This document shows positions 1-64,000 of a DNA stretch of 64,000 nucleotides, one piece after another. The position numbers and the translations under genes are program-made. The stretch spans positions 1,984,001 through 2,048,000 of the forward strand of contig NZ_CP050975.2 of assembly GCF_012273515.2 (NCBI RefSeq), written 5' to 3'. A model generated the notes under the pieces. The model searched no databases. It had not been told where the DNA came from and saw only the letters and a program-made list of their open reading frames with translations. Numbering within the stretch: the first letter of the stretch is position 1; each line of letters begins with the position of its first letter. The DNA is from Streptomyces sp. RPA4-2. Lineage in GTDB: Bacteria; Actinomycetota; Actinomycetes; Streptomycetales; Streptomycetaceae.

Positions 1-643
1 CGCAGACGGTCTTGACGACGTCCATCTCGTGGGTGATGAGCAGGACGGTGAGACCCAGTTGCCGGTTCAGGTCACGGATCAGCTGGAGGATGGAGCGGGT
101 GGTCTCGGGGTCGAGGGCGCTGGTGGCCTCGTCGGAGAGCAGCACCTTGGGGTCGCCGGCCAGGGCACGGGCGATGCCGACGCGCTGCTTCTGGCCGCCG
201 GAGAGCTGTGCGGGGTAGGCCTTCGCCTTGTCGGACAGGCCGACCAGGTCGAGCAGACCGAGCGCCTTGGTGGAACGCTCCTTCCCCGAGATGCCGAGGA
301 TCTCGAGCGGCAGCTCGACGTTCTCCTGCACGGTGCGCGAGGACAGCAGGTTGAAGTGCTGGAAGACCATGCCGATACGGCTGCGCGCCTGGCGGAGCTC
401 CTTGCCGGCGCGCGGTCCGCGTCCGGCGAGGGCGGTGAGGTCCTGTCCGGCGACGGTGACCGTGCCGGCGGTAGGACGCTCCAGGAGGTTGACGCAGCGG
501 ATGAGCGAGGACTTGCCGGCGCCGGACTGGCCGATGACGCCGTACACCTCGCCTTCGCGGACATGCAGATCGACGCCGTCGAGGGCGGTCACTTCACGGC
601 CGCGCGAGCGGTAGACCTTGCTGAGGCCCGTTGTCGTGATCAC
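1..643 (-). CDS. metN: MetN-like methionine importer ATPase, 3' end cut by window edge
   Basis: ATP-binding subunit of a methionine-type ABC importer (MetNIQ family), working on the cytoplasmic face of the permease. Seen in order: Walker [11 protein letters not shown]-loop VFQHFN, signature LSGGQKQR, Walker [11 protein letters not shown]-loop SALD and H-loop ITHEMDVV. The C-terminal ACT-like sensor domain of this family, the permease and the binding protein would lie beyond the window edge. The GTG at 643 is chosen because GGAA lies about 7 bases upstream and the protein then begins [11 protein letters not shown]; a GTG at 658 is in frame but has no visible ribosome site. A Cys/Met-rich leader uORF lies about 220 bases upstream. 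Polar amino acid ATPases are close relatives, so the substrate rests on family resemblance and remembered gene order. Confidence 0.85.
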
Positions 644-860
644 TGGGGATTCCGTCACTGTCGAGTGCGGGGCGTGGGTGTGCGCCGGCACGGGTGCATT
701 CGGTCTTGAACGCGGCACGGTTCTCGCGATGGCGATGGAACCGGAGGGAACCGGGAGGAGAACGTGTGCGCGGGGCAGCCCCTGTCACGTACGCGGTACG
801 GACTCAGGGCGCGGCGGTCCCGCTTCGGGGCGCGGGATCAGGCGGTGGTGCGGGGGCCCT

Positions 861-947
861 CTAGAAGGCGCACATTCGACACATACAACGAGCACCGGGC
901 GTCATGGTCGCCTCGGTCGCAAGGGTGCGGCTGCTCGTCGTGGTCAT
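861..947 (-). promoter_or_regulatory. Putative Cys/Met leader peptide (uORF) in the metN 5' region
   Basis: A 28-codon reading frame opens at ATG 947 and ends at TAG 861; its last eight residues are CMCRMCAF. A shorter version starts at ATG 884 (MCRMCAF). Three Cys and two Met codons sit within the last eight sense codons, just before the stop. TTTACT lies 6-8 bases upstream of the first ATG, compatible with a -10 element giving a leaderless message. After the stop, short hairpins can form (for example TCCCGC/GCGGGA at 818-837) before metN at 643. Leader peptides rich in the regulated amino acid are an established attenuation device, and Cys-rich ones are known in actinobacteria. Assigning one here is inference. 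The rest of the 644-1020 gap shows no S-box or other riboswitch I can recognise. Confidence 0.4.
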
Positions 948-1020
948 GGAGTGAAGTAAAGCAGACGGAGTGGCTCGGCCCGGAACCGCTGTCCGCATCG
1001 TGGACAGCGGTGGACACTTC

Positions 1021-1668
1021 TCAGCCGCGGACGGAGATCTCCACTCCCCCGTCCGTGACCAGCGCGGACAGGGCCGAGAGGTCCTTCACCACCAGGTCCG
1101 CGACCAGCTCGGAGGCCGCGTGGGTTGTGGCCAACGCCACGGTGGTCATGCCGGCGGCGCGGCCCGCCTGGAGGCCGGCCGGGGCGTCCTCGAAGACGAC
1201 ACAGCGGGCCGGGTCGACTCCCAGCTCACGGGCGGCGAGGAGGTAGGGCTCGGGGTCGGGCTTGCCGCGGGTGACGTCGTCGGCGGAGACCAGGGTCTTG
1301 GGCCGGATGCCGACCTCGTCGAGCCGGGCCTCGGCCAGCCGCCGGGTGGCGGAGGTGACGACGGCCCAGCGCTCGGCGGGCAGCGAGCCGAGGAAGGCGG
1401 CGGTTCCGGGCAGCAGCAGGACGCCGCCAGGAACGTCCTCGACCTCCAGCTGCTCGATGCGCGCGAGGGCCTCGGGGACGATGTGGGCGGGCAGCAGGTC
1501 GGCGGCTATCTCGACGGCGGGGCGGCCATGCAGTTCGATCCGGGCGAAGTCGTCGGCGGTGATCCCGTACTCCCGCGCCCAGCGGGTCCAGCAGCGGTTC
1601 ACCGACTCCAGGGACGAGACGAGGGTTCCGTCGTTGTCGAACAGCAGGGCGTCAGCGTGGATCTTCAT
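1021..1668 (-). CDS. HAD-superfamily sugar-phosphatase-like hydrolase
   Basis: 215-residue cytoplasmic haloacid dehalogenase of subfamily IA, similar to sugar-phosphatase and beta-phosphoglucomutase-like enzymes. Motif I is LLFDNDGTLV (nucleophile Asp11, acid/base Asp13), with a four-helix cap next (the GITADDFARIELHGRPAVEIAADLL region). Motif II is in VVTSATRR, motif III lysine in TRGKPDPEPY, and motif IV is VVFEDAPAG. Length and motif spacing are normal and all catalytic residues are present, so it should be an active phosphatase; the substrate cannot be read from sequence. ATG 1668 follows GGGGAC. The gene stands alone, ending about 360 bases from the metN leader and divergent from the membrane gene at 1737. 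Confidence 0.85.
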   Translation of the reverse strand: MKIHADALLFDNDGTLVSSLESVNRCWTRWAREYGITADDFARIELHGRPAVEIAADLLPAHIVPEALARIEQLEVEDVPGGVLLLPGTAAFLGSLPAERWAVVTSATRRLAEARLDEVGIRPKTLVSADDVTRGKPDPEPYLLAARELGVDPARCVVFEDAPAGLQAGRAAGMTTVALATTHAASELVADLVVKDLSALSALVTDGGVEISVRG

Positions 1669-1736
1669 GTCCCCGACCCTACGGGGCGGCCGGGGGCGAG
1701 GGCATCGGGCCTTTTGGCCCGTAATAGGGTCACGGC

Positions 1737-2096
1737 ATGCTTGATGCCCTGACGGTCGCGACCGCCGTCGCCGCGCTCGTGCTCGCCGCCTGGTGCGGCT
1801 GGGCCGCCTACCGTGATCAGCCCACCAAGGACTGGCACTTCATCGGCATGGCCGTGGTGTCCCTGCTCGCCGCGGTCCAGCTGGTGATCGGCATCGTCCA
1901 GCTGGCACGTGGCGAGAAGGCGGAGCAGGGCACGACGATCTTCGTGGCCTATCTGCTCGGGGCCTTCGTGTGCGTACCGGCCGTGGCCTTCATGTCGCTG
2001 GCGGAGCGCACCCGCTGGGGTTCGATCACGGTGGCGGCCGGCGGCGTGGTGCTCGCCGTCCTCGAAGTGCGCCTGTACGACATCTGGGGAGGCTGA
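1737..2096 (+). CDS. Small four-helix membrane protein
   Basis: 119-residue hydrophobic protein of unknown function. Four likely transmembrane segments lie near residues 3-23, 35-56, 66-86 and 92-112, with short polar loops (RDQPTKDW, ARGEKAEQG, ERTRW). No catalytic motif is visible. It is immediately followed by a second four-helix protein whose GTG start lies one base after this stop, so the pair is almost certainly cotranscribed and may form one membrane complex. I do not recognise the family beyond 'conserved actinomycete integral membrane protein'. Confidence 0.7.
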   Translation: MLDALTVATAVAALVLAAWCGWAAYRDQPTKDWHFIGMAVVSLLAAVQLVIGIVQLARGEKAEQGTTIFVAYLLGAFVCVPAVAFMSLAERTRWGSITVAAGGVVLAVLEVRLYDIWGG

Positions 2097-2097
2097 C

Positions 2098-2544
2098 GTG
2101 ACGAAGGCCGAGGTCACCGTGACCGAGGAAGAAGCGACCGGGCGGAAACGGACGCGGCTCATCAGCGGTCCGGGCATGCTGCTGGTCTGGCTGTACGGAG
2201 TGATGGTCGTCGGCGCCGTGTCGCGCTCCGCCGTGCAGATCTCGACGGAGTTCGGCAAGGCCCCGCTCGCCTACTCGCTGTCGGCGGTCGCCGGCCTCGT
2301 CTACGGCTTCATCACGTACTCGCTCGTCCGGGGCGGCGAGAAGGCCCGCAGGGCGGCGCTGGTGTGCTGCGCCGCCGAGCTCGCGGGTGTCCTGATCGTG
2401 GGTACCTGGACGCTGGTGGAGCCGTCCGCCTTCCCCGACGCCACAGTGTGGTCGGACTACGGCATGGGGTACCTGTTCATTCCGGTGCTGCTGCCGCTGT
2501 CGGCCATGTACTGGCTGCGCGGGCGCTCCGCGGGGAGCCGGTAG
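2098..2544 (+). CDS. Four-helix membrane protein, coupled to preceding gene
   Basis: 148-residue integral membrane protein starting at GTG 2098, one base after the upstream stop, which suggests translational coupling. A charged N-terminus (VTKAEVTVTEEEATGRKRTR) precedes four hydrophobic segments near residues 25-46, 57-77, 84-107 and 121-141. The C-terminus LRGRSAGSR is basic and probably cytoplasmic. No known domain is evident. The pairing with another four-helix protein is the only functional clue. A shared role in transport or envelope stress would be guesswork. Confidence 0.7.
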   Translation: MTKAEVTVTEEEATGRKRTRLISGPGMLLVWLYGVMVVGAVSRSAVQISTEFGKAPLAYSLSAVAGLVYGFITYSLVRGGEKARRAALVCCAAELAGVLIVGTWTLVEPSAFPDATVWSDYGMGYLFIPVLLPLSAMYWLRGRSAGSR

Positions 2545-2637
2545 TCCGACCGCGGGCCGGCGGGAGGTGCGGGCCACCGGCCGCCGGTCGCGTGTCCCCC
2601 GGCGGCCTGTCGTGCCGCGTCCGCCGGGCCGGCGTGG

Positions 2638-3135
2638 CTACGCCGTCGTCGCGTAGGTCTCCGCGGGCTTTTCCAGCACGATGACGGTGACGCCGTCGTC
2701 GCCCTTCGACGTGCCGACCGTCTCGTAGCCCACGCTTCGGTACAGCCGTAGGTTGCCGCCGCCGCGCTGGCCGGTGTGGAGCTGGATCCTCTTGGCGCCG
2801 CGCTCTCCCACCAGGGCCGCTTCGGCGGCGCGCAGGAGCCGGGCGCCGATCCCGTGGCGCTGCATGCGCGGGTGGACGATGAGCTTGTTGATCCTGGCCG
2901 TGCCGTCGGGGTCCACGGTTCCGCGGACCGAGGCCACCACCTCCTGCCCCAGCCGGGCCACCAGGACCGTACCGTCAGCCAGCTCCGCCCTGAGGGAGTC
3001 GAGCGGCTGCGTGAGCGGCTCGATGCCGTAGTCGCCGGACAGCTCGGCCTCGCTCTGGTAGCAGAGGTACTGCAGCTTGAGGATCTGCTCTGCGTCCTGC
3101 TCGGTCGCCCCCGAGATGGTCACGCTCATGCCCAT
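2638..3135 (-). CDS. GNAT family N-acetyltransferase
   Basis: 165-residue GNAT-fold acetyltransferase that would transfer an acetyl group from acetyl-CoA to an amine. The acetyl-CoA binding core is INKLIVHPRMQRHGIGARLLRAAEAAL, carrying the Q/R-x-x-G-x-G/A loop as QRHGIG. It is followed by GAKRIQLHTGQRGGGNLRLYRSVGYETVG, the usual beta5 / 'LYRSVGY' motif. The start ATG 3135 is chosen because GGGAGG lies nine bases upstream; ATG 3129 and 3165 are in frame. The neighbours do not suggest a substrate; the family includes antibiotic, polyamine and protein acetyltransferases. Confidence 0.85.
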   Translation of the reverse strand: MGMSVTISGATEQDAEQILKLQYLCYQSEAELSGDYGIEPLTQPLDSLRAELADGTVLVARLGQEVVASVRGTVDPDGTARINKLIVHPRMQRHGIGARLLRAAEAALVGERGAKRIQLHTGQRGGGNLRLYRSVGYETVGTSKGDDGVTVIVLEKPAETYATTA

Positions 3136-3180
3136 GTGTGCATGCCTCCCGCTCACTTGTTCCACCGGTGTTCCCCACTC

Positions 3181-3687
3181 CTATCCCCGTGGTCCGCGGG
3201 CCGCAACCACCGGCGCCAGCAATCGCCGTAGACATCCAAGACATCTGGAACGTTCCGGACCAAGACTGCCCTGTGAGATACCCAACTCACCCGCGATCTC
3301 ACGGTAGGTGAGGTCCCGAGGGGAGAGCAGCGCCGCCATGAGGCGCGGGCAGCGGCCGGGCAGCCGGCGTACGGCGGCGTGCAGGGCGCGGCGGGAGTCG
3401 GCGGTCATCGCCCACAGCTCGGGGCCGGGCCCGCCCGGGTCGGCGGGTTCGGAGCCGTACGGCTGTTCCCGGCGGGCCGTGCGGCGGGCGCGGCGGGCCT
3501 CGGAGCGCACCGCGCGACGCAGCCATTCCGGCGGGTCGGCGGGCGGCCCGGCCGAGTCGAGGCGCTCCAGGAGGCGCAGCCAGACGGCTTGTTCGAGGTC
3601 GCTCTGTTCGGTCCCGGTCGCGTGCGCCTCCGCCGAGGCCTCGGCGGCGAGCAGCGGACGCAGCGCGGAAACCATCTCGTGGGTCAT
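3181..3687 (-). CDS. Sigma-70-like protein with region 4 helix-turn-helix
   Basis: 168-residue sigma-factor-like regulator. The N-terminal half (residues ~8-75, with EQAVWLRLLERL and [21 protein letters not shown]) resembles a shortened region 2. The C-terminal HTH at about 118-150 reads LSPRDLTYREIAGELGISQGSLGPERSRCLGCLRRLL, typical of sigma region 4.2, where it would contact -35 DNA. The stretch ALHAAVRRLPGRCPRLMAALL is the usual region 4.1 helix. It is shorter than standard ECF factors (~180-200) and no anti-sigma gene is next to it. Probably a transcription factor of the sigma fold; whether it engages core polymerase is not certain. Confidence 0.7.
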   Translation of the reverse strand: MTHEMVSALRPLLAAEASAEAHATGTEQSDLEQAVWLRLLERLDSAGPPADPPEWLRRAVRSEARRARRTARREQPYGSEPADPGGPGPELWAMTADSRRALHAAVRRLPGRCPRLMAALLSPRDLTYREIAGELGISQGSLGPERSRCLGCLRRLLAPVVAARGPRG

Positions 3688-3764
3688 GTGCGGCGGGACG
3701 CGGCCGCCCCGGCGGGAGGTTGCCGGGGCGGCCGGGTGTCACCCCATCCGGGGTGGCGGGGTCA

Positions 3765-4946
3765 TCAGTTGACGAAGTCCTCGCGCGCGAGGAGCGCGGT
3801 GTCCGCGTTGTCGGAGAAGACGCCGTCGATGCCGGTGGCGAAGTAGGTCCGGAAGGCGCCGAACGCGTCGCCGTAGGCGTTCGGGTCGGTGCCCCGGCGG
3901 AAGTCGGCCGGCAGGAAGACGTTCTCGTTGCGCATGGTGTACGGGTGCAGGATCAGGCCCGCGCGGTGCGCGTCGGCGACCAGGGTGGTCGGCGTGGTGA
4001 GGGCGCCGCCGGCGTCCTTGGGGATGACCAGGTCGAGCGTGGGGCCGATGCCCTGGGCGTACGAGGCCATCCACTTCAGGCCCGCGGGCTTGACGAGGTC
4101 CGCGACCGTGCGCGGGTCGCCGGTCGCGACGAAGTCCCAGGGCCGGGTGTTCGCCGCGGAGAGCAGGACGACGAGCGCGTTGTCGACGAGCTTGTCGAGG
4201 CGCTGGATGCTGGTCGGCTCGAAGGACTGGATGATGACGGGCGAGTTCTTCCCGTCCTTGCCGTGTTTGCGCAGCACCTTGGCGAGGCGCTCCTCGAGGC
4301 CCAGACCGAGCGCCCGGAAGTAGGTGGGGTGCTTGGTCTCGGGGTAGATCCAGACCTGCTTGCCGCGCTTTCGGGTCTGCTCGTCCTGCCAGTGGAGGAC
4401 CTCTTCGAAGGTGGGGATCTCCCAGCGGCCGTTGTAGAGGGTGTTGTTCGGGCGATTGGCGGGGATGCGCTCGACGGCCCGCAGGGTCTTCAGCTCGGCG
4501 AGCGTGAAGTCCTCCGTGAACCAGCCGGTGGTGGGGACGCCGTCCAGGGTCTTGGTGGTCTTGCGGCCGGCGAACTCCGGGTGCGCCGACACATCGGTCG
4601 TTCCGCCGATCTCGGGCTCGTGCCGGCAGACCAGGTGACCGTCCTTGGTGGGGACCAGGTCGCCCGCCTCGACGACGTCGGCCCCCATGTCGAGCGCCAG
4701 CTGATAGGAGCCGAAGGTGTGTTCGGGCCGGTAGCCGCTGGCACCGCGGTGTCCGATCACGGTCGGCTTCGGCAGACTCCGGTACCCGCCGCCGTGACCG
4801 CCGCCCCCGTGACGCTCGTCGGCCCGCGCCGCGCCGGACAGTCCGAGGACCGCTCCGCCCGCGCCGAGCACGGCGGCCCCGAGCAGTGCCCGCCGCCCCG
4901 TGCCCCGGCCCTGCCCGTTCGACTCCTGCGACTCCTGCGTCCCCAT
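3765..4946 (-). CDS. Secreted glycerophosphodiester phosphodiesterase
   Basis: 393-residue exported enzyme of the GDPD family, which hydrolyses glycerophosphodiesters to glycerol-3-phosphate and an alcohol, usually for phosphate or carbon scavenging outside the cell. The N-terminus has a twin-arginine-like signal (GRGTGRRALLGAAVLGAGGAVLG...ARA) of about 45 residues. The catalytic start of the TIM barrel is VIGHRGASGYRPEHT (His, Arg, Glu), followed by VVEAGDLVPTKDGHLVCRHE, the second Glu/Asp/His motif. The C-terminal strand FRTYFATGIDGVFSDNADTAL is also diagnostic. ATG 4946 is preceded by AGGAGG six bases away. It is divergent from plsC across a 360-base spacer (4947-5309) with no other gene; TTGACA at about 5292 lies too close to plsC to assign as its promoter. 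Confidence 0.9.
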   Translation of the reverse strand: MGTQESQESNGQGRGTGRRALLGAAVLGAGGAVLGLSGAARADERHGGGGHGGGYRSLPKPTVIGHRGASGYRPEHTFGSYQLALDMGADVVEAGDLVPTKDGHLVCRHEPEIGGTTDVSAHPEFAGRKTTKTLDGVPTTGWFTEDFTLAELKTLRAVERIPANRPNNTLYNGRWEIPTFEEVLHWQDEQTRKRGKQVWIYPETKHPTYFRALGLGLEERLAKVLRKHGKDGKNSPVIIQSFEPTSIQRLDKLVDNALVVLLSAANTRPWDFVATGDPRTVADLVKPAGLKWMASYAQGIGPTLDLVIPKDAGGALTTPTTLVADAHRAGLILHPYTMRNENVFLPADFRRGTDPNAYGDAFGAFRTYFATGIDGVFSDNADTALLAREDFVN

Positions 4947-5309
4947 GTGCGCTCCTCCTGCGTACCCGCCCTGCACCTGTCAAAGCGGGTCGATCGTAGG
5001 GGCCCTTGCGTGACGGGAGGGAGACCCGCGGCGGAACAGCTGGGCTCCGCCTGATGGCGTACGGGAGGCGGGTGATGACGGATCGTCGGGTGGGGGCGGC
5101 CGACCGGGGGAACCTTGCGCCGTCCGGGGGCGACTTCCGTCACATCGTGTCGAACGGGTGACACATGCTCGATCGCAGGCCACGGCAGGTAAACATTGGT
5201 CAACAGTGCGTGTCCGGGCGGTGAACCCGATGTGCAATCACCCGGGACCCGCGAGTATCGTCCTCACCTGCACAGACTCATACCGAATCCCTTGACACCG
5301 GAGGGCCCG

Positions 5310-5981
5310 TTGTCCCGCTTCGTGCTCATCAAGGCAGTGCTCGGACCGATCATGCGCCTGATGTTCCGCCCACGGGTGGAGGGCGTGGAGCACATCCCGG
5401 GCGACGGTCCGGTCATCCTGGCCGGCAACCACCTCACGTTCATCGACTCGATGATCCTGCCCCTGGTCTGCGACCGGCAGGTGCTCTTCATCGGCAAGGA
5501 CGAGTACGTCACCGGCAAGGGGTTCAAGGGCCGCCTCATGGCCTGGTTCTTCACCGGCGTCGGCATGATCCCCGTCGACCGCGACGGCGCCAACGGCGGT
5601 GTCGCGGCGCTGATGACCGGCCGTCGCATCCTGGAGGAGGGCAAGGTCTTCGGCATCTACCCGGAGGGCACCCGCTCCCCCGACGGGCGTCTTTACCGCG
5701 GCCGCACCGGCATCGCCCGGCTCACCCTGATGACCGGCGCGCCGGTCGTCCCGTTCGCGATGATCGGCACCGACAAACTGCAGCCCGGCGGTTCCGGGAT
5801 GCCGCGTCCCGGCCGGGTCACGGTCCGGTTCGGCGAGGCCATGGAGTTCTCGCGGTACGAGGGCATGGACCGTGACCGCTATGTCCTGCGCGCCGTGACC
5901 GACTCGGTGATGACCGAGGTCATGCGGCTGTCGGGCCAGGAGTACGTGGACATGTACGCCACGAAGGCGAAGGCGGCGTAG
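5310..5981 (+). CDS. 1-acyl-sn-glycerol-3-phosphate acyltransferase family (PlsC-like)
   Basis: 223-residue membrane-associated acyltransferase that adds a fatty acyl chain to lysophosphatidate or a related lysolipid. The HX4D motif is NHLTFIDS near residue 43. The glycerophosphate-binding block is FGIYPEGTRSPDGRLYRGRTG, with the EGTRS signature near residue 118, then APVVPFAMIGTDKLQPGG. The TTG at 5310 is preferred because GGAGG sits seven bases upstream and the protein then begins LSRFVLIKAVLGPIMRLMF; an upstream in-frame GTG at 5196 has no such support. The downstream hairpin at 6034-6071 ends the unit. Streptomyces carry several paralogues, so a housekeeping plsC label is not certain. Confidence 0.9.
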   Translation: MSRFVLIKAVLGPIMRLMFRPRVEGVEHIPGDGPVILAGNHLTFIDSMILPLVCDRQVLFIGKDEYVTGKGFKGRLMAWFFTGVGMIPVDRDGANGGVAALMTGRRILEEGKVFGIYPEGTRSPDGRLYRGRTGIARLTLMTGAPVVPFAMIGTDKLQPGGSGMPRPGRVTVRFGEAMEFSRYEGMDRDRYVLRAVTDSVMTEVMRLSGQEYVDMYATKAKAA

Positions 5982-6033
5982 GCACGTAGGCACGTAGGCG
6001 GCCGAACCGGCGAAGGGTCGTCCGTCGGCGCCG

Positions 6034-6071
6034 CGACAGGCGACGTTCACTCGGGTGAACGTCGCCTGTTG
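6034..6071. terminator. Bidirectional hairpin terminator between plsC-like and MFS genes
   Basis: Perfect 15-bp inverted repeat ACAGGCGACGTTCAC / GTGAACGTCGCCTGT with a four-base TCGG loop, extended by G-T and C-G pairs at the base. It lies between converging genes ending at 5981 (+) and 6126 (-). There is no U-tract, which is normal for Streptomyces terminators. Confidence 0.8.
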
Positions 6072-6125
6072 TCGTTCCAGGACGTGCCGGGCGTCGCGAG
6101 ACAGGCGCGACGTGCGCAACCCGTC

Positions 6126-7688
6126 CTAGACCCCGGTCTCCAATTTCTGCCCCCTCAGCAGGAACCATGCCGCCACCGCGGTGGCGAGCAGTACCACCGC
6201 TCCGATGCCCGAGGCGAAGGCCAGGCCGTCCACGAAGGACGTACGGGCCGCGTCCAGCAGGGCCCCCGAGGTGTGGGCGGGGAGCTTGGCGGCCGCCTCC
6301 ACCGCGCCGCCGAGGGACTCGTGAGCTCCGGCCGGGGTACCCGCGGGCCCGGTGAAGCCCGCGTACACACCCGTGACGATGGAGCCCAGCAGGGCGATGC
6401 CGAGGGCGGCGCCGAGTTCGTACGCCGTCTCGGAGACCGCGGAGGCCGCGCCGGCCTGCTCCTTGGGCACGCTGGAGAGGATCACGTCGGCGGTGACGGT
6501 GAACGAGAAGCCCGCGCCGACACCGACGGCCAGCAGCGCGGTGCCGAGCAGCGAGTAGCCGGTGGACCGGCTCAGCAGGGTGAGCGCGGCGAGCGCGAGG
6601 CCGACCGCGGCGAGCCCGCCGGAGACCACGGCACGCACCGAGTACCGCCGGGCGGCCGAGCCCGCGACCAGGCCCGCCCCCACGGCGCCTACGGCGGCGG
6701 GGAGTTCGGCCAGACCGGCCTCGAACGGCCCTCTGCCCTGCACCAGTTGCAGATACTGCGAGAGGAAGAAGACGAGTCCGGACATTCCGAAGACGGTCAG
6801 CAGGTCGGCGGCCACGGCCGCCGAGAAGCCCCGGTTGCGGAACAGCCGCATGTCCAGCAGCGGTATCGGCATGCCGAGCTGGCGCCGTACGAACCCGTAC
6901 AGGGCCGCGGCGCCGAGCAGGCCCACGGCCACCGGTTGCCAGGCGAACCCGTGCATGGCCAGTTCCTTGACCGCGTACACGATGCCGATCATGCCGACGA
7001 GCGAGAGCGCGACACTGGCCAGGTCCCAGGGGCCGGGGTTCGGGTTGCGCGACTCGGGCAGCAGCTTGATGCCGACGGGCACCAGGACGAGCATCACGGG
7101 CACGTTGATCAGGAAGACCGAGCCCCACCAGAAGTGTTCGAGCAGGAAGCCGCCGACCACGGGCCCGACCGCGGTACCGGCGGACGCCGTGGCGCCCCAG
7201 ATGCCGATGGCGAGGCTGCGTTCGCGCGGGTCGTGGAAGAGGTTGCGGATCAGGGCGAGCGTGGCGGGCATCAGGGTCGCGCCCGCGACACCGAGCAGCG
7301 CCCGCGCCAGGATCATCAACTCCGGTGTCGTGGCATAGGCGTTGAGCACGGATATCGCGCCGAACACGGTGGCGCCGATCAGCAGCAGCCGCTTGCGGCC
7401 GATGCGGTCACCGAGGCTGCCCATGGAGACGAGCAGGCCGGCGATGACGAAGGAGTAGACGTCGCCGATCCACAGGAGCTGGGTACCGGAGGGCTCCAGG
7501 TCCTCGCTGATGTAAGGGGTCGCGAGACCGAGCACGGTCGCGTCGACGGTCACCAGCAGCACGGCGAGTACGAGGACCGAGAGCGCGAGCCAGCGTCCCG
7601 GTCGCTTCTCCGCCTTCGCCGTGCACTCCCCCGCCTTCCCGGCTTCGTCCGTGCCGGGGACACCCCCGTGCCGCAGGGTGCTGGTCAT
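6126..7688 (-). CDS. MFS drug exporter, DHA2 (14-TM) family
   Basis: 520-residue proton-driven multidrug efflux protein of the EmrB/QacA type. A polar N-terminus is followed by about 14 hydrophobic helices, beginning RWLALSVLVLAVLLVTVDATVLGLATPYI, where the intramembrane Asp of LLVTVDATVL is the family's motif D1 position. Motif A is SMGSLGDRIGRKRLLLIG, and motif C-like glycines are in LALIRNL...GIWGATASAGTAVGPVVGGFLLEHFWWGSVFLINVP. ATG 7688 follows GAGAGAG. It is the second gene of an operon: the TetR gene upstream stops two bases before this start, so the regulator very probably controls the pump. Confidence 0.9.
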   Translation of the reverse strand: MTSTLRHGGVPGTDEAGKAGECTAKAEKRPGRWLALSVLVLAVLLVTVDATVLGLATPYISEDLEPSGTQLLWIGDVYSFVIAGLLVSMGSLGDRIGRKRLLLIGATVFGAISVLNAYATTPELMILARALLGVAGATLMPATLALIRNLFHDPRERSLAIGIWGATASAGTAVGPVVGGFLLEHFWWGSVFLINVPVMLVLVPVGIKLLPESRNPNPGPWDLASVALSLVGMIGIVYAVKELAMHGFAWQPVAVGLLGAAALYGFVRRQLGMPIPLLDMRLFRNRGFSAAVAADLLTVFGMSGLVFFLSQYLQLVQGRGPFEAGLAELPAAVGAVGAGLVAGSAARRYSVRAVVSGGLAAVGLALAALTLLSRSTGYSLLGTALLAVGVGAGFSFTVTADVILSSVPKEQAGAASAVSETAYELGAALGIALLGSIVTGVYAGFTGPAGTPAGAHESLGGAVEAAAKLPAHTSGALLDAARTSFVDGLAFASGIGAVVLLATAVAAWFLLRGQKLETGV

Positions 7689-7690
7689 GA

Positions 7691-8236
7691 TCACTCTCTC
7701 CGTAGCGCGCCGCCGAGCAGCAGCTCGACGATCATGAAGGTGAAGTCCTTGGTGGCGACCCGCCCCTCCAGCACCGCCCAGGCGCCCGAGGCGATCAGCC
7801 CGTAGAGCGCCTCGGTGAGCCAGGCCGGGGTGAGGTCGATGCGGAATTCGCCGCTGTCCTGGCCGCGCCGGAACAGCGCGGCGAAACGGGCGTCGAGCCG
7901 GGCCCAGCCCTCGTGCTGCTCCTCGCCCTCGAACAGCTGGTTCTCGGTGTAGAGGAAGGAGAGGAGTCCGGCGGCCTTCTCCAGCTCGCGCACCAGACGG
8001 CGCAGCGCCTCCTGCGCGGTGCCGTCGTCGAGGCGGGCGGCGTCCAGGGCCGCCTCGCACTCCTCGATGCCGAGCGCTTCCAGCGCCCGCACGAGCGCGT
8101 CACGCCCGGCGAACTGGCGGTGCAGCGTGGCCCTGCTGATCCCGGCCGCTCGGGCGACCTCGTCCATGGTGGCGGTGGATCTGCGGGTGAGGAGGGCGGC
8201 CGCGCTGCGCAGCACATGGTCACGGTCGACAGCCAT
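7691..8236 (-). CDS. TetR family transcriptional repressor of the MFS pump
   Basis: 181-residue TetR-type regulator. The N-terminal HTH is ATMDEVARAAGISRATLHRQFAGRDALVRALE (residues ~23-55), the standard TetR DNA-binding helix pair. The remaining ~125 residues are an all-helical ligand-binding domain with no conserved motif. ATG 8236 is chosen; ATG 8263 is in frame but would overlap the operator palindrome at 8256-8273. The gene is followed after two bases by the DHA2 exporter, the usual arrangement for a repressor released by a pump substrate. The palindrome just upstream suggests autoregulation of the whole operon. Confidence 0.9.
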   Translation of the reverse strand: MAVDRDHVLRSAAALLTRRSTATMDEVARAAGISRATLHRQFAGRDALVRALEALGIEECEAALDAARLDDGTAQEALRRLVRELEKAAGLLSFLYTENQLFEGEEQHEGWARLDARFAALFRRGQDSGEFRIDLTPAWLTEALYGLIASGAWAVLEGRVATKDFTFMIVELLLGGALRRE

Positions 8237-8255
8237 GAGACAAGAGTAGCCCACG

Positions 8256-8273
8256 TGAGACATCCGTGTCTCA
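8256..8273. promoter_or_regulatory. Palindromic operator for the TetR/MFS operon
   Basis: Perfect inverted repeat TGAGACA-TCCG-TGTCTCA, 20 bases upstream of the TetR start codon. Additional half sites occur at the start codon (ATGAGACA) and at about 8287 (GTCTCA). TetR proteins bind such 14-18 bp palindromes, so this is the likely autoregulatory site. Binding by this protein is inferred from position. Confidence 0.65.
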
Positions 8274-8316
8274 TTAGGAGCATCGACGTCTCACGTATCC
8301 CCGGTGCGGCGGGTTC

Positions 8317-9288
8317 TCAGTGCCAGGGAAGCCGCGCGCGGTGCTCCCAGTAGGCCCCCGGCTCCTCGGCGAGGGCGTCGAGGCGGGCCAGCCGGTCCTC
8401 GTCGAGATCGACGACCGCGGCGTGCAGGTTCGAGGCGAGCTGGTTGGCGGTGGCCGCGCCGGAGAGGACGACTCCGGCCCAGGGGCGGCACAGGACGAAG
8501 GCGAGGGCGACGGCGTCCGCGCCCAGCCCGGTCTGCGCGGCCACGGCGGCGACCGCGTCCGACGCGTGCCCGGTGGCGAGGCGGCCGTTGGCCATGGCCT
8601 CCTTGACGATCACCGTGAGTCCGGCGTCGTGCGCCTCGGCGAGCGCGGGCGCGGCCGAGGTCTCCAGGACGTTGTACGTGGACTGGACGGTACGGAAGAG
8701 GGGTGTGCCGTCGACCGTCACGGCGAGCGCGGCGCGGATCGCGTCGGCCTGCGCCGGCCCGCTCGTGGAGAAGCCGATGGACAGGCCCCCGGCTGCGGCT
8801 TCGGCGAGCTCGGCGTGCAGCTTCTTGTCGGTGAGGGCCGGACTGTCCGGGGTCACCGAGTGGATCTGGTAGAGGTCGAGCCGGTCACCGAGCAGCTCGG
8901 CGGTCTCGGCGCGCTGCCGCTCGTAGGTGGCGAGGCCGTGGTCCTTGACCTCGTGCGCCTCGGCGTCGGTGCGCCAGTCCGCCGTGTAGGTGTAACCCCA
9001 CTTGCTGCCGACCACGACGTCGTCGACGTCGGGACGGGAGCGGAGCCAGTCGGCGAGGAACTCCTCGGAGCGGCCGTACGAGCGGGCCACGTCGTAGTAG
9101 CGCACGCCCTGGGCGTAGGCGGCGTCGAGGAGTTCGTGGGCGCGCTCACGCAGGGCGTCGACGCTGCGTACGGCCGGGAGGTCGTCCTCGCGGCCGAGGT
9201 TGATGTAGCCGGGGCGGCCCACCGCGGCCAGGCCGAGCCCGATGTGCGCGGTGGGAGTCGTGGCTGAGGCGAGGCGGGCGAAGGGCAT
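8317..9288 (-). CDS. Aldo/keto reductase
   Basis: 323-residue cytoplasmic NADPH-dependent oxidoreductase with a TIM-barrel fold. The catalytic tetrad is visible: Asp and Tyr in VRYYDVARSYGRSEEFL, Lys in VVVGSKWGYTY and His in LYQIHSVTPDS. The C-terminal cofactor region FVLCRPWAGVVLSGAATANQLASNL matches the usual phosphate-binding segment. Start ATG 9288 is preceded by GGAG (ACGGAGCCCGCG) and gives MPFARLASATTPTAHIGLG, where the barrel begins. It reduces aldehydes or ketones; the substrate is unknown. It is monocistronic, separated from argH by 235 bases in which I see only C-rich sequence. Confidence 0.88.
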   Translation of the reverse strand: MPFARLASATTPTAHIGLGLAAVGRPGYINLGREDDLPAVRSVDALRERAHELLDAAYAQGVRYYDVARSYGRSEEFLADWLRSRPDVDDVVVGSKWGYTYTADWRTDAEAHEVKDHGLATYERQRAETAELLGDRLDLYQIHSVTPDSPALTDKKLHAELAEAAAGGLSIGFSTSGPAQADAIRAALAVTVDGTPLFRTVQSTYNVLETSAAPALAEAHDAGLTVIVKEAMANGRLATGHASDAVAAVAAQTGLGADAVALAFVLCRPWAGVVLSGAATANQLASNLHAAVVDLDEDRLARLDALAEEPGAYWEHRARLPWH

Positions 9289-9523
9289 CGCGGGCTCCGT
9301 TTCGATCGGCTCCGTACGGCTTCCGACCAACGTAACCCGCGATGCCCCCGCCCCACCGGACCCGCCGCTCCTTCTGCCCGGCGCCGCCACTTCCTGTCAG
9401 ACACCGCCCGGATTCGTTTCGGATACCGACCGGACCTGTCCGGTGTCGCTCGTACGTGCCCGGCTCTGTCCGCTCCCGGCCGGGGGTTCCCTCACGTCCG
9501 GCGCCGGCCGCTCCCGGACGGTG

Positions 9524-10969
<1,446 letters not shown>

Positions 10970-11056
10970 TCAAAGATGGCGGTGTGCGACCGCCTCCGCA
11001 CCCAGGAAAGTGAGGAGGCGGCCGTCAGGCTAGTGCGTGCGGGGTGGGCTTCGGTG

Positions 11057-12250
<1,194 letters not shown>

Positions 12251-12278
12251 GGGATTCTCCTTCACAGTGCATCCGCTG

Positions 12279-12312
12279 GCATGCATGAGTATGCAGAACT
12301 CTGCATGATTCG
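12279..12312. promoter_or_regulatory. Candidate ARG-box cluster upstream of argG
   Basis: Three TGCA-centred repeats sit 30-60 bases before the argG start. Read on the minus strand they include CATGCAGAGTTCTGCATA followed by CTCATGCATG. ArgR sites in actinomycetes are 18-bp AT-rich imperfect palindromes, often in tandem. This is unusually AT-rich for the window and so probably operator plus promoter. argR itself lies at 17152. Confidence 0.6.
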
Positions 12313-12374
12313 TCAATCGAGACTCACTCTTCGGAGTGCCGAGCCATCCCGGAGCCAACACGCCGGGGAAATCC

Positions 12375-12412
12375 TTAGACAAGCGAAGGACCTTGCTCGA
12401 TAATCGTTAGAC
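12375..12412 (+). promoter_or_regulatory. Sigma-70-like promoter of the PPOX gene, leaderless geometry
   Basis: TTAGAC at 12375-12380 and GATAAT at 12399-12404 are separated by 18 bases. The ATG at 12413 lies eight bases after the -10 element, so the transcript would begin at or within a few bases of the start codon. No Shine-Dalgarno sequence is present, consistent with a leaderless message. Confidence 0.55.
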
Positions 12413-13000
12413 ATGGGAAAGACTTATGAACGCATCGACGGCCGGCTGCGCACGTTCATCGAGGCCCAGCCCCTCTTCTTCACCGCGACCGCGCCGCTGT
12501 CCCCGGACGGCACGATCAACCTCTCCCCCAAGGGCATCAGCGGTTCGTTCGCCGTGCTCGACGAACGAACCGTGGCCTACCTCGACTTCGCCGGCAGCAA
12601 CGCGGAGACCATCGCGCACCTGCGGGAGAACGGCCGGATCACCCTCATGTGGTGCGCCTTCCAGGGGCCGCCCAACATCGTCCGGGTGCACGGCCACGGC
12701 GAACCCGTCTTCCGTGACGACCCCCGCTTCAAGGAACTGCTCGCGCGCTTCCCCGGCGTCGACCCCACCCCGCACGGCCTGCGCGCGGTCATCGTCGTGA
12801 CGGCCGAGCTCGTCCGCGACACCTGCGGCTACGCGGTGCCCTTCATGTCGTACGACGAGGACCGCGACCTGCACGCCAAGCGCTTCGCCCGCGAGGACGA
12901 CACCTCCCTGAACACCTACTTCACCAAGAAGGAGCACATCGCGACGAGCCTGGACGGCCTACCCGGGCTGCCGCTCCCGCTGCCGCCCACTACCGTCTGA
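12413..13000 (+). CDS. Pyridoxamine 5'-phosphate oxidase family (PPOX) flavoprotein
   Basis: 195-residue split-barrel flavin-binding protein. The FMN-binding strand region reads PDGTINLSPKGISGSFAVLDERTVAYLDFAGSNAETIAHLRENGRITLMWCAF, with the N-x-S-P-K-G and the 'GN..NT/SN' contacts typical of PPOX proteins. The C-terminal part YAVPFMSYDEDRDLHAKRFAREDD is shared with long actinomycete members. It is not PdxH: it lacks the PLP-binding C-terminus. The likely role is flavin- or F420-dependent redox chemistry, unspecified. A leaderless-type promoter precedes it, and the next gene starts three bases after its stop, so the two may be cotranscribed. Confidence 0.85.
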   Translation: MGKTYERIDGRLRTFIEAQPLFFTATAPLSPDGTINLSPKGISGSFAVLDERTVAYLDFAGSNAETIAHLRENGRITLMWCAFQGPPNIVRVHGHGEPVFRDDPRFKELLARFPGVDPTPHGLRAVIVVTAELVRDTCGYAVPFMSYDEDRDLHAKRFAREDDTSLNTYFTKKEHIATSLDGLPGLPLPLPPTTV

Positions 13001-13003
13001 GCC

Positions 13004-13693
13004 ATGCGCCTCGGAGCCGTCGCACTCGCGTCCGCGTCCCTTCTCGCCCTCGCCCCGGGCGGCCCGCCGCCCCTGCCCGAGCAGCTCGCGGACACCGGCG
13101 GCGGCAGCCAGCTGATCACGGCACAGGCGCCGCGCGCCGACGCGACGTCGGGCACGCTCACCTGGTGGGACCGGCGCGACGGACACTGGGTGAAGACCGG
13201 GTCGGCGGTGGCTCGCTTCGGGGCCAAGGGGCTGGTCGAGGGCGGCTCACGCAGACAGAGCACGAACACGACACCCACGGGGCTGTACGGCCTCCCGTAC
13301 GCGTTCGGCATCCGGAAGGCGCCGGACGGCACCCGGGCCCCCTACCGCCGGGTGCGCCAGGAGTCCTGGTGGTGCGAGGACAACGACTCCCGCTCCTACA
13401 ACCGCTGGACCGAGCCCCGCCCCGCCGACTGCCGCGCCACCGAGTCCGAGCACCTGATCACGTACGACCCGCAGTACGCGTACGCCCTCGTCGTCGGCTT
13501 CAACTACGACAAGCCGGTACGGGGTCGCGGCGCCGGCATCTTCCTGCACGTCGACGGGCGCGGGGCGACCGCCGGCTGTGTGTCCGTGCCGGTGGAGGCC
13601 ATGCGGCGGATCCTCGCCTGGGTCGATCCCGCGCGAGCGCCGCACATCGCGATCGGAACGACGGGAGGCGGCACCGCCCTGACCCGGTACTGA
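13004..13693 (+). CDS. Exported L,D-transpeptidase-like (YkuD fold) protein
   Basis: 229-residue secreted protein with a short Sec-type signal (MRLGAVALASASLLALAPGG). The C-terminal half carries the catalytic block GIFLHVDGRGATAGCVSVP, matching the YkuD His...Cys arrangement with the nucleophile in AGCVS. The region NTTPTGLYGLPYAFGI resembles the 'TPTG.Y/F' strand of the fold. Such proteins crosslink peptidoglycan (3-3 links) or are distant hydrolytic relatives. The gene starts three bases after the PPOX stop, probably in the same transcript. Confidence 0.8.
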   Translation: MRLGAVALASASLLALAPGGPPPLPEQLADTGGGSQLITAQAPRADATSGTLTWWDRRDGHWVKTGSAVARFGAKGLVEGGSRRQSTNTTPTGLYGLPYAFGIRKAPDGTRAPYRRVRQESWWCEDNDSRSYNRWTEPRPADCRATESEHLITYDPQYAYALVVGFNYDKPVRGRGAGIFLHVDGRGATAGCVSVPVEAMRRILAWVDPARAPHIAIGTTGGGTALTRY

Positions 13694-13999
13694 GTTGCCG
13701 GGGCGTCGAAGCGGATCTGCGGCTCGATGTCCGGCGCTCGGTGCCCGGCGCCACCAAGCGTGTGCCCACTCGCGTTGGCCCACACACGTGGGCCCACACA
13801 CGTTCGCCGATTCGCAGTGCGCCGAATGCCCGGATCGGGCCCGTCCGCGCGGGCACCTGCCCGGCCGGCGGCCACCGGCACTCACGGAATCGGAACAGGA
13901 CTCCGCAGCCACTGAACGCACAGCCGTCGGCGACCGTATCTCTGGGCCAGGGGACCCCTCCCCTCACCCCGTCCCCAACGGACGCCCACGGAGGAACCG
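13694..13999. other. Intergenic region before the flavin-reductase operon
   Basis: 306 bases without a plausible gene. It holds a direct repeat of CCCACACACGT (13786-13812, interrupted by GGG) that also forms the palindrome CACGTGGGCCCACA. A C-rich stretch, CCCCTCCCCTCACCCC, lies just before the ribosome site. It should contain the promoter of the 14000-17025 operon, but no clear -10/-35 pair is evident. Confidence 0.5.
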
Positions 14000-15379
14000 T
14001 TGTCCACGATCGCCGGTGGCCGCGCCGCGCGGCGCCAGACGCTGCGCCGAATCCGCCCACGACGCTCCCCCGCCGTCCCCCTGCTGCTCGCCGTCTGGGC
14101 GGGCGCGGCCGGGGTCATCTGGCTGTGGTGGAGCAACACCCCGTCCATCGCGGACGACAACAGCAAGATCCTCAACGCGGGCCGCATCACGGGGCTGCTC
14201 GCCGGGTACCTGATGGCACTGGTGGTGCTGCAGATGGCCCGGGTGCCCGCCCTGGAGCGCCGGGTGGGCTCGGACCGCGTCGCGCGCTGGCACGCGATGA
14301 GCGGCCGGTACACGATCTGTCTGGTCCTCGCCCACCTCGTCCTGATCATGTGGGGCTACGCGCTGCAGGCGGGCAAGAGCTTCGGCGACATCGTCCAGCA
14401 GACCATCGACTCGATCGACCAGCTGCCCGACATGGGCAAGGCGGCGATCGGCACCGGTCTGCTGTTCCTCATCGGTCTGCTCTCCATCGGCCCGGTGCGC
14501 CGCAGGATGGGGTACGACACCTGGTACCACATCCACCTGCTCACCTACGCCGCCGTCTTCCTGACGTTCTGGCACCAGCTGTCCACGGGCAACGAGTTCG
14601 CCGTCGAGCCGACCGCGAAGACCGTCTGGTACGGGCTGTACGGGTCGGTCACGGCGCTGGTGCTCTGGTACCGGATCGTGGCCCCGATCCGGCTGAACCT
14701 GAAGCACCGGATGCGGGTCGAGGCGGTTGTCGAGGAGACGCCCGGCATCGTCTCGGTGCTGATCAGCGGCCGGAAACTGCACCGCATGGGTGCCGAGGCC
14801 GGGCAGTTCTTCCGCTGGCGCTTCCTGGCACCGGGCATGCGGCTCAGCTCGCACCCGTACTCGCTGTCGGCGGCGCCGCGCCCCACCATGCTGCGCATCA
14901 CGGTGAAGGCGATCGGCGACCACAGCTCCGCGCTGCGCGACCTGCGGCCCGGCACCCGGGTCTGGGCCGAGGGCCCCTACGGGGCGTTGACGGCGGCCAA
15001 GCGCAGCCGCGGCAAGGTCCTGCTGGTGGCCGGCGGTGTGGGCATCACGCCGATGCGGGCCCTGTTCGAGACACTGCCCGGCTCAGCGGGCGATCTGACC
15101 CTGCTCTACCGGGCCAACACCACCCAGGACCTCGCCCTGTGGGACGAGCTGGCCTCGATCGCCGAGGAACGCGGGGCCCGGCTGATGTACGCGGTGAACA
15201 GTCCCGAGGGCGAGCGCCCGGACATCTCGGCGGAGACCCTGAGCCGGAAACTTCCCGACATCGACCGCCACGACGTCTTCATGTGCGGGCCGCCCGGCTT
15301 CGCGCAGCAGGTCTACGAGGCACTGCGCGGCGCGGGGGTTCCCGCCCGCCGCATCCATCACGAGTCGTTCGAGATGTGA
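14000..15379 (+). CDS. Ferric-reductase-like transmembrane flavin oxidoreductase
   Basis: 459-residue membrane oxidoreductase. The N-terminal ~210 residues have about six hydrophobic helices containing paired histidines (CLVLAHLVLIMWG and DTWYHIHLLTYAAVFLTFWHQL), which are likely haem ligands of a ferric-reductase domain. The C-terminal half is a ferredoxin-reductase module: the FAD site is in LSSHPYSLSAAPRP, the NAD(P) site is LLVAGGVGITPMRALFE, and the end is DVFMCGPPGFAQQ...HHESFEM. It should carry electrons from cytosolic NAD(P)H across the membrane. TTG 14000 is the start, with GAGGAACC upstream. It is followed at once by an exported FMN-binding protein and ApbE, which indicates the acceptor is extracytoplasmic flavin. 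Confidence 0.88.
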   Translation: MSTIAGGRAARRQTLRRIRPRRSPAVPLLLAVWAGAAGVIWLWWSNTPSIADDNSKILNAGRITGLLAGYLMALVVLQMARVPALERRVGSDRVARWHAMSGRYTICLVLAHLVLIMWGYALQAGKSFGDIVQQTIDSIDQLPDMGKAAIGTGLLFLIGLLSIGPVRRRMGYDTWYHIHLLTYAAVFLTFWHQLSTGNEFAVEPTAKTVWYGLYGSVTALVLWYRIVAPIRLNLKHRMRVEAVVEETPGIVSVLISGRKLHRMGAEAGQFFRWRFLAPGMRLSSHPYSLSAAPRPTMLRITVKAIGDHSSALRDLRPGTRVWAEGPYGALTAAKRSRGKVLLVAGGVGITPMRALFETLPGSAGDLTLLYRANTTQDLALWDELASIAEERGARLMYAVNSPEGERPDISAETLSRKLPDIDRHDVFMCGPPGFAQQVYEALRGAGVPARRIHHESFEM

Positions 15380-15398
15380 GCGACGGGAGTCAGGAGCG

Positions 15399-16244
15399 AT
15401 GAAGAAGAGCCACCCCATTCGACGTGCCGTGCTGGCCGGCGCCGCCACCGTGTCCGGGATCGTCCTGCTGCTGTCGCTGAAGCCCGCCTCCGATCCGGCG
15501 TCCGCGTCGGCGCAGGGCGCGGCGGCACCGCAGCAGTCGGCGGCGGCGCAGGAGTCGCCCCAGGGCGGCAGCGCGCAGCAGTCGTCCTCGGGTGCCCGGA
15601 CCGTCACCGGCGACGTCGCCCAGACCCAGTACGGTCCTGTCCAGGTCCGTGTCACCGTCAGCGGCGGCAAGGTCACCAAGTCCGAGGTCGTCCAGATCCC
15701 CACCGGTGGCCGCAGTACCGAGGTGAGCAACAGCTCGGTGCCCAGGCTCAACCAGGAGGCCGTCGCCGCGGGCAGCGCCGACATCGACGCCGTGTCCGGT
15801 GCCACGTACACGAGCGCCGGGTACAAGAAGTCGCTGCAGTCGGCGCTCGACAAGGCGAAGGCCCAGGGCGGCGGGGCGTCGGGGTCGGCGGGGTCCACCG
15901 GTGCCGCGGGCTCGTCGGGCTCGGCGGGCTCGTCCGGTTCCTCCGCGGCGCCCCAGGCTCCCGCCGCGCAGGCCCGCACCGTCACCGGAAGCGTGGCCCA
16001 GACCCAGTACGGCGCCGTCCAGGTCCGTGTCACCGTCAGCGGTGGCAAGATCACCAAGGCCGAGGCCGTCCAGGCGCCCAAGGGCGGTCTGAGCGACCAG
16101 AAGACCGCGATGGCCGTTCCCAAGCTCAACCAGGAGGCCGTCGCGGCCGGAAGTGCCGACATCGACGCCGTGTCCGGTGCGACCTACACCAGCACGGGAT
16201 ACAAGCAGTCCCTGCAGTCGGCCCTGGACAAGGCCGGTGGCTGA
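15399..16244 (+). CDS. Exported protein with two FMN-binding domains
   Basis: 281-residue exported flavoprotein. A signal or anchor (RRAVLAGAATVSGIVLLLSL) is followed by an Ala/Gln/Ser-rich linker. Two near-identical FMN_bind domains lie at roughly residues 67-148 and 191-281. Each begins RTVTG-VAQTQYG-VQVRVTVSGGK and ends ADIDAVSGATYTS-GYK-SLQSALDKA. The SGAT motif is the family's covalent FMN attachment site, modified on Thr by ApbE, so two FMNs per chain are expected. A Gly/Ser/Ala/Pro linker of about 40 residues separates them. The duplicated DNA is very similar, implying recent tandem duplication. The 3' end overlaps the apbE start. Confidence 0.9.
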   Translation: MKKSHPIRRAVLAGAATVSGIVLLLSLKPASDPASASAQGAAAPQQSAAAQESPQGGSAQQSSSGARTVTGDVAQTQYGPVQVRVTVSGGKVTKSEVVQIPTGGRSTEVSNSSVPRLNQEAVAAGSADIDAVSGATYTSAGYKKSLQSALDKAKAQGGGASGSAGSTGAAGSSGSAGSSGSSAAPQAPAAQARTVTGSVAQTQYGAVQVRVTVSGGKITKAEAVQAPKGGLSDQKTAMAVPKLNQEAVAAGSADIDAVSGATYTSTGYKQSLQSALDKAGG

Positions 16245-17025
16245 CCCCTCCCAGGAGCCGCACGCGCTGCGGCACGCCGAAGAAGTCATGGGTACCGTCT
16301 TCTCGTTCGACGTGCGCGGCGGCGAACCCGGTCTCGTCCGGGCTGCCTTGGATGAGGCGGTGGCCGAACTCCACCGGGTGGACGAGGTGTTCAGCACCTA
16401 TCGCGAGGACAGTCAGCTCTCCCGTCTGGCACGTGGTGAGCTGAGCGTCGAGGAGTGCGATCCGGAGGTCGGCGAGGTGCTGGACCTGTGCGCCGAGGCG
16501 GAGCGGCTGAGCGCGGGCTGGTTCAGCACGAGGTACGGGGGACGGCTCGACCCGACCGGCCTGGTGAAGGGCTGGGCGACCGAGCGTGCGGCCCGCCGTA
16601 TGGCGGCGGCCGGTGCGAGCGGGGTGAGTGTGAACGGGGGCGGTGACGTCCAGTTGTTCGGGGTTCCCGGTTCCCACCGTCCCTGGCGGGTCGGCGTCTC
16701 GGATCCGCTGCGTCCCGGTGGGCTCGCGGCCGTGGTCTCCGCCGCCGGTGTGGACGAGCTGGCGGTGGCCACCTCCGGGACCGCCGAGCGCGGCGCCCAC
16801 ATCGTCGACCCGAGCACCGGCCGCTCCGCGGTCACCGACCTGGTCGCCGTGACCGTGGTGGGTCCCCGCCTGACCTGGGTGGACGCCTGGGCGACGGCCG
16901 CCTTCGCGATGGGTTCCCGTGAGGCCCTGAGCTGGCTGGAGTCCCTTCCGGACATCGAGGCCCTCCTCATCACGGCGGGCGACGAGGTGCGATGCACCGG
17001 TGGTCTCGCCCAGCGCCTGGGATGA
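16237..17025 (+). CDS. apbE: FAD:protein FMN transferase (ApbE)
   Basis: 262-residue ApbE-family flavin transferase, which splits FAD and attaches FMN to Thr in SGAT-type sites. Family blocks are EEVMGTVFSFDVRG at the N-terminus, DPTGLVKGWATERAARRMAAAGASGVSVNGGGDVQLFG, and ATSGTAERGAHIVDPSTGRSA. The C-terminal TWVDAWATAAFAMG holds the Mg-binding Asp/Ala region. The GTG at 16237 overlaps the stop of the FMN-binding gene (GTGGCTGA), a coupling arrangement that matches enzyme to substrate; ATG 16288 is the alternative. No lipoprotein or signal sequence is evident, so location (cytoplasm or exported by another route) is open. Confidence 0.92.
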   Translation: MADPSQEPHALRHAEEVMGTVFSFDVRGGEPGLVRAALDEAVAELHRVDEVFSTYREDSQLSRLARGELSVEECDPEVGEVLDLCAEAERLSAGWFSTRYGGRLDPTGLVKGWATERAARRMAAAGASGVSVNGGGDVQLFGVPGSHRPWRVGVSDPLRPGGLAAVVSAAGVDELAVATSGTAERGAHIVDPSTGRSAVTDLVAVTVVGPRLTWVDAWATAAFAMGSREALSWLESLPDIEALLITAGDEVRCTGGLAQRLG

Positions 17026-17097
17026 CCGGAGCGGCCCCGTCAGGGACGCGGGGAACTGCGCGACCAGCCCCGTGCGGCCCGCAGCCGAACGCGGACA

Positions 17098-17147
17098 TAC
17101 GGAAGGGGAGGGGCACCCCCGGTCGGGGGTGCCCCTCCCCTTCCGTA
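17098..17147. terminator. Bidirectional 23-bp-stem terminator between apbE and argR
   Basis: A perfect inverted repeat: TACGGAAGGGGAGGGGCACC and three further C residues on the left, the exact complement on the right, and a four-base GGTC loop. It lies between the converging genes apbE (+) and argR (-). Just upstream at about 17043-17090 is a copy of the recurrent intergenic motif GGGGAACTGCGCGACCA. Confidence 0.85.
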
Positions 17148-17151
17148 CTCC

Positions 17152-17688
17152 TCAGTGGTCGTTCTGCGCCAGCCGCAGCAGATGGTCGGCCAGCGCCTGC
17201 CCACCCGTCGCGTCCCGGCTGATCAGCATCAGTGTGTCGTCGCCGGCGATCGTCCCGAGGATGTCGTGCAGCTCCGCCTGGTCGATCGCCGAGGCGAGGA
17301 ACTGCGCGGCCCCCGGAGGGGTGCGCAGGACCACGAGGTTCGCGGACGCCTCCGCGGAGATCAGCAGTTCCGAGGAGAGCCGGCGCATCCGCTCCTCCTT
17401 CGCCGACTCCCCCAGGGGCACGCGCGGGGTGCGGAAGCCGCCCTCGCTCGGTACCGCGTAGATGAGGTCGCCGTCGTTGTTGCGGATCTTCACCGCGTTC
17501 AGCTCGTCCAGGTCCCGGGAGAGCGTCGCCTGGGTGACGTTCAGCCCGTCGTCGGCGAGGAGCTTCGCCAACTGGCTCTGCGAGCGCACCGGTTGCCGGT
17601 TGAGGATGTCCACGATCCGGCGGTGGCGTGCGGTACGGGTCTGCGGCACGGCAGGCCCGGCATGCTCGTGGTCCTGCGCCTGGCTCAT
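17152..17688 (-). CDS. argR: Arginine repressor
   Basis: 178-residue ArgR. The winged HTH is at ~18-75 ([50 protein letters not shown]), with the SR(D/E) recognition motif TLSRDLDEL. The C-terminal hexamerisation and arginine-binding domain includes [42 protein letters not shown], with the GTIAGDDT motif. Hexameric ArgR with bound arginine represses synthesis genes at ARG boxes such as those upstream of argC and argG. It is the last gene of argCJBDR, 17 bases after argD, so it is autoregulated through the argC promoter. Confidence 0.97.
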
Positions 17689-17705
17689 CGTCGTCGTCCC
17701 ATTTC

Positions 17706-18896
17706 TCAGGATCCATCCCCGTTGACTGCGTCGAGGACGCCGGGAAGGGCTCCGAGCAGGACGTCCACCTCGTCGTCGCTCAGGTTCAGCGGGGGCATCA
17801 GCCGTACGACATCGGGGGCGGGCGCGTTCACCAGGAGACCGGCGTCCTGAGCCGCCTGCTGCACCTGGGGCGCGAGCGGCTCGGTGAGCACGATACCCAG
17901 GAGCAGGCCGGCGCCCCGGACGTGGTCGACCAGGGGGTGCCCGAGTGACTCGATCCCGTCCCGCAGCCGTGCGCTCGTACGCTTCACGTTCTCGAGGAGC
18001 CCCTCGGACGCGATGGTGTCGAGAACGGCGAGTCCGGCGGCGCAGACGACCGGGTTACCGCCGAAGGTCGTCCCGTGCTGGCCGGGTCCCAGCAAGCCGG
18101 CGGCCCGGCCGAACGCGACGGTCGCACCCAGGGGCAGTCCGCCGCCGAGGCCCTTGGCGAGCGTGACGATGTCCGGCAGGACGCCCTCGTGTGCCTGGTA
18201 CTCGAACCAGTGGCCGGTGCGGCCGATTCCGGTCTGCACCTCGTCGAGGACCAGCAGCGAACCGGTGGCGGCGGTGATCGCGCGGGCCGCCTTGAGGTAG
18301 CCGGCCGGCGGCACGACCACACCGTTCTCGCCCTGGATCGGCTCGATGACGACGAGCGCCGTGTCGTCGGTGACGGCCGCGGCCAGCGCCTGGGCGTCGC
18401 CGTACGGAACGTGGGTGACGTCACCGGGCAGCGGCAGGAAGGGCTCCTGCTTGCCGGGCTGGCCGGTGAGCGCGAGGGCGCCCATGGTCCGGCCGTGGAA
18501 ACCGCCCCGGGTCGCCACCATGTGGCCGCGGCCGGTCAGCCGGCCGATCTTGAAGGCGCCCTCGTTCGCCTCGGCGCCCGAGTTGCAGAAGTACACCCGG
18601 CCGGCGCGGCCGAAGAGCTGGAGCAGCCGTTCGGCGAGCGCGACGGGCGGCTCGGCGACGAAGAGGTTGGAGACATGGCCGAGCGAGGCGACCTGCGTGC
18701 TGACGGCCTCGACGATCGCCGGGTGGGCGTGGCCGAGCGCGTTGACCGCGATACCGCCGACGAAGTCGAGGTACTCGTTGCCGTCGGCGTCCCACAGCCG
18801 GGTGCCCGCGCCGCGGACCAGGGGCAGCCGCGGGGTGCCGTAGTTGTCCATGAGCGAGCCCTGCCACCGCTCGGTCAGTTCCTGGTTGGCGGTCAT
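17706..18896 (-). CDS. argD: Acetylornithine aminotransferase
   Basis: 396-residue PLP-dependent class-III aminotransferase, converting N-acetylglutamate semialdehyde and glutamate to N-acetylornithine. PLP features are [42 protein letters not shown] (Asp that binds the pyridine nitrogen) and [14 protein letters not shown] with the Schiff-base lysine. The N-terminal [26 protein letters not shown] is typical of ArgD. ATG 18896 overlaps the argB stop (ATGA), and position within argCJBDR settles the assignment over other class-III enzymes. Confidence 0.96.
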
Positions 18897-19800
18897 ACGG
18901 CGTCCCCCTCCCGCGCGTCCGGCACGACCATCGTGCCGATCCCCTCGTCGGTGAAGATCTCCAGCAGGATCGAGTGCTGGACCCTGCCGTCGATGACGCG
19001 GGCCGTGGTGACGCCGTTGCGCACGGCGTGCAGACAGCCCCGCATCTTCGGCACCATGCCGCTGGCCAGTTCGGGCAGCAGCTTCTCCAGTTCGGAGGCG
19101 GTCAGCCGGCTGATCACCTCGTCGCTGTGGGGCCAGTCCTCGTAGAGGCCCTCGACGTCCGTGAGGACCATGAGGGTTTCGGCGCCAAGTGCCGCAGCGA
19201 GTGCCGCAGCCGCCGTATCAGCATTGACGTTGTAGACATGTCCGTCGTCCTGGGAGCGGGCGATCGAGGAGACGACCGGGATCCGGCCGTCGACGAGCAG
19301 CGCCTCGATGGCACCCGTGTCGATGGCGGTGATCTCGCCGACCCGGCCGATGTCGACCAGTTCGCCGTCGATCTCGGGCAGATGCTTGGTGGCGGTGATG
19401 GTGTGCGCGTCCTCGCCGGTCATGCCGACGGCGAGTGGTCCGTGCTGGTTGAGCAGTCCGACGAGCTCGCGCTGGACCTGTCCGGCCAGCACCATCCGTA
19501 CGACGTCCATGGCGTCCTCGGTGGTCACCCTGAGGCCCGCCTTGAACTCGCTGACGATGCCGTGCCGGTCGAGCTGTGCGCTGATCTGCGGACCGCCGCC
19601 GTGCACGACGACGGGCTTGAGCCCGGCGTGGTGCAGGAAGACGACGTCCTGTGCGAAGGCGGCCTTCAGCTCCTCGTCGATCATGGCGTTGCCGCCGAAC
19701 TTGATGACGACGGTCTTGCCGCGGTGCCGGGTCAGCCAGGGCAGCGCCTCGATGAGGATCTGGGCCTTGGGGAGTGCGGTGTGCTTCCGCGTGATGTGGC

Positions 19801-19804
<4 letters not shown>
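18893..19804 (-). CDS. argB: Acetylglutamate kinase
   Basis: 303-residue amino acid kinase family enzyme that phosphorylates N-acetylglutamate, the arginine-feedback step in many bacteria. Motifs are [10 protein letters not shown] near residue 35 (ATP phosphate contact), [14 protein letters not shown] (substrate loop), [31 protein letters not shown], and the C-terminal [17 protein letters not shown]. The N-terminal extension before FGGNAM, which in arginine-sensitive hexameric forms makes the dimer interlock, is present (~30 residues). ATG 19804 overlaps the argJ stop by four bases (ATGA). Confidence 0.97.
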
Positions 19805-21989
<2,185 letters not shown>

Positions 21990-21998
21990 CTAGATGGC

Positions 21999-22033
21999 AT
22001 GACTATACGTATCGATGCACGTTTATGCAATGA
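21999..22033. promoter_or_regulatory. Candidate ARG boxes and promoter region of argCJBDR
   Basis: On the minus strand the sequence reads CATTGCATAAACGTGCAT followed by CGATACGTATAGTCATGCC, two AT-rich imperfect palindromes close to the 18-bp ArgR box form. They sit 22-56 bases from the argC start, where they would overlap the promoter. The rest of the gap to 22293 is GC-rich with no gene; CGCGCGAGGTGCGCGGCGCGCG at about 22075 is merely simple sequence. Confidence 0.65.
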
Positions 22034-22293
22034 GGTCATGGGGAGACCACGACGCGGGTCACAGGTCGGCGGCGCGTGCGCGAGGTGCGCGGCGCGCGAG
22101 GGGCGCGCGGAGTTCGGCAGCGTCGGGGGAGCCCGGATCGGCGGTCATCGGACGCGCGGGGCTCGGTACCGTCACCCACCACGTGGTCCCACCCATGCGC
22201 ACAGCGTAGGCCGTGGCACGGGTGGCCCGGTGGTTCCCTGCCCGGGGAAGGAAAAGCGGGAGGCGGGAAGCGGAGCTCGGGAGGTGGCGGAGG

Positions 22294-22698
22294 TCAGGAG
22301 CGTGAGTCGCGGGGCTGGGCCGCGCGCTGCGCGTCCCGCTCCTTGATGCGCTCCTCTTCCTTGCGGACCTCGGCCTGGGTGGCGCGCTCCCGGCGCAGCC
22401 ACCCGGGGTCGTCCTGCTTCAGCGCGTCGATCTGCTCCGTGGTGAGGGGCTCGGTGACCCCGCCGCGCGCGAGCCCGGCGATGGAGATCCCCAGGCGCGC
22501 GGCGACCACGGGCCGGGGGTGCGGGCCGTTGCGTCGCAGTTCCTGCAGCCACGCGGGCGGGTCGGTCTGCAGCGCGTTCAGCTCGGCGCGCGAGACGACG
22601 CCCTCCTGGAACTCGGCGGGGGTGGCTTCGAGGTACACACCCAGCTTCTTCGCCGCGGTGGCGGGCTTCATGGTCTGGGTGGTCTGGTGCGACGTCAT
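22294..22698 (-). CDS. DUF5997 family protein
   Basis: 134-residue protein, recognised from its start KPATAAKKLGVYLEATPAEFQEGVVSRAELNALQTDPPAWLQELRRNGPHPRPVVAARLGISIAGLARGG. This repeats a 'DPPxWLxxLRRxGPHPRxVVAxxLGIS' motif that looks like a small helical DNA- or protein-binding fold. The C-terminal ~35 residues (LRRERATQAEVRKEEERIKERDAQRAAQ) are highly charged and helical. Function is unknown. It is divergent from a LysR-like binding-domain gene across 58 bases; this pairing is common in Streptomyces and suggests a shared role. Confidence 0.75.
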   Translation of the reverse strand: MTSHQTTQTMKPATAAKKLGVYLEATPAEFQEGVVSRAELNALQTDPPAWLQELRRNGPHPRPVVAARLGISIAGLARGGVTEPLTTEQIDALKQDDPGWLRRERATQAEVRKEEERIKERDAQRAAQPRDSRS

Positions 22699-22756
22699 GG
22701 TGTCAAGGGTATCGAGCGTGTGCGCGACCTCCGACCACGACCGATAACCTGGCGAG

Positions 22757-23581
22757 GTGACAGGCTCGGAAGTACCTCCTTCGTTCCGGCTCGCCTATGT
22801 CCCGGGAGTGACGCCCACGAAGTGGGTGCGGATCTGGAACGAGCGGCTGCCGGACGTCCCCCTGACCCTCGTCGCGGTGTCCGCCACCGAGGCGTTCGAC
22901 GTGCTGCGGGACCGTGGCGCCGACGCCGGATTCGTACGGTTGCCGGTCGACCGGGAGGATCTCAGCGCGATCCCGCTCTACACCGAGACGACGGTCGTCG
23001 TGGTCCCCAGGGATCACGTCGTGGCGGCAGTCGACGAGGTGAGCGCCGAGGACCTGGCCGACGACATCGTGCTGCACCCGCTCGACGACACCCTCGGCTG
23101 GGAGCGGCCGCCGGGCCGGCCCGCGTTCGAGCGTCCCGCCACCACGGAGGACGCCATCGAGCTCGTGGCGGCGGGCGTCGGGCTGCTCGTCGTGCCCCAG
23201 TCGCTCGCGCGCCTGCACCACCGCAAGGATCTCACCTACCGGCCGCTCACGGACGCCCCCGAGTCGCGCGTCGCGCTGTCCTGGCCCGAGGAGGCGACCA
23301 CCGATCTGGTGGAGGACTTCATCGGGATCGTCCGGGGCCGGACCGTCAACAGCTCACGAGGACGCTCGCAGACGTCGGCGTCCCCTTCGGGCGCGGCATC
23401 AGGTGCGGATTCGGGTTCGGGCAGGAGCAAGCGTCCCGAGGCGGGTGGCGGGCGGAAGAAGCCCGTGGGTGGCAGGGCAAGCGGCACGGCGGGCGGCCGG
23501 GCGGGCGGCAAGGGCACCCGCGGCGGATCCGGCGGCGGCGCCAAGAGCGGTCGGCGCGGCAAGCCCCGCCGGCAGTCCTGA
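22757..23581 (+). CDS. LysR substrate-binding-domain protein without HTH, basic tail
   Basis: 274-residue protein. Residues ~8-200 resemble the LysR-type periplasmic-binding fold (FRLAYVPGVTPTKWVRIWNERLPDVPLTLVAVSATEAFDVLRDRGADAGFVRLP...TVVVVPRDHVV...ATTEDAIELVAAGVGLLVVPQSLARL). No HTH precedes it: the GTG start is within eight codons of the domain. The last ~70 residues are low-complexity Gly/Ser/Lys/Arg (GGGRKKPVGGRASGTAGGRAG and similar), strongly basic and disordered, and could bind nucleic acid. This is an odd combination for a LysR relative. It may work with the divergent DUF5997 protein as a split regulator, which is inference. Confidence 0.75.
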   Translation: MTGSEVPPSFRLAYVPGVTPTKWVRIWNERLPDVPLTLVAVSATEAFDVLRDRGADAGFVRLPVDREDLSAIPLYTETTVVVVPRDHVVAAVDEVSAEDLADDIVLHPLDDTLGWERPPGRPAFERPATTEDAIELVAAGVGLLVVPQSLARLHHRKDLTYRPLTDAPESRVALSWPEEATTDLVEDFIGIVRGRTVNSSRGRSQTSASPSGAASGADSGSGRSKRPEAGGGRKKPVGGRASGTAGGRAGGKGTRGGSGGGAKSGRRGKPRRQS

Positions 23582-23588
23582 GCAGCCC

Positions 23589-24039
23589 ATGGGTGAGTTC
23601 TGGCCGGTGGCCGACGTCCTGGCGTACCTGACCGGGAACTGGCGGGTGGAGCGTTCGGTACGGGATCGCGCGAGCGGCGCGGAGGGCCGTTTCACCGGGA
23701 CGACCGCGTTCTCACCGCTCGACGACGGCGGCGACGGGCTGCTGCATCACGAGTCCGGCCTCTTCACCTGGCAGGGCACGTCCAGGCCCGCGGAGCGCAC
23801 GCTGTGGTTCCTGCCAGGACAGCGCGCGGGCACCGCGGCCGTCCGGTTCTCCGACGGCCGCCCCTTCCACGACCTGGACCTGACCACCGGCTTCAAGACG
23901 TCGCCGACCACCCGTGCGCGGCGGACCTCTACCGGGGCGAGTTCACGGTGTCCGACGCGGACCGCTGGCGCACGCAGTGGCGGGTGGGCGGGCCCGCCAA
24001 GGACCTGCTCTCACCACCGCGTACACGCGGACACGCTGA
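23589..24039 (+). pseudogene. DUF6314-like gene interrupted by two frameshifts
   Basis: Starts at ATG 23589 as MGEFWPVADVLAYLTGNWRVERSVRDRASG...FHDLDLTTGF, in frame until about 23897. The conserved continuation DVADHPCAADLYRGEFTVSDADRWRTQWRVGGPAKDLL lies in the next frame, as if one base is missing at CAAGACG (23895-23900). A second missing base at CTGCTCTCACC (24006-24012) is needed to reach TTAYTRTR and the stop at 24037-24039. Restored, the product is about 150 residues. DUF6314 proteins are small, lipocalin-like in outline and of unknown function. Either a decayed gene or two sequencing deletions. Confidence 0.65.
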
Positions 24040-24088
24040 GAACGCCGCCGAGAAGACGGACAGACCTGCTGGTGCCGCGGCCGTGGCG

Positions 24089-24673
24089 CTAGCCACGCTG
24101 TGCCGACGCCTCGAGGCGCAGGTTCCAGCGGCCGTTGTGCCCGGTGAGGGTCATCGTCGACAAGGGGCGCACGTCGATGTTCCAGTACGTCGTCGGCTGG
24201 GCCCGCAGCGCGTAGACGAGCGCGGCCCGCACCACGGAGGGTTCCGCGACCGCGATGATCCGGCCGCCGTCGTCCGCCGGGCGGGTGTCGAGCCAGCCGC
24301 CGACACGGGAGATGAAGGACATCAGGGACTCGCCGCCGTGCGGGGCGGAGCGCGGGTCGGCGAGCCAGGCGTCCACGGCCGAGGGCTCGCGGGCCATCGC
24401 CTCGCCCAGGGTGAACCCGCGCCAGCGGCCCATGTCGCAGTCGCGCAGCGCGGGTTGGACCAGCGGCGCGTAGCCGAGCGCGTCACCGGTGGCGCGGCTG
24501 CGCGGGGTCGGTGAGCAGTAGCGCAGCTCGGCCGCCGCCAGCGGCACCAGTTCGGGGGCGGCGCGCTGCACCTCCTCCCAGCCGGCCTGGTCCAGCGGCC
24601 GGTCGTCCTCGAAGCGCTCGGCGAGCAGCGACGAACTGCGCGCGGCAGCGACGAACGTGACCCGAAGATGCAT
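24089..24673 (-). CDS. Histidine-phosphatase-fold protein with degenerate active site
   Basis: 194-residue member of the phosphoglycerate-mutase/histidine-phosphatase fold. Fold landmarks are RYCSPTPRSRATGDALG, the 'CDMGRWRGFTLGEAMA' segment and PHGGESLMSFISRVGGWLDTR. However the catalytic RHG motif at the N-terminus reads RVTFVAAARSSSLLAERF, with no histidine, and the second histidine block reads IIAVAEPSVVRAALVYAL where SHG is expected. A canonical phosphohistidine mechanism therefore looks impossible; a binding or regulatory role, or an altered mechanism, is more likely. ATG 24673 gives MHLRVTFVA. Converges with the frameshifted DUF6314 gene. Confidence 0.75.
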   Translation of the reverse strand: MHLRVTFVAAARSSSLLAERFEDDRPLDQAGWEEVQRAAPELVPLAAAELRYCSPTPRSRATGDALGYAPLVQPALRDCDMGRWRGFTLGEAMAREPSAVDAWLADPRSAPHGGESLMSFISRVGGWLDTRPADDGGRIIAVAEPSVVRAALVYALRAQPTTYWNIDVRPLSTMTLTGHNGRWNLRLEASAQRG

Positions 24674-24735
24674 GGGCAGATCGTGGAGCGCGGGACTCCG
24701 CAGGTCAAGGGGGGCTACGCAGGGTGTTCGCGGGC

Positions 24736-25173
24736 TTACCGCGGTACGAGTGCCATCCACTGGCCGGGGCGGTCCAGCGGTCTGAAGCCGAGCTTCTCGT
24801 AGACGCCGTGCGCGTCGTGCGTGGCGAGCAGGACCCGGCGCAGACCGAAGGGTTCGAGGTGGTCGCGGACGGCTGCCACCAGGGCGGAGCCCAGCCCCTT
24901 GCCGCGCACGGACGGGGCGACGTAGACGTCGCAGAGCCAGGCGAAGGTCGCCTCGTCGGTGACCACTCGGGCGTACGCCACCTGCTCTCCCGACGGGCCG
25001 TCGTACACCCCGAAATTGAGCGAGCCGGCGATCGCGCGTTCCTGCTTCTCGCGGGGAAGGCCCAGGGCCCAGTACGCGTCCGTGGAGAGCCAGTGGTGCA
25101 CGCGGGCGACGTCGATGCGGGCCGGGTCGGCGGAGATCTCGTAGCCGCCGGGGAGCTGCTGTGGGTCGGTCAT
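24736..25173 (-). CDS. GNAT family N-acetyltransferase
   Basis: 145-residue single-domain acetyltransferase. Acetyl-CoA site: WLCDVYVAPSVRGKGLGSALVAAVRDHLEPFG, with RGKGLG as the pyrophosphate loop. The C-terminal ATHDAHGVYEKLGFRPLDRPGQWMAL is the usual beta6-alpha4 segment. The N-terminal DVARVHHWLSTDAYWALGLPREKQERAIAGSLNFGVYDG is characteristic of a subgroup often annotated as GNAT acetyltransferases of unknown substrate in both Gram-negative bacteria and Streptomyces. All expected elements are present. It sits 62 bases upstream of the histidine-phosphatase-like gene on the same strand and may be cotranscribed. Confidence 0.87.
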   Translation of the reverse strand: MTDPQQLPGGYEISADPARIDVARVHHWLSTDAYWALGLPREKQERAIAGSLNFGVYDGPSGEQVAYARVVTDEATFAWLCDVYVAPSVRGKGLGSALVAAVRDHLEPFGLRRVLLATHDAHGVYEKLGFRPLDRPGQWMALVPR

Positions 25174-25280
25174 GCGGGGAGGCTCGCAGGTCGGGGCGGC
25201 CGGGTCGAGCGGTTTTCGTTCCGCGCGAGAAGCAGGGGGCAGGATGCGCGGTACGTCGTCGGGGACGGCCCCAGGCCCAG

Positions 25281-25425
25281 CGCGGGGTCTCACCTCCGGC
25301 AACAGAAGTCGGCGCGGCGTCTCGCCCCCCGCGGGCCGAAGGCTCAGCGCAGCGTCTCGTACCCGGCGACACAAGGCGGCGCGGCGTCTCACCCCCGGCG
25401 GCACAGGTCAGGCCGGCGTCTCGTC
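25281..25425. repeat. Degenerate direct repeats CGCGGCGTCTC with 31-35 bp period
   Basis: Five copies of a core (G)CGCGGCGTCTC(A/G) start near 25281, 25312, 25347, 25379 and 25411. The intervening sequence is variable but shares CCCGGCG-CACA. The last copy runs into the 3' end of the MocR gene. No gene is credible in 25174-25407; the repeats are a diverged minisatellite or an array of binding sites. Confidence 0.6.
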
Positions 25426-26844
25426 CCGGGCGGTGCGCAGCCGTCGTACGCCCTCCGTGATCTCCTCCGTGCCGGCGACCGCCGCGAAACTCAGGCGGAG
25501 GTGGGCGGCCGGGGGTTCGGCGCTGAAGTAGGGGCGGCCGGGGGTGACGGCCACGCCCGCCCGCAGGGCCGCGGCGGCCAGGGCGGACTCGTCGGTGCCG
25601 TCGGGCAGCCGGAGCCACAGGTGGTATCCGCCGTACGGGATGTGCGGCAGGGCCAGTTCGGGGAGCCGCAGCCGCAACGCGGCGGTCATGGTGTCCCGCC
25701 GGTTCCTCAACTCGGCGGAGACGGACCGCAGATGACGGGGCCAGGCCGGTGATCCGACGAGTTCGAGCGCGGCCTCCTGAAGCGGACGCGGCACGAAGAA
25801 GGTCTCGACGACCTGGATGGCGCGCAGCCGTTCCAGGACCGGTCCGCGCGCGGCCAGCACGCCGACCCGGAAGCTCGGCGAGGTCGCCTTGGTCAGGGAC
25901 CCGACGTGCACCACCACACCGTCGGGGTCCTCGGCGGCCAGCGGGCGCGGCAGTGGGCCCGCGTCCTCGTGCACGAGACGGCGTACGAAGTCGTCCTCGA
26001 CCACGAACGCGCCGGCCTCGCGCGCGATCCGCAGCACCGCGCCCCGGCGCTCGGGGGCGAGCACGGCGCCGGTGGGGTTCTGGAACAGCGGCTGGCAGAC
26101 GAAGACCCGCGCGCCGGTGGCTCTGAAGGCGTCGGCGAGCAGGTCCGGCTTCACCCCGTCGGGGTCCACCGGCACCGGCACCGGACGCAGTCCGGCCGCG
26201 CGGGCGATGGCCAGCATGCCCGGGTAGGTGGGTGACTCGACGAGGACCGGTGCGCCGGGCGGGGCGAGCGCGCGCAGGGTGGTGGTGAGTGCCGACTGGC
26301 CGCCCGCCGTGACGAGCACCTCCGCGGCGGTGATCGCGCCGCCGATCCCGCGCGCGAACCACTCGCGCAGCTCCGCGAGCCCCTCCACCGGGGGCCGGGA
26401 CCAGGCGCCGGGGCGGCGGCCCGCCCGGGACAGGGCCGCGCCCATGGCCCGCTCGGGCTGGAGCGAGGGGTGCAGATAGCCACCGTTGAACTCGACGACG
26501 CCGGCGGGCGGGGCGGCCAGCGTGGCCAGGACTCCGGAGGCGTCCACCGTGCGCGGAACGAGTTCGGCCGCGGCGTCCGCGCTCAGCGCGACCTCCTGCC
26601 AGGAGGTGTCCCCGGCCGGTGCGGCGGGGGTCCGGGGTCGTGCCCGGAAGGCGCCGGCGCCTGGTCTGGTGACCACCAGTCCCTCGGCGGCGAGCTGTGC
26701 CAGTGCTCGCGACACGGTCACCGGGCTCACCCTGAACCGCTCCACGAGTGCTCTGCTCGACGGCAGCTTTCCACCAGGTGAGTAGCGGTTGACTTCCTGC
26801 CGCAGCTTCTTCACCAGTTCCGCCACACTGCTACTCTCCTGCAT
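25408..26844 (-). CDS. MocR-type regulator (GntR HTH fused to aminotransferase)
   Basis: 478-residue PLP-dependent regulator. A GntR winged helix occupies residues ~8-75 (LVKKLRQEVNRYSPGGKLPSSRALVERFRVSPVTVSRALAQLAAEGLVVTRPGAGAFRA). A type-I aminotransferase-like domain follows: VLVTAGGQSALTTTLRAL, VLVESPTYPGMLAIARAAGL, VFVCQPLFQNPTGAVL, FVVEDDFVRRLVHED, then the expected PLP lysine in VHVGSLTKATSPSFRVGVLAA. MocR proteins sense PLP or aldimine ligands and usually control a divergent gene. Here ATG 26844 shares its bases with the ATG of the divergent EamA transporter, and TACTCT lies eight bases upstream, so both messages would be leaderless. Confidence 0.9.
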   Translation of the reverse strand: MQESSSVAELVKKLRQEVNRYSPGGKLPSSRALVERFRVSPVTVSRALAQLAAEGLVVTRPGAGAFRARPRTPAAPAGDTSWQEVALSADAAAELVPRTVDASGVLATLAAPPAGVVEFNGGYLHPSLQPERAMGAALSRAGRRPGAWSRPPVEGLAELREWFARGIGGAITAAEVLVTAGGQSALTTTLRALAPPGAPVLVESPTYPGMLAIARAAGLRPVPVPVDPDGVKPDLLADAFRATGARVFVCQPLFQNPTGAVLAPERRGAVLRIAREAGAFVVEDDFVRRLVHEDAGPLPRPLAAEDPDGVVVHVGSLTKATSPSFRVGVLAARGPVLERLRAIQVVETFFVPRPLQEAALELVGSPAWPRHLRSVSAELRNRRDTMTAALRLRLPELALPHIPYGGYHLWLRLPDGTDESALAAAALRAGVAVTPGRPYFSAEPPAAHLRLSFAAVAGTEEITEGVRRLRTARDETPA

Positions 26845-26859
26845 GAGAGCACAGAGTAG
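26831..26859. promoter_or_regulatory. Symmetric divergent promoter and operator over shared start codons
   Basis: CTACTCT (26831-26837) and AGAGTAG (26853-26859) form a perfect seven-base inverted repeat around a 15-base centre containing CATG, which supplies both start codons. TACTCT therefore occurs as a -10-like hexamer on each strand, five bases before the plus-strand ATG and eight before the minus-strand ATG. An inner repeat CTCTC/GAGAG (26834-26838, 26845-26849) is nested. The site is well placed for MocR autoregulation. Confidence 0.6.
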
Positions 26860-27772
26860 CGCTATCGCGAGGTCGGAGATAGCGGTCGCCACCCCCGAGG
26901 TGGACACCCGGGCCGCCCGACGCTCCGGAACCCTCCAGGCAGCCCTCGGCGTCACCGCCTTCTCCCTCACCTTCCCCGCCACCGCCTGGGGCCTGGAGGG
27001 CTTCGGCCCCTGGTCCCTGGTCGCCGTGCGCAGCGCCCTCGCGGCCGTCGTCGCGGGCGGCTGTCTGCTGGCGCTGCGTGTGCCCGTACCGGCGCGGGAG
27101 TACCGGGCGGGGCTCGCCGTGGTCGCCGCGGGCGTCGTGCTGGGCTTCCCGTTGCTGACGACGCTCGCGCTGCGGACGTCCACCACCGCGCACGCGGCCG
27201 TGGTCGTCGGCCTGCTGCCGCTGACGACGGCGCTGTTCTCGGCGCTGCGCACGGGCGCGCGGCCGTCCCGGCTGTTCTGGGGCGCCGCGCTGGCGGGCGC
27301 GGCCGCCGTGATCGCGTTCACCGTGCAGCAGAGCGGCGGAGCGCTGACCAGGGCGGACGCCTATCTCTTCGGCGCGCTGCTGATCTGCGCGGCGGGCTAC
27401 ACCGAGGGCGGCAGACTGGCCCGGTCGATGCCGGGGTGGCAGGTGATCGGCTGGGCGCTGGTCCTGTGTCTGCCGCTCTCGCTGCCGGGCGCGCTCGTGG
27501 CCCTGTCGTACGAGCCCGCGCGGCTGTCGGCGCACAGTGTGGCGGGGCTGCTGTGGGTGGCGGTCGGGTCGCAGTTCCTGGGGCTGGTCGTCTGGTACCG
27601 CGGCATGGCGGCGATCGGGATTCCGAAGGCCAGCCAGTTGCAGCTCGCCCAACCGCTGCTCACACTGGTGTGGTCGGTACTGCTCCTCGGCGAGCGGCTC
27701 ACACCGGCCGCGCCCCTGACGGCGGCGGCCGTGCTGATCTGTATCGCCCTCACCCAGCGAGCGCGGGGCTGA
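26843..27772 (+). CDS. EamA/DMT-family membrane transporter
   Basis: 309-residue integral membrane protein of the drug/metabolite transporter superfamily, with ten predicted helices in two EamA repeats. The first is TLQAALGVTAFSLTFPATAWGLEGFGPWSLVAVRSALAAVVAG; the second starts YLFGALLICAAGYTEGGRLAR and ends LLTLVWSVLLLGERLTPAAPLTAAAVLICIALT. The LLGERLTP loop is the classic EamA end motif. ATG 26843 is the only good start before the first helix; GTG at codon 20 is the alternative. The divergent MocR gene is its probable regulator. The substrate may be an amino acid or vitamin B6-linked compound, but that is inference. Confidence 0.88.
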   Translation: MRAQSSAIARSEIAVATPEVDTRAARRSGTLQAALGVTAFSLTFPATAWGLEGFGPWSLVAVRSALAAVVAGGCLLALRVPVPAREYRAGLAVVAAGVVLGFPLLTTLALRTSTTAHAAVVVGLLPLTTALFSALRTGARPSRLFWGAALAGAAAVIAFTVQQSGGALTRADAYLFGALLICAAGYTEGGRLARSMPGWQVIGWALVLCLPLSLPGALVALSYEPARLSAHSVAGLLWVAVGSQFLGLVVWYRGMAAIGIPKASQLQLAQPLLTLVWSVLLLGERLTPAAPLTAAAVLICIALTQRARG

Positions 27773-27863
27773 GCAGCACAACGGTGCCGGGATCGACCGG
27801 CACCACCACCGTGGGCTCACGGCCACGGTCCACCACTCCCGCAACTGGCGAGGGAGACCTCAG

Positions 27864-28058
27864 ATGCGCGCAACCGAGGGCGACCAGCTCGTGCAGCACG
27901 GCAGGGTTGTCGGACAGCACGACAAGGTCGCGGAGATCACCCAGGTCATGGGCAAGGAGGGGACTCCCCCGTATCGCGTCCGGTTCCCGGACGGGCACGA
28001 GGCCGTCTGCTCGCCCGGCCCCGACTCCGAGATCCGGCACAAGGACCCCATGCGGTAG
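27864..28058 (+). CDS. DUF1918 domain protein
   Basis: 64-residue protein, MRATEGDQLVQHGRVVGQHDKVAEITQVMGKEGTPPYRVRFPDGHEAVCSPGPDSEIRH..., matching the small SH3-like DUF1918 family that is nearly universal in actinomycetes. It is likely one small beta-barrel. Function unknown. GGGAGACCTCAG precedes ATG 27864 (GGGAG 8 bases away). Converges with the GH10-like gene at a long hairpin. Confidence 0.85.
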   Translation: MRATEGDQLVQHGRVVGQHDKVAEITQVMGKEGTPPYRVRFPDGHEAVCSPGPDSEIRHKDPMR

Positions 28059-28071
28059 TCCCGCCGCGACG

Positions 28072-28116
28072 GCCGGCGACACCCGTGCGGTGGTTCACCG
28101 CACGGGTGTCGCCGGC
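28072..28116. terminator. 21-bp-stem bidirectional terminator overlapping a stop codon
   Basis: A perfect 21-bp inverted repeat: the left arm begins GCCGGCGACACCCGTGCGG, the loop is three bases (GTT at 28093-28095), and the right arm is its exact complement. It separates DUF1918 (+, ends 28058) from the GH10-like gene, whose stop codon at 28095-28097 and last codons lie inside the hairpin. Confidence 0.85.
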
Positions 28117-29354
28117 TGCCGGTAGTGGTCGGCGACGACCCGCGTCATCGCGCCGAGGGGATCGGAGCCGACCCCCTTGGCGGAGAAGAAGACGTGGCCG
28201 CCCACCTGGGGGTAGGCCCGCGCGAAGGTGAGATGCCGGGAGAGTTCGGCCGGGTCCTGCCAGGCCGCGGGCTGCGCCGCGTCCCCGGCCTTGTAGAGCG
28301 CCTCACCCACGTACAGCCGCACGCCGGTGTCCTTGGCGACGGCCGCCCACCAGGGCACGAGCTTCGCGTAGTCGGCGGCGGCGAAGCCGAGATTCCAGTA
28401 GACCTGCGGGCAGATGTAGTCGATCCAGTGTTCACGGACCCACTTCCTGGTGTCGGCGTGCAGATCGTCGTACGTCTGCACGCCGGCCCGGGTGTCCGAG
28501 CCCTGCGGGTCGCTCGCGGCGTTGCGCCACACGCCGAACGGGCTGATGCCGAAGCGAGTGCCGGGGCGGATCTGCCGGACGCGGGTGCCCATCTCCCGCA
28601 CCAGTCGGTCGATGTTGTCGCGCCGCCACGCGGCCCGGTCCGGGAAGCCCGCGCCGTGCGCCGCGTACGCCGCGCCGTCGTCGAAGGCCTGTCCGGCGAC
28701 CGGGTACGGATAGAAGTAGTCGTCCCAGTGCACCGCGTCGACCGGGTACTTGCGCACCGCGTCGAGCATCGCGTCCTGCACGAACGTCCGCACGGCCGGC
28801 AGTCCGGGGTTGTAGTACATCTTCCCGCCGTACCGGACGACCCAGCCGGGGTGCGTACGCGCCGGATGGTTCGCCGCCAGCCTGCCCGGGTCGGTGTGCG
28901 TGGCGATCCGGTACGGGTTGAACCAGGCGTGCAGTTCCAGACCCCGCGCGTGGGCCTCGGTGACCGCGGTGCCGAGCGGGTCCCAGCCCGGGTCCCGGCC
29001 CTGGACGCCGGTGAGGTACTGCGACCACGGCTCGTACGCCGAGGGCCACAGGGCGTCGGCCGCGGGGCGCACCTGGAAGATCACGGCGTTGAGACGGCGG
29101 CGGACCGCGGTGTCGAGGTGGCCGACGAGTTCGGCGCGCTGCCGGTCCGGGGAGAGCCCGGCCCGCGAGGGCCAGTCGCGGTTCAGGACGGTCGTCAGCC
29201 ACATGCCGCGCAGCTCCGCGGGGGCGCTGCGCCGGCCGGGCGGGCCGGGGGTGGCCACGATGACGGGTCTCGCCACCGAGTCGCCCGTGGCGACCGGTCC
29301 CGTGAGCGCCGCCGCCGTGGCCACCGTGAACGTCCGCCGTGACAGCAGCCCCAT
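28095..29354 (-). CDS. Tat-exported family-10-like glycosyl hydrolase (GHL10/YngK-type)
   Basis: 419-residue exported hydrolase. The twin-arginine signal is SRRTFTVATAAALTGPVATG. The glycoside hydrolase-like domain begins ELRGMWLTTVLNRDWPSRAGL and continues LNAVIFQVRPAADALWPSAYEPWSQYLTG, LELHAWFNPYRI, DAVHWDDYFYPYPV, and WIDYICPQVYWNLGFAAADYAKLVPWW. These blocks define the family-10-like TIM-barrel proteins, suspected to act on cell-envelope glycans. Candidate acidic catalysts are in HWDDYFYP. ATG 29354 follows AGGAG. It stands alone, ending in the 21-bp hairpin. Confidence 0.88.
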   Translation of the reverse strand: MGLLSRRTFTVATAAALTGPVATGDSVARPVIVATPGPPGRRSAPAELRGMWLTTVLNRDWPSRAGLSPDRQRAELVGHLDTAVRRRLNAVIFQVRPAADALWPSAYEPWSQYLTGVQGRDPGWDPLGTAVTEAHARGLELHAWFNPYRIATHTDPGRLAANHPARTHPGWVVRYGGKMYYNPGLPAVRTFVQDAMLDAVRKYPVDAVHWDDYFYPYPVAGQAFDDGAAYAAHGAGFPDRAAWRRDNIDRLVREMGTRVRQIRPGTRFGISPFGVWRNAASDPQGSDTRAGVQTYDDLHADTRKWVREHWIDYICPQVYWNLGFAAADYAKLVPWWAAVAKDTGVRLYVGEALYKAGDAAQPAAWQDPAELSRHLTFARAYPQVGGHVFFSAKGVGSDPLGAMTRVVADHYRQPATPVR

Positions 29355-29526
29355 CCGCGCACTCCTCTTACCCTGTGGACCCGCCCGCTCACGGATCGTT
29401 CCGTCGTCGCCCAGCATGCCCGCCCCGGGCGATCGATCATCGATACTTCGGAGTAACGTGCACGATCGGAGCAGGCACCGAACAACGGGGGACCTGCGAG
29501 GCCCGTAGATCAGCGAAGGGGACGAT

Positions 29527-30387
29527 GTGACCGACATCGAACGCGTCGGAGTGGTGGGCTGCGGCCAGATGGGAGCGGGCATCGCCGAGGTGTGCGCCCG
29601 TGCGGGTCTTGACGTCAAGGTCGCCGAGACCACGGGCGAGGCCCTGGAGATCGGCCGTACCCGGCTGTTCAACTCCCTCTCCAAGGCGGCCGAGCGCGGG
29701 AAGATCTCCGCCGACGAGCTCGCGGCCACCCAGGACCGGCTGAGCTTCACCACCGACCTCGGCGAGTTCGCCGACCGGGACCTCGTGATCGAGGCCGTCG
29801 TCGAGAACGAGCAGGTGAAGACCGAGATCTTCCAGGTGCTCGACCAGGTGGTGACCCGGCAGGACGCGATCCTCGCTTCGAACACCTCCTCGATTCCGTT
29901 GGTCCGGCTCGCCGTCGCCACCTCGCGCCCCGACCAGGTCGTCGGGATCCACTTCTTCAACCCCGCGCCGGTGCAGCAGCTCGTCGAGCTGATTCCGGCA
30001 CTGACCACCTCCGAGGGCACCCTCGGCCGGGCGCAGCTGTTCGCCGAGAAGGCCCTCGGCAAGCACGCGATCCGCGCCCAGGACCGCTCGGGCTTCGTGG
30101 TCAACGCGCTGCTGATCCCGTATCTGCTCTCCGCGATCCGGATGTTCGAGTCGGGCATCGCCAGCCGTGAGGACATCGACAACGGCATGGAGATGGGCTG
30201 TGCCCACCCGATGGGGCCGCTCAAGCTCTCCGACCTGATCGGCCTGGACACGGTGGCCTCGGTCGCGTACTCGATGTACGAGGAGTACAAGGAGCCGCTG
30301 TACGCCGCGCCCCCGCTGCTCCAGCGCATGGTCGACGCGGGCCGGCTGGGCCGGAAGTCCGGCTCGGGCTTCTACACCTACTCCTGA
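29527..30387 (+). CDS. 3-hydroxybutyryl-CoA dehydrogenase
   Basis: 286-residue NAD(P)-dependent 3-hydroxyacyl-CoA dehydrogenase, interconverting acetoacetyl-CoA and 3-hydroxybutyryl-CoA in butyrate/crotonyl-CoA and ethylmalonyl-CoA routes. The dinucleotide fold is VGVVGCGQMGAGIAEVCARAGLDVKVAE; EAVVENEQVKTEIF, LASNTSSIPL and GIHFFNPAPVQQLVE (catalytic His) follow. The C-terminal domain has RSGFVVNALLIPYLLSAIRM and GCAHPMGPLKLSDLIGLD. Length fits the short, monofunctional form. The GTG at 29527 follows GAAGGGGACGAT. Ends at a 15-bp hairpin. Confidence 0.93.
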   Translation: MTDIERVGVVGCGQMGAGIAEVCARAGLDVKVAETTGEALEIGRTRLFNSLSKAAERGKISADELAATQDRLSFTTDLGEFADRDLVIEAVVENEQVKTEIFQVLDQVVTRQDAILASNTSSIPLVRLAVATSRPDQVVGIHFFNPAPVQQLVELIPALTTSEGTLGRAQLFAEKALGKHAIRAQDRSGFVVNALLIPYLLSAIRMFESGIASREDIDNGMEMGCAHPMGPLKLSDLIGLDTVASVAYSMYEEYKEPLYAAPPLLQRMVDAGRLGRKSGSGFYTYS

Positions 30388-30427
30388 CCTGCGCGAACAC
30401 CCTCGCCGCGAGCCCCCTCGTGACACA

Positions 30428-30467
30428 CCGAAGGCCGCTCCCTCACCGTCCGGGGAGCGGCCTTCGG
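30428..30467 (+). terminator. Hairpin terminator after 3-hydroxybutyryl-CoA dehydrogenase
   Basis: Perfect 15-bp inverted repeat CCGAAGGCCGCTCCC / GGGAGCGGCCTTCGG around a ten-base loop, 40 bases downstream of the stop. Confidence 0.85.
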
Positions 30468-30658
30468 CAACTCGTCACAGGGGCAAGGGAGTTGTGAGGA
30501 GGTTCCGACCGGAACCCACGCAACTCCCTCGGACTCGCCTCCCCCGGACCCGACCGCGGGCCTCGCCGAACGGAGCGCGGCCGCCGTGTGCGGAACCGGG
30601 ATCACCTCCCGCGCGCCGCGGCGGGGGCTCACGGCCGTCCGTCCTAAGCTCCGTCCCC

Positions 30659-30895
30659 GTGACAGACATCGAACGCCTGATCCCGCTGGAGCGCACCGCC
30701 GAGGAAGAGCGCGCCAAGCTCGCCGGTCTCTCCGGAGCGGAGTACGAGGACCAATGGCGGATGTGGCGACACGCGTCCGAGCGGGTACAGGCCGCGATCG
30801 CCGAGCACGCGGCCACGTCCGGGGAGAGTCAGCACGACGTGGAACAGGCCCTGAAGAAGGCGGCGCGGCACGCGGACGAGGATCCGTGCGAGTAG
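30659..30895 (+). CDS. Small charged helical protein of unknown function
   Basis: 78-residue protein beginning VTDIERLIPLERTAEEERAKLAGLSGAEYEDQWRMWRHASERVQAAIAEHAA. It is rich in Glu, Arg and Ala and almost wholly helical, with heptad-like spacing (coiled coil ~10-60). No known domain or signal. The GTG at 30659 fits codon bias; there is no strong ribosome site. Conserved hypothetical at best. It is followed by 307 bases without a gene. Confidence 0.6.
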   Translation: MTDIERLIPLERTAEEERAKLAGLSGAEYEDQWRMWRHASERVQAAIAEHAATSGESQHDVEQALKKAARHADEDPCE

Positions 30896-31038
30896 CCGTT
30901 CCTCCGCGCGGCAGGCCGTCGGCCCCCGGGGTGGTGCGCCTGATGCTCAGCAGGATTGCGACGCCGGCTTGTCGATACCCCAGCCGTCCGCGTCAAGGTA
31001 CACATCGCTCACCCGGACGTTCTCGTTTCCGGTGCGCG

Positions 31039-31076
31039 CGTGGGCCCGGCACCCTTCGTGGTGCCGGGCCCACGCC
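31039..31076. terminator. Hairpin terminator in the 30896-31202 gap
   Basis: Perfect 16-bp inverted repeat GCGTGGGCCCGGCACC / GGTGCCGGGCCCACGC with a six-base CTTCGT loop. It lies in an otherwise featureless 307-base gap between two small plus-strand genes. Confidence 0.8.
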
Positions 31077-31202
31077 ATTCACACGCCGTGTGCGCGCCGG
31101 GCCCGCATATGCCGCTCGCACACGCTCCCCACGTACCCACCAGGCGAGTTGACTTTCCGTGCACATGTAAGGGATGTGACGACTACGGAAAGGAGCGGAC
31201 AC

Positions 31203-31460
31203 GTGACCGCCGACCCGGAGCATCCCGTGGTCCATGGAGAACTCGCAGAGTTACGCCGCAGACTCGACGTGGCACAGGCCCGCGTCGAGGGAGGACTGAC
31301 CCTGCTCAGTCACCGCGCCGAACAGACCGCCAAGGACGTGGACGACCTGAGCACACGCGTCGTCGCGATGGAACACACCCGCTGGCCACTGCCCGCGGTC
31401 GCGGCCATCACGGCCGTGGGCGCACTCGCCGTGGCGGTCTGGCAGGCCCTGGGCCACTAG
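31203..31460 (+). CDS. Small coiled-coil protein with C-terminal membrane anchor
   Basis: 85-residue protein. Residues ~8-55 (VVHGELAELRRRLDVAQARVEGGLTLLSHRAEQTAKDVDDLSTRVVAMEH) form an amphipathic coiled coil. Residues ~60-82 (LPAVAAITAVGALAVAVWQAL) are a single transmembrane segment. The GTG at 31203 is preceded by AAAGGAG. The tail-anchored layout suggests a membrane-associated oligomer or a phage-holin-like / XhlA-type fold. Resemblance to XhlA is only in outline and no phage genes are nearby. Function unknown. Confidence 0.7.
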   Translation: MTADPEHPVVHGELAELRRRLDVAQARVEGGLTLLSHRAEQTAKDVDDLSTRVVAMEHTRWPLPAVAAITAVGALAVAVWQALGH

Positions 31461-31486
31461 GTCCCCGGACGCCGTGGGGGGATCGA

Positions 31487-32032
31487 TCAGGGCAAGGCGT
31501 CCTGCCCGAGCCTGAGGTGGTGCAGGAGGAGTAGCGCGGCAGCCATGTTGGCGGCCGGGACCTCGCCGCGGGCGACCATGTCGGGGACGAGCTTGAGGGG
31601 AACCCATTCCCGACGGTCGGACTCGAAGTCGTCCACGGGGTGTCCGATGTACGCGCCTTCGTCGGCCCAGAAGATGTGGTGCCGGGCGTCGGTGAGCCCG
31701 TTGGAGGGCTCGACGCTCATCAGATGGCGCAGAGGCCCCGGTCGCCAGCCGGTCTCCTCCTCCAGTTCGCGGGCCGCCGCGACGGCGATGTCCTCGCCGT
31801 CCTCGACGACGCCCGCCGCGAGTTCCCACCCCCAGCTGTCGGTGATGAACCGGTGCCGCCACAGGAGGAGCACCTCGTTGGCGTCGTTCACCACGGTGGC
31901 CACGGCCACGGGCCGCAGCCGTATCAGGAAGTGATCGAGATGCCGGCCGTCCGGCAACGCGACATCTGCGAGATTGACGCTGAACCAGCGATTTGCGTAC
32001 ACAGTTTGTTCGTTCAGTTTCGTCCACTGCAC
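31487..32032 (-). CDS. Nudix hydrolase, ADP-ribose-pyrophosphatase-like
   Basis: 181-residue Nudix enzyme, which hydrolyses nucleoside diphosphates linked to another group. The Nudix box GVVEDGEDIAVAAARELEEETGW is complete, with the REXXEE metal-binding core. The preceding RFITDSWGWELAAG and following SNGLTDARHHIFWADEG match the NudF/ADP-ribose branch. The GTG at 32032 gives VQWTKLNEQTVYANRWFSVNLADV, the usual start, with GGAAGG ten bases upstream; a longer start at 32098 is possible. It follows the TPR regulator gene by 99 bases on the same strand, a pairing suggesting a shared function. Confidence 0.9.
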   Translation of the reverse strand: MQWTKLNEQTVYANRWFSVNLADVALPDGRHLDHFLIRLRPVAVATVVNDANEVLLLWRHRFITDSWGWELAAGVVEDGEDIAVAAARELEEETGWRPGPLRHLMSVEPSNGLTDARHHIFWADEGAYIGHPVDDFESDRREWVPLKLVPDMVARGEVPAANMAAALLLLHHLRLGQDALP

Positions 32033-32131
32033 GGTTCTGCCACCTTCCGCTGAGTAGATGGCAATATCGCAGCAGAAGCGGTCTGACAGCAGGCGCACAG
32101 CGGCGCACGGTGCGGGGGCGGGCCCGGTGGT

Positions 32132-33472
32132 CTAGAGCGGTACGCGCAGTGCTCCGTCGATGAGTTCGGCCGCCTCGGCCGTGCCCGCGCAGCCGCTGCG
32201 CACCAGGTGTTCCCGTACCGCGCGCAGTCTGTCCCGCAGCCGCTGGGACTCCATTCCGCGCGCCTGCTCGGCCATCTGGACGGCGGTGGCCACCGCTTTG
32301 TCGGCATTGCCCTGGCGCAGTTCGATCTGGCTGAGCATGGCGAGCCGGTGCACCCTCCCCCGGTCGTGCGCCGGGGTGTCCACGGCCGCGGCGGCGTGCG
32401 CGGCCGCGGCCACCAGGTCGCCGAGGCTGAGCAGCGCCTCCGCCACTTGTACGTTGACCAGGCCGGGCTGGACATAGCCGGTCTCGTCCGGCTCGTAACC
32501 CCGCCGGATGCGCTCGGCGGCCTGCTCGGCACGCCGGATGCAGGACAACGCGCTGCTGCCGTCGCCGAGGTGGGCGTACGCCTTGGCCTGCATCGCGTAG
32601 AGGTCGGAGGCGAGCGCGGGGGTGATGTGGCGTCCGGCGGCGCGCAGCGCGGCCTCCGCGAAGGCGACGGACTGCCGGTACTCCCGCATGAACAGCGACT
32701 GGTTGACCAGCAGCGCTATGACGTAGGCGCCGAGCCCCCGGTCCCCGCTGGCCTTGGCCAGCCGCAGCGCCTGGTGGAAGTAGCGCTGGGCGAGCCCGTG
32801 CGCGTCGGAGTCGTAGGCGCAGATACCGGCGACGGCGACCAGACCGCCCGTAGCACGGTGCAGTTGGCGGCCGGTGGCGTCGGTGTAGCTGCCGCGCAGC
32901 AGGGGCGCGGTCTCGGCGTTGAGGAAGCCGACGATCCGGGTGCGGGTCGCGACGCCGCCGGCCTTGCGGTACATCTGCTCGTAGTGCGCGCGGGCCGAGC
33001 GCAGCATCTCGATGTCGGCCATGCTCACGTGATGGCGTCCGCCCCGCGAGACGTCCACGTCCTCGGGCGGGTTCTCCCACTCCCACACGGGCATCACGGC
33101 GGGCGTGCCGGTGACGGCCGGTGCGCCGAGGACGTGCGGGCGCTGCTGTTCGTCGGAGCGCCACAGGGCGGTGGCCCTTTCGACGAAACCGGAGAGGGAC
33201 GTGCCGTGCGGAGCGGACGGCTCGCCCGGCATGCCGAGTCCGATGTCGTCGAGCGTCACGGGCCGGTGCAGGCGTGCCGCGAGCACTTCACAGATCAGGT
33301 CGGGCACCTGGCCGCGCGGGCGCTGGCCCTTCAACCACCGTGCCACGGCCGTGTGTTCGTACCTGAGGGCGAGACCGCGCGCCCTCCCCGCCTGGTTGAC
33401 ATGGGCCGCCAGCCCCGCGTGCGAGATGCCGGCCTCGTCGAGAATGGCGTCGAGGAGAGTGTTGGGCTGCAT
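32132..33472 (-). CDS. TPR-containing helix-turn-helix regulator
   Basis: 446-residue Streptomyces regulator. The N-terminal ~90 residues (MQPNTLLDAILDEAGISHAGLAAHVNQAGRARGLALRYEHTAVARWLKGQRPRGQVPDLICEVLAARLHRPVTLDDIG) resemble an XRE-type HTH variant. After a linker with MPVWEWENPPEDVDVSRGG, residues ~150-440 form TPR-like helical repeats (for example LGAYVIALLVNQSLFMREYRQSVAFAEAALRAAG). The layout is that of the NsdA/BldB-interacting class of developmental and antibiotic regulators, but I cannot assign it to one. The 357-base upstream gap (33473-33830) has no gene; CACACGGGGTGTG at 33549 is a possible operator, and CCCGGT is repeated near 33800. Confidence 0.75.
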   Translation of the reverse strand: MQPNTLLDAILDEAGISHAGLAAHVNQAGRARGLALRYEHTAVARWLKGQRPRGQVPDLICEVLAARLHRPVTLDDIGLGMPGEPSAPHGTSLSGFVERATALWRSDEQQRPHVLGAPAVTGTPAVMPVWEWENPPEDVDVSRGGRHHVSMADIEMLRSARAHYEQMYRKAGGVATRTRIVGFLNAETAPLLRGSYTDATGRQLHRATGGLVAVAGICAYDSDAHGLAQRYFHQALRLAKASGDRGLGAYVIALLVNQSLFMREYRQSVAFAEAALRAAGRHITPALASDLYAMQAKAYAHLGDGSSALSCIRRAEQAAERIRRGYEPDETGYVQPGLVNVQVAEALLSLGDLVAAAAHAAAAVDTPAHDRGRVHRLAMLSQIELRQGNADKAVATAVQMAEQARGMESQRLRDRLRAVREHLVRSGCAGTAEAAELIDGALRVPL

Positions 33473-33830
33473 GAGGGCCCCCCGGGTGGCTCGGTGCCGT
33501 CGGCTCCGACAGTGCCGACGGTGCCGACACAGTAGTACGTCCCCCTTCACACGGGGTGTGAACGGAATGCCCGTATCCGTGCCGTGCGCGCGCTGTCGCG
33601 GAGCGTTCCGGGCCGGTTGACTGAAATGCCTCGCAAGAGGCCGGCCGGGCCGCCGGCTCCCCCTCGTACAGTGCGGCGGCCCGCCACCGCGCCGTCCGCC
33701 CAGCCGCCTGCCCGACACTCCGCGGCGGGGCGGACGGCTCCGCCGGCTGTACCGCGTCAGGGTGACGGTCCGTCGGCCGCGAGCACCGCGTGGCGCGTCC
33801 CGGTCCCGGTCCCGGTCCCCGCAAACCCCG

Positions 33831-35003
33831 TCAGCGGGGCACGTGTTGGGCCACGGGACGGTCCTGTTGCACGGAGGTGCGCGGCCGGTCGTTGCGCAGG
33901 ACCAGGACGGCCACGTCGTCGGCGGGTCTTCCGCGCGTGTGGCGCAGCAGCCCCTTCAGGACGGTGTGCAGGACGAACTGGGGTGCCGCGGGCCTGATCC
34001 GGACGGCTTCGGTCAGCGCGCTCGGCAGCGGGAAGAACCGGCCGTGGCCGTCGCGCGCGTCCTCCACGCCATCGGTGTGCAGGAACAGCGCCTCGCCCGG
34101 CCGCAGTTGACCGCAGTGGACGAGGGGCAGCTCGGCCGGGAGCGGGAACGGCCCGAGCGGCGGCAGGGGTTCGCCGGCCGACAGCCGCTCGACACGGCCG
34201 TGGCCGGCCGCCGGTGCGGCGTGGCCGGGCAGCCGATACGGCCAGGGGTGGCCGCAGTTCAGCGCGTACACCTCGCCGTCCCGGCGGATCTCCAGCAGCA
34301 GTACGGTGACGAACTCCTCGGCGACCGGGCTCTCGGGGTCCGGGCCCGCCGCGGGGTGCTCGGCCTTCGCCCGCTCGCGCAGATGCCGGGCCAGGGCACG
34401 CTCCAGCCGTCCGAGCACGCGCTCGAGTGAGGGCTCGTCGTGGACCGCCTCGCGGAAGCTGCCGAGGACGGCGGCGACGGTCCCGAGCGCGCCGAGGCCG
34501 TGCCCGCGGACGTCACCCATGACGATCCGCACACCGTGCTCGGTGGCGATCACCTCGTAGAGATCACCGCCGATGTTCGCGCCGCGGTCCGCGGAGAGCT
34601 GGGCCGCGGCGACGTTCAGCCCGTCGATGCGCGGGGGCAGCGGGCGCAGCAGCACGTTCTGGGCGGCGCCCGCGACCTCGCGGACCTGTCTGAGCTCTCG
34701 CAGGAGCGTCCCCCTGACGTGGAGTATCAGCCCCGTTCCCACCACCAGGAAGACGGCGCTGGAGACCAGCCGGGGCCCCAGTCCGTCCTGCTGGCCCAGC
34801 GGACAGGTGATCCTGTATGTGATCGCGATCGCGCCCCACACGGTGGGCAGCCCCAGACTCAGCGCCCGCCGCAGGGGCGGCCGGTCGGCCCGCCGGACCG
34901 ACCGCTCGAGGTCACCGTGCAGGCCGACGCCCGTCCGGGCCTGCCCTCGCGCATGCGTCCGGAGCCGCGCCCTGCCGGGGGCCCCAGCCTTGATACGGAT
35001 CAT
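33831..35003 (-). CDS. Membrane-anchored PP2C (SpoIIE-type) serine phosphatase
   Basis: 390-residue protein. Two hydrophobic segments near residues 50-105 (LGLPTVWGAIAITYRI, GLGPRLVSSAVFLVVGTGLILHV) anchor it. A helix (LLRELRQVREVAGAAQNVLLRPLPP) links to a SpoIIE phosphatase domain with GGDLYEVI, VRIVMGDVRGHGLGA (metal-binding Asp and the GDVxGHG signature), FVTVLLLEI, ALNCGHPWPYRL, and LFLHTDGVEDARD plus PADDVAVLVLR. All metal ligands are present, so it should dephosphorylate an anti-sigma antagonist or similar protein. ATG 35003 is used. An ARG-box-like TGCATTTATGCA lies 135 bases upstream. Confidence 0.88.
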   Translation of the reverse strand: MIRIKAGAPGRARLRTHARGQARTGVGLHGDLERSVRRADRPPLRRALSLGLPTVWGAIAITYRITCPLGQQDGLGPRLVSSAVFLVVGTGLILHVRGTLLRELRQVREVAGAAQNVLLRPLPPRIDGLNVAAAQLSADRGANIGGDLYEVIATEHGVRIVMGDVRGHGLGALGTVAAVLGSFREAVHDEPSLERVLGRLERALARHLRERAKAEHPAAGPDPESPVAEEFVTVLLLEIRRDGEVYALNCGHPWPYRLPGHAAPAAGHGRVERLSAGEPLPPLGPFPLPAELPLVHCGQLRPGEALFLHTDGVEDARDGHGRFFPLPSALTEAVRIRPAAPQFVLHTVLKGLLRHTRGRPADDVAVLVLRNDRPRTSVQQDRPVAQHVPR

Positions 35004-35137
35004 GCCGATGGCCCCCCAATAGGCCCGACAGCGCAGACGGCCTCCGCGAGACCGGTCCGATTCTGTCGACCGCACGGCCCCATCGGGCCACATCACCCGA
35101 ACTTCCCACCCGAACGAGTGAGACATCCCCAGCCGCA

Positions 35138-35149
35138 TGCATTTATGCA
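35138..35149. promoter_or_regulatory. Isolated ARG-box-like palindrome upstream of the PP2C gene
   Basis: TGCATTTATGCA within GCATGCATTTATGCAGG is an AT-rich island in GC-rich DNA and resembles the TGCACGTTTATGCA element before argC. On the minus strand it reads TGCATAAATGCATG, 135 bases upstream of the phosphatase start. ArgR binding is speculative. Confidence 0.3.
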
Positions 35150-35178
35150 GGTGAGGTGAGTGAAGGGAGCGGCATTTC

Positions 35179-35376
35179 GGGGTCGGGTGCGGGTGGTTCG
35201 TGGCTGATCGCGCAGTTTCCCGCGCCTCTTTCGGGGCGCGGTTCCCTGACGGGGACAGCCCGCGCGAAGCGGCCGGCAGGGGGTACGCCCCAGCGATGAC
35301 GCCCCGGGCGCTGGACGCGCTCTTCGCGGGCGCGGGGAACTGCGCGACCAACCACCGATCACCCGCACCCGACCCC
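35179..35376. repeat. Long imperfect inverted repeat of a recurrent intergenic element
   Basis: Left arm 35179-35226 (GGGGTCGGGTGCGGGTG ... CGCGCAGTTTCCCGCGCC) and right arm about 35330-35376 (GGCGCGGGGAACTGCGCG ... CACCCGCACCCGACCCC) are near-complements of about 45 bases around a ~100-base GC-rich centre. The core GGGGAACTGCGCGACCA also occurs at about 17048. The 452-base gap 35004-35455 holds no gene; the element lies between the phosphatase gene and the 3' end of pheT. Confidence 0.7.
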
Positions 35377-35455
35377 CGACAGGGAACAGCGCGGCCGGCC
35401 ACGGACGAGCCGCGGCCGGCCAAGGACCCGCAGTCCCCCTGCTCCACCGGCGGAG

Positions 35456-37966
35456 CTACCCGCGCAGCACCGCCCCGGCCCGCTCGCCCGCGAGGGCCAC
35501 CGCCGCGTCACGGGCGGCCGACGCCTCGTCGACGGTCAGGGTCCGGTCGGCCGCACGGAAGCGCAGCGCGTAGGCCAGGGACTTCTTGCCCTCGCCGAGC
35601 TGCTCGCTCTCGTAGACGTCGAACAGCCGGATGGACTCCAGGAGGCCACCGGCGCCCTCACGCAGCGCCGCCTCCACCTCCGCGTGCGGAACGCCTTGGT
35701 CGACGACCAGGGCGACGTCCTGCGTGGCGACCGGGAACCCGGAGATCCGCGGCGCCCGCAGTGCTCCGGCGCCCGCCTCCTCCAGACGGTCGAGGTCGAG
35801 CTCCATCGCACAGGTGCGTCCGGGCAGGTTCAGCGCCTTCAGCACGCGCGGGTGCAGCTCACCCGCGTGACCGATGACCTGCTCCGCGCCGTCGAGCACG
35901 ACGGCCAGCTCGGCGCAGCGGCCCGGGTGCCACGGCCCGTGACGGCCCGCGCGGACGACGAGCTCGGCGCCCGCCTCACGGGCGACGGTCCGTGCCGCCT
36001 CCACCGCGTCGGCCCAGTCGGCCGGGCGGCCCTTGCCCCACCAGCCGGCCTGCTCACGGGCGCCCGTGAGGACGACCGCGACGTGCCGGGGCTGGGCGGG
36101 GAGGGTGGCGGTGAGCGCCGCGATCTCCTCGTCCGTGGGACGGCGGTCCACCGGGAGCCGGGACGCGATGCGCTGCTCCCCACGGGGGTGGAAGACCAGT
36201 CCGGTCTCGAACAGCGCCAGGTCGTGCGAACCGCGGCCGTCGTTGCGGCGCAGCGCGCCGAGCAGGCCCGGCAGCAGCGTCGTACGGAGTGCGGGCTCCT
36301 CGTCGGACAGCGGGTTGACGAGGGTGACCACCCGCCGGTTCGGGTCGTCCGCGGCCAGACCGAGCTGGTCGAAGACGTCCTCGCTGAGGAACGGGTAGTT
36401 CAGCGTCTCGACGAGTCCGGCCCCGGCCAGCGCGCGGCCGACCCTGCGGTGCAGCCGCTGGCGCTCGGTCAGACCGCGGCCGGCGGGGGGCCGCGGCAGC
36501 GTGGAGGGCAGGTTCTCGTAGCCCTCCAGGCGGATGACCTCTTCGGCCAGGTCGTTCGGCGCCACCAGGTCGGGCCGCCAGGACGGCACGGTGACGATCA
36601 GTTCGTCCTGCCCGTAGACGTCGCAGCCGACCTGCTGGAGACGGCGTACGACGGTCTCGCGGCCGTAGGCGACACCGGCCACCTTGTCCGGGTGGTTCGC
36701 CGGGGCGGTGATGGTGTGCGGCGCGGACGGCGTGATGACCTCGGTGACCCCGGCCTCGGCGCTGCCGCCCGCGAGGAGGACCAGCAGGTCGACGGTGCGC
36801 TGCGCGGCGGCGGAGGAGGCCTGCGGGTCGACGCCCCGCTCGAAGCGCTTGGACGCCTCGGAGGCCAGCTTGTGACGGCGTGCGGTGCGGGCGATGGAGA
36901 CCGGGTCGAAGTGCGCGGCCTCGATCACGACGTCGCTGGTGGCACGCGTGGTGTCTTCGTGGTCGGCGATCTCCGTGTCGGCACCGCCCATGACGCCCGC
37001 CAGGCCGATGGGCCCGCGGTCGTCGGTGATCACCAGGTCCTCGGCGTCGAGGACCCGCTTGGTGCCGTCCAGCGTGGTGAGGCGCTCGCCCCGCTCCGCC
37101 CTGCGCACGCCGATCGTCCCCTGGATGAGGGAGCGGTCGTACGCGTGCAGGGGCTGGCCGAGCTCCAGCATCACATAGTTGGTGACGTCGACGGCGAGCG
37201 AGACGGGACGCATCCCGGCCTTCTGCAGCCGGCGCCGCAGCCAGATCGGGGAGCGTGCCTCGGAGGACAGTCCGGTCACGGTGCGCGCCGTGAAGCGGTC
37301 GCAGCCGAGCGGCTCGGAGACCCGCACCGGGTAGCCGAACGCGTTCGGGGCCGGTACGTCGAGCAGCGCCGGGTCGCGCAGCGGCAGCCCGTACGCGATG
37401 GCGGTCTCGCGGGCGACGCCGCGCATCGACAGGCAGTCGCCGCGGTTGGCGGTGACGGCGATGTCCAGGACCTCGTCGACGAGTTCCAGGAGCTCGATGG
37501 CGTCGCTGCCGACCTCGTGCTCGGGCGGCAGGACGATGATGCCGCCGCTGCCGTCGTCGCCCATGCCCAGCTCGTCACCGGAGCAGATCATGCCGTGCGA
37601 GGTCCGGCCGTACGTCTGGCGCGCGGCGATCGCGAAGTCGCCGGGCAGGACGGCGCCCGGCAGGACCACGACGACCTTGTCGCCGACGGCGAAGTTGCGG
37701 GCGCCGCAGACGATCTCCTGGGGCTCACCGGTGCCGTTGGCGGTGCCGACGTCGACGGTGCAGAACCGGATGGGCTTCTTGAAGCCCTCGAGCTCCTCGA
37801 TGGTCAGCACCTCGCCGACGACGAGGGGGCCCTTGAGGCCCGCGCCGAGCTGCTCGACGGTCTCGACCTCGAGGCCCGAAGAGATGAGCTTGGCCTGGAC
37901 GTCGCGCCCGGTCTCCGTCGCCGGCAGGTCGACGTACTCCCGCAGCCAAGAAAGCGGGACCCGCAT
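35456..37966 (-). CDS. pheT: Phenylalanyl-tRNA synthetase beta subunit
   Basis: 836-residue PheT, which with PheS forms the (alpha-beta)2 enzyme charging tRNA-Phe. Begins [42 protein letters not shown] tRNA-binding OB fold ([61 protein letters not shown]) is at ~80-170. Next come the B3/B4 editing domain ([27 protein letters not shown]), the B5 domain, a class-II-like core ([16 protein letters not shown]) and a C-terminal ferredoxin-fold anticodon domain ([32 protein letters not shown] to end). The ATG overlaps the pheS stop as TGATG, a tight operon. Confidence 0.97.
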
Positions 37967-39090
37967 CAGATCTCCATCCCGAACGGCCGGGTGAACCGGA
38001 CGTCACCCTCGACCATGTCTCGCATGTCTTCGACGTTGTGGCGGAACATCAGCATCCGTTCGATGCCGAACCCGAAGGCGAATCCGCTGTACTTCTCGGG
38101 GTCGACGCCCGCGGCGACCAGCACGCGGGGGTTGACCATGCCGCAGCCGCCGAGTTCGATCCAGCCCTCGGAGGAGCAGGTGCGGCAGGGCCGGTCGGGG
38201 TTGCCGACGGAGTCCCCGCGGCAGACGTAGCACACCATGTCCATCTCGGCGGACGGCTCGGTGAACGGGAAGAAGTTCGGGCGCAGCCGGGTCTTCATGT
38301 CCGGGCCGAAGAGCGACTGGACCATGTGGTCGAGGGTGCCCTTGAGATCGGCCATCGTCAGGCCCTCGTCGATGGCCAGCAGCTCGACCTGGGTGAAGAC
38401 GGGGGTGTGCGTGGCGTCCAGCTCGTCCGAGCGGTACACACGGCCCGGACAGATCACGTAGACCGGCGGCTCGCGGTCGAGCATCGAGCGGATCTGCACC
38501 GGCGAGGTGTGGGTGCGCAGCACGATGTTCGACTCCTCTTCGTGGCCCTTGGGGCCCTTCACGAAGAAGGTGTCCTGCATACCGCGCGCCGGGTGGTCCG
38601 GGCCGATGTTCAGGGCGTCGAAGTTGAACCACTCCGCCTCGACCTCGGGGCCCTCGGCGACCTCGTAGCCCATGGCCACGAAGACGTCCTCGATGCGCTC
38701 CGACAGGGTGGTCAGGGGGTGGCGCGCTCCGGCCGGTACCCGGTCGTACGGCAGTGTGACGTCCACCGCCTCCTCGACCAGTACCCGGGCGTCGCGCTCG
38801 GCCTCCAGCTCGGTCTGGCGGCCGGCGAGGGCCTTGTTCACGGCGCCGCGGGCCTGGCCGACGAGCTTGCCGGCGGCGGCCTTGGCGTGCGGGGGCAGGG
38901 CGCCGATCTCGCGGTTGGCGAGGGCCAGCGGTGAGGTGCCGCCGGTGTGGGCGACCTTGGCCTCCTGGAGCGCGTCGAGGTCACCGGCGGCGGCGAAGGC
39001 GGCGAGCGCCTCGTCCCGCATGCGCTCGATCTCTTCCGGTTTCAAGGCCTCGACCTCTACAGGGTCGTACGACTTATTCGGTGCCGACAT
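37966..39090 (-). CDS. pheS: Phenylalanyl-tRNA synthetase alpha subunit
   Basis: 374-residue PheS, the catalytic class-II subunit. An N-terminal coiled coil ([33 protein letters not shown]) is followed by motif 1 ([49 protein letters not shown]), motif 2 ([21 protein letters not shown]) and motif 3 ([22 protein letters not shown]). [29 protein letters not shown] is the usual insertion with Cys pairs. ATG 39090 begins [10 protein letters not shown] after GGGAAGAG; an upstream in-frame ATG at 39186 would translate a short tandem repeat and is less likely. TAGACT near 39230 on the minus strand is a plausible -10. Confidence 0.97.
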
Positions 39091-39131
39091 CTCTTCCCGT
39101 GCTTCCGGTTGGCTGGCGGATGGTCCCCGTC

Positions 39132-39178
39132 CCGACTCGTCCCGACTCGTCTGGTCTCGACTCGTCTCGACTCGGAGG
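39132..39178. repeat. Decanucleotide tandem repeat in the pheS leader
   Basis: Five copies of CGACTCG(T)(C) with spacing of 8-12 bases (CCCGACTCGTCCCGACTCGT, CTGGTCTCGACTCG and TCTCGACTCGGAGG). They lie in the 5' leader of pheS, between the probable promoter and ATG 39090. The DNA is open in the pheS frame but has no ribosome site of its own. Confidence 0.6.
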
Positions 39179-39315
39179 ACGCGCATCGTCCCTGAAACAT
39201 GAAACGGGGACGCAAAGGTGCCAAAGGCCGAGTCTAACGGGGGTGGGAGGCCGCGCCGGACTGCGTGTCCCGGCCGGGGCTCCCCTGCGTGTGCGCCCGT
39301 GGGCCCTCGTCGGCG

Positions 39316-40503
39316 TTACAGCAGATACGCCGGGGTGCTCACGGGCAACGTAAATCGGAACTCGGCGCCGCCGCCGGGGGCGCGGCCGACCGTGATCGTC
39401 CCGCCGTGGGCTTCGACGATTCCCTTGACGATGTACAGCCCGAGGCCCGTGCCGCCGCGCTTGCTGCCCCGCCAGAAGCGGGTGAAGACGCGGTTCATGG
39501 ATTCCTCCGGGATGCCGGTGCCCTCGTCGCTCACGGTCACCGAGGTGGCGGCGTGTGCGGCGCCCGCGGCGGTTGAGGCGGTTGCGTCGTCTCCCCGCTC
39601 CCGCGGGGACGCCGAGGGCGTGATGTCGATGGTGACGGTTCCCTCGCCGTGGCGCACCGCATTTTCCAGCAGGTTGCTGAGCACCTGGTCGATCTTGTCC
39701 GGGTCGGCCCACAGCGGGGGCAGCGGCTGTTCGAGCCGCAGCAGGAAACGGTCGGCGGGCTGGCCCGAGGTGACGTAGGCCTGGATGTGGCGGCCGACGG
39801 CTGCGCCGATGTCGACGGGCTGGCGGCGCACTTCGAGACGCCCGGAATCGATGCGGGAGATGTCGAGCAGTTCGGCGATGAGGCGGGTGACCCGGTCGGC
39901 GTCCGCGTCCACCGTCTCCAGCATCAGCTTCTTCTGGTCGTCGGTGAAGCGTTCCCACTTGGCTAGCAGCGTGGCCGTGAAGCCCTTGACCGAGGTGAGC
40001 GGGGAGCGGAGTTCGTGGGCGACCGTGGCGATCAGTTCGGCGTGGCTGCGCTCGGTGCGGCGGCGGGCCTCGGTGTCGCGCAGCGACACGACGACCCGGC
40101 GGACGGGCCCGGTGGGCCGGCCCCGGACGTACCGCGCGGAGACCAGGACCTCGCGTCCGCCGGGCAGCAGCAGGTTGCGTTCGGGCTGGCCGACGCGGAT
40201 CGCGAGCCCGCCGTAGGGGTCGGTCAGCTGCCACCACCGGCGGCCTTCGAGGTCCTCGAGCGGGAGGGCGGCGTCCAGCTGTTGTCCGAGGGCCTCGGCG
40301 GCGGGGACCGCGGTGATGCGGGCGGCGGCGGCGTTGAAGGAGATCACCCGGCCGTGCTCGTCGGCGACGACGAGTCCGTCGGGCAGGTCGTCCGGATCGA
40401 CACCGAGGTCGGCTCCGAGTTGCTCCTCGCCCCGGGGCGCGGGCGTGTCGCGCACGTCCCGTGCGCGCAGTGCGCTGTTCGCACCGCTCGTGCCGACACC
40501 CAT
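39316..40503 (-). CDS. Orphan sensor histidine kinase with PAS domain
   Basis: 395-residue soluble kinase. A PAS domain at about 38-145 (DLPDGLVVADEHGRVISFNAAAARITAVPAAEALGQQLD...RRVVVSLRDTEARRR) leads into HisKA (ELIATVAHELRSPLTSVKGFTATLLAKW, phospho-acceptor His in VAHELRSP). The HATPase_c domain has N-box LSNLLENAVRHG, G1 VSDEGTGIPEE and G2 RGGTGLGLYIVKGIVEAHGG. No transmembrane segment is evident, and no response regulator is adjacent, so partner and signal are unknown; a soluble PAS suggests an internal cue such as redox state or flavin. ATG 40503. A recurrent hairpin lies just upstream, 40532-40580. Confidence 0.9.
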   Translation of the reverse strand: MGVGTSGANSALRARDVRDTPAPRGEEQLGADLGVDPDDLPDGLVVADEHGRVISFNAAAARITAVPAAEALGQQLDAALPLEDLEGRRWWQLTDPYGGLAIRVGQPERNLLLPGGREVLVSARYVRGRPTGPVRRVVVSLRDTEARRRTERSHAELIATVAHELRSPLTSVKGFTATLLAKWERFTDDQKKLMLETVDADADRVTRLIAELLDISRIDSGRLEVRRQPVDIGAAVGRHIQAYVTSGQPADRFLLRLEQPLPPLWADPDKIDQVLSNLLENAVRHGEGTVTIDITPSASPRERGDDATASTAAGAAHAATSVTVSDEGTGIPEESMNRVFTRFWRGSKRGGTGLGLYIVKGIVEAHGGTITVGRAPGGGAEFRFTLPVSTPAYLL

Positions 40504-40531
40504 CCCCGTATCCCACCTCTCGTCTGGCGGT

Positions 40532-40580
40532 GGGGCACCTCCCTGCTCGAGCGAAGCCGAGAGCTTTGGGGGAGGTCCCC
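40532..40580. terminator. Streptomyces-type recurrent hairpin (CTCGAGCGAAGCCGAGAG core)
   Basis: GGGGCACCTCCCTGCTCGAG and the following CGAAGCCGAGAGCTTTGGGGGAGGTCCCC fold into an outer GGGACCTCCC-type stem with an inner CTCG...CGAG hairpin. I recall very similar elements scattered between genes in many Streptomyces genomes. It lies between the SpoU-like gene's end at 40597 and the kinase start, both on the minus strand, so it probably terminates the SpoU transcript. Confidence 0.7.
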
Positions 40581-40596
40581 CGAGCCCGTCACCCTA

Positions 40597-41456
40597 CTAG
40601 CCGTCAGTGACGGAGCGGCACCCTCCGGAGGCACGCTGTGCACGGGCGGACGCGTAGAGACATACGGCGGCGGCGGTCGCCAGGTTCAGACTCTCGGCCT
40701 TTCCGTGGATGGGAACGCGCACGACGGCGTCGGCCAGCGCGCGCGTCTCCTCCGGGAGCCCCCACGCCTCGTTGCCGAACACCCAGGCGGTGGGGCCGCC
40801 CATGGTCCCCTGGTCCAGCTCGTCGTCGAGGTCGTCCTGCCCCGCGCCGTCCGCGGCGAGGATCCGCACACCGGCCGCCTTCAGACCCCGTACGGCGTCC
40901 TCGACCGGGACGCCGACGGCGACGGGCAGGTGGAACAGGGACCCCACGGAGGCCCGTACGGCCTTGGGGTTGTACAGGTCGACGGAGGCGTCGGTGAGGA
41001 CGACGGCCTCGGCACCCGCGGCGTCCGCGCACCGCAGCACGGTGCCGGCGTTCCCGGGGTCGCGGACGTGGGCGAGGACGGCGACGAGCCTGGGCCGCGC
41101 CGCGAGGATCTCCTCGAACGGGGTGTCGAGGAACCGGCAGATGCCGACGAGGCCCTGCGGGGTGACGGTCGTCGAGATGTCGGCGATCACGTCCTCGTCG
41201 GCGAGGTGCACACGCGCGCCGACCTCACGGGCGTCCCCGACGATGTCGGCGTAGCGCTCCGCGGCTTCGGGGGTGGCGAACAGTTCGACGAGCGTGGGGG
41301 CCGCGTCGGCACGGTGCGCCGCCGCCTCGCGCACCGCCTGCGGGCCCTCGGCGAGGAACAGCCGCTCCTTGCCCCGGAAGTTCCGCCGGGCCAGCCGCCG
41401 CGCGGCGGAGACGCGGGGCGACCGCGGGAGATCAGCTCGACGGGGGCGGCGGGCAT
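40597..41456 (-). CDS. TrmH/SpoU family RNA methyltransferase with frameshift near its start
   Basis: SAM-dependent 2'-O-ribose methyltransferase of the SPOUT class, acting on rRNA or tRNA. The substrate-binding part (APTLVELFATPEAAERYADIVGDAREVGARVHLADEDVIADISTTVTPQGLVGIC) is followed by the knotted SPOUT core: RLVAVLAHVRDPGNAGTVLRCADAAGAEAVVL, AWVFGNEAWGLPEETRALAD and RVPIHGKAESLNLATAAAVCLY. ATG 41456 with GAGGTGA upstream gives MPAAPVELIS and then drops out of frame. The expected continuation PRSPRVSAARRLARRNFRGKERLFLAEGPQAV is recovered if one C is added to the CCC run at 41426-41428. Without the correction the first in-frame start is GTG 41334. Confidence 0.85.
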
Positions 41457-41647
41457 GGGGTCACCTCAGGGGGTCTGCGAAGGGTGGAACGACGGTCCGT
41501 GCTGCGGGCTCGCGGGCCGCGGGGTGGACGAGCTGCGGTAAGCACCGATGCGGGAGGGCGGGCGGCCGGGTGGCCCGACGGCGGGGTGACCGGACGACCG
41601 GCGACCCGGCGTCACCCCTGCGGCCTTCGGTCCCGGCCGCACGGGTC

Positions 41648-41760
41648 GGTACCTGTGACCGGTACCTGTGACCGGCCCCTGTGGCAGGTTCGCGTGCCCA
41701 AGAGCCGTGTGCCCAGGGGCCGCGTGCCCAGGGGCCTCGTGCATCCAGGGGACCGCGTGC
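41648..41760. repeat. Short tandem repeats downstream of rplT
   Basis: Two exact copies of GGTACCTGTGACC at 41648-41673. Then about five copies of a 14-16-base unit CGTGCCCAGGGGCCG (variants CGTGCCCAAGAGC, CGTGTGCCCAGGGGC, CTCGTGCATCCAGGGGA and CGCGTGCGCAGGAGC) to about 41760. They occupy the 500-base gap 41457-41953, which has no gene. Confidence 0.65.
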
Positions 41761-41891
41761 GCAGGAGCCGCGTATCGAAGATCCACGCACGGAAGAAACG
41801 CACACCGAACCACGGCCACCGAAGAACCGGGGCACTCCGTGGGGCGGACGGCACGTCTCCCCCGCCGAACCCGCGGAGCGCGAACGCACAG

Positions 41892-41921
41892 GGACCCGCA
41901 AGCCATGAGGCAAGCGGGTCC
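41892..41921 (-). terminator. Terminator of the infC-rpmI-rplT operon
   Basis: GGACCCGC / GCGGGTCC stem with a nested GCC/GGC pair and ATGA apex, 32 bases after the rplT stop. Confidence 0.75.
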
Positions 41922-41953
41922 ACAGGTACGTCCGGCTCAGGCCAGTACGAGCG

Positions 41954-42337
41954 TCACGCGGCCTTCGGCGCGTTGACGTCCGACGGCAGCGCCTTCTGCG
42001 CGACCTCGACGAGCGCGGCGAACGCGCCGGCGTCGTTCACGGCCAGCTCCGCCAGGATCTTGCGGTCGACCTCGATGTTCGCGGCCTTCAGACCCTGGAT
42101 GAAGCGGTTGTAGGTGATGCCGTTGGCGCGGGCAGCGGCGTTGATGCGCTGGATCCACAGCTGACGGAAGTCGCCCTTGCGCTTCTTGCGGTCGTTGTAG
42201 TTGTAGACCAGGGAGTGGGTGACCTGCTCCTTGGCCTTGCGGTACAGACGCGAACGCTGACCGCGGTAGCCGCTGGCGGCCTCGAGGATCGCCCGGCGCT
42301 TCTTGTGGGCGTTGACTGCCCGCTTGACGCGTGCCAC
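41954..42337 (-). CDS. rplT: 50S ribosomal protein L20
   Basis: 127-residue L20, begins [106 protein letters not shown], a standard full-length sequence. The basic N-terminal tail and globular C-terminal half are both intact. Third gene of infC-rpmI-rplT. Assembles early on 23S rRNA, and in other bacteria it represses its own operon. Confidence 0.99.
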
Positions 42338-42432
42338 TTGTTAACTCCTTGTAGCGGGGCCGCGGTGGTGGTCACACGGCCCGAATTCGATTGGGTCCCG
42401 GTCCTGACGTACGGCGGCGAGGCGCCGGTACG

Positions 42433-42627
42433 TCACTTGCCGAGAAGCTTCTTGATCTTCTTGGCGTCGCCCGGGGCCATCTCGGCGTTGCCGGTCAGGC
42501 GCCGCGTCAGACGGGACGACTTGTGCTCGAGCAGGTGGCGCTTGCCGGCGCGCTCACGGAGCACCTTGCCGGAGCCGGTGATCTTGAAGCGCTTGCTGGC
42601 ACCGCTGTGCGACTTGTTCTTCGGCAT
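42433..42627 (-). CDS. rpmI: 50S ribosomal protein L35
   Basis: 64-residue L35 ([64 protein letters not shown]), complete and typical. It lies between infC and rplT with 95- and 154-base spacers, the normal operon order. Confidence 0.99.
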
Positions 42628-42781
42628 AGCGCCGTTCTCTCCTCGTCAGTGGCGTTCCGGTGCCCGGTCGCGAAACCGGGCACGGTGGAACGTCATGTGT
42701 GTATCGGTTGGCATCCCCTGACTCGTCTCCCAGGAGGTCCTGGACTCTCGTCCCGGACTCCCCGGAGCCTTCGCCCTGGGA

Positions 42782-43510
42782 TCAGGCCTCGGCGGAAGCC
42801 TCGGCCGGGGCCTCGGCGGTCTCGGCCTCGGTGATCTCACCTTCGGCGATCTCGCCCTCGGCGATCTCGCCCTCGGTGGTCTCGCCCTCGAGGTCGTCGA
42901 TCTCACCGTCGGCGGCGTTCTGCGAGCGACCGGGGTTGGCCTTCGCTTCGGCCTTGCGAGCCGCCTGGGCCTCACGGGCCTCGGCCATCGCCTCGGTCTT
43001 CTTCTTGTGCGGACCGAGAACCATGATCATGTTTCGGCCGTCCTGCTTCGGGTTCGACTCGACGAACCCGAGGTCCTCGACGTCCGAAGCCAGACGCTGC
43101 AGCAGTCGGTAGCCGAGTTCCGGCCGGGACTGCTCGCGACCGCGGAACATGATCGTGATCTTGACCTTGTCGCCCTGCTTGAGGAACCGGACGACGTGAC
43201 CCTTTTTGGTGTCGTAGTCGTGCGGGTCGATCTTCGGCCGGAGCTTCATTTCCTTGATGACCGTGTGCGCCTGGTTCTTGCGCGCCTCACGGGCCTTCAT
43301 GGCCGACTCGTACTTGAACTTCCCGTAGTCCATGAGCTTGCAGACCGGCGGGCGTGCGCTCGCCGCCACCTCGACCAGGTCGAGGTCGTACTCCTGCGCA
43401 AGCTCCAGGGCCTTGGCAAGCGGAACAATCCCGACCTGCTCGCCGCTGGGACCGACAAGTCGCACTTCGGGAACGCGAATCCGGTCGTTGATGCGGGGCT
43501 CGGTGCTGAT
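42782..43510 (-). CDS. infC: Translation initiation factor IF-3, probable AUC start
   Basis: 242-residue IF-3, which keeps 30S subunits apart from 50S and proofreads initiator tRNA and start codons. N domain [66 protein letters not shown] domain from [45 protein letters not shown]. Then an acidic C-terminal tail of about 45 residues with [10 protein letters not shown] repeats, typical of actinomycetes. The best start is ATC 43510: AGGAGG lies four bases before it, and homology begins right there. GTG 43534 is an in-frame alternative that would put the ribosome site inside the gene. A U-tract hairpin lies in the leader at 43597-43627. Confidence 0.95.
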
Positions 43511-43596
43511 GGATCCTCCTCGGTAGCACCACACGGCGGTCTGGCGGACAGCCGCGTATGTCTCTGATGACAATGGACCAACCACCGCGGCACATG

Positions 43597-43627
43597 AAAA
43601 ATGCCCCGGACGGGACACAGGCGGGGC
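43597..43627 (-). terminator. Intrinsic terminator / attenuator in the infC leader
   Basis: On the minus strand, GCCCCG, a 13-base loop and CGGGGC are followed directly by ATTTTTC, a true G/C stem plus U-tract, rare in this window. It lies about 85-115 bases upstream of the infC start and downstream of the promoter region. Also in the 43511-43890 gap: GGTTAGC (43814) and GCTAACC (43838) form a seven-base inverted repeat with a 17-base spacer, close to where the infC and DUF1844 promoters must be. Confidence 0.6.
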
Positions 43628-43890
43628 TCCATGAGTTACCGGAGCACCGCCGCGGTCAACCGCGGGGCGCACTTTCGGACGACTCCACCGTCCGTACGGA
43701 ACGGTGGTGGCCGTCTGACCGGGTGACCTGCCGTCCCGGAGGACAGTCAGGTGGGAGATCGGAGCCTCCACTTGTGGGCCGAGCACATACATGTCCGGCC
43801 GGTCGTTACACAAGGTTAGCAGCTTGGGCCGATATCGGCTAACCGAGGCCAACTGGGGCCGGGAACCGCGCGGGACCTATCGTGTGGGGC

Positions 43891-44247
43891 ATGAGTGACA
43901 CCCCTCCCCAGAACCCCGACTTCGACAGCATGACCCGCGACATCGCCGAGGTCCCCGCGGTCGAGGTCCTCGTGACGGTCGCGGTCAACCTGATGAGCGC
44001 CGCCGCCGTGAAGCTCGGTCTGACCGAGGAGGGCGACAAGTACAAGGACCTCGACGAGGCCCGCAAGCTGATCCACGCGCTGGCCGGGCTGCTCGACGCG
44101 AGCGCCACCGAGATCAGCTCCTTCCACGCGTCCCCGCTGCGCGACGGCCTGAAGTCGCTCCAGCTGGCGTTCCGTGAGGCGTCCCTGGTGCCGGACGAGC
44201 CCGGCCAGGGCCCGGGCGAGAAGTACACGGGGCCCGTCTACGGCTAG
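43891..44247 (+). CDS. DUF1844 domain protein
   Basis: 118-residue protein; the core DIAEVPAVEVLVTVAVNLMSAAAVKLGLTEEGDKYKDLDEARKLIHALAGLLDASATEISSFHASPLRDGLKSLQLAFREAS is the DUF1844 helical domain, conserved in actinobacteria and other phyla beside infC. ATG 43891 follows GTGGGGC; TATCGT a few bases upstream may be a -10, making the transcript nearly leaderless. Function unknown. The conserved location divergent from the translation operon is the main clue. Confidence 0.85.
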   Translation: MSDTPPQNPDFDSMTRDIAEVPAVEVLVTVAVNLMSAAAVKLGLTEEGDKYKDLDEARKLIHALAGLLDASATEISSFHASPLRDGLKSLQLAFREASLVPDEPGQGPGEKYTGPVYG

Positions 44248-44254
44248 TCCGTCC

Positions 44255-44986
44255 CTACGCACGTACGTACAAGGGCTCGCCCGGTGGCGTCGTCCCGGCC
44301 GGCAGCAGTGCCAGGTCGAGGCCGCGCACCAGGCGGGCCCTCAGTGTCTCGTCGGCGGCGAGCCGCCCCGCGACCGCGTGGGCGGCCTCGGCCGGTGTCG
44401 CGGACGCGGCCAGGACGAGCGCGAGGGTGCCGTCCGCGCGGCCGGGGCCGAGGTGGGCGCGCACGACGGCGGGCTCGGCGGCCACCGCGGCGCGTACCGC
44501 CTCGACCACGGCGGGATCGGCGAGCGGGTCCGCCGTCGTGCGCCCCTCGGCGAGGGCCAGCAGCGCGGAGCCGGTCAGCTCGAAGGTGACGGGGCCGGCC
44601 AGGTCGAGGACGACCGTGTCGGCCTTCTCGTGCGCGGCGGCCTGCAGGGCCTGGTGCAGGGGTACGGCGACCGGGCGCGCCGCGGGGTCCCAGCGGGCCA
44701 GCGTCTCGGTGGACGTGAAGGCGGGCAGGGCCGTACGGCCTCCGGCCCTCAGGGTCGGCACCGCCATGTCGCTGGTCTTCTCGTGACGCAGTCCGTTCTC
44801 GTCCTCCTCCACCTCGCCGAGGACGGCCACGACGGGCACCAGCAGCCGCGCGCCCTCGAGCGCCTCCAGGACAGGACCCACGGCGGTGCGGTCCTCGGCC
44901 CAGGCCGCGAGCGCCGCGCTCAGCCGGGGATCGGCGGAGCCGTCGTCGTCGGGGAAGCCGGAGTCGGGAATGTTCTTGTTCGCCAC
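44255..44986 (-). CDS. SseB family protein
   Basis: 243-residue cytoplasmic protein with an SseB-like N-terminal domain: RLSAALAAWAEDRTAVGPVLEALEGARLLVPVVAVLG...AVPTLRAGGRTALPAFTSTETLARWDPAARPVAVPLHQALQAAAHEKADTVVLDLAGPVTFELTGSALLALAEG. The C-terminal ~80 residues (ADPAVVEAVRAAVAAEPAVVRAHLGPGRADGTLALVLAASATPAEAAHAVAGRLAADETLRARLVRGLDLALLP) match the SseB C-terminal extension. GTG 44986 (VANKNIPDSGFPDDDG) is chosen because the fold begins soon after it. Function in actinomycetes is unknown. Ends eight bases from the converging DUF1844 gene. Confidence 0.85.
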   Translation of the reverse strand: MANKNIPDSGFPDDDGSADPRLSAALAAWAEDRTAVGPVLEALEGARLLVPVVAVLGEVEEDENGLRHEKTSDMAVPTLRAGGRTALPAFTSTETLARWDPAARPVAVPLHQALQAAAHEKADTVVLDLAGPVTFELTGSALLALAEGRTTADPLADPAVVEAVRAAVAAEPAVVRAHLGPGRADGTLALVLAASATPAEAAHAVAGRLAADETLRARLVRGLDLALLPAGTTPPGEPLYVRA

Positions 44987-45135
44987 GGTCCCCGACCCTA
45001 TCGGGGGGATGCTGCTGCGCTTGTGCGGCCCCGGAAACCCGGTGGTGACAGGTCTCACCGGATTCTCAGCTCGCGCTGACACAGCTTTCACGTGCACCTA
45101 ACGCCGGACACAGTCGAGGCCCCGAGCATCGCGGG

Positions 45136-46098
45136 ATGGCCCCTCACCGAGCTCGTCGGCGGCGCACCCGCCCCTCCGGACACAGGACCCTCCTCTGCAC
45201 GGCGGTCGCCTCCGCCGTGCTGGTGGGCGGTACGGCGGCCGGGACCGTCTACGTGAAGGCACAGGCGCACGACGGCGGTGGCCTCGTATCCTCCTCCTCG
45301 GCGGCGTCCGGCGCGTCGCCGGCCGCATCGCAACCGACCAGCGGGGAGACATCGGTGGAACCCGTCACGGAGCCCTCGGTGGACCGGGCCGCGCTGCTCG
45401 CCAAGGGGATGCGGGCCGTAACCGTGGCGCCCGGCGCCAAGGTGTCGGTCGCTGTGCTCGACCTGGACTCCGGCGAGAGCACCGCGTACGGCGGCGGAAG
45501 CTTCGACACCGCGAGCATCGTCAAGGTCGACATCCTGGCGACGCTGTTGCTCCAGGCGCAGGACGCGGACCGGCGTCTGACGGCTCAGGAGAAGACGTAC
45601 GCCACCGCGATGATCGCGAACAGTGACAACGCGTCCGCGTCCGCCCTGTGGGACGCCATCGGGAGGGCGGACGGTCTCGACGCGGCGAACGACCGCTTCG
45701 GCCTGCACGGCACCACGGGCGGGGACGGCGCGCTGTGGGGGCTGACCCGGACCACGGCCGCCGATCAACTGGCCCTGCTCCAGCAGGTGTTCGAGGACGA
45801 CTCGCAGCTCACCAAGGCTTCACGGACGTATCTCCAGGGGCTCATGGGCGAGATCGCCGCCGACCAGCGGTGGGGGGTCTCGGCCGCGGCCGACGGCTCC
45901 GGGTGGGCCCTGAAGAACGGGTGGCTGCCGCGCAGCACGACCGGGCTGTGGGACGTCAACAGCATCGGGCGGATCACCGCCGACGGCCACGACTATCTGG
46001 TGGCAGCCCTGTCCGACGGCAACTCGACCAAGGCGCGGGGGATCTCGCTGGTGGAGGCGGCGGCGCGGGCGGCGGTCTCCGTGTTCTCCGCCACCTGA
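45136..46098 (+). CDS. Exported class-A beta-lactamase-fold serine hydrolase
   Basis: 320-residue exported protein. A basic N-terminus and hydrophobic segment (HRTLLCTAVASAVLVGGTAAGTVYV) form a signal or anchor, then a Ser/Ala/Pro linker to ~residue 75. The hydrolase domain has the active-site SXXK as DTASIVKVDIL, the SDN loop as IANSDNASASALW, and K-N-G in place of KTG (WALKNGWLP). A catalytic omega-loop glutamate is not obvious, so it may be a penicillin-binding-like esterase or peptidase, not a true beta-lactamase. It converges with the mycosin gene; no classical RBS precedes ATG 45136. Confidence 0.85.
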   Translation: MAPHRARRRRTRPSGHRTLLCTAVASAVLVGGTAAGTVYVKAQAHDGGGLVSSSSAASGASPAASQPTSGETSVEPVTEPSVDRAALLAKGMRAVTVAPGAKVSVAVLDLDSGESTAYGGGSFDTASIVKVDILATLLLQAQDADRRLTAQEKTYATAMIANSDNASASALWDAIGRADGLDAANDRFGLHGTTGGDGALWGLTRTTAADQLALLQQVFEDDSQLTKASRTYLQGLMGEIAADQRWGVSAAADGSGWALKNGWLPRSTTGLWDVNSIGRITADGHDYLVAALSDGNSTKARGISLVEAAARAAVSVFSAT

Positions 46099-46132
46099 GT
46101 CCGCGGAGCGGCGCTCTCCCCGCAGGGGCGCC

Positions 46133-47341
46133 TCAGCCCCGGCCCATGGAGCGGCGCCTCAGTCCCCGGAGCGGTGCCTCGGTCCCGCGGCCTCTCCACA
46201 ACAGCACCGCCGCGGCCAGCAGGACCACGCCGGCGCCGCCCGCGACCGGGCCCACCCAGCCGGAGGCATCGTGGTCCTCCCGGGGTGCGTCGGGGCCCGC
46301 GCCGAAGTACTTCCCGCCGTACGCCGCGGCGTGCAGGTCCTCCCCCTTGAGCCGCCCGGCCGCCCGGATGGCGGCCGCGGGGTCGATGAAGCCGAAGCCG
46401 CGGGAGTCGTCACGGCCGCCGCTGGGAGCGTTGCGGGCGGTGTCCTCCAGGAGCTTCTTGATCTGCGCCGGGGACAGGCCCGGGTGGGCCGCCTTGACGA
46501 GCGCGACCGCGCCGGAGACGAAGGCGGAGGCGGCGCTGGTGCCCCAGCCCTCGTAGTACCTGTCGTCCGGGTCGGCGATGACGACGTCGACACCGGGAGC
46601 GCTGACGGTGGCGTACCAGCGGCGGGTGGAGAACGAGGCGTGGGTGCCGTACCGGTCGACGGCCGCGGCGGCGATCACGCCCGGGTAGGCCGCCGGGTAG
46701 GAGATGTGGTCGCCCTTCTCGCCGCCGTTGCCCGCCGAGGCGACCACGACGGCGCCCTTCTTCAGGGCGTACTGGACGGCCGCGTCCTCGGCGGGCTCGG
46801 GGTGGGCGGACTTGGAGTCGTCGCCGAGGGAGAGGTTGATGACGTCGGCGCCGTGGTCGGCGGCCCAGCGGATGCCCTCGGCGAGGGCGTTGCCGCGGGT
46901 GCTGCGTGCTCTCGTACGGGAGGAGTCGCCGTCCTCGAGGATGACGCGGACGGGGAGGATCTTCGCCTCGGGGGCGATGCCGAGGACGCCGTCGTCCCTG
47001 CCCGCGCCGTGTCCGTGGCCCGCGATGATCCCCGCCATGGCGGTGCCGTGCCGGGCCCACGCGCGCTCCCCGCGGTGCGCTCCGAAGCCGACCATGTCCT
47101 TGCCGGGGAGGATGTTGCCGACCAGGTCCGGGTGCTGGTCGTCGACGCCCGTGTCGAGGACCGCGACGGTGATGCCGCTGCCCTTCGTCGTGCGCCAGGC
47201 CTGCTGGGTGTGCATGGCGTCGAGGGCCCACTGCTGGGCCCGTATGCCGTCGGCGTACGCGGTGGTGGACGGGGACAGCGTGAGGGAGCCGGCCAGCAGG
47301 ACACCGAGGAGTGCGGTCCTGCGGGTGGGGGTGCGGGTCAT
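46133..47341 (-). CDS. Mycosin-type S8 serine protease (type VII secretion-associated)
   Basis: 402-residue membrane-anchored subtilase. A signal (TRRTALLGVLLAGSLTLSPSTTAYA) is followed by WALDAMHTQQAWRTTKGSGITVAVLDTGVDDQHPDL (catalytic Asp), RHGTAMAGIIAG (His), ISYPAAYPGVIAAAAVD and GWGTSAASAFVSGAVAL (Ser in GTSAA). The C-terminus has a transmembrane helix (WVGPVAGGAGVVLLAAAVLLW) and a short basic tail. This is the layout of mycosins of ESX systems, but no EsxA/EccC genes are visible here. ATG 47341 overlaps the stop of the upstream 789-residue gene (ATGA), so the two are translationally coupled and probably act together at the membrane. Confidence 0.9.
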   Translation of the reverse strand: MTRTPTRRTALLGVLLAGSLTLSPSTTAYADGIRAQQWALDAMHTQQAWRTTKGSGITVAVLDTGVDDQHPDLVGNILPGKDMVGFGAHRGERAWARHGTAMAGIIAGHGHGAGRDDGVLGIAPEAKILPVRVILEDGDSSRTRARSTRGNALAEGIRWAADHGADVINLSLGDDSKSAHPEPAEDAAVQYALKKGAVVVASAGNGGEKGDHISYPAAYPGVIAAAAVDRYGTHASFSTRRWYATVSAPGVDVVIADPDDRYYEGWGTSAASAFVSGAVALVKAAHPGLSPAQIKKLLEDTARNAPSGGRDDSRGFGFIDPAAAIRAAGRLKGEDLHAAAYGGKYFGAGPDAPREDHDASGWVGPVAGGAGVVLLAAAVLLWRGRGTEAPLRGLRRRSMGRG

Positions 47342-49707
47342 GACGGCTTCTCCGAGGCCGAGCCGACGGTTCTGCGCAGGCTTCGCTCGACGCGGTCGGC
47401 GAGGCCCTGCGCGTCGTTGCCGAGACCGGCCTGGGCCGGAGCCGTCGTCACACCGGGCTTCACGGCGTCCGCGGCGGGCTGCGGGGCGGTGACGACACGT
47501 CCGTCGGCGAAGCCGGAGACGGCGTAGACGACGACGGGGGCATCGGTGAGGACGGACACCGTCCAGGACGCGCGCTGGGCGTCGCCGAACCCGGCGGCGA
47601 CGGTGCCCTTGACGGCGTACGGACGGGGCATCAGGTCGGTGCGCCGGTCGAGTCCCCGCTGCTGGAAGCGGGCCTTCAGGGAGGTCATGGCCGCCGCGTC
47701 CGCGTTGGTGAACAGCAGTCCCACGGTGGTGACCTGACTGCGCGTCACATCGGTGTAGGTGGCGCGCAGCAGCCGCAGGCAGCCGACCGGAGCCAGGACC
47801 TGGCGCAGGAGCGGGTCGAAGGCGTTGGCGCAGCCGCTGTCCGGGGCGACGGCGATACGGGTCCAGGTGCGGTCGGCGCCGCCGGGCCCGGCGCCCTGGC
47901 CGTCGACGGTGGGCGGGAAGAGCTGGTCCACGGGCACGCTGTGCCACAGGCCGCCCGCCGCTTCGAACGAACTGAGCGCGCCGTCCGCGCCCGCGCTGTC
48001 CCCGGTGAGCCAACTCCCGGTCACCGCACCGCCGATGAGCCCGAGGCCCAGCACGAGGCAGGCCGCGGCCGCGACGAGCCGGGGCCGGGTACGAGCGCGG
48101 GCGGGGACGGTGCGCAAGCGCGTGGTGGCCTGGTCGAGGGGGTCATAGGTGTCGAAGGAGTCGAAGGTGTCGAAGCCGTTGTCGGTATCGGGTTCCGCGA
48201 ACGACACGTACGGGCGTCCGGTGCCCGGTGCGGGGCCCGCGGGGGTGGGGGGTTCGGTGGGCACACCCCCCGGGTTGGGGCGCGGCCGCACGGTCGTCTC
48301 CGAGATCCCGTCGTCGGGCACGGCGGACCGCCGGGCGGCGGGTGGCGCGTCGGGGAAACGGGCGGAGGCCGGGGGCGGGGGCGGGCTCGTGGGAGCGGTA
48401 CGGCGGCCGGGGACGCGCGGGTGGGCCGTCTCGTGGTGCGGGGCCGGGGCGCGCGGCGGTTCGGGGGTACGGGGGACGCTCGGCGCGGACGCGGGCGGGG
48501 TCTCCGCCGGGAAGGACTCGGTGGGCCTCGCGACTCCCGTGGTCCCGTCGGAGGCCAAGGACCCTGAGAACCCCGCAGACCCGGAGGACCCAGCGGACCC
48601 CGGGGTCGCCGAGGTCGCCGAGGTCGCGGAGGTCGCGGAGGTCGCGGAGGTCGCCGAGGAGGGTTTCGTCTCCTGGAAGCGCCGGAAGGGGCGTGACGGC
48701 ACACGGGATCCGCCGTCCGCGTGCGGAGCGGTGTCCTGGGAGACGTCGGGCGCCTTGTCGACGGCGGAGCCGCCCGGCGTCTGCCCCCGGGGGTCCCCGC
48801 CGGGGCGCGGGACGGTCGCCGGAGGCGGTTCCCCGGGGCTGGGCAGCGACCAGGGCTCACCGCCGACGGGTTCCACCGGACGGGGTCGCCAAGTGGCGCC
48901 CGTGGGAGGGTGATCGGGGCGGGGCGGCACCGCGGGCCCCGTCTCGGGAGACCGCTCGGGCCACGGCGGGGTCGCCGGAGGCCGCGGCATCGTTTCCCCT
49001 CCGGTGGGAGAGGTCACGGACCCGTGCGGGGCCACCGGACGGCCGGGCCCCGCGTCCCCCCGCGCGTCGGGCGCCACGGGACGAGGGGGCGTCGCCGGCC
49101 GGGGCGGCGCCGTGTCCGCCCGCGCCGGGAACCGCTCGGTCCGGAACGGGGCGTCGTCCTGGCTCTCGGAGGCACGCTCGGAGCGTCCCGGTCGCGCGGG
49201 CCGGAAGAACCCCGCGTCACCTCGCTCCGGCGACCGCTGCGAGCCGGGCGGGACGGTACCGCGGTTCTCGGGCGGGGTTCCCGGACGTGCCGGAGTCCCC
49301 GGCGGGACGGACCCCGCGTCACCCTGTTCGGGCGACCACTGCGGACGGGACGGCCCGGCGTCCCCGCTCCCGGTGCTCTCGGGGCGCGCGGAGCTCTCGG
49401 GGTCGTGCTCGGGGCGGCGGTCCCGGGGCGTGCGTCGGAAGAACCCCGCGTCACCCGGCCCGGACGACCTCTCCGGGCGGGAGGCCGGAGCGCCCGGCGG
49501 GCGGTGGGCCGCGGTGCCGTCGGCCGCGCGGGACCCCGCCTCTCGGTGAGGCACTGTGCCTTCGTCCGTCGCTGTCCCCTCGGAAGACCCCGTCCCCTCG
49601 GGAGTCCGGTCCCCCTCGGAGGACCGGCCCGTGGCGGGCGGCTGTTCCGGGCGGGGTGGGACGGCCGGGCGCGGCGGGATGGAGGCACGACGCGCTTCCG
49701 TGCTCAT
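47338..49707 (-). CDS. Large disordered Pro-rich membrane protein coupled to the mycosin
   Basis: 789-residue protein. Residues 1-~560 are low-complexity Pro/Arg/Gly/Ser/Glu with irregular repeats: GDAGFFR-type units recur (SSGPGDAGFFRRTP, STGSGDAGPSRPQW, SPEQGDAGSVPPG, SPERGDAGFFRPA). A (TSA)-like run SATSATSATSATSATSAT comes from a nine-base DNA repeat near 48602-48655. One transmembrane helix lies at about 575-600 (RLVAAAACLVLGLGLIGGAVTGSWL). A ~190-residue exterior domain follows (VDQLFPPTVDGQG...ARASWTVSVLTDAPVVVYAVSGFADGR), containing two Cys (SGCANAF, VGCLRLL). ATG 49707. I know no function; coupling to the mycosin suggests substrate presentation or scaffolding. Confidence 0.75.
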   Translation of the reverse strand: MSTEARRASIPPRPAVPPRPEQPPATGRSSEGDRTPEGTGSSEGTATDEGTVPHREAGSRAADGTAAHRPPGAPASRPERSSGPGDAGFFRRTPRDRRPEHDPESSARPESTGSGDAGPSRPQWSPEQGDAGSVPPGTPARPGTPPENRGTVPPGSQRSPERGDAGFFRPARPGRSERASESQDDAPFRTERFPARADTAPPRPATPPRPVAPDARGDAGPGRPVAPHGSVTSPTGGETMPRPPATPPWPERSPETGPAVPPRPDHPPTGATWRPRPVEPVGGEPWSLPSPGEPPPATVPRPGGDPRGQTPGGSAVDKAPDVSQDTAPHADGGSRVPSRPFRRFQETKPSSATSATSATSATSATSATPGSAGSSGSAGFSGSLASDGTTGVARPTESFPAETPPASAPSVPRTPEPPRAPAPHHETAHPRVPGRRTAPTSPPPPPASARFPDAPPAARRSAVPDDGISETTVRPRPNPGGVPTEPPTPAGPAPGTGRPYVSFAEPDTDNGFDTFDSFDTYDPLDQATTRLRTVPARARTRPRLVAAAACLVLGLGLIGGAVTGSWLTGDSAGADGALSSFEAAGGLWHSVPVDQLFPPTVDGQGAGPGGADRTWTRIAVAPDSGCANAFDPLLRQVLAPVGCLRLLRATYTDVTRSQVTTVGLLFTNADAAAMTSLKARFQQRGLDRRTDLMPRPYAVKGTVAAGFGDAQRASWTVSVLTDAPVVVYAVSGFADGRVVTAPQPAADAVKPGVTTAPAQAGLGNDAQGLADRVERSLRRTVGSASEKPS

Positions 49708-49994
49708 GCACCCCCCGTTTCCTCGTGCCCGGGCGACCGATCCGGCCCGGAGTCCGCCGGGCCGTCCACCTGTACGTAAGGGACCACCCCGGCGACTCAT
49801 CCGTCACGGGACACGCATACCCGCACCGACGGACCGTCATCCCGGGCAGGCGCCGCCCGGACAAGGTCGTTCGCCCCTCGTTCGCGTCACTCTACGGGTT
49901 GACGTGGGCCTGGAGGGAACCAGTCCGAGACCCCGGGGCATCTGCCCGGAACGTCCCCCTACCCTGCGGTAATCGAGTCTGGCAGGCTTCGGTC

Positions 49995-51197
49995 ATGACT
50001 GCCCGCGCCGCAGACCGGGCCCGCTACGACCGGGCCACCGCTCACCTCGACGCCCCCCTCGCGATCGTGGACCTGGAGGCCTTCGACGCGAACGCGGACG
50101 ACCTCGTCCGCAGGGCCGGCGGAAAGCCGATCCGGGTCGCCAGCAAGTCCGTTCGCTGCCGCGCCCTGCTCGAACGCGTCCTCGCCCGGGACGGCTTCGC
50201 GGGAATCATGTCCTTCACCCTCGCCGAGTCGATCTGGCTGGCCCGCTCCGGTTTCGAAGACGTCCTGCTCGCCTATCCGTCGGTGGACACGGCGGGGTAC
50301 GCGGAGCTGACCGGCGACCCCAAGCTCGCCGCCGCCGTCACCGTCATGGTCGACGACCCCGCGCAGCTCCGTCTCATCGACGAGGCCCGCCGGGGCGGCA
50401 CCGAGACCGTGCGGGTCTGCCTGGAGTTGGACACCTCGCTCAAGCTGCTCGGCGGCCGGGTCCGGGTCGGGGCGCTGCGCTCGCCGCTGCACTCCGCCGA
50501 GCAGGTCGCCGGGATGGCGCGGGCGGTCGTCGGCCGGCCCGGCTTCGAACTGGTGGGGATCATGGCGTACGAGGGCCACATCGCGGGCGTCGGCGACGCC
50601 GTCGCGGGGCGGCCCTTCCGCTCACGCGCCGTCAGGCTCATGCAGGCCACCGCCCGCAAGGAGCTCACGCGGCGGCGCGCCGAGGTCGTCCGCGCGGTGC
50701 GGGCGGTGGCGCCCGACCTGGAGTTCGTCAACGGCGGGGGCACCGGCAGTGTGCAGCAGACGGCCGCCGAGGACGCGGTGACCGAGATCGCGGCGGGCTC
50801 CGGGCTCTACGTGCCTCGCCTGTTCGACAACTACACGTCCTTCAGCGGACGTCCGGCCGCGCTCTTCGCGCAGCCCGTCGTACGCCGTCCGGGCGTCGGG
50901 GTCGTCACGGTGCTGGGCGGCGGCTATCCGGCCTCGGGGGCACCGGGCGCCGACCGGCTCCCGGTCCCCTACCTTCCGGAAGGGCTGCGGTACGACCCCC
51001 AGGAGGGGCCGGGCGAGGTGCAGACCCCGCTGCTCGGCTCCCCCGCGGACGACCTGCTCCTGGGTGACAAGGTGTGGTTCCGGCACGCCAAGGCCGGGGA
51101 GCTGTGCGAGCGGTTCGACGCGCTGCACCTGGTGGAGGGCGACGAGGTGACGGCGACCGTCCCGACGTACCGCGGAGAGGGCCGGACCTTCCTCTGA
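49995..51197 (+). CDS. Amino acid deaminase/aldolase (PLP, alanine-racemase fold)
   Basis: 400-residue PLP enzyme of fold type III related to D-threonine aldolase and D-serine dehydratase. The PLP lysine is in the PIRVASKSVRCRALLERVL block after LAIVDLEAFDANADDLVRRAGG. The barrel continues with LLAYPSVD, VCLELDTSLKLLGGRVRVGALRSPL, VGIMAYEGHIAGVGD, FVNGGGTGSVQQTA, and a C-terminal beta domain with VVTVLGGGYPASGAPGADRLPVPYLPEGL and FRHAKAGELCERFDALHLV (metal/PLP contacts His and Cys). ATG 49995 is used; the reading frame is open far upstream but that is opposite the disordered gene. Usual annotation is amino acid deaminase/aldolase; true substrate unknown. Confidence 0.88.
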   Translation: MTARAADRARYDRATAHLDAPLAIVDLEAFDANADDLVRRAGGKPIRVASKSVRCRALLERVLARDGFAGIMSFTLAESIWLARSGFEDVLLAYPSVDTAGYAELTGDPKLAAAVTVMVDDPAQLRLIDEARRGGTETVRVCLELDTSLKLLGGRVRVGALRSPLHSAEQVAGMARAVVGRPGFELVGIMAYEGHIAGVGDAVAGRPFRSRAVRLMQATARKELTRRRAEVVRAVRAVAPDLEFVNGGGTGSVQQTAAEDAVTEIAAGSGLYVPRLFDNYTSFSGRPAALFAQPVVRRPGVGVVTVLGGGYPASGAPGADRLPVPYLPEGLRYDPQEGPGEVQTPLLGSPADDLLLGDKVWFRHAKAGELCERFDALHLVEGDEVTATVPTYRGEGRTFL

Positions 51198-51215
51198 GGC
51201 GCGCGGCGCGGTCCG

Positions 51216-52139
51216 CTACCGGGAGGGGCCGATGCTGCTGCCCACTCCTCCGCCGGTGTCCGTGTCGCCCGTCGGCCGGATCCCCTCGGTGATGCGGTCC
51301 ATGTCGGTGAGCGGCGGTCCCTCGGCGCCGGCGTCGAAGGCGAAGCGGACGATGACGGGAGACTCCGAGCCCACGCTGGAGGCGAACGCCAGCGACTCGA
51401 CGTATCCGCCCGGTCCCGCCCCGGTCCTGACCCGCCAGCGCACCAGGTACCCGGCGCGGCCCGCGACGGCGACGGAGCCGGCCTTCAGCAGCCGGTGGGA
51501 CGTGATGCCCCGGTAGGGGCGGCCGCCGAGGACGTCACGGTCGTAGGCGGTGTTCGCGGCGTCGTCGATGTCCTGCTCGGCGAGGGCCTTCGGGGAGCGT
51601 TCGGCGTTCGCCGTGACGGTGCGCGAGGCGACCCTGCCGTGGCGGCACAGGCCGGGGTCGCCGGGGCAGTCGTACGTTCCGGGGGTGGTCATCACGAGGT
51701 CGTCCTCGGCGACGTCGCCGGGTGCGACCCAGCCCTTGGGCAGCGAGAGGGTGATGCCGTTGAGCTCGTCCACGACGACGGACGCGGCGCCGGAGTGCGG
51801 TGCGGCGGTGGAGGAGCCGGTCGGGGCGGCCGCCCCCGAAGGTGCGGAGGGGGTGGCGGGCGGTGTGGTCCGTACCGCCGCCGCGTCCCCTCCGTCGTCG
51901 TTGCGGCCGAGGACCAAGACGCCCGTGACGATCGAGGTGACGAGTACGGCTCCGGCGGCGACGAGCGCCACGGCCCTGGCGCGGTCGGGGCCGTGGCCGG
52001 CTGGTTCCGGTGGGGCGAGGGGCACCGGGACGGACCCCGGCTGTCGCCGGTGATCGGTCCACGCGGTGCCGTCCCACCAGCGCTCGACGAGCGGGTACGA
52101 CGGGTCGCGGTACCAGCCGGGCGGGGGCGTCATGCTCAT
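51216..52139 (-). CDS. DUF2510 membrane protein
   Basis: 307-residue protein. The DUF2510 motif is PPGWYRDPSYPLVERWWDGTAWTDHRR at the N-terminus (cytoplasmic). After a Pro-rich linker a single transmembrane helix at ~54-77 (ARAVALVAAGAVLVTSIVTGVLVLG), then a Ser/Thr/Ala/Pro linker and an exterior domain of about 170 residues (VVDELNGITLSLPKGWVAPGDV...VIVRFAFDAG) containing a Cys pair in YDCPGDPGLCRHG. ATG 52139 or 52133. The exterior part resembles PsbP-like or lipoprotein domains only loosely; no known function. Confidence 0.8.
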   Translation of the reverse strand: MSMTPPPGWYRDPSYPLVERWWDGTAWTDHRRQPGSVPVPLAPPEPAGHGPDRARAVALVAAGAVLVTSIVTGVLVLGRNDDGGDAAAVRTTPPATPSAPSGAAAPTGSSTAAPHSGAASVVVDELNGITLSLPKGWVAPGDVAEDDLVMTTPGTYDCPGDPGLCRHGRVASRTVTANAERSPKALAEQDIDDAANTAYDRDVLGGRPYRGITSHRLLKAGSVAVAGRAGYLVRWRVRTGAGPGGYVESLAFASSVGSESPVIVRFAFDAGAEGPPLTDMDRITEGIRPTGDTDTGGGVGSSIGPSR

Positions 52140-52181
52140 CCCGGCACTCTAGGACGCACTCCGAACGTCAGTACATGGTGC

Positions 52182-53437
52182 TCAATGGACGGTGTCCTTC
52201 TGGTCGGGTACGACCGAACCGTCGCCCCTCCGGACGGGTTCCCCGCCGCCGTCGGTCGCGTTGTAGGCGCTCGTCGAGCAGGGGTAGGGCTCCGGCCTGC
52301 GCGGCAGCGGCTCGATGAACATGGGGTTGATCAGCCAGCGGCCGTCGGCATCGTCGTAGGCCCGGCACATGAGTTCGCTCTTGTTGCGGTTGAGCACGAG
52401 GTGCGCGCCGGTCGCGTCCCCGACGAAGGTGACGTCGGTGTCGGCGTCGCCGGCCGCGAGCGCGACGCGGTGGCGCGGGTCCTGCCGCTGCCACGCGGCG
52501 GCACCGTGGACACCGTAAATCTCCTGGTTGATCCAGCAGCGCTTGCCGTCGATGTAGGGGATGGCCTCGCCCCGGGTCGCCGGTACGCCGCCGCAGCCCT
52601 GGTTCCAGGGGGTGGTCCGCCCGTGCCGGTCGAGGACCGACCGGATGGCGATCGTGTGCCGTGCGTCGACGCCGACGCCGCGCGACCAGACCTCGGTGAC
52701 CGGTTCGGAGCCCGCCGAGACGATGTAGACCTCGAATCCGGCCCGTTGGAGGGTACGGATCAGGTCACGCTGCCGGGTGTAGTACCGGACGTACGCCGGC
52801 AGGGTGTGCGTGCCCACGGCGCGGGTCGAACCGACGGGCGCGGCCAGTGCCTCGGTACGGGCACGGCGGGCGTAGGAGGTCAGTTCGGCGACGGTGTGGC
52901 CGGCGAGGAGCTGGGGCACCCAGGTGTACTGGGGGACGGTGCGTAAGCCGGTTCCAGTCCCCGGCGAAGGCGGCGGCGCCGCTCATGGTCCGCCCGCTCT
53001 CACGGATCTCCAGGATCTCGTCGGCGCAGCGGGGGGCGGCCGAGGTGGGGAGGGGGGCGCCCACGGGGTGGCGGTGCCGCAGGCCGTGGTCAGGGCCCGG
53101 TCGGCCGCGTCGGTGAGCCACTCGCTGGTGTCCCTCCAGCTCGCCGGGCGCAGGATCCGCTCGTGCCGCAGGATCCAGACGAGGGTGGCGTCGGTGACGT
53201 CGTTCTTGGTGACCGTGTTGTCCCAGTCGAACGCGGCGACGGGGGTGTTCCCGCTCCCGGAGCAGGTGCCCCGCGTGTCGATCAGACGTTGCAGGCGGGC
53301 GCGGTTGTCGCCGTACCAGCTCCCCGAGAGCCGCGGGCAGTCGGAGCGGGGCCGGGCGGGGACGGGGTCGCGGCCGCCGGGGTGGCGGCCGCGACCAGGG
53401 CCCATACGAGAGCGGCACGGACGGATCGGAATCGCAT
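52182..53437 (-). pseudogene. Secreted HAD-like hydrolase gene with three apparent frameshifts
   Basis: ATG 53437 gives a signal peptide (MRFRSVRAALVWALVAAAT). The HAD-like part then appears in other frames: CPRLSGSWYGDNRARLQRLID and the motif VAAFDWDNTVTKNDVTDATLVW; next CADEILEIRESGRTMSGAAAF; then PQYTWVPQLLAGHTVAELTSYARRARTEAL...GFEVYIVSAG...YIDGKRCWINQ...VALAAGDADTDVTFVGDA. Corrections needed: one added base near 53342-53368, one in the six-G run 53052-53057, and one removed from the four-G run 52959-52962. Restored, the product is about 415 residues with all HAD motifs. A TTA codon (52944-52946) would make translation bldA-dependent. Decay or homopolymer sequencing errors. Confidence 0.75.
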
Positions 53438-53461
53438 GGGTCGTGCATACACCGGCGTGGT

Positions 53462-54298
53462 CTACAGGGGCGTGACGTACGCGCCCGAGATCCCTCCGTC
53501 CACCAGGAAGTCGGAGGCGTTCACGAAGGAGGAGTCGTCGCTGGCGAGGAAGGCGACCGCCGCGGCGATCTCCTCGGCCTCGGCGAACCGGCCGACGGGG
53601 ATGTGGACGAGACGGCGTGCGGCGCGCTCGGGGTCCTTGGCGAACAGCTCCTGGAGGAGCGGGGTGTTGACCGGTCCGGGGCACAGGGCGTTGACCCTGA
53701 TGCCTTCGCGGGCGAACTGCACACCCAGCTCGCGGGACATGGCCAGTACGCCGCCCTTGGAGGCCGTGTACGAGATCTGGGAGGTCGCCGCTCCCATCCG
53801 GGCCACGAAGGACGCCGTGTTGATGATGGAGCCCCTGCCCTGGCGGCGCATGTAGGGGATCGCGGCCTTGCAGCACAGGTAGACGGAGGTGAGGTTGACC
53901 TCCTGGACGCGCTTCCAGGCCTCCAGGCCGGTGTCCAGGATGGAGTCGTCGTCGGGCGGCGAGATGCCCGCGTTGTTGAAGGCGATGTCGACCGAGCCGT
54001 ACGTGTCGTGCGCCGTCTTGAAGAGCGCCTCGACCTGCTCGGGGTCGGTGACGTCGACCTTGACGAAGATCCCGCCGACCTCGTCGGCGGCGGCCTTGCC
54101 GCGGACCTCGTCGACGTCTGCGCAGACGACGTGGGCGCCCTCGGAGGCGAGCCGGCGGGCGGTGGCGAGTCCGATGCCGCTGCCGGCGCCGGTGATGACG
54201 GCGGTGCGGCCGACCAGGCGGCGGCAGATGTTCCCTGCGGTGGCTTCGGTCGCTCGGGTACCTGTGGTGGCTTCGGTACCTGCGGTGGCTTCGGTCAC
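53462..54298 (-). CDS. Short-chain dehydrogenase/reductase (SDR)
   Basis: 278-residue NAD(P)-dependent oxidoreductase. The cofactor motif is AVITGAGSGIGLATARRL, followed by DIAFNNAGIS, the catalytic Ser (INTASF) and YTASKGG (Tyr, Lys), and the closing GFAEAEEIAAAVAFLASDDSSFVNASDFLVDGG. Its GTG start overlaps the aldehyde dehydrogenase stop (GTGA). The first ~22 residues are an odd Thr/Ala/Glu/Gly repeat (TEATAGTEATTGTRATEATAG), encoded by a GGTGGCTTCGGTACCTGC-type DNA repeat and likely disordered. In the glnA4-type cluster it may reduce or oxidise an amino-alcohol-derived aldehyde; 3-oxoacyl-ACP reductase is the generic alternative. Confidence 0.88.
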   Translation of the reverse strand: MTEATAGTEATTGTRATEATAGNICRRLVGRTAVITGAGSGIGLATARRLASEGAHVVCADVDEVRGKAAADEVGGIFVKVDVTDPEQVEALFKTAHDTYGSVDIAFNNAGISPPDDDSILDTGLEAWKRVQEVNLTSVYLCCKAAIPYMRRQGRGSIINTASFVARMGAATSQISYTASKGGVLAMSRELGVQFAREGIRVNALCPGPVNTPLLQELFAKDPERAARRLVHIPVGRFAEAEEIAAAVAFLASDDSSFVNASDFLVDGGISGAYVTPL

Positions 54299-55713
54299 TG
54301 TGCGGGGCCCTCCGTGCTGATGAAGACGTTCTTGGTTTCGGTGAAGGCGGTGAGCGCGTCCGGGCCGAGCTCGCGGCCGATCCCCGACTGTTTGAAGCCG
54401 CCGAAGGGGGTCCAGTAGCGGACGCTGGAGTGGGAGTTGACGGAGAGGTTGCCGGCCCGGACGGCTCCCGAGACGCGCAGCGCCCGCCCGACGTCACGGG
54501 TCCAGACGGAGCCGGCGAGGCCGTAGTCGGTGGCGTTGGCGAGCCGGACAGCGTCCGCCTCGTCCTCGAAGGGCAGGACCACGGCGACCGGACCGAAGAC
54601 CTCCTCGACGGCCACCCGCGCGTGCGGTTCGACATCGGTGAGGACGGTGGGCGGGAACCAGAAGCCGGGGCCTTCGGGGGCCTTGCCGCGGATGCCGGGG
54701 AGGCCGGCGGGAACGTACGACCGGACGCGCTCCAGCTGCGCCCGCGAGATCAGCGGGCCCATCTGCGTCGCCTCGTCGGACGGGTCGCCCACGACGACGG
54801 ACTCGATCGCCGGGGCGAGGAGCCCGAGGAAGCGCTCGTACACGGAGCGCTGGACGAGGATGCGGGTGCGGGCGCAGCAGTCCTGACCGGAGTTGTCGAG
54901 GAAGGACATGGGGGCGGCGGCCGCGGCGGCCTCGATGTCGGCGTCGGCGAAGACGATGTTGGGGCTCTTGCCGCCGAGCTCCAGGGTGACGCGTTTGAGG
55001 AGGGCCGCGCCCTTCGCCAACACCTGTTTGCCCACGCTCGTGGACCCCGTGAAGACGATCTTCGCGACGCCGGGGTGTTCGACCAGCGCGTTGCCCGCGA
55101 CGGGACCCGCTCCGGGGAGCACCTGCAGGAGGTGCTCCGGAAGACCTGCTTCCAGGGCGAGTTCGGCCAGCCGCAGCGCGGTCAGAGGGGTCGTCTCGGC
55201 GGGCTTGAGAACGACCGCGTTGCCGGCCGCGAGCGCGGGGGCGGTGCCCCAGGCCGCGATCGGCATCGGGAAGTTCCAGGGCGCGATGACACCCACGACC
55301 CCGAGGGGTTCGAGGAGGGTGATGTCGAGACCGCCCGGGACCGGGATCTGACGGCCGGTCAGCCGCTCCACCCCGCCGGCCGCGTAGTCGAGCAGATCGC
55401 GGACGTTGCCCGCTTCCCAGCGGGCGTTGCCGACGGTGTGCCCGGCCTCGCGGACCTCCAGCCGGGCGAGTTCCTCACGGTGTTCGTCGACGACGACGGC
55501 GAACCGGCGCAGAAGCCGGGCCCGGTCGCCGGGCGCCAGCGCGGCCCACCGGAGCTGCGCCCGGCCCGCCCGCAGGACGGCGGCGTCCACATCGGCCGCG
55601 GTGGCGGCCGGGACGGTGGCGACGACCTCCTCGGTGGCCGGGTCGAGCACGTGGAGCTCGTGGACGGCGGGGAGTTGCGACTCGTGCGACTCGTGCGACA
55701 AGAAGGACCTCAC
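54295..55713 (-). CDS. Aldehyde dehydrogenase of the gamma-glutamylation pathway
   Basis: 472-residue NAD(P)-dependent aldehyde dehydrogenase. Key motifs: GVIAPWNFPMPIAAW (Asn), LKPAETTPLTALRLAE, FTGSTSVGKQVL, the general base Glu in VTLELGGKSPNIVF, and the nucleophile Cys in LDNSGQDCCARTRILV. C-terminal EVFGPVAVVLPFEDE and PFGGFKQSGIGRELG are typical. The start lies just inside the 3' end of glnA (overlap of four bases), so it is in the same operon. Context suggests it oxidises a gamma-glutamyl aldehyde formed after amine glutamylation; that is inference from the neighbours. Confidence 0.9.
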   Translation of the reverse strand: MRSFLSHESHESQLPAVHELHVLDPATEEVVATVPAATAADVDAAVLRAGRAQLRWAALAPGDRARLLRRFAVVVDEHREELARLEVREAGHTVGNARWEAGNVRDLLDYAAGGVERLTGRQIPVPGGLDITLLEPLGVVGVIAPWNFPMPIAAWGTAPALAAGNAVVLKPAETTPLTALRLAELALEAGLPEHLLQVLPGAGPVAGNALVEHPGVAKIVFTGSTSVGKQVLAKGAALLKRVTLELGGKSPNIVFADADIEAAAAAAPMSFLDNSGQDCCARTRILVQRSVYERFLGLLAPAIESVVVGDPSDEATQMGPLISRAQLERVRSYVPAGLPGIRGKAPEGPGFWFPPTVLTDVEPHARVAVEEVFGPVAVVLPFEDEADAVRLANATDYGLAGSVWTRDVGRALRVSGAVRAGNLSVNSHSSVRYWTPFGGFKQSGIGRELGPDALTAFTETKNVFISTEGPAQ

Positions 55714-57080
55714 ATGCGTTCGAAGGAGCGGCGCAGCTCCCAGTCGGTCACCGCGGCGTCGAAGGCCTCCAGCTCGACGCGTGCCATGTTGCGATAGTGC
55801 GCGACCACCTCGTCACCGAAGGCGGCCCGCGCGATGGGACTGTTCTCCCAGAGCTCGGCGGCCTCGCGCAGGGTGGTCGGCACGTGCTCGTACGCCGAGG
55901 TGTACGCGTTCCCCGTGCACGGCTCGGGCAGTTCGAGTTTGTGCTCGATGCCGTACAGGCCGGCCGCGACGAGTCCGGCGACGGCCAGGTGCGGGTTGAC
56001 GTCACCGCCGGGCAGCCGGTTCTCGAAGCGCATCGAACGGCCGTGCCCGACGACGCGCAGGGAGCAGGTGCGGTTGTCGTACCCCCAGGCGACGGCGGTC
56101 GGCGCGAAGGAGCCGGGCTGGAAGCGCTTGTACGAGTTGATGTTGGGCGCGTAGAGGAGGGAGAAGTCCCTGAGCGCGGCGAGCTGTCCGGCGAGGAACC
56201 GGCGCATGGTCTCGGACATGCCGCCGGGGTCCTGGGCCGAGCCCGCCATCACGTTCGTCCCGTCGGCGTCCGCGAGCGAGAGGTGGATGTGGCAGGAGTT
56301 GCCCTCGCGCTCGTCGTACTTCGCCATGAAGGTGAGCGAGACGCCCTCCTGCGAGGCGATCTCCTTGGCGCCCGTCTTGTAGACGGCGTGCTGGTCGCAG
56401 GTGACGAGGGCCTCGTCGTACTTGAAGGCGATCTCGTGCTGGCCCGGGTTGCACTCGCCCTTGGCGGACTCGACGGTGAGGCCCGCGGCCTGCATCTCGT
56501 TGCGGATGCGGCGCAGCAGCGGCTCGATGCGTCCGGTCCCCAGCACCGAGTAGTCGATGTTGTACTGGTTCGCCGGGGTGAGGCCCCGGTAGCGCGCGTC
56601 CCAGGCCTGCTCGTAGGTGTCCTTGAAGACGATGAACTCGAGTTCGGTGCCGACCTGGGCGGTCAGGCCCCGTTCGGCGAGCCGGTCGAGCTGGCGGCGC
56701 AGGATCTGCCGGGGGGCCGCCACCACCGGCGAACCGTCGTTCCAGGCGAGGTCGGCGATGAGCAGGGCGGTGCCCGCGTTCCAGGGGACGCGCCGCAGGG
56801 TGCCGGGGTCGGGGTGCATGGCGAAGTCACCGTAGCCCCGCTCCCACGAGGACATGGCGTAGCCGTCGACGGTGTTCATCTCGGTGTCGACGGCGAGGAG
56901 GTAGTTGCAGCCCTCGGTGCCGTGTTCGAGGACCTCCTCCAGGAAGAAGCGCGCGGCGAACCGCTTGCCCTGGAGGCGTCCCTGCATGTCGGGGAAGGCC
57001 AGGACGACGGTGTCGATCTCGCCGCCCGCGACGAGGGCGCGCAGTTCCTCGACAGCGAGCGGGGGTGTGCGGTCTGCCAC
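55710..57080 (-). CDS. Glutamine-synthetase-like gamma-glutamyl-amine ligase (GlnA4-type)
   Basis: 456-residue member of the glutamine synthetase fold. Beta-grasp N-domain: IDTVVLAFPDMQGRLQGKRFAARFF. Catalytic barrel: VGTELEFIVF, ESAKGECNPGQHEIAF, SCHIHLSLADADGTNVM (ATP/metal His), APNINSYKRFQPGSFAPTAVAWGYDNRTCSLRVVG, MRFENRLPGGDVNPHLAVAGLVAAGLYG. It lacks the adenylylation Tyr loop of true GlnA and resembles the Streptomyces amine-utilising homologues GlnA3/GlnA4, which ligate glutamate to polyamines or ethanolamine. Gene order recalls glnA4 (ethanolamine). ATG 57080. Divergent from a FadR-type regulator, the probable repressor. Confidence 0.88.
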   Translation of the reverse strand: MADRTPPLAVEELRALVAGGEIDTVVLAFPDMQGRLQGKRFAARFFLEEVLEHGTEGCNYLLAVDTEMNTVDGYAMSSWERGYGDFAMHPDPGTLRRVPWNAGTALLIADLAWNDGSPVVAAPRQILRRQLDRLAERGLTAQVGTELEFIVFKDTYEQAWDARYRGLTPANQYNIDYSVLGTGRIEPLLRRIRNEMQAAGLTVESAKGECNPGQHEIAFKYDEALVTCDQHAVYKTGAKEIASQEGVSLTFMAKYDEREGNSCHIHLSLADADGTNVMAGSAQDPGGMSETMRRFLAGQLAALRDFSLLYAPNINSYKRFQPGSFAPTAVAWGYDNRTCSLRVVGHGRSMRFENRLPGGDVNPHLAVAGLVAAGLYGIEHKLELPEPCTGNAYTSAYEHVPTTLREAAELWENSPIARAAFGDEVVAHYRNMARVELEAFDAAVTDWELRRSFERM

Positions 57081-57115
57081 CGGAAAAGCCTCCTTGGGTC
57101 AGCCGAGAGCCATAA

Positions 57116-57131
57116 GGTATTGCCGCATACC
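57116..57131. promoter_or_regulatory. Palindrome in the divergent glnA-like / FadR promoter
   Basis: Perfect inverted repeat GGTAT-TGCCGC-ATACC lies in the 77-base region between the two divergent start codons. FadR/GntR proteins bind short palindromes of this size, so it is the likely operator for the adjacent regulator. Binding is inferred. Confidence 0.55.
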
Positions 57132-57157
57132 ATTGCTTGGGAAGGGGGCACGACCAG

Positions 57158-57904
57158 ATGACGCAGGCGGGTCCTGACCGTGGTCCGGGAAGCGCGGGGG
57201 ACGGGCTGGCGCCGGTGCTGCGCCCGGTGCGGGCGGGCAACGGTTTCGAGGAGGCGCTGGAGCAGATCCTCCAGGTGGTCCGGCTCGGCCTGGTGCCGGG
57301 CGGCGAACGGCTGCCCTCCGAACGGGAGTTGGCGGAGCGGCTCGGGATCAGCCGGGTGACCCTGCGCGAGGTGCTGAAGGTGCTGCAGGACCAGGGTCTC
57401 GTCGAGTCGCGGCGCGGCCGGTACGGCGGCACGTTCGTCCGGCCGAAGGACACGGCACCCGGCCAGGACGAACTGCGGCGCCGGATCGCCGGGGTCGACA
57501 TCGAGGACGTACTGCGCTTCCGGGAGGTGCTGGAGGTGGGGGCGGCCGGACTGTGCGCCGCGCACGGGCTCGACGACGAGCGGGCCGGCCGGCTGCGCGA
57601 GGCGCTCGCCCGCACGCATGACGCGCCGCTCGCCGACTACCGCCGCCTGGACACGATGCTCCATCTCACCCTCGCGGAGCTGGCCGGCTCCCCGTCGCTG
57701 ACGGCCCAGTACGCGGCCGTCCGCGCGTCCGTCAACGACCTGCTCGACTGCATCCCGCTCCTGGTACGGAACCTGGAGCATTCCCAGCGTCAGCACACCG
57801 CGCTGGTCGAGGCGGTGCTCGACGGGGACGCGGACGGGGCGCGGGAGATGATGCGCGAGCACTGTGCGGGGACGGCCGCGCTGCTGCGGGGCTTCCTGGC
57901 GTGA
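57158..57904 (+). CDS. FadR-subfamily GntR regulator
   Basis: 248-residue regulator. GntR winged helix at about 27-95 (FEEALEQILQVVRLGLVPGGERLPSERELAERLGISRVTLREVLKVLQDQGLVESRRGRYGGTFVRP). An FCD ligand domain follows, with metal-binding-type motifs [35 protein letters not shown] and EHSQRQHTALVEAVLDGDADGAREMMREHC (His/Asp positions). ATG 57158 follows AAGGGGGCACGACC. It probably represses the divergent glnA-like operon in the absence of an amine or gamma-glutamyl ligand, and the hydrolase just downstream may share its promoter. Confidence 0.88.
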   Translation: MTQAGPDRGPGSAGDGLAPVLRPVRAGNGFEEALEQILQVVRLGLVPGGERLPSERELAERLGISRVTLREVLKVLQDQGLVESRRGRYGGTFVRPKDTAPGQDELRRRIAGVDIEDVLRFREVLEVGAAGLCAAHGLDDERAGRLREALARTHDAPLADYRRLDTMLHLTLAELAGSPSLTAQYAAVRASVNDLLDCIPLLVRNLEHSQRQHTALVEAVLDGDADGAREMMREHCAGTAALLRGFLA

Positions 57905-58000
57905 GCGCTGGTGGCGTGATGCCCCGCCGCCCGCCCCGCGAGGTGAGAGCATCCTCCAAAGGCATGATTCCGTTCCATTGGATCCGACAGGGAGCGCAGA

Positions 58001-58684
58001 GTGGGCAGCAGACCGCTGATCGGCGTGAGCACGTATCTGGAGTCCGGGGCGCGCTGGGGCGTGTGGGAGCTGGAGGCCGTGCTGCTGCCGGCCGGCTATC
58101 CGCGGCTGGTCCAGCGGTCCGGGGGGCTCGCCGCGCTGCTGCCGCCGGACGAGCCCTCGCTGGCGGCCTCGGCGGTCGCGCGTCTCGACGCGCTCGTGGT
58201 CGCGGGCGGCCCGGACGTCGACCCGGTCCACTACGACGCCGAGCGCTCCCCGCGGACGGGTCCGCCGGCTCACCGGCGCGACGCCTGGGAACTCGCCCTG
58301 ATCCGGGCCGCGCTGGACGCCGGAACTCCGCTCCTGGGCATCTGCCGGGGCATGCAGCTCCTGAACGTCGCCCTCGGCGGCACACTCGTCCAGCACATCG
58401 AGGGCCATGTGAAGGACGTCGGGGTCTTCGGCCGGCACGACGTGAGACCCGTGCCGGGCACGCTGTACGCGGAGATCGCGCCGGAGTCCTGCGCCGTGCC
58501 GACCTACCACCACCAGGCGGTGGAGCGTCTGGGCCAGGGCCTGACAGCGTCGGCGCACGCCGCGGACGGCACGGTCGAGGCGGTCGAACTCCCCCGCCCC
58601 GACTGGGTGCTGGGCGTGCAGTGGCACCCGGAGATGGGTGAGGACCTCCGGGTCGTACGAGCACTGGTGCGAGCCGCGTCCTGA
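58001..58684 (+). CDS. Gamma-glutamyl-GABA hydrolase-type class-I amidotransferase
   Basis: 227-residue peptidase C26 / PuuD-like enzyme, which hydrolyses gamma-glutamyl amides. Catalytic Cys in LLGICRGMQLLNVALGGTLVQHI, catalytic His/Glu in VLGVQWHPEMGEDLRVV. The N-terminus is PLIGVSTYLESGARWGVWELEAVLLPAGYPRLVQRSGGLAALLPP. GTG 58001 follows GGGAGCGCA. With the ligase, aldehyde dehydrogenase and SDR it completes a cycle: glutamylate an amine, oxidise it, release the acid and glutamate. The last 30 bases are repeated downstream nine times (58651-59020). Confidence 0.92.
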   Translation: MGSRPLIGVSTYLESGARWGVWELEAVLLPAGYPRLVQRSGGLAALLPPDEPSLAASAVARLDALVVAGGPDVDPVHYDAERSPRTGPPAHRRDAWELALIRAALDAGTPLLGICRGMQLLNVALGGTLVQHIEGHVKDVGVFGRHDVRPVPGTLYAEIAPESCAVPTYHHQAVERLGQGLTASAHAADGTVEAVELPRPDWVLGVQWHPEMGEDLRVVRALVRAAS

Positions 58685-59020
58685 ACCGCGGTCGTACGGG
58701 CGCGGGGGCGCGAGCCGCGTCCTGAGCCGCCGTCGTACGGGCGCGCTGGCGCGAGCCGCCTCCTGAACCGAGGTCGTTCGGGCGTTGGTGCGCACCGCCT
58801 ACCCGAACCGACGCCGCACGGGCGCTGATGCGCACCATGTCCCCGAGCCGACGCCGTGCGGGCGCGGTGGTGCGAGCCGCCTCCCTGAGCCGCCGCCGTA
58901 CGGGCGTTGGTGCGCACCGCCTACCCGACTGACCCTGCACGGGCGGCGCGCCGGTGCGAGCCGCCTCCCCGAACCGACCCCGCACGGGCGCTCCCCCGAA
59001 CCCGCCTCCCCGAGCCGCCC
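58651..59020. repeat. Nine-copy ~41-bp tandem array continuing from the hydrolase 3' end
   Basis: Units of 39-44 bases, each built on CGTCGTACGGGCGC-GG-GCGAGCCGC-TCCTGA-CCG. The first unit is the last 11 codons and stop of the hydrolase gene (58651-58684), and the others follow without spacers to about 59020. Copies diverge by roughly 10-25%, for example CGCCGCACGGGCGCTGATGC and CGCCGTACGGGCGTTGGTGC. The 428-base gap 58685-59112 before the LysR gene contains this array, then C-rich sequence and no gene. Confidence 0.85.
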
Positions 59021-59112
59021 GGGGCCGGTGGCGTCCTCGTACCGCCACCGTCCAACGCGCGCTTCCGCCCCCACCCCGCACCCTGCCGGCGGCCCCGCGC
59101 GGTAGCCGGGGG

Positions 59113-60096
59113 CTACACCCCGCGCGTCAGCGACAGCAGGTCGCGTGCCGGGCCCGTGGGGCGGTGACCCGTGGGCCAGACCGCCCGCAGGTCCCGCCGG
59201 AGCTCGACACCGGAGAGCGGGATGCTCACCAGACGGTGGGTGGATAGTTCCTCGCCGAGGGCCAGTTCGCTCAGGACGGCGGGGCCCGCGCCGCTCACCG
59301 CGGCGGCCTTGACCGCCGTCGTCGAGGACAGCTCGATCAGGGGCCGGGCCAGACCCCCCAGCGCCGCGTCGAGCACCTGGCGCGTGCCCGAGCCCTCCTC
59401 CCGCAGGATCAACGGGGTCGCCGCGAGCTCCGGCCCCTCCAGCGGCTTCCGGCGCCGTGCCCACGGGTGTCCCGGCGCCGTCACCACGATCAGCCGGTCG
59501 TGCGCGATGACCGCGGAGTCCAGCCCGGCGGGAACCGAGAGCCCCTCCACGAAACCCAGGTCCGCCTCGCCCGTGAGGAGGCGTTCGGCGACGGCGGTGG
59601 AATTGCCCGCGAGCAGGGAGACCGCCGTGTCCGGGCGCTGCCCGCGCAGCGCGATCAGCCAGCCCGGCAGCAGGTACTCGGCGATCGTCATGCTCGCCGC
59701 CACCCGCAGCCGCGAGTCGCGCCGGTCCCGCAGCGCCTGCGCCCCCGCGTCGAACGCCTCGGCCGCCTCCACGACCCGCCGCGCCCAGTCCGTGACCAGC
59801 GCGCCGGCGTCCGTGAGACGCGAACCCCGGGGTGAGCGGTCGACGAGCGCCACGCCCAGCTGCCGTTCCATGGAACGGATCCGGCTGCTGGCCGCGGGCT
59901 GCGTGATCCCCAGCTCCCGCGCGGCCCGTCCGAGGCTCCCGAGCCGGGCCACCGCGAGCAGCAGCTCCAGCGCCCCGAGATCGGGCACCCGGTGCGCGAT
60001 CCCGACCGCGGCAGGCTCACCGGCGCCCCGGCCCCTGACCGGCTCACCGGCCTGCGCCGCCCTGTCGCCCGTCGGTTCCTCCGCGCTCGCACCCAT
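59113..60096 (-). CDS. LysR-type transcriptional regulator
   Basis: 327-residue LTTR. After a ~35-residue Gly/Ala-rich lead, the HTH is DLGALELLLAVARLGSLGRAARELGITQPAASSRIRSMERQLGVALVDRSPRGSRLTDAG. The effector domain has LRVAASMTIAEYLLPGWLIALRGQRPDTAVSLLAGNSTAVAERLLTGEADLGFVEG. It is divergent from the TDT transporter across 70 bases containing a T-N11-A palindrome (60106-60118), the classic layout for LysR control of the neighbour. The resemblance to CbbR/YeiE-type LTTRs with the NSTAVAERL motif is noted, but the effector is unknown. Confidence 0.9.
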   Translation of the reverse strand: MGASAEEPTGDRAAQAGEPVRGRGAGEPAAVGIAHRVPDLGALELLLAVARLGSLGRAARELGITQPAASSRIRSMERQLGVALVDRSPRGSRLTDAGALVTDWARRVVEAAEAFDAGAQALRDRRDSRLRVAASMTIAEYLLPGWLIALRGQRPDTAVSLLAGNSTAVAERLLTGEADLGFVEGLSVPAGLDSAVIAHDRLIVVTAPGHPWARRRKPLEGPELAATPLILREEGSGTRQVLDAALGGLARPLIELSSTTAVKAAAVSGAGPAVLSELALGEELSTHRLVSIPLSGVELRRDLRAVWPTGHRPTGPARDLLSLTRGV

Positions 60097-60105
60097 AAAG
60101 CCAGC

Positions 60106-60118
60106 TTATGCCCCCATA
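60106..60118. promoter_or_regulatory. LysR-type T-N11-A box between LysR and TDT genes
   Basis: TTATGCCCCCATA contains the perfect palindrome TATG-CCCC-CATA and satisfies the T-N11-A consensus, ten bases from the LysR start and 49 bases before the transporter start. Confidence 0.55.
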
Positions 60119-60166
60119 GACCCGTACTCCCTGGCGGGGAACCCGTACCGGCGGGACCGTGGAGCC

Positions 60167-61414
60167 ATGGTCACCGCAGCCCATCCCGTCCTCCCGCTCA
60201 CCGCCGCCGGAACCCGGCGTCCGCGCGCCGCCGCCGTCCGCCATCTCGGCCCGAACTGGTACGCCTCGGTCATGGGCACGGCGATCGTGGCCACCGCGGG
60301 AGCCGGCCTCCCCGGCACCGTCCCGGGCCTGCGGACCTTCTGCCTCGCCGTCTGGGCGCTCTCGGCCGTCCTGCTCATCACCCTGCTCGGCGCCCGCGCC
60401 CTGCACTGGACGCACCATCGCGACCAGGCCCGCGCCCACCTCCTCGACCCGGCCATGGCCCCCTTCTACGGCTGCCTCGCGATGGCTCTGCTGGCGGTGG
60501 GCGGCGCCACCCTCGTCGTCGGCCGGGACTGGATCGGCACCCCCGCCGCGGTCGCCGTGGACGCCGTGCTGTTCGCAGTGGGGACGGTGACCGCCCTCGC
60601 CGCCGCCCTGGCCGTCCCGTACCTGATGATCGTGCACCACCGCATCCGGCCCGACCAGGCCACTCCCGTCTGGCTGCTCCCCCTCGTCGCGCCCATGGTC
60701 TCCGCCGCCGTCGGACCGCTGCTGGTCCCGCACCTCCCGCCGGGGCAGGCCCGCGAGGCCCTGCTCCTCGGCTGCTTCGCGCTCTTCGGGCTGAGCCTGC
60801 TGGCCACCTTCGTGATGCTGCCGGTGATCTTCGCCCGGCTGCTCACCGGGGGGCCGCTGCCGCTCGCCCTCACCCCCACGCTGTTCCTCGTCCTCGGTCC
60901 GCTCGGCCAGTCCACGACCGCCACCGGCAAGTTCGGCGACTTCGCGCCGGGGGTCGTGCCGGCCCCGTACGACCAGGGCTTCGCCCTCCTGGCGGTGCTC
61001 TACGGGGTCCCCGTGATGGGCTTCGCGCTGCTGTGGCTCGGACTGGCGGCCGCGATGGTGGCACGGGCCCGCCGCCGGGGCATGGGGTTCTCGATGACGT
61101 GGTGGGCGTTCACCTTCCCGGTGGGGACCTGCGTCACCGGCGCCGAGTCGCTGGCCCGGCACACCGGTCTCCTCATCTTCGACTGGCTGGCCGTCGCCCT
61201 GTACGCGCTCCTGATCGCCGCCTGGGCCGTGGCCACCGTCCGCACCCTGCAGGGCGTGATCAGCGGGGCGCTGCTCGCAGCGCGGCAGCCGGCCAAGTCC
61301 GCTGGTACTGACCCGGCCGAACACCCGCGCGTGCCCCGACGCCCTGGGCCTGTCGGGTACGTGCTCCACCTGGGCGGAGCTGAGCCCACTCACGTGGAAC
61401 CGGTCAAGGACTGA
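60167..61414 (+). CDS. TDT-family transporter (SLAC1/TehA fold)
   Basis: 415-residue membrane protein with about ten helices. It begins with the family's signature HLGPNWYASVMGTAIVATAGAGL, then FCLAVWALSAVLLITLLGARALHW, HLLDPAMAPFYGCLAMALLAVGG (the DPAMAPFYG block), LVAPMVSAAVGPLLVPHLP, and GMGFSMTWWAFTFPVGTCVTGAESLARHTG. The TDT family includes dicarboxylate transporters, tellurite-resistance and sulfite exporters, and SLAC1-like anion channels. The LysR neighbour fits an anion exporter such as sulfite, but this is not decisive. ATG 60167 follows GGAGCC. The last ~50 residues are polar and probably cytoplasmic. Confidence 0.87.
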   Translation: MVTAAHPVLPLTAAGTRRPRAAAVRHLGPNWYASVMGTAIVATAGAGLPGTVPGLRTFCLAVWALSAVLLITLLGARALHWTHHRDQARAHLLDPAMAPFYGCLAMALLAVGGATLVVGRDWIGTPAAVAVDAVLFAVGTVTALAAALAVPYLMIVHHRIRPDQATPVWLLPLVAPMVSAAVGPLLVPHLPPGQAREALLLGCFALFGLSLLATFVMLPVIFARLLTGGPLPLALTPTLFLVLGPLGQSTTATGKFGDFAPGVVPAPYDQGFALLAVLYGVPVMGFALLWLGLAAAMVARARRRGMGFSMTWWAFTFPVGTCVTGAESLARHTGLLIFDWLAVALYALLIAAWAVATVRTLQGVISGALLAARQPAKSAGTDPAEHPRVPRRPGPVGYVLHLGGAEPTHVEPVKD

Positions 61415-61583
61415 ACCGGGAGATACCGGGTTCCAGTACCACCCGGACCGGCACCTTCCACCCGGCGTGATCCCCGGACGAGGCGCACCGACGGTGTGGG
61501 AACGCCGCGACCTCATGGTGCGAGCTGTGACTCCCTGCTCGTATCGTGAAGAGGCAGACAGCGGCTTGGTGAGCAGGAAAATC

Positions 61584-62693
61584 ATGGCAGAACCGGCGGT
61601 CGACTACGCGGCGGTGTTCCAGGCGCTTCCCGGAGCGGTGGCGCTGGTGACTCCGCAGCTGATCTTCGCGGACGCCAACGCGGAGTTCCTGCGCCTCCGG
61701 GGCCTCCCGCGCGAGCAAGTGGTCGGTCGCTTCCTTCCCGAGGAGCCGCCCGACAACGACGCCGCCGAGCCTCTCCTGCTCAGAGTTCTGGCCTCACTGC
61801 GCCGGGCCGTGGAGACAGGCGAGCGCAGTGTCGTGGCACTGCAGCGCTACGACATGGAGGACCACGAGCAGCCCGGGGTATGGCACGAGCGGTATTTCAA
61901 CGTGACCAACGTTCCCGTGTTCGGACCTGATGGGCGGATGACGCTGCTGCTCCAGCGGCTGGAGGACGTCACCGAGCTCATCCGCGCCCGTGAAGTCGCT
62001 CTGACCTTGCAAGAAGCCATGTTGCCCGCTCCTCGCCCGGTCGGCAGGCACCCGGCGGCCGTTCGCTACCGGCCCGCCGCCGAAGCGCTGAACGTGGCCG
62101 GTGACTGGTACGACCTGGTCGACCTGCCCGGCGATCGCATCGCCGTCGCCGTCGGCGACGTCGTCGGCCACGGTCTCTACGCGGCCGGTGTCATGGGACA
62201 ACTGCGCAGCGCCCTCACCGCGGCCTCTCTCGTCCCCGAAGGCCCCGCCCGCGCCCTGGAAGTTCTCGGGCTGTACGCCCGCACCGTCGACGGCGCCGAG
62301 AACACCACCGTGGCCACGGCATTCGTCGACTGGGAGAACCACTCCATCACCTACAGCAGTGCCGGCCATCCCCCACCAGCGCTCCTGCGCACGGACGGAA
62401 CCGTCGAGTTCCTGGACCAGGCCACCGACCCGCCACTGGCCGCCCGTCCTGAACACGGCCCCCGGACCCAGGCCGTCACGGCCTTCCGCGAGGGCGCCGT
62501 CCTCGTGCTGTACACCGACGGTCTGATCGAACGCCGCGGCGAAGACATCGACAAGGGCCTCGCCCGGCTCGCCGACTCCCTGGCCCGCCACCAGGCGGAC
62601 GACCCCGAAACCCTCGCCGACGCCGTGCTCACCGACCTGATCCCGCCCGGTGACGCCACCGACGACACCGCCCTGGTCATCGTCCGGCTCTGA
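61584..62693 (+). CDS. PAS-SpoIIE (PP2C) serine phosphatase
   Basis: 369-residue soluble phosphatase. A PAS domain at about 8-140 (VDYAAVFQALPGAVALVTPQLIFADANAEFLRLRGLPREQVVGRFLPEEPP...WHERYFNVTNVPVFGPDGRMTLLLQRLEDVTELIR) senses an unknown signal. A SpoIIE domain follows: LQEAMLPAPRPV, YRPAAEALNVAGDWYDLVDLPGDRIAVAVGDVVGHGLYAAGVMGQLRSAL, ITYSSAGHPPPALL, VLVLYTDGLIERRGEDIDKG, DATDDTALVIVRL. All PP2C metal ligands are present. ATG 61584 is preceded by AGGAAAATC; GTG 61569 is an alternative. It would feed a partner-switching sigma-factor pathway, but no anti-sigma gene is near. Confidence 0.9.
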   Translation: MAEPAVDYAAVFQALPGAVALVTPQLIFADANAEFLRLRGLPREQVVGRFLPEEPPDNDAAEPLLLRVLASLRRAVETGERSVVALQRYDMEDHEQPGVWHERYFNVTNVPVFGPDGRMTLLLQRLEDVTELIRAREVALTLQEAMLPAPRPVGRHPAAVRYRPAAEALNVAGDWYDLVDLPGDRIAVAVGDVVGHGLYAAGVMGQLRSALTAASLVPEGPARALEVLGLYARTVDGAENTTVATAFVDWENHSITYSSAGHPPPALLRTDGTVEFLDQATDPPLAARPEHGPRTQAVTAFREGAVLVLYTDGLIERRGEDIDKGLARLADSLARHQADDPETLADAVLTDLIPPGDATDDTALVIVRL

Positions 62694-62763
62694 ACACGGG
62701 CCGCCGCGTTCGCCCGCCCGCCCACCTCGGCCGAAGGTGGCCGTCCTGCCGCTGCCTCGGCAT

Positions 62764-63504
62764 CTACCCTGCTCGCAGCGCCCGGCCGAGCACCTCCGGC
62801 GCCCGCGCCAGCGACGGTCCGTACCAGGTCAGGTGTCGTCCGTCGACGAGTGCGCAGGGCACGTCCCCGAAGGCTTCGGGTCCGTCGTCGGCGGTGAAGC
62901 GGTACGGCTCGTCGGGCAGCACCACCAGCTCCGGGGCCGCCGCGCGGAGCTCGGCGAGAGGGATACGGGGATAGCGGTCCTCGTGCCCCGCGTACACGTT
63001 GTCGACGCCCAGGCGCGCCAGGACGTCCCCGGCGAAGGTGTCGCGGCCGAGGACCATCCAGGGGCGCCGCCAGATCGGCACGATCGCGGCCGTCCGGTGC
63101 TCCGGGTCGGGCAGTCCGGCCCACGCCGACTCCGCCTCGTCGAGCCAGCGGGGCCGGGTCCGCGCCCCGCACGCCGTCAGCACCCGGTCGAGTTCCCGGA
63201 GGGCTCCCGGCACGTCCCTGACCTCCGTGACCAGCACCTCGATCCCCGCCGCGCGCAGGGCGTCCAGATCGGGGCCGCGGTTCTCCTCCTCGTTGGCCAC
63301 CACCAGGTCGGGGCCGATCCCTACGATCCGCTCGACCCGGGGGTTCTTGGTGCCGCCGACCCGGACGACGTCGAGGTCCGGCGGATGGCTGCACCAGTCC
63401 GTCGCGCCGGCCAGGGCGCCGGGGACGGTGACCGCGACGGCCTCGGTGAGCGAGGGCACGAGCGACACGACCCGTGGTCCGCCGGTGCTCGTCCTCCCGC
63501 TCAT
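62764..63504 (-). CDS. Helical-backbone metal receptor (BtuF/FecB-like)
   Basis: 246-residue protein of the vitamin B12/siderophore-binding fold: RVVSLVPSLTEAVAVTVPGALAGATDWCSHPPDLDVVRVGGTKNPRVERIVGIGPDLVVANEEENRGPDLDALRAAGIEVLVTEVRDVPGALRELDRVL, then a helical backbone and RRPWMVLGRDTFAGDVLARLGVDNVYAGHEDRYPRIPLAELRAAAPELVVLPDEPYRF. No signal peptide or lipobox is seen at ATG 63504, unusual for a transporter component. The cytoplasmic form is common in Streptomyces, often annotated as helical backbone metal receptor or cobalamin-binding protein. Alone, without permease or ATPase genes. Confidence 0.8.
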   Translation of the reverse strand: MSGRTSTGGPRVVSLVPSLTEAVAVTVPGALAGATDWCSHPPDLDVVRVGGTKNPRVERIVGIGPDLVVANEEENRGPDLDALRAAGIEVLVTEVRDVPGALRELDRVLTACGARTRPRWLDEAESAWAGLPDPEHRTAAIVPIWRRPWMVLGRDTFAGDVLARLGVDNVYAGHEDRYPRIPLAELRAAAPELVVLPDEPYRFTADDGPEAFGDVPCALVDGRHLTWYGPSLARAPEVLGRALRAG

Positions 63505-63630
63505 GGGCGCGTCCCCGCTGTCGTGATCAGCGGGGACGAGGTGACCGCGGCGCTTTCGAAGACGTGACGGGAGGTTCCGGACATGGCGCCAGTATCGCAG
63601 TGCCACCCGGCCCGGATCCGCGCGGAAGGG

Positions 63631-64000
63631 TCAGCGCCTGCCGAAGCCGTGGCGCTCCTCCACCGCCTCGATGTGGTCGGCGACCTCGACCACGATCACC
63701 CGGGTGTCCGGCACGGTGGCGCGCCACCGATGGCGCACTCCGCCCGTGAGGTACAGCGTGTCGCCGCGCCCCAGACGGTGCGCGCGGCCCTCGGCCTCGA
63801 CCTCGACGGCGCCGTCGGCGACGTACATCAACTTGTCGTTGCGGTGCTGGAGTTCGCGGCCCTCCTCGTGGTCACCGACGAACTCCGTGGCGTGCAACTG
63901 GTGGTGACCGCGCACCAGGGGGCGCGTGCGGGCTTCGGAAGCGCAGCCGGCACCGTCGTCGGCGCGCACGACATCGACGCTGCACGCCGGGTCGGCCGCG
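63631..64000 (-). CDS. Cupin-domain protein, 5' end beyond the window (probably XRE-cupin regulator)
   Basis: At least 123 residues, open to the window edge. The cupin barrel reads HQLHATEFVGDHEEGRELQHRNDKLMYVADGAVEVEAEGRAHRLGRGDTLYLTGGVRHRWRATVPDTRVIVVEVADHIEAVEERHGFGRR, with cupin motif 1 approximated by EFVGDHEEGRELQHRNDKLMYVADG and motif 2 by GDTLYLTGGVRHRW. In Streptomyces this C-terminal domain commonly follows a helix-turn-helix domain, which here would lie past 64000. A plausible start is not visible inside the window; ATG 63969 would cut the fold. Confidence 0.65.
   Translation of the reverse strand, partial: AADPACSVDVVRADDGAGCASEARTRPLVRGHHQLHATEFVGDHEEGRELQHRNDKLMYVADGAVEVEAEGRAHRLGRGDTLYLTGGVRHRWRATVPDTRVIVVEVADHIEAVEERHGFGRR

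Follow-up and report, generated by a model that had tools for sequence, protein, structure and literature searches.

A conserved leader ORF and RNA core upstream of metN in Streptomyces as a candidate cysteine-responsive attenuator

The short leader ORF that precedes metNIQ, already described as a leader peptide in one species, is part of a conserved composite element in Streptomyces, in which one RNA hairpin lies over the ORF and another follows its stop codon, with parts of this structure covarying. We read this element, with some confidence, as a cysteine-responsive, ribosome-mediated attenuator of metNIQ that works without an intrinsic terminator and perhaps depends on Rho; the sensed amino acid, the switch and the part of Rho are what we infer. 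We favor this reading because the reading frame is kept across leaders of different length, Cys codons are enriched in frame, base-pair counts exceed those of controls, the core recurs in two families, the spacers before metN hold more C than G, and a U-tract terminator is absent. It is further supported by the induction of metNIQ together with sulfate-to-cysteine genes and by the leaderless polycysteine precedents in mycobacteria.

Results

The leader ORF and its operon

The window, i.e., the whole analysed stretch of 64,000 nucleotides, comes from a genome assembled as a single contig of 9.86 Mb, and its features around metN are collected in Table 1. A sequence-only reading of this DNA had proposed a Cys/Met-rich leader peptide about 220 bases before metN, with TTTACT a few bases upstream of its ATG. 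Translation confirmed the 28-codon minus-strand frame (947-861) and its Cys/Met-rich end. Between its stop and the GTG start of metN at 643 lie 217 bases, and the box was found at 960-955, separated from the ATG by seven bases. Taken purely as an open frame, the ORF would extend as far upstream as 998 (45 aa), but we prefer the 28-codon form because its ATG is conserved and a leaderless start is reported for S. lividans. Among the 289 short ORFs of the window (10-60 aa, six frames), the leader alone has at least three Cys and at least five Cys or Met in its last eight codons. Five Cys or Met in eight codons would arise with a probability of about 2e-7 at the codon usage of 39 long ORFs in the window, which bears out the claim that the cluster is far from chance.

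The product of metN is a NIL-domain ABC ATPase whose five best named matches are all from Streptomyces (78-94% identity), and the next genes encode an inner-membrane transport component and a lipoprotein of the NlpA type. A search for second leader copies elsewhere in the genome gave none above chance level. Directly upstream of the leader, in the same direction, lies a gene that reads as HAD-phosphatase-like (1021-1668, minus strand). Elsewhere in the window, positions 43596-43807 (minus strand) match Rfam Scr1601, a Streptomyces small RNA.

Table 1. Features of the metN leader region (window coordinates)
Feature	Position	Strand	Basis or remark
Inverted repeat CTGTCCACGATGCGGACAG ahead of the leader promoter, candidate NdgR-like operator	989..1007	minus	Motif fit
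TTTACT, presumed -10 box	955..960	minus	7 nt before ATG; exact in 140/146 leaders
Leader ORF (homolog of S. lividans metL)	861..947	minus	28 codons and TAG; peptide MTTTSSRTLATEATMTPGARCMCRMCAF
P0/P1 three-way-junction hairpin, from start-codon G to C of CGA	878..945	minus	Fold z -2.9; pair counts
CGA-ATG (Arg-Met)	873..878	minus	Near-invariant nucleotides; CGAATG exact in 144/146
GGGC directly past the stop, possible pseudoknot strand S1a	856..859	minus	Conserved in the window's family; part of the search pattern in the second family
P2 hairpin CCCGC-GCCCCGAA-GCGGG	819..836	minus	Compensatory pairs
Spacer, C over G, sequence-variable, candidate Rho loading region	673..818	minus	43% C, 27% G
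5' part of metN (beyond the window edge), then metI and metQ	1..643	minus	Homology

Conservation in the window's family

Of 295 Streptomyces genomes, 286 hold a match to the DNA of 960-780 (the other 9 give no match), as do 113 of 200 genomes sampled from the family, in 13 of 17 genera, the weakest of these matches covering short pieces only. Of 151 loci fetched family-wide, five (L195, L233, L238, L240, and L241) were set aside because metN was absent from the stretch. The 146 loci kept for this family (f1) comprise 141, the window's included, and five from named Streptomyces. All 146 carry a homologous leader uORF of 26-37 codons before metN. Poor conservation of the uORF among relatives, which would speak against a functional leader, was checked for and conservation was instead found to be wide; the leader peptide can be taken as real and conserved.

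The distance from the ATG to CGAATG (rarely CGCATG) takes 11 values between 66 and 96, multiples of three in 145/145 leaders, one of the 146 having no CGA/CGC-ATG motif. From this motif to the stop it is 15 in 131 leaders and 12 in 14, and beyond the stop distances vary freely. That the frame is kept over 11 lengths speaks strongly, if indirectly, for translation of the leader ORF. Some of the length variants gain Cys, Arg or Met codons.

Conservation is strongest at the nucleotide level near the stop (CGA, GGGCCC, and P2). The Arg five codons before the stop is CGA in 130/131 leaders, while CGA accounts for 5.9% of Arg codons in the window ORFs; GCCCCGAA is exact in 134/146 leaders, and GAGGG[C/T]C follows the stop in 136/146 (130 with C and 6 with T). 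The C-terminal RMC of the peptide is likewise conserved. Part of the post-stop motif is missing from 12/146 leaders, and L213, L220, L227, and L229 have a remodeled GAGGGCCC/P2 motif after the stop or have lost it (TGACCTGAGGCCC...), a natural test of whether it is needed.

Promoter and candidate operator

The -10-like box stands 6-7 bases before the ATG and reads TTTACT in 140, TTAACT in 5 and TTCACT in 1 of the 146 leaders, counts that are partly a matter of construction because the leaders were sought with a list of TTTACT-like boxes. TTTACT departs from the usual TAnnnT; a consensus promoter scan at the window leader found nothing, and a canonical TAnnnT box 4-8 nt before the leader ATG, considered and rejected, occurs at the ATG in 8/146 loci only. 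The leaderless start is mapped in S. lividans alone, the other leaders having the box at 6-7 nt.

The inverted repeat upstream of this promoter stops 41 bases short of the leader ATG and fits 14 of the 15 positions of the ChIP-seq motif printed for NdgR, an IclR-type regulator (PMC4340878), the main text of which does not name SCO1557-1559. YGTCC-N3-9-GGACR is found in 109/146 promoters and in 0.7% of shuffles, ending 40-43 bases upstream of the ATG in 91, 50-52 in 17 and 30 in 1, which places the two main positions about one helical turn (roughly ten bases) apart. On the two strands of the genome together, a looser form of the palindrome has 41 occurrences (11 for the reversed control), of which only the one at metN is free of mismatches.

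Structure of the leader RNA

The P0/P1/P2 model was first drawn by eye; the single-sequence fold was in agreement with it, and its pairs were then counted. The first 132 nt of the window leader fold at -51.5 kcal/mol (z -2.9; 0/200 shuffles as low) into P2 and a three-way-junction hairpin that spans bases 3-70, and the whole 328-nt leader has an ordinary energy (z -1.2). Alignment A1 holds 60 of 75 nonredundant leaders: ten whose P2 was absent or unusual were left out, nine of them by manual choice (L194 among them does have P2), and a further five were removed manually to keep the list short. In A1, 87.3% of cells pair, compared with 27-44% in slid versions; two-sided changes affect 13 pairs (7.5 when shuffled, 0/500; slid versions 5-12) and 47 cells (17.5 when shuffled; slid versions 9-25), all counts that favor the structure, P2 included, because these sequences also served to draw the model and leaders without P2 were omitted. 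The number of pair types in A1 (33) does not exceed that of shuffles, 80/500 of which reach it. RNAalifold returned no structure on the 75 sequences and, on A1, nothing but P2.

The base helix P0 covaries in the second family (f17) described below, where bases 3-5 pair with the three bases before GAAUG in 91/96 cells (shuffled mean 79.6; 0/1000 as high as 91) in GAC/GUC and GCC/GGC forms; in the window's family P0 gives no covariation signal (401/432 cells, shuffled mean 401.4). P2 occurs as CUCGC/GCGAG, CCCGC/GCGGG (the window's form) and CUCAC/GUGAG. GGGC or GGGU after the stop possibly pairs with GCCC of the P2 loop as an H-type pseudoknot. In the window's family its fourth base is only C (130) or T (6), both pairable with G, a pattern that hints weakly at this pairing; the pseudoknot was scored by pattern and relies on near-constant bases rather than covariation, and its columns were not judged in A1 because the linker is misaligned between UGA and UAG leaders.

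The sequence-only reading had also proposed that translation of the leader switches small hairpins downstream and so controls methionine uptake. A conserved RNA structure does lie over and downstream of the ORF, but a terminator does not accompany it, as no intrinsic terminator with a U-tract occurs in 600-1060. Among the leaders no conserved alternative pairing to P1/P2 could be established; one seen by eye, between the 5' strands of P1b and P2 (CGAGGC/GCCUCG), is impossible in several leaders and was rejected. No NCBIfam family, the Cys-rich leader and cis_reg_atten entries included, matches the window leader or one leader of the second family, and Rfam 15, with its models of SAM and other riboswitches, gives no gathering-level match in the leader.

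A second family of metN leaders

A covariance model built from the 60 leaders was run over 296 genomes of the class and matched 30, namely 28 Streptomyces and two others (G566 and G695). The match in G566 (L271) was dropped, having no leader by eye and no metN by tblastn, and that in G695, a member of f17, is genuine. A core pattern with a UGA stop, which UAG leaders such as the window's escape, matched 23 of 394 class genomes (20 Streptomyces and 3 of f17), with no match in the reversed control. Within the order of G695, the CGAAUG/stop/GGGCCC core is present in 34/249 genomes and in none of the other 215/249, and again not in the reversed control.

Of these 34 loci, 32 were read (G843 and G1000 were left out), and in 32/32 metN follows 191-557 bases downstream in the same direction. 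A leader ORF with a TTTACT-like box, itself a search criterion, is likewise present in 32/32. The N-terminal part of the peptide is unlike that of Streptomyces, and most peptides end in CRRMCDR, CCRMCDR or similar. That both families share CGAATG and GGGCCC follows from the construction of the search; that they share the P2 hairpin does not. In one locus (L313) the leader is the ten-codon MMCVPRMCAR, which has no long hairpin and keeps the Cys codons, CGAATG and the post-stop structure; with only ten codons in this leader, the long hairpin seems to be dispensable there.

Codon content

Over the ten codons that precede CGA, Cys amounts to 18% of in-frame codons in the window's family and 21% in the second, compared with 10/10% and 10/2%, respectively, in the other two frames. 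The last Cys is replaced by Arg or His in 15/145 leaders, and 6/146 leaders of the window's family have a single Cys within the last 11 codons. Judged from the sequences, Cys is probably the signal read by the leader, as it fits better than Met. Sensing of sulfur amino acids fits both this codon content and the published co-induction of metNIQ with cysteine genes: in an RNA-seq study of S. coelicolor under oxidative stress, metN rose 5.2-fold, metI 3.5-fold and metQ 2.3-fold alongside sulfate-to-cysteine genes (PMC4991794).

The spacer before metN

The stretch between P2 and metN varies in sequence and length; measured from P2 to 30 nt before metN, it spans 71 to 294 nt in the window's family. 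C exceeds G in 146/146 of these spacers (mean 47% C vs. 29% G) and in 32/32 of the second family, or 178/178 in total, compared with 9/16 other upstream regions of the window (37% C, 35% G), a small control that relies on simple gene calls. A C-rich, G-poor stretch has the look of a Rho loading region, and from its composition the spacer is a candidate for one.

Discussion

Proposed mechanism

In the attenuator that we favor, transcription would start at the A of the leader ATG, as reported for S. lividans and supposed here, and a ribosome would begin on the very 5' end. The RNA would fold into the P0/P1 hairpin over the ORF and into P2, perhaps with a pseudoknot to GGGC, directly after the stop. 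When Cys-tRNA is short, the ribosome would stall at the Cys codons around CGA-AUG-UGY, P1 would be held open and the post-stop structure would form; when Cys is plentiful, the ribosome would reach the stop, cover the abutting strand and leave, and P1 would re-form. The readout would most likely lie in the C-rich spacer, where Rho would or would not terminate transcription. Cysteine shortage would thereby let the stalled ribosome permit metNIQ expression and raise methionine uptake, methionine being a sulfur source by reverse transsulfuration. The leading edge of a ribosome lies about 16 bases ahead; with the AUG of CGA-AUG-UGY in the P site it would be at the stop, and with the stop in the A site the GGGC strand would be covered. 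The near-fixed spacing from the stalling codons to the post-stop structure fits such a ribosome-position switch.

A bolder version, which we think unlikely as a whole, gives the decision to a ribosome-gated pseudoknot: the stop-abutting GGGY and GCCC of the P2 loop, stacked coaxially with P2, would decide, in place of an intrinsic terminator, whether RNA polymerase or Rho passes, in a metN-specific attenuator family of at least two actinobacterial families with the start codon inside the first helix. A ribosome awaiting Cys-tRNA at UGY would halt just short of this pseudoknot, and one at the stop would cover it.

Alternative explanations

The leader might instead act on translation, pairing with the metN ribosome binding site until a stalled ribosome frees it. 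CUCGACA, which can pair with UGUCGAAUG, stands just before metN in 98/146 loci of the window's family, where leader/binding-site duplexes are also stronger than with shuffled sites (-19.4 vs. -15.5). However, own pairs there are no better than permuted ones (-19.4 vs. -19.5; 1528/2000 permutations as low), the same motif precedes metN in 0/32 loci of the second family, and the spacer to be bridged ranges so widely in length. A translational readout keeps a place, though a rather improbable one, because own pairs do beat permuted pairs in the second family (-20.7 vs. -19.7; 15/2000 as low), a difference inflated by species kinship. What is sensed could also be methionine, or Met and Cys together, as the name metL implies. 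By homology the operon encodes a methionine importer, the Met of CGA-AUG is near-invariant and the most constant residue of the peptide, and Met accounts for 13% (f1) and 10% (f17) of the ten codons before CGA. Yet this Met lies within the nucleotide-conserved CGAAUG, and its constancy may reflect a requirement of the RNA itself rather than sensing; the other Met codons come and go, while every leader of the second family (32/32) holds at least two Cys. We consider sensing of methionine doubtful.

A metabolite-binding riboswitch that overlaps a translated ORF by chance would agree with the compact conserved fold, the possible pseudoknot and base conservation beyond coding need. A riboswitch needs neither a kept frame nor enriched Cys codons, and a search of Rfam up to E 10 gave just two chance-level matches, both to the opposite strand, which makes this explanation very improbable. 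Hardly credible, finally, is a translated small peptide acting in its own right: the conserved C-terminal RMC would suit it, but the N-terminal part differs between the two families, and the strongest conservation tracks nucleotides (CGA, GGGCCC, and P2) rather than residues.

Several attenuator-like leaders of high-GC actinobacteria have no U-tract terminator, and how they switch is at issue. The cysteine-responsive attenuator proposed here has a sharply conserved core at near-fixed spacing from its stalling codons, as well as natural variants (a ten-codon leader and leaders without the post-stop structure), which makes the question of switching directly testable. If the reading is true, methionine uptake in Streptomyces would be under cysteine control, with a bearing on sulfur supply and thiol stress.

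Comparison with known systems

Attenuation of the TnaC/Rho type lets the position of a ribosome at the leader stop gate downstream termination. The likeness of the metN leader to it would lie in this gating, and the evidence gathered here extends neither to action as an arrest peptide nor to Rho. A 2005 survey predicted Cys leader peptides before cys operons of other Actinobacteria, which, like the window's, are short, carry runs of Cys close to the stop and lack an obvious terminator, and it suggested Rho; in contrast to the present case, its account of methionine operons reports no conserved structure upstream of them (PMC1262725). A sulfur-gene leader of a different family occurs in the same genome, where the short ORF MSGTGIALVSRRHVDLGRMSSAICPVS lies upstream of a sulfite-reductase-like gene (cysI) adjoining cysH and matches NCBIfam NF042934, a putative leader peptide, above cut-off (L357, about 2965-2882, minus strand, genome 6929500-6935500); a leader with at least three Cys was not found before this cysI.

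Leaderless polycysteine ORFs act as attenuators in mycobacteria (Canestrari 2020, as cited in PMC13236596 and PMC9094748), and the window leader resembles them in its Cys codons near the stop, in the sulfur genes downstream and, presumably, in a leaderless start. It differs from them in having no match to the NCBIfam Cys-rich leader families, and in every locus read its RNA core precedes metN. Masking of the ribosome binding site is reported for the mycobacterial systems; here the window's family has a conserved complementarity with no species-specific fit, and the second family has some species-specific fit.

The closest counterpart is metL (SLIV_29928) of S. lividans TK24, published in a 2021 reannotation, which encodes MSTTSDRTPATEATTTPGARCMCRRMCAF, is leaderless and lies upstream of metNIQ (PMC8079986). 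It is listed there as an attenuator with several hairpins and no typical terminator, its termination is called unclear, and stress is put on Met and Thr. Position and homologous peptide are shared with the window leader, and so, presumably, is the leaderless start. The metL record consists of one table row and a paragraph for one strain (PMC8079986); further descriptions of a metN leader were not found by title or abstract start, and the main texts of four transcript-mapping papers do not name metN. The 96 novel premature transcription units listed for S. clavuligerus may include the metN leader (PMC8269248). The composite element is thus a variant of leader-peptide attenuation, and what is new beyond the metL record is its wide conservation, the RNA fold, the second family and the reading of Cys.
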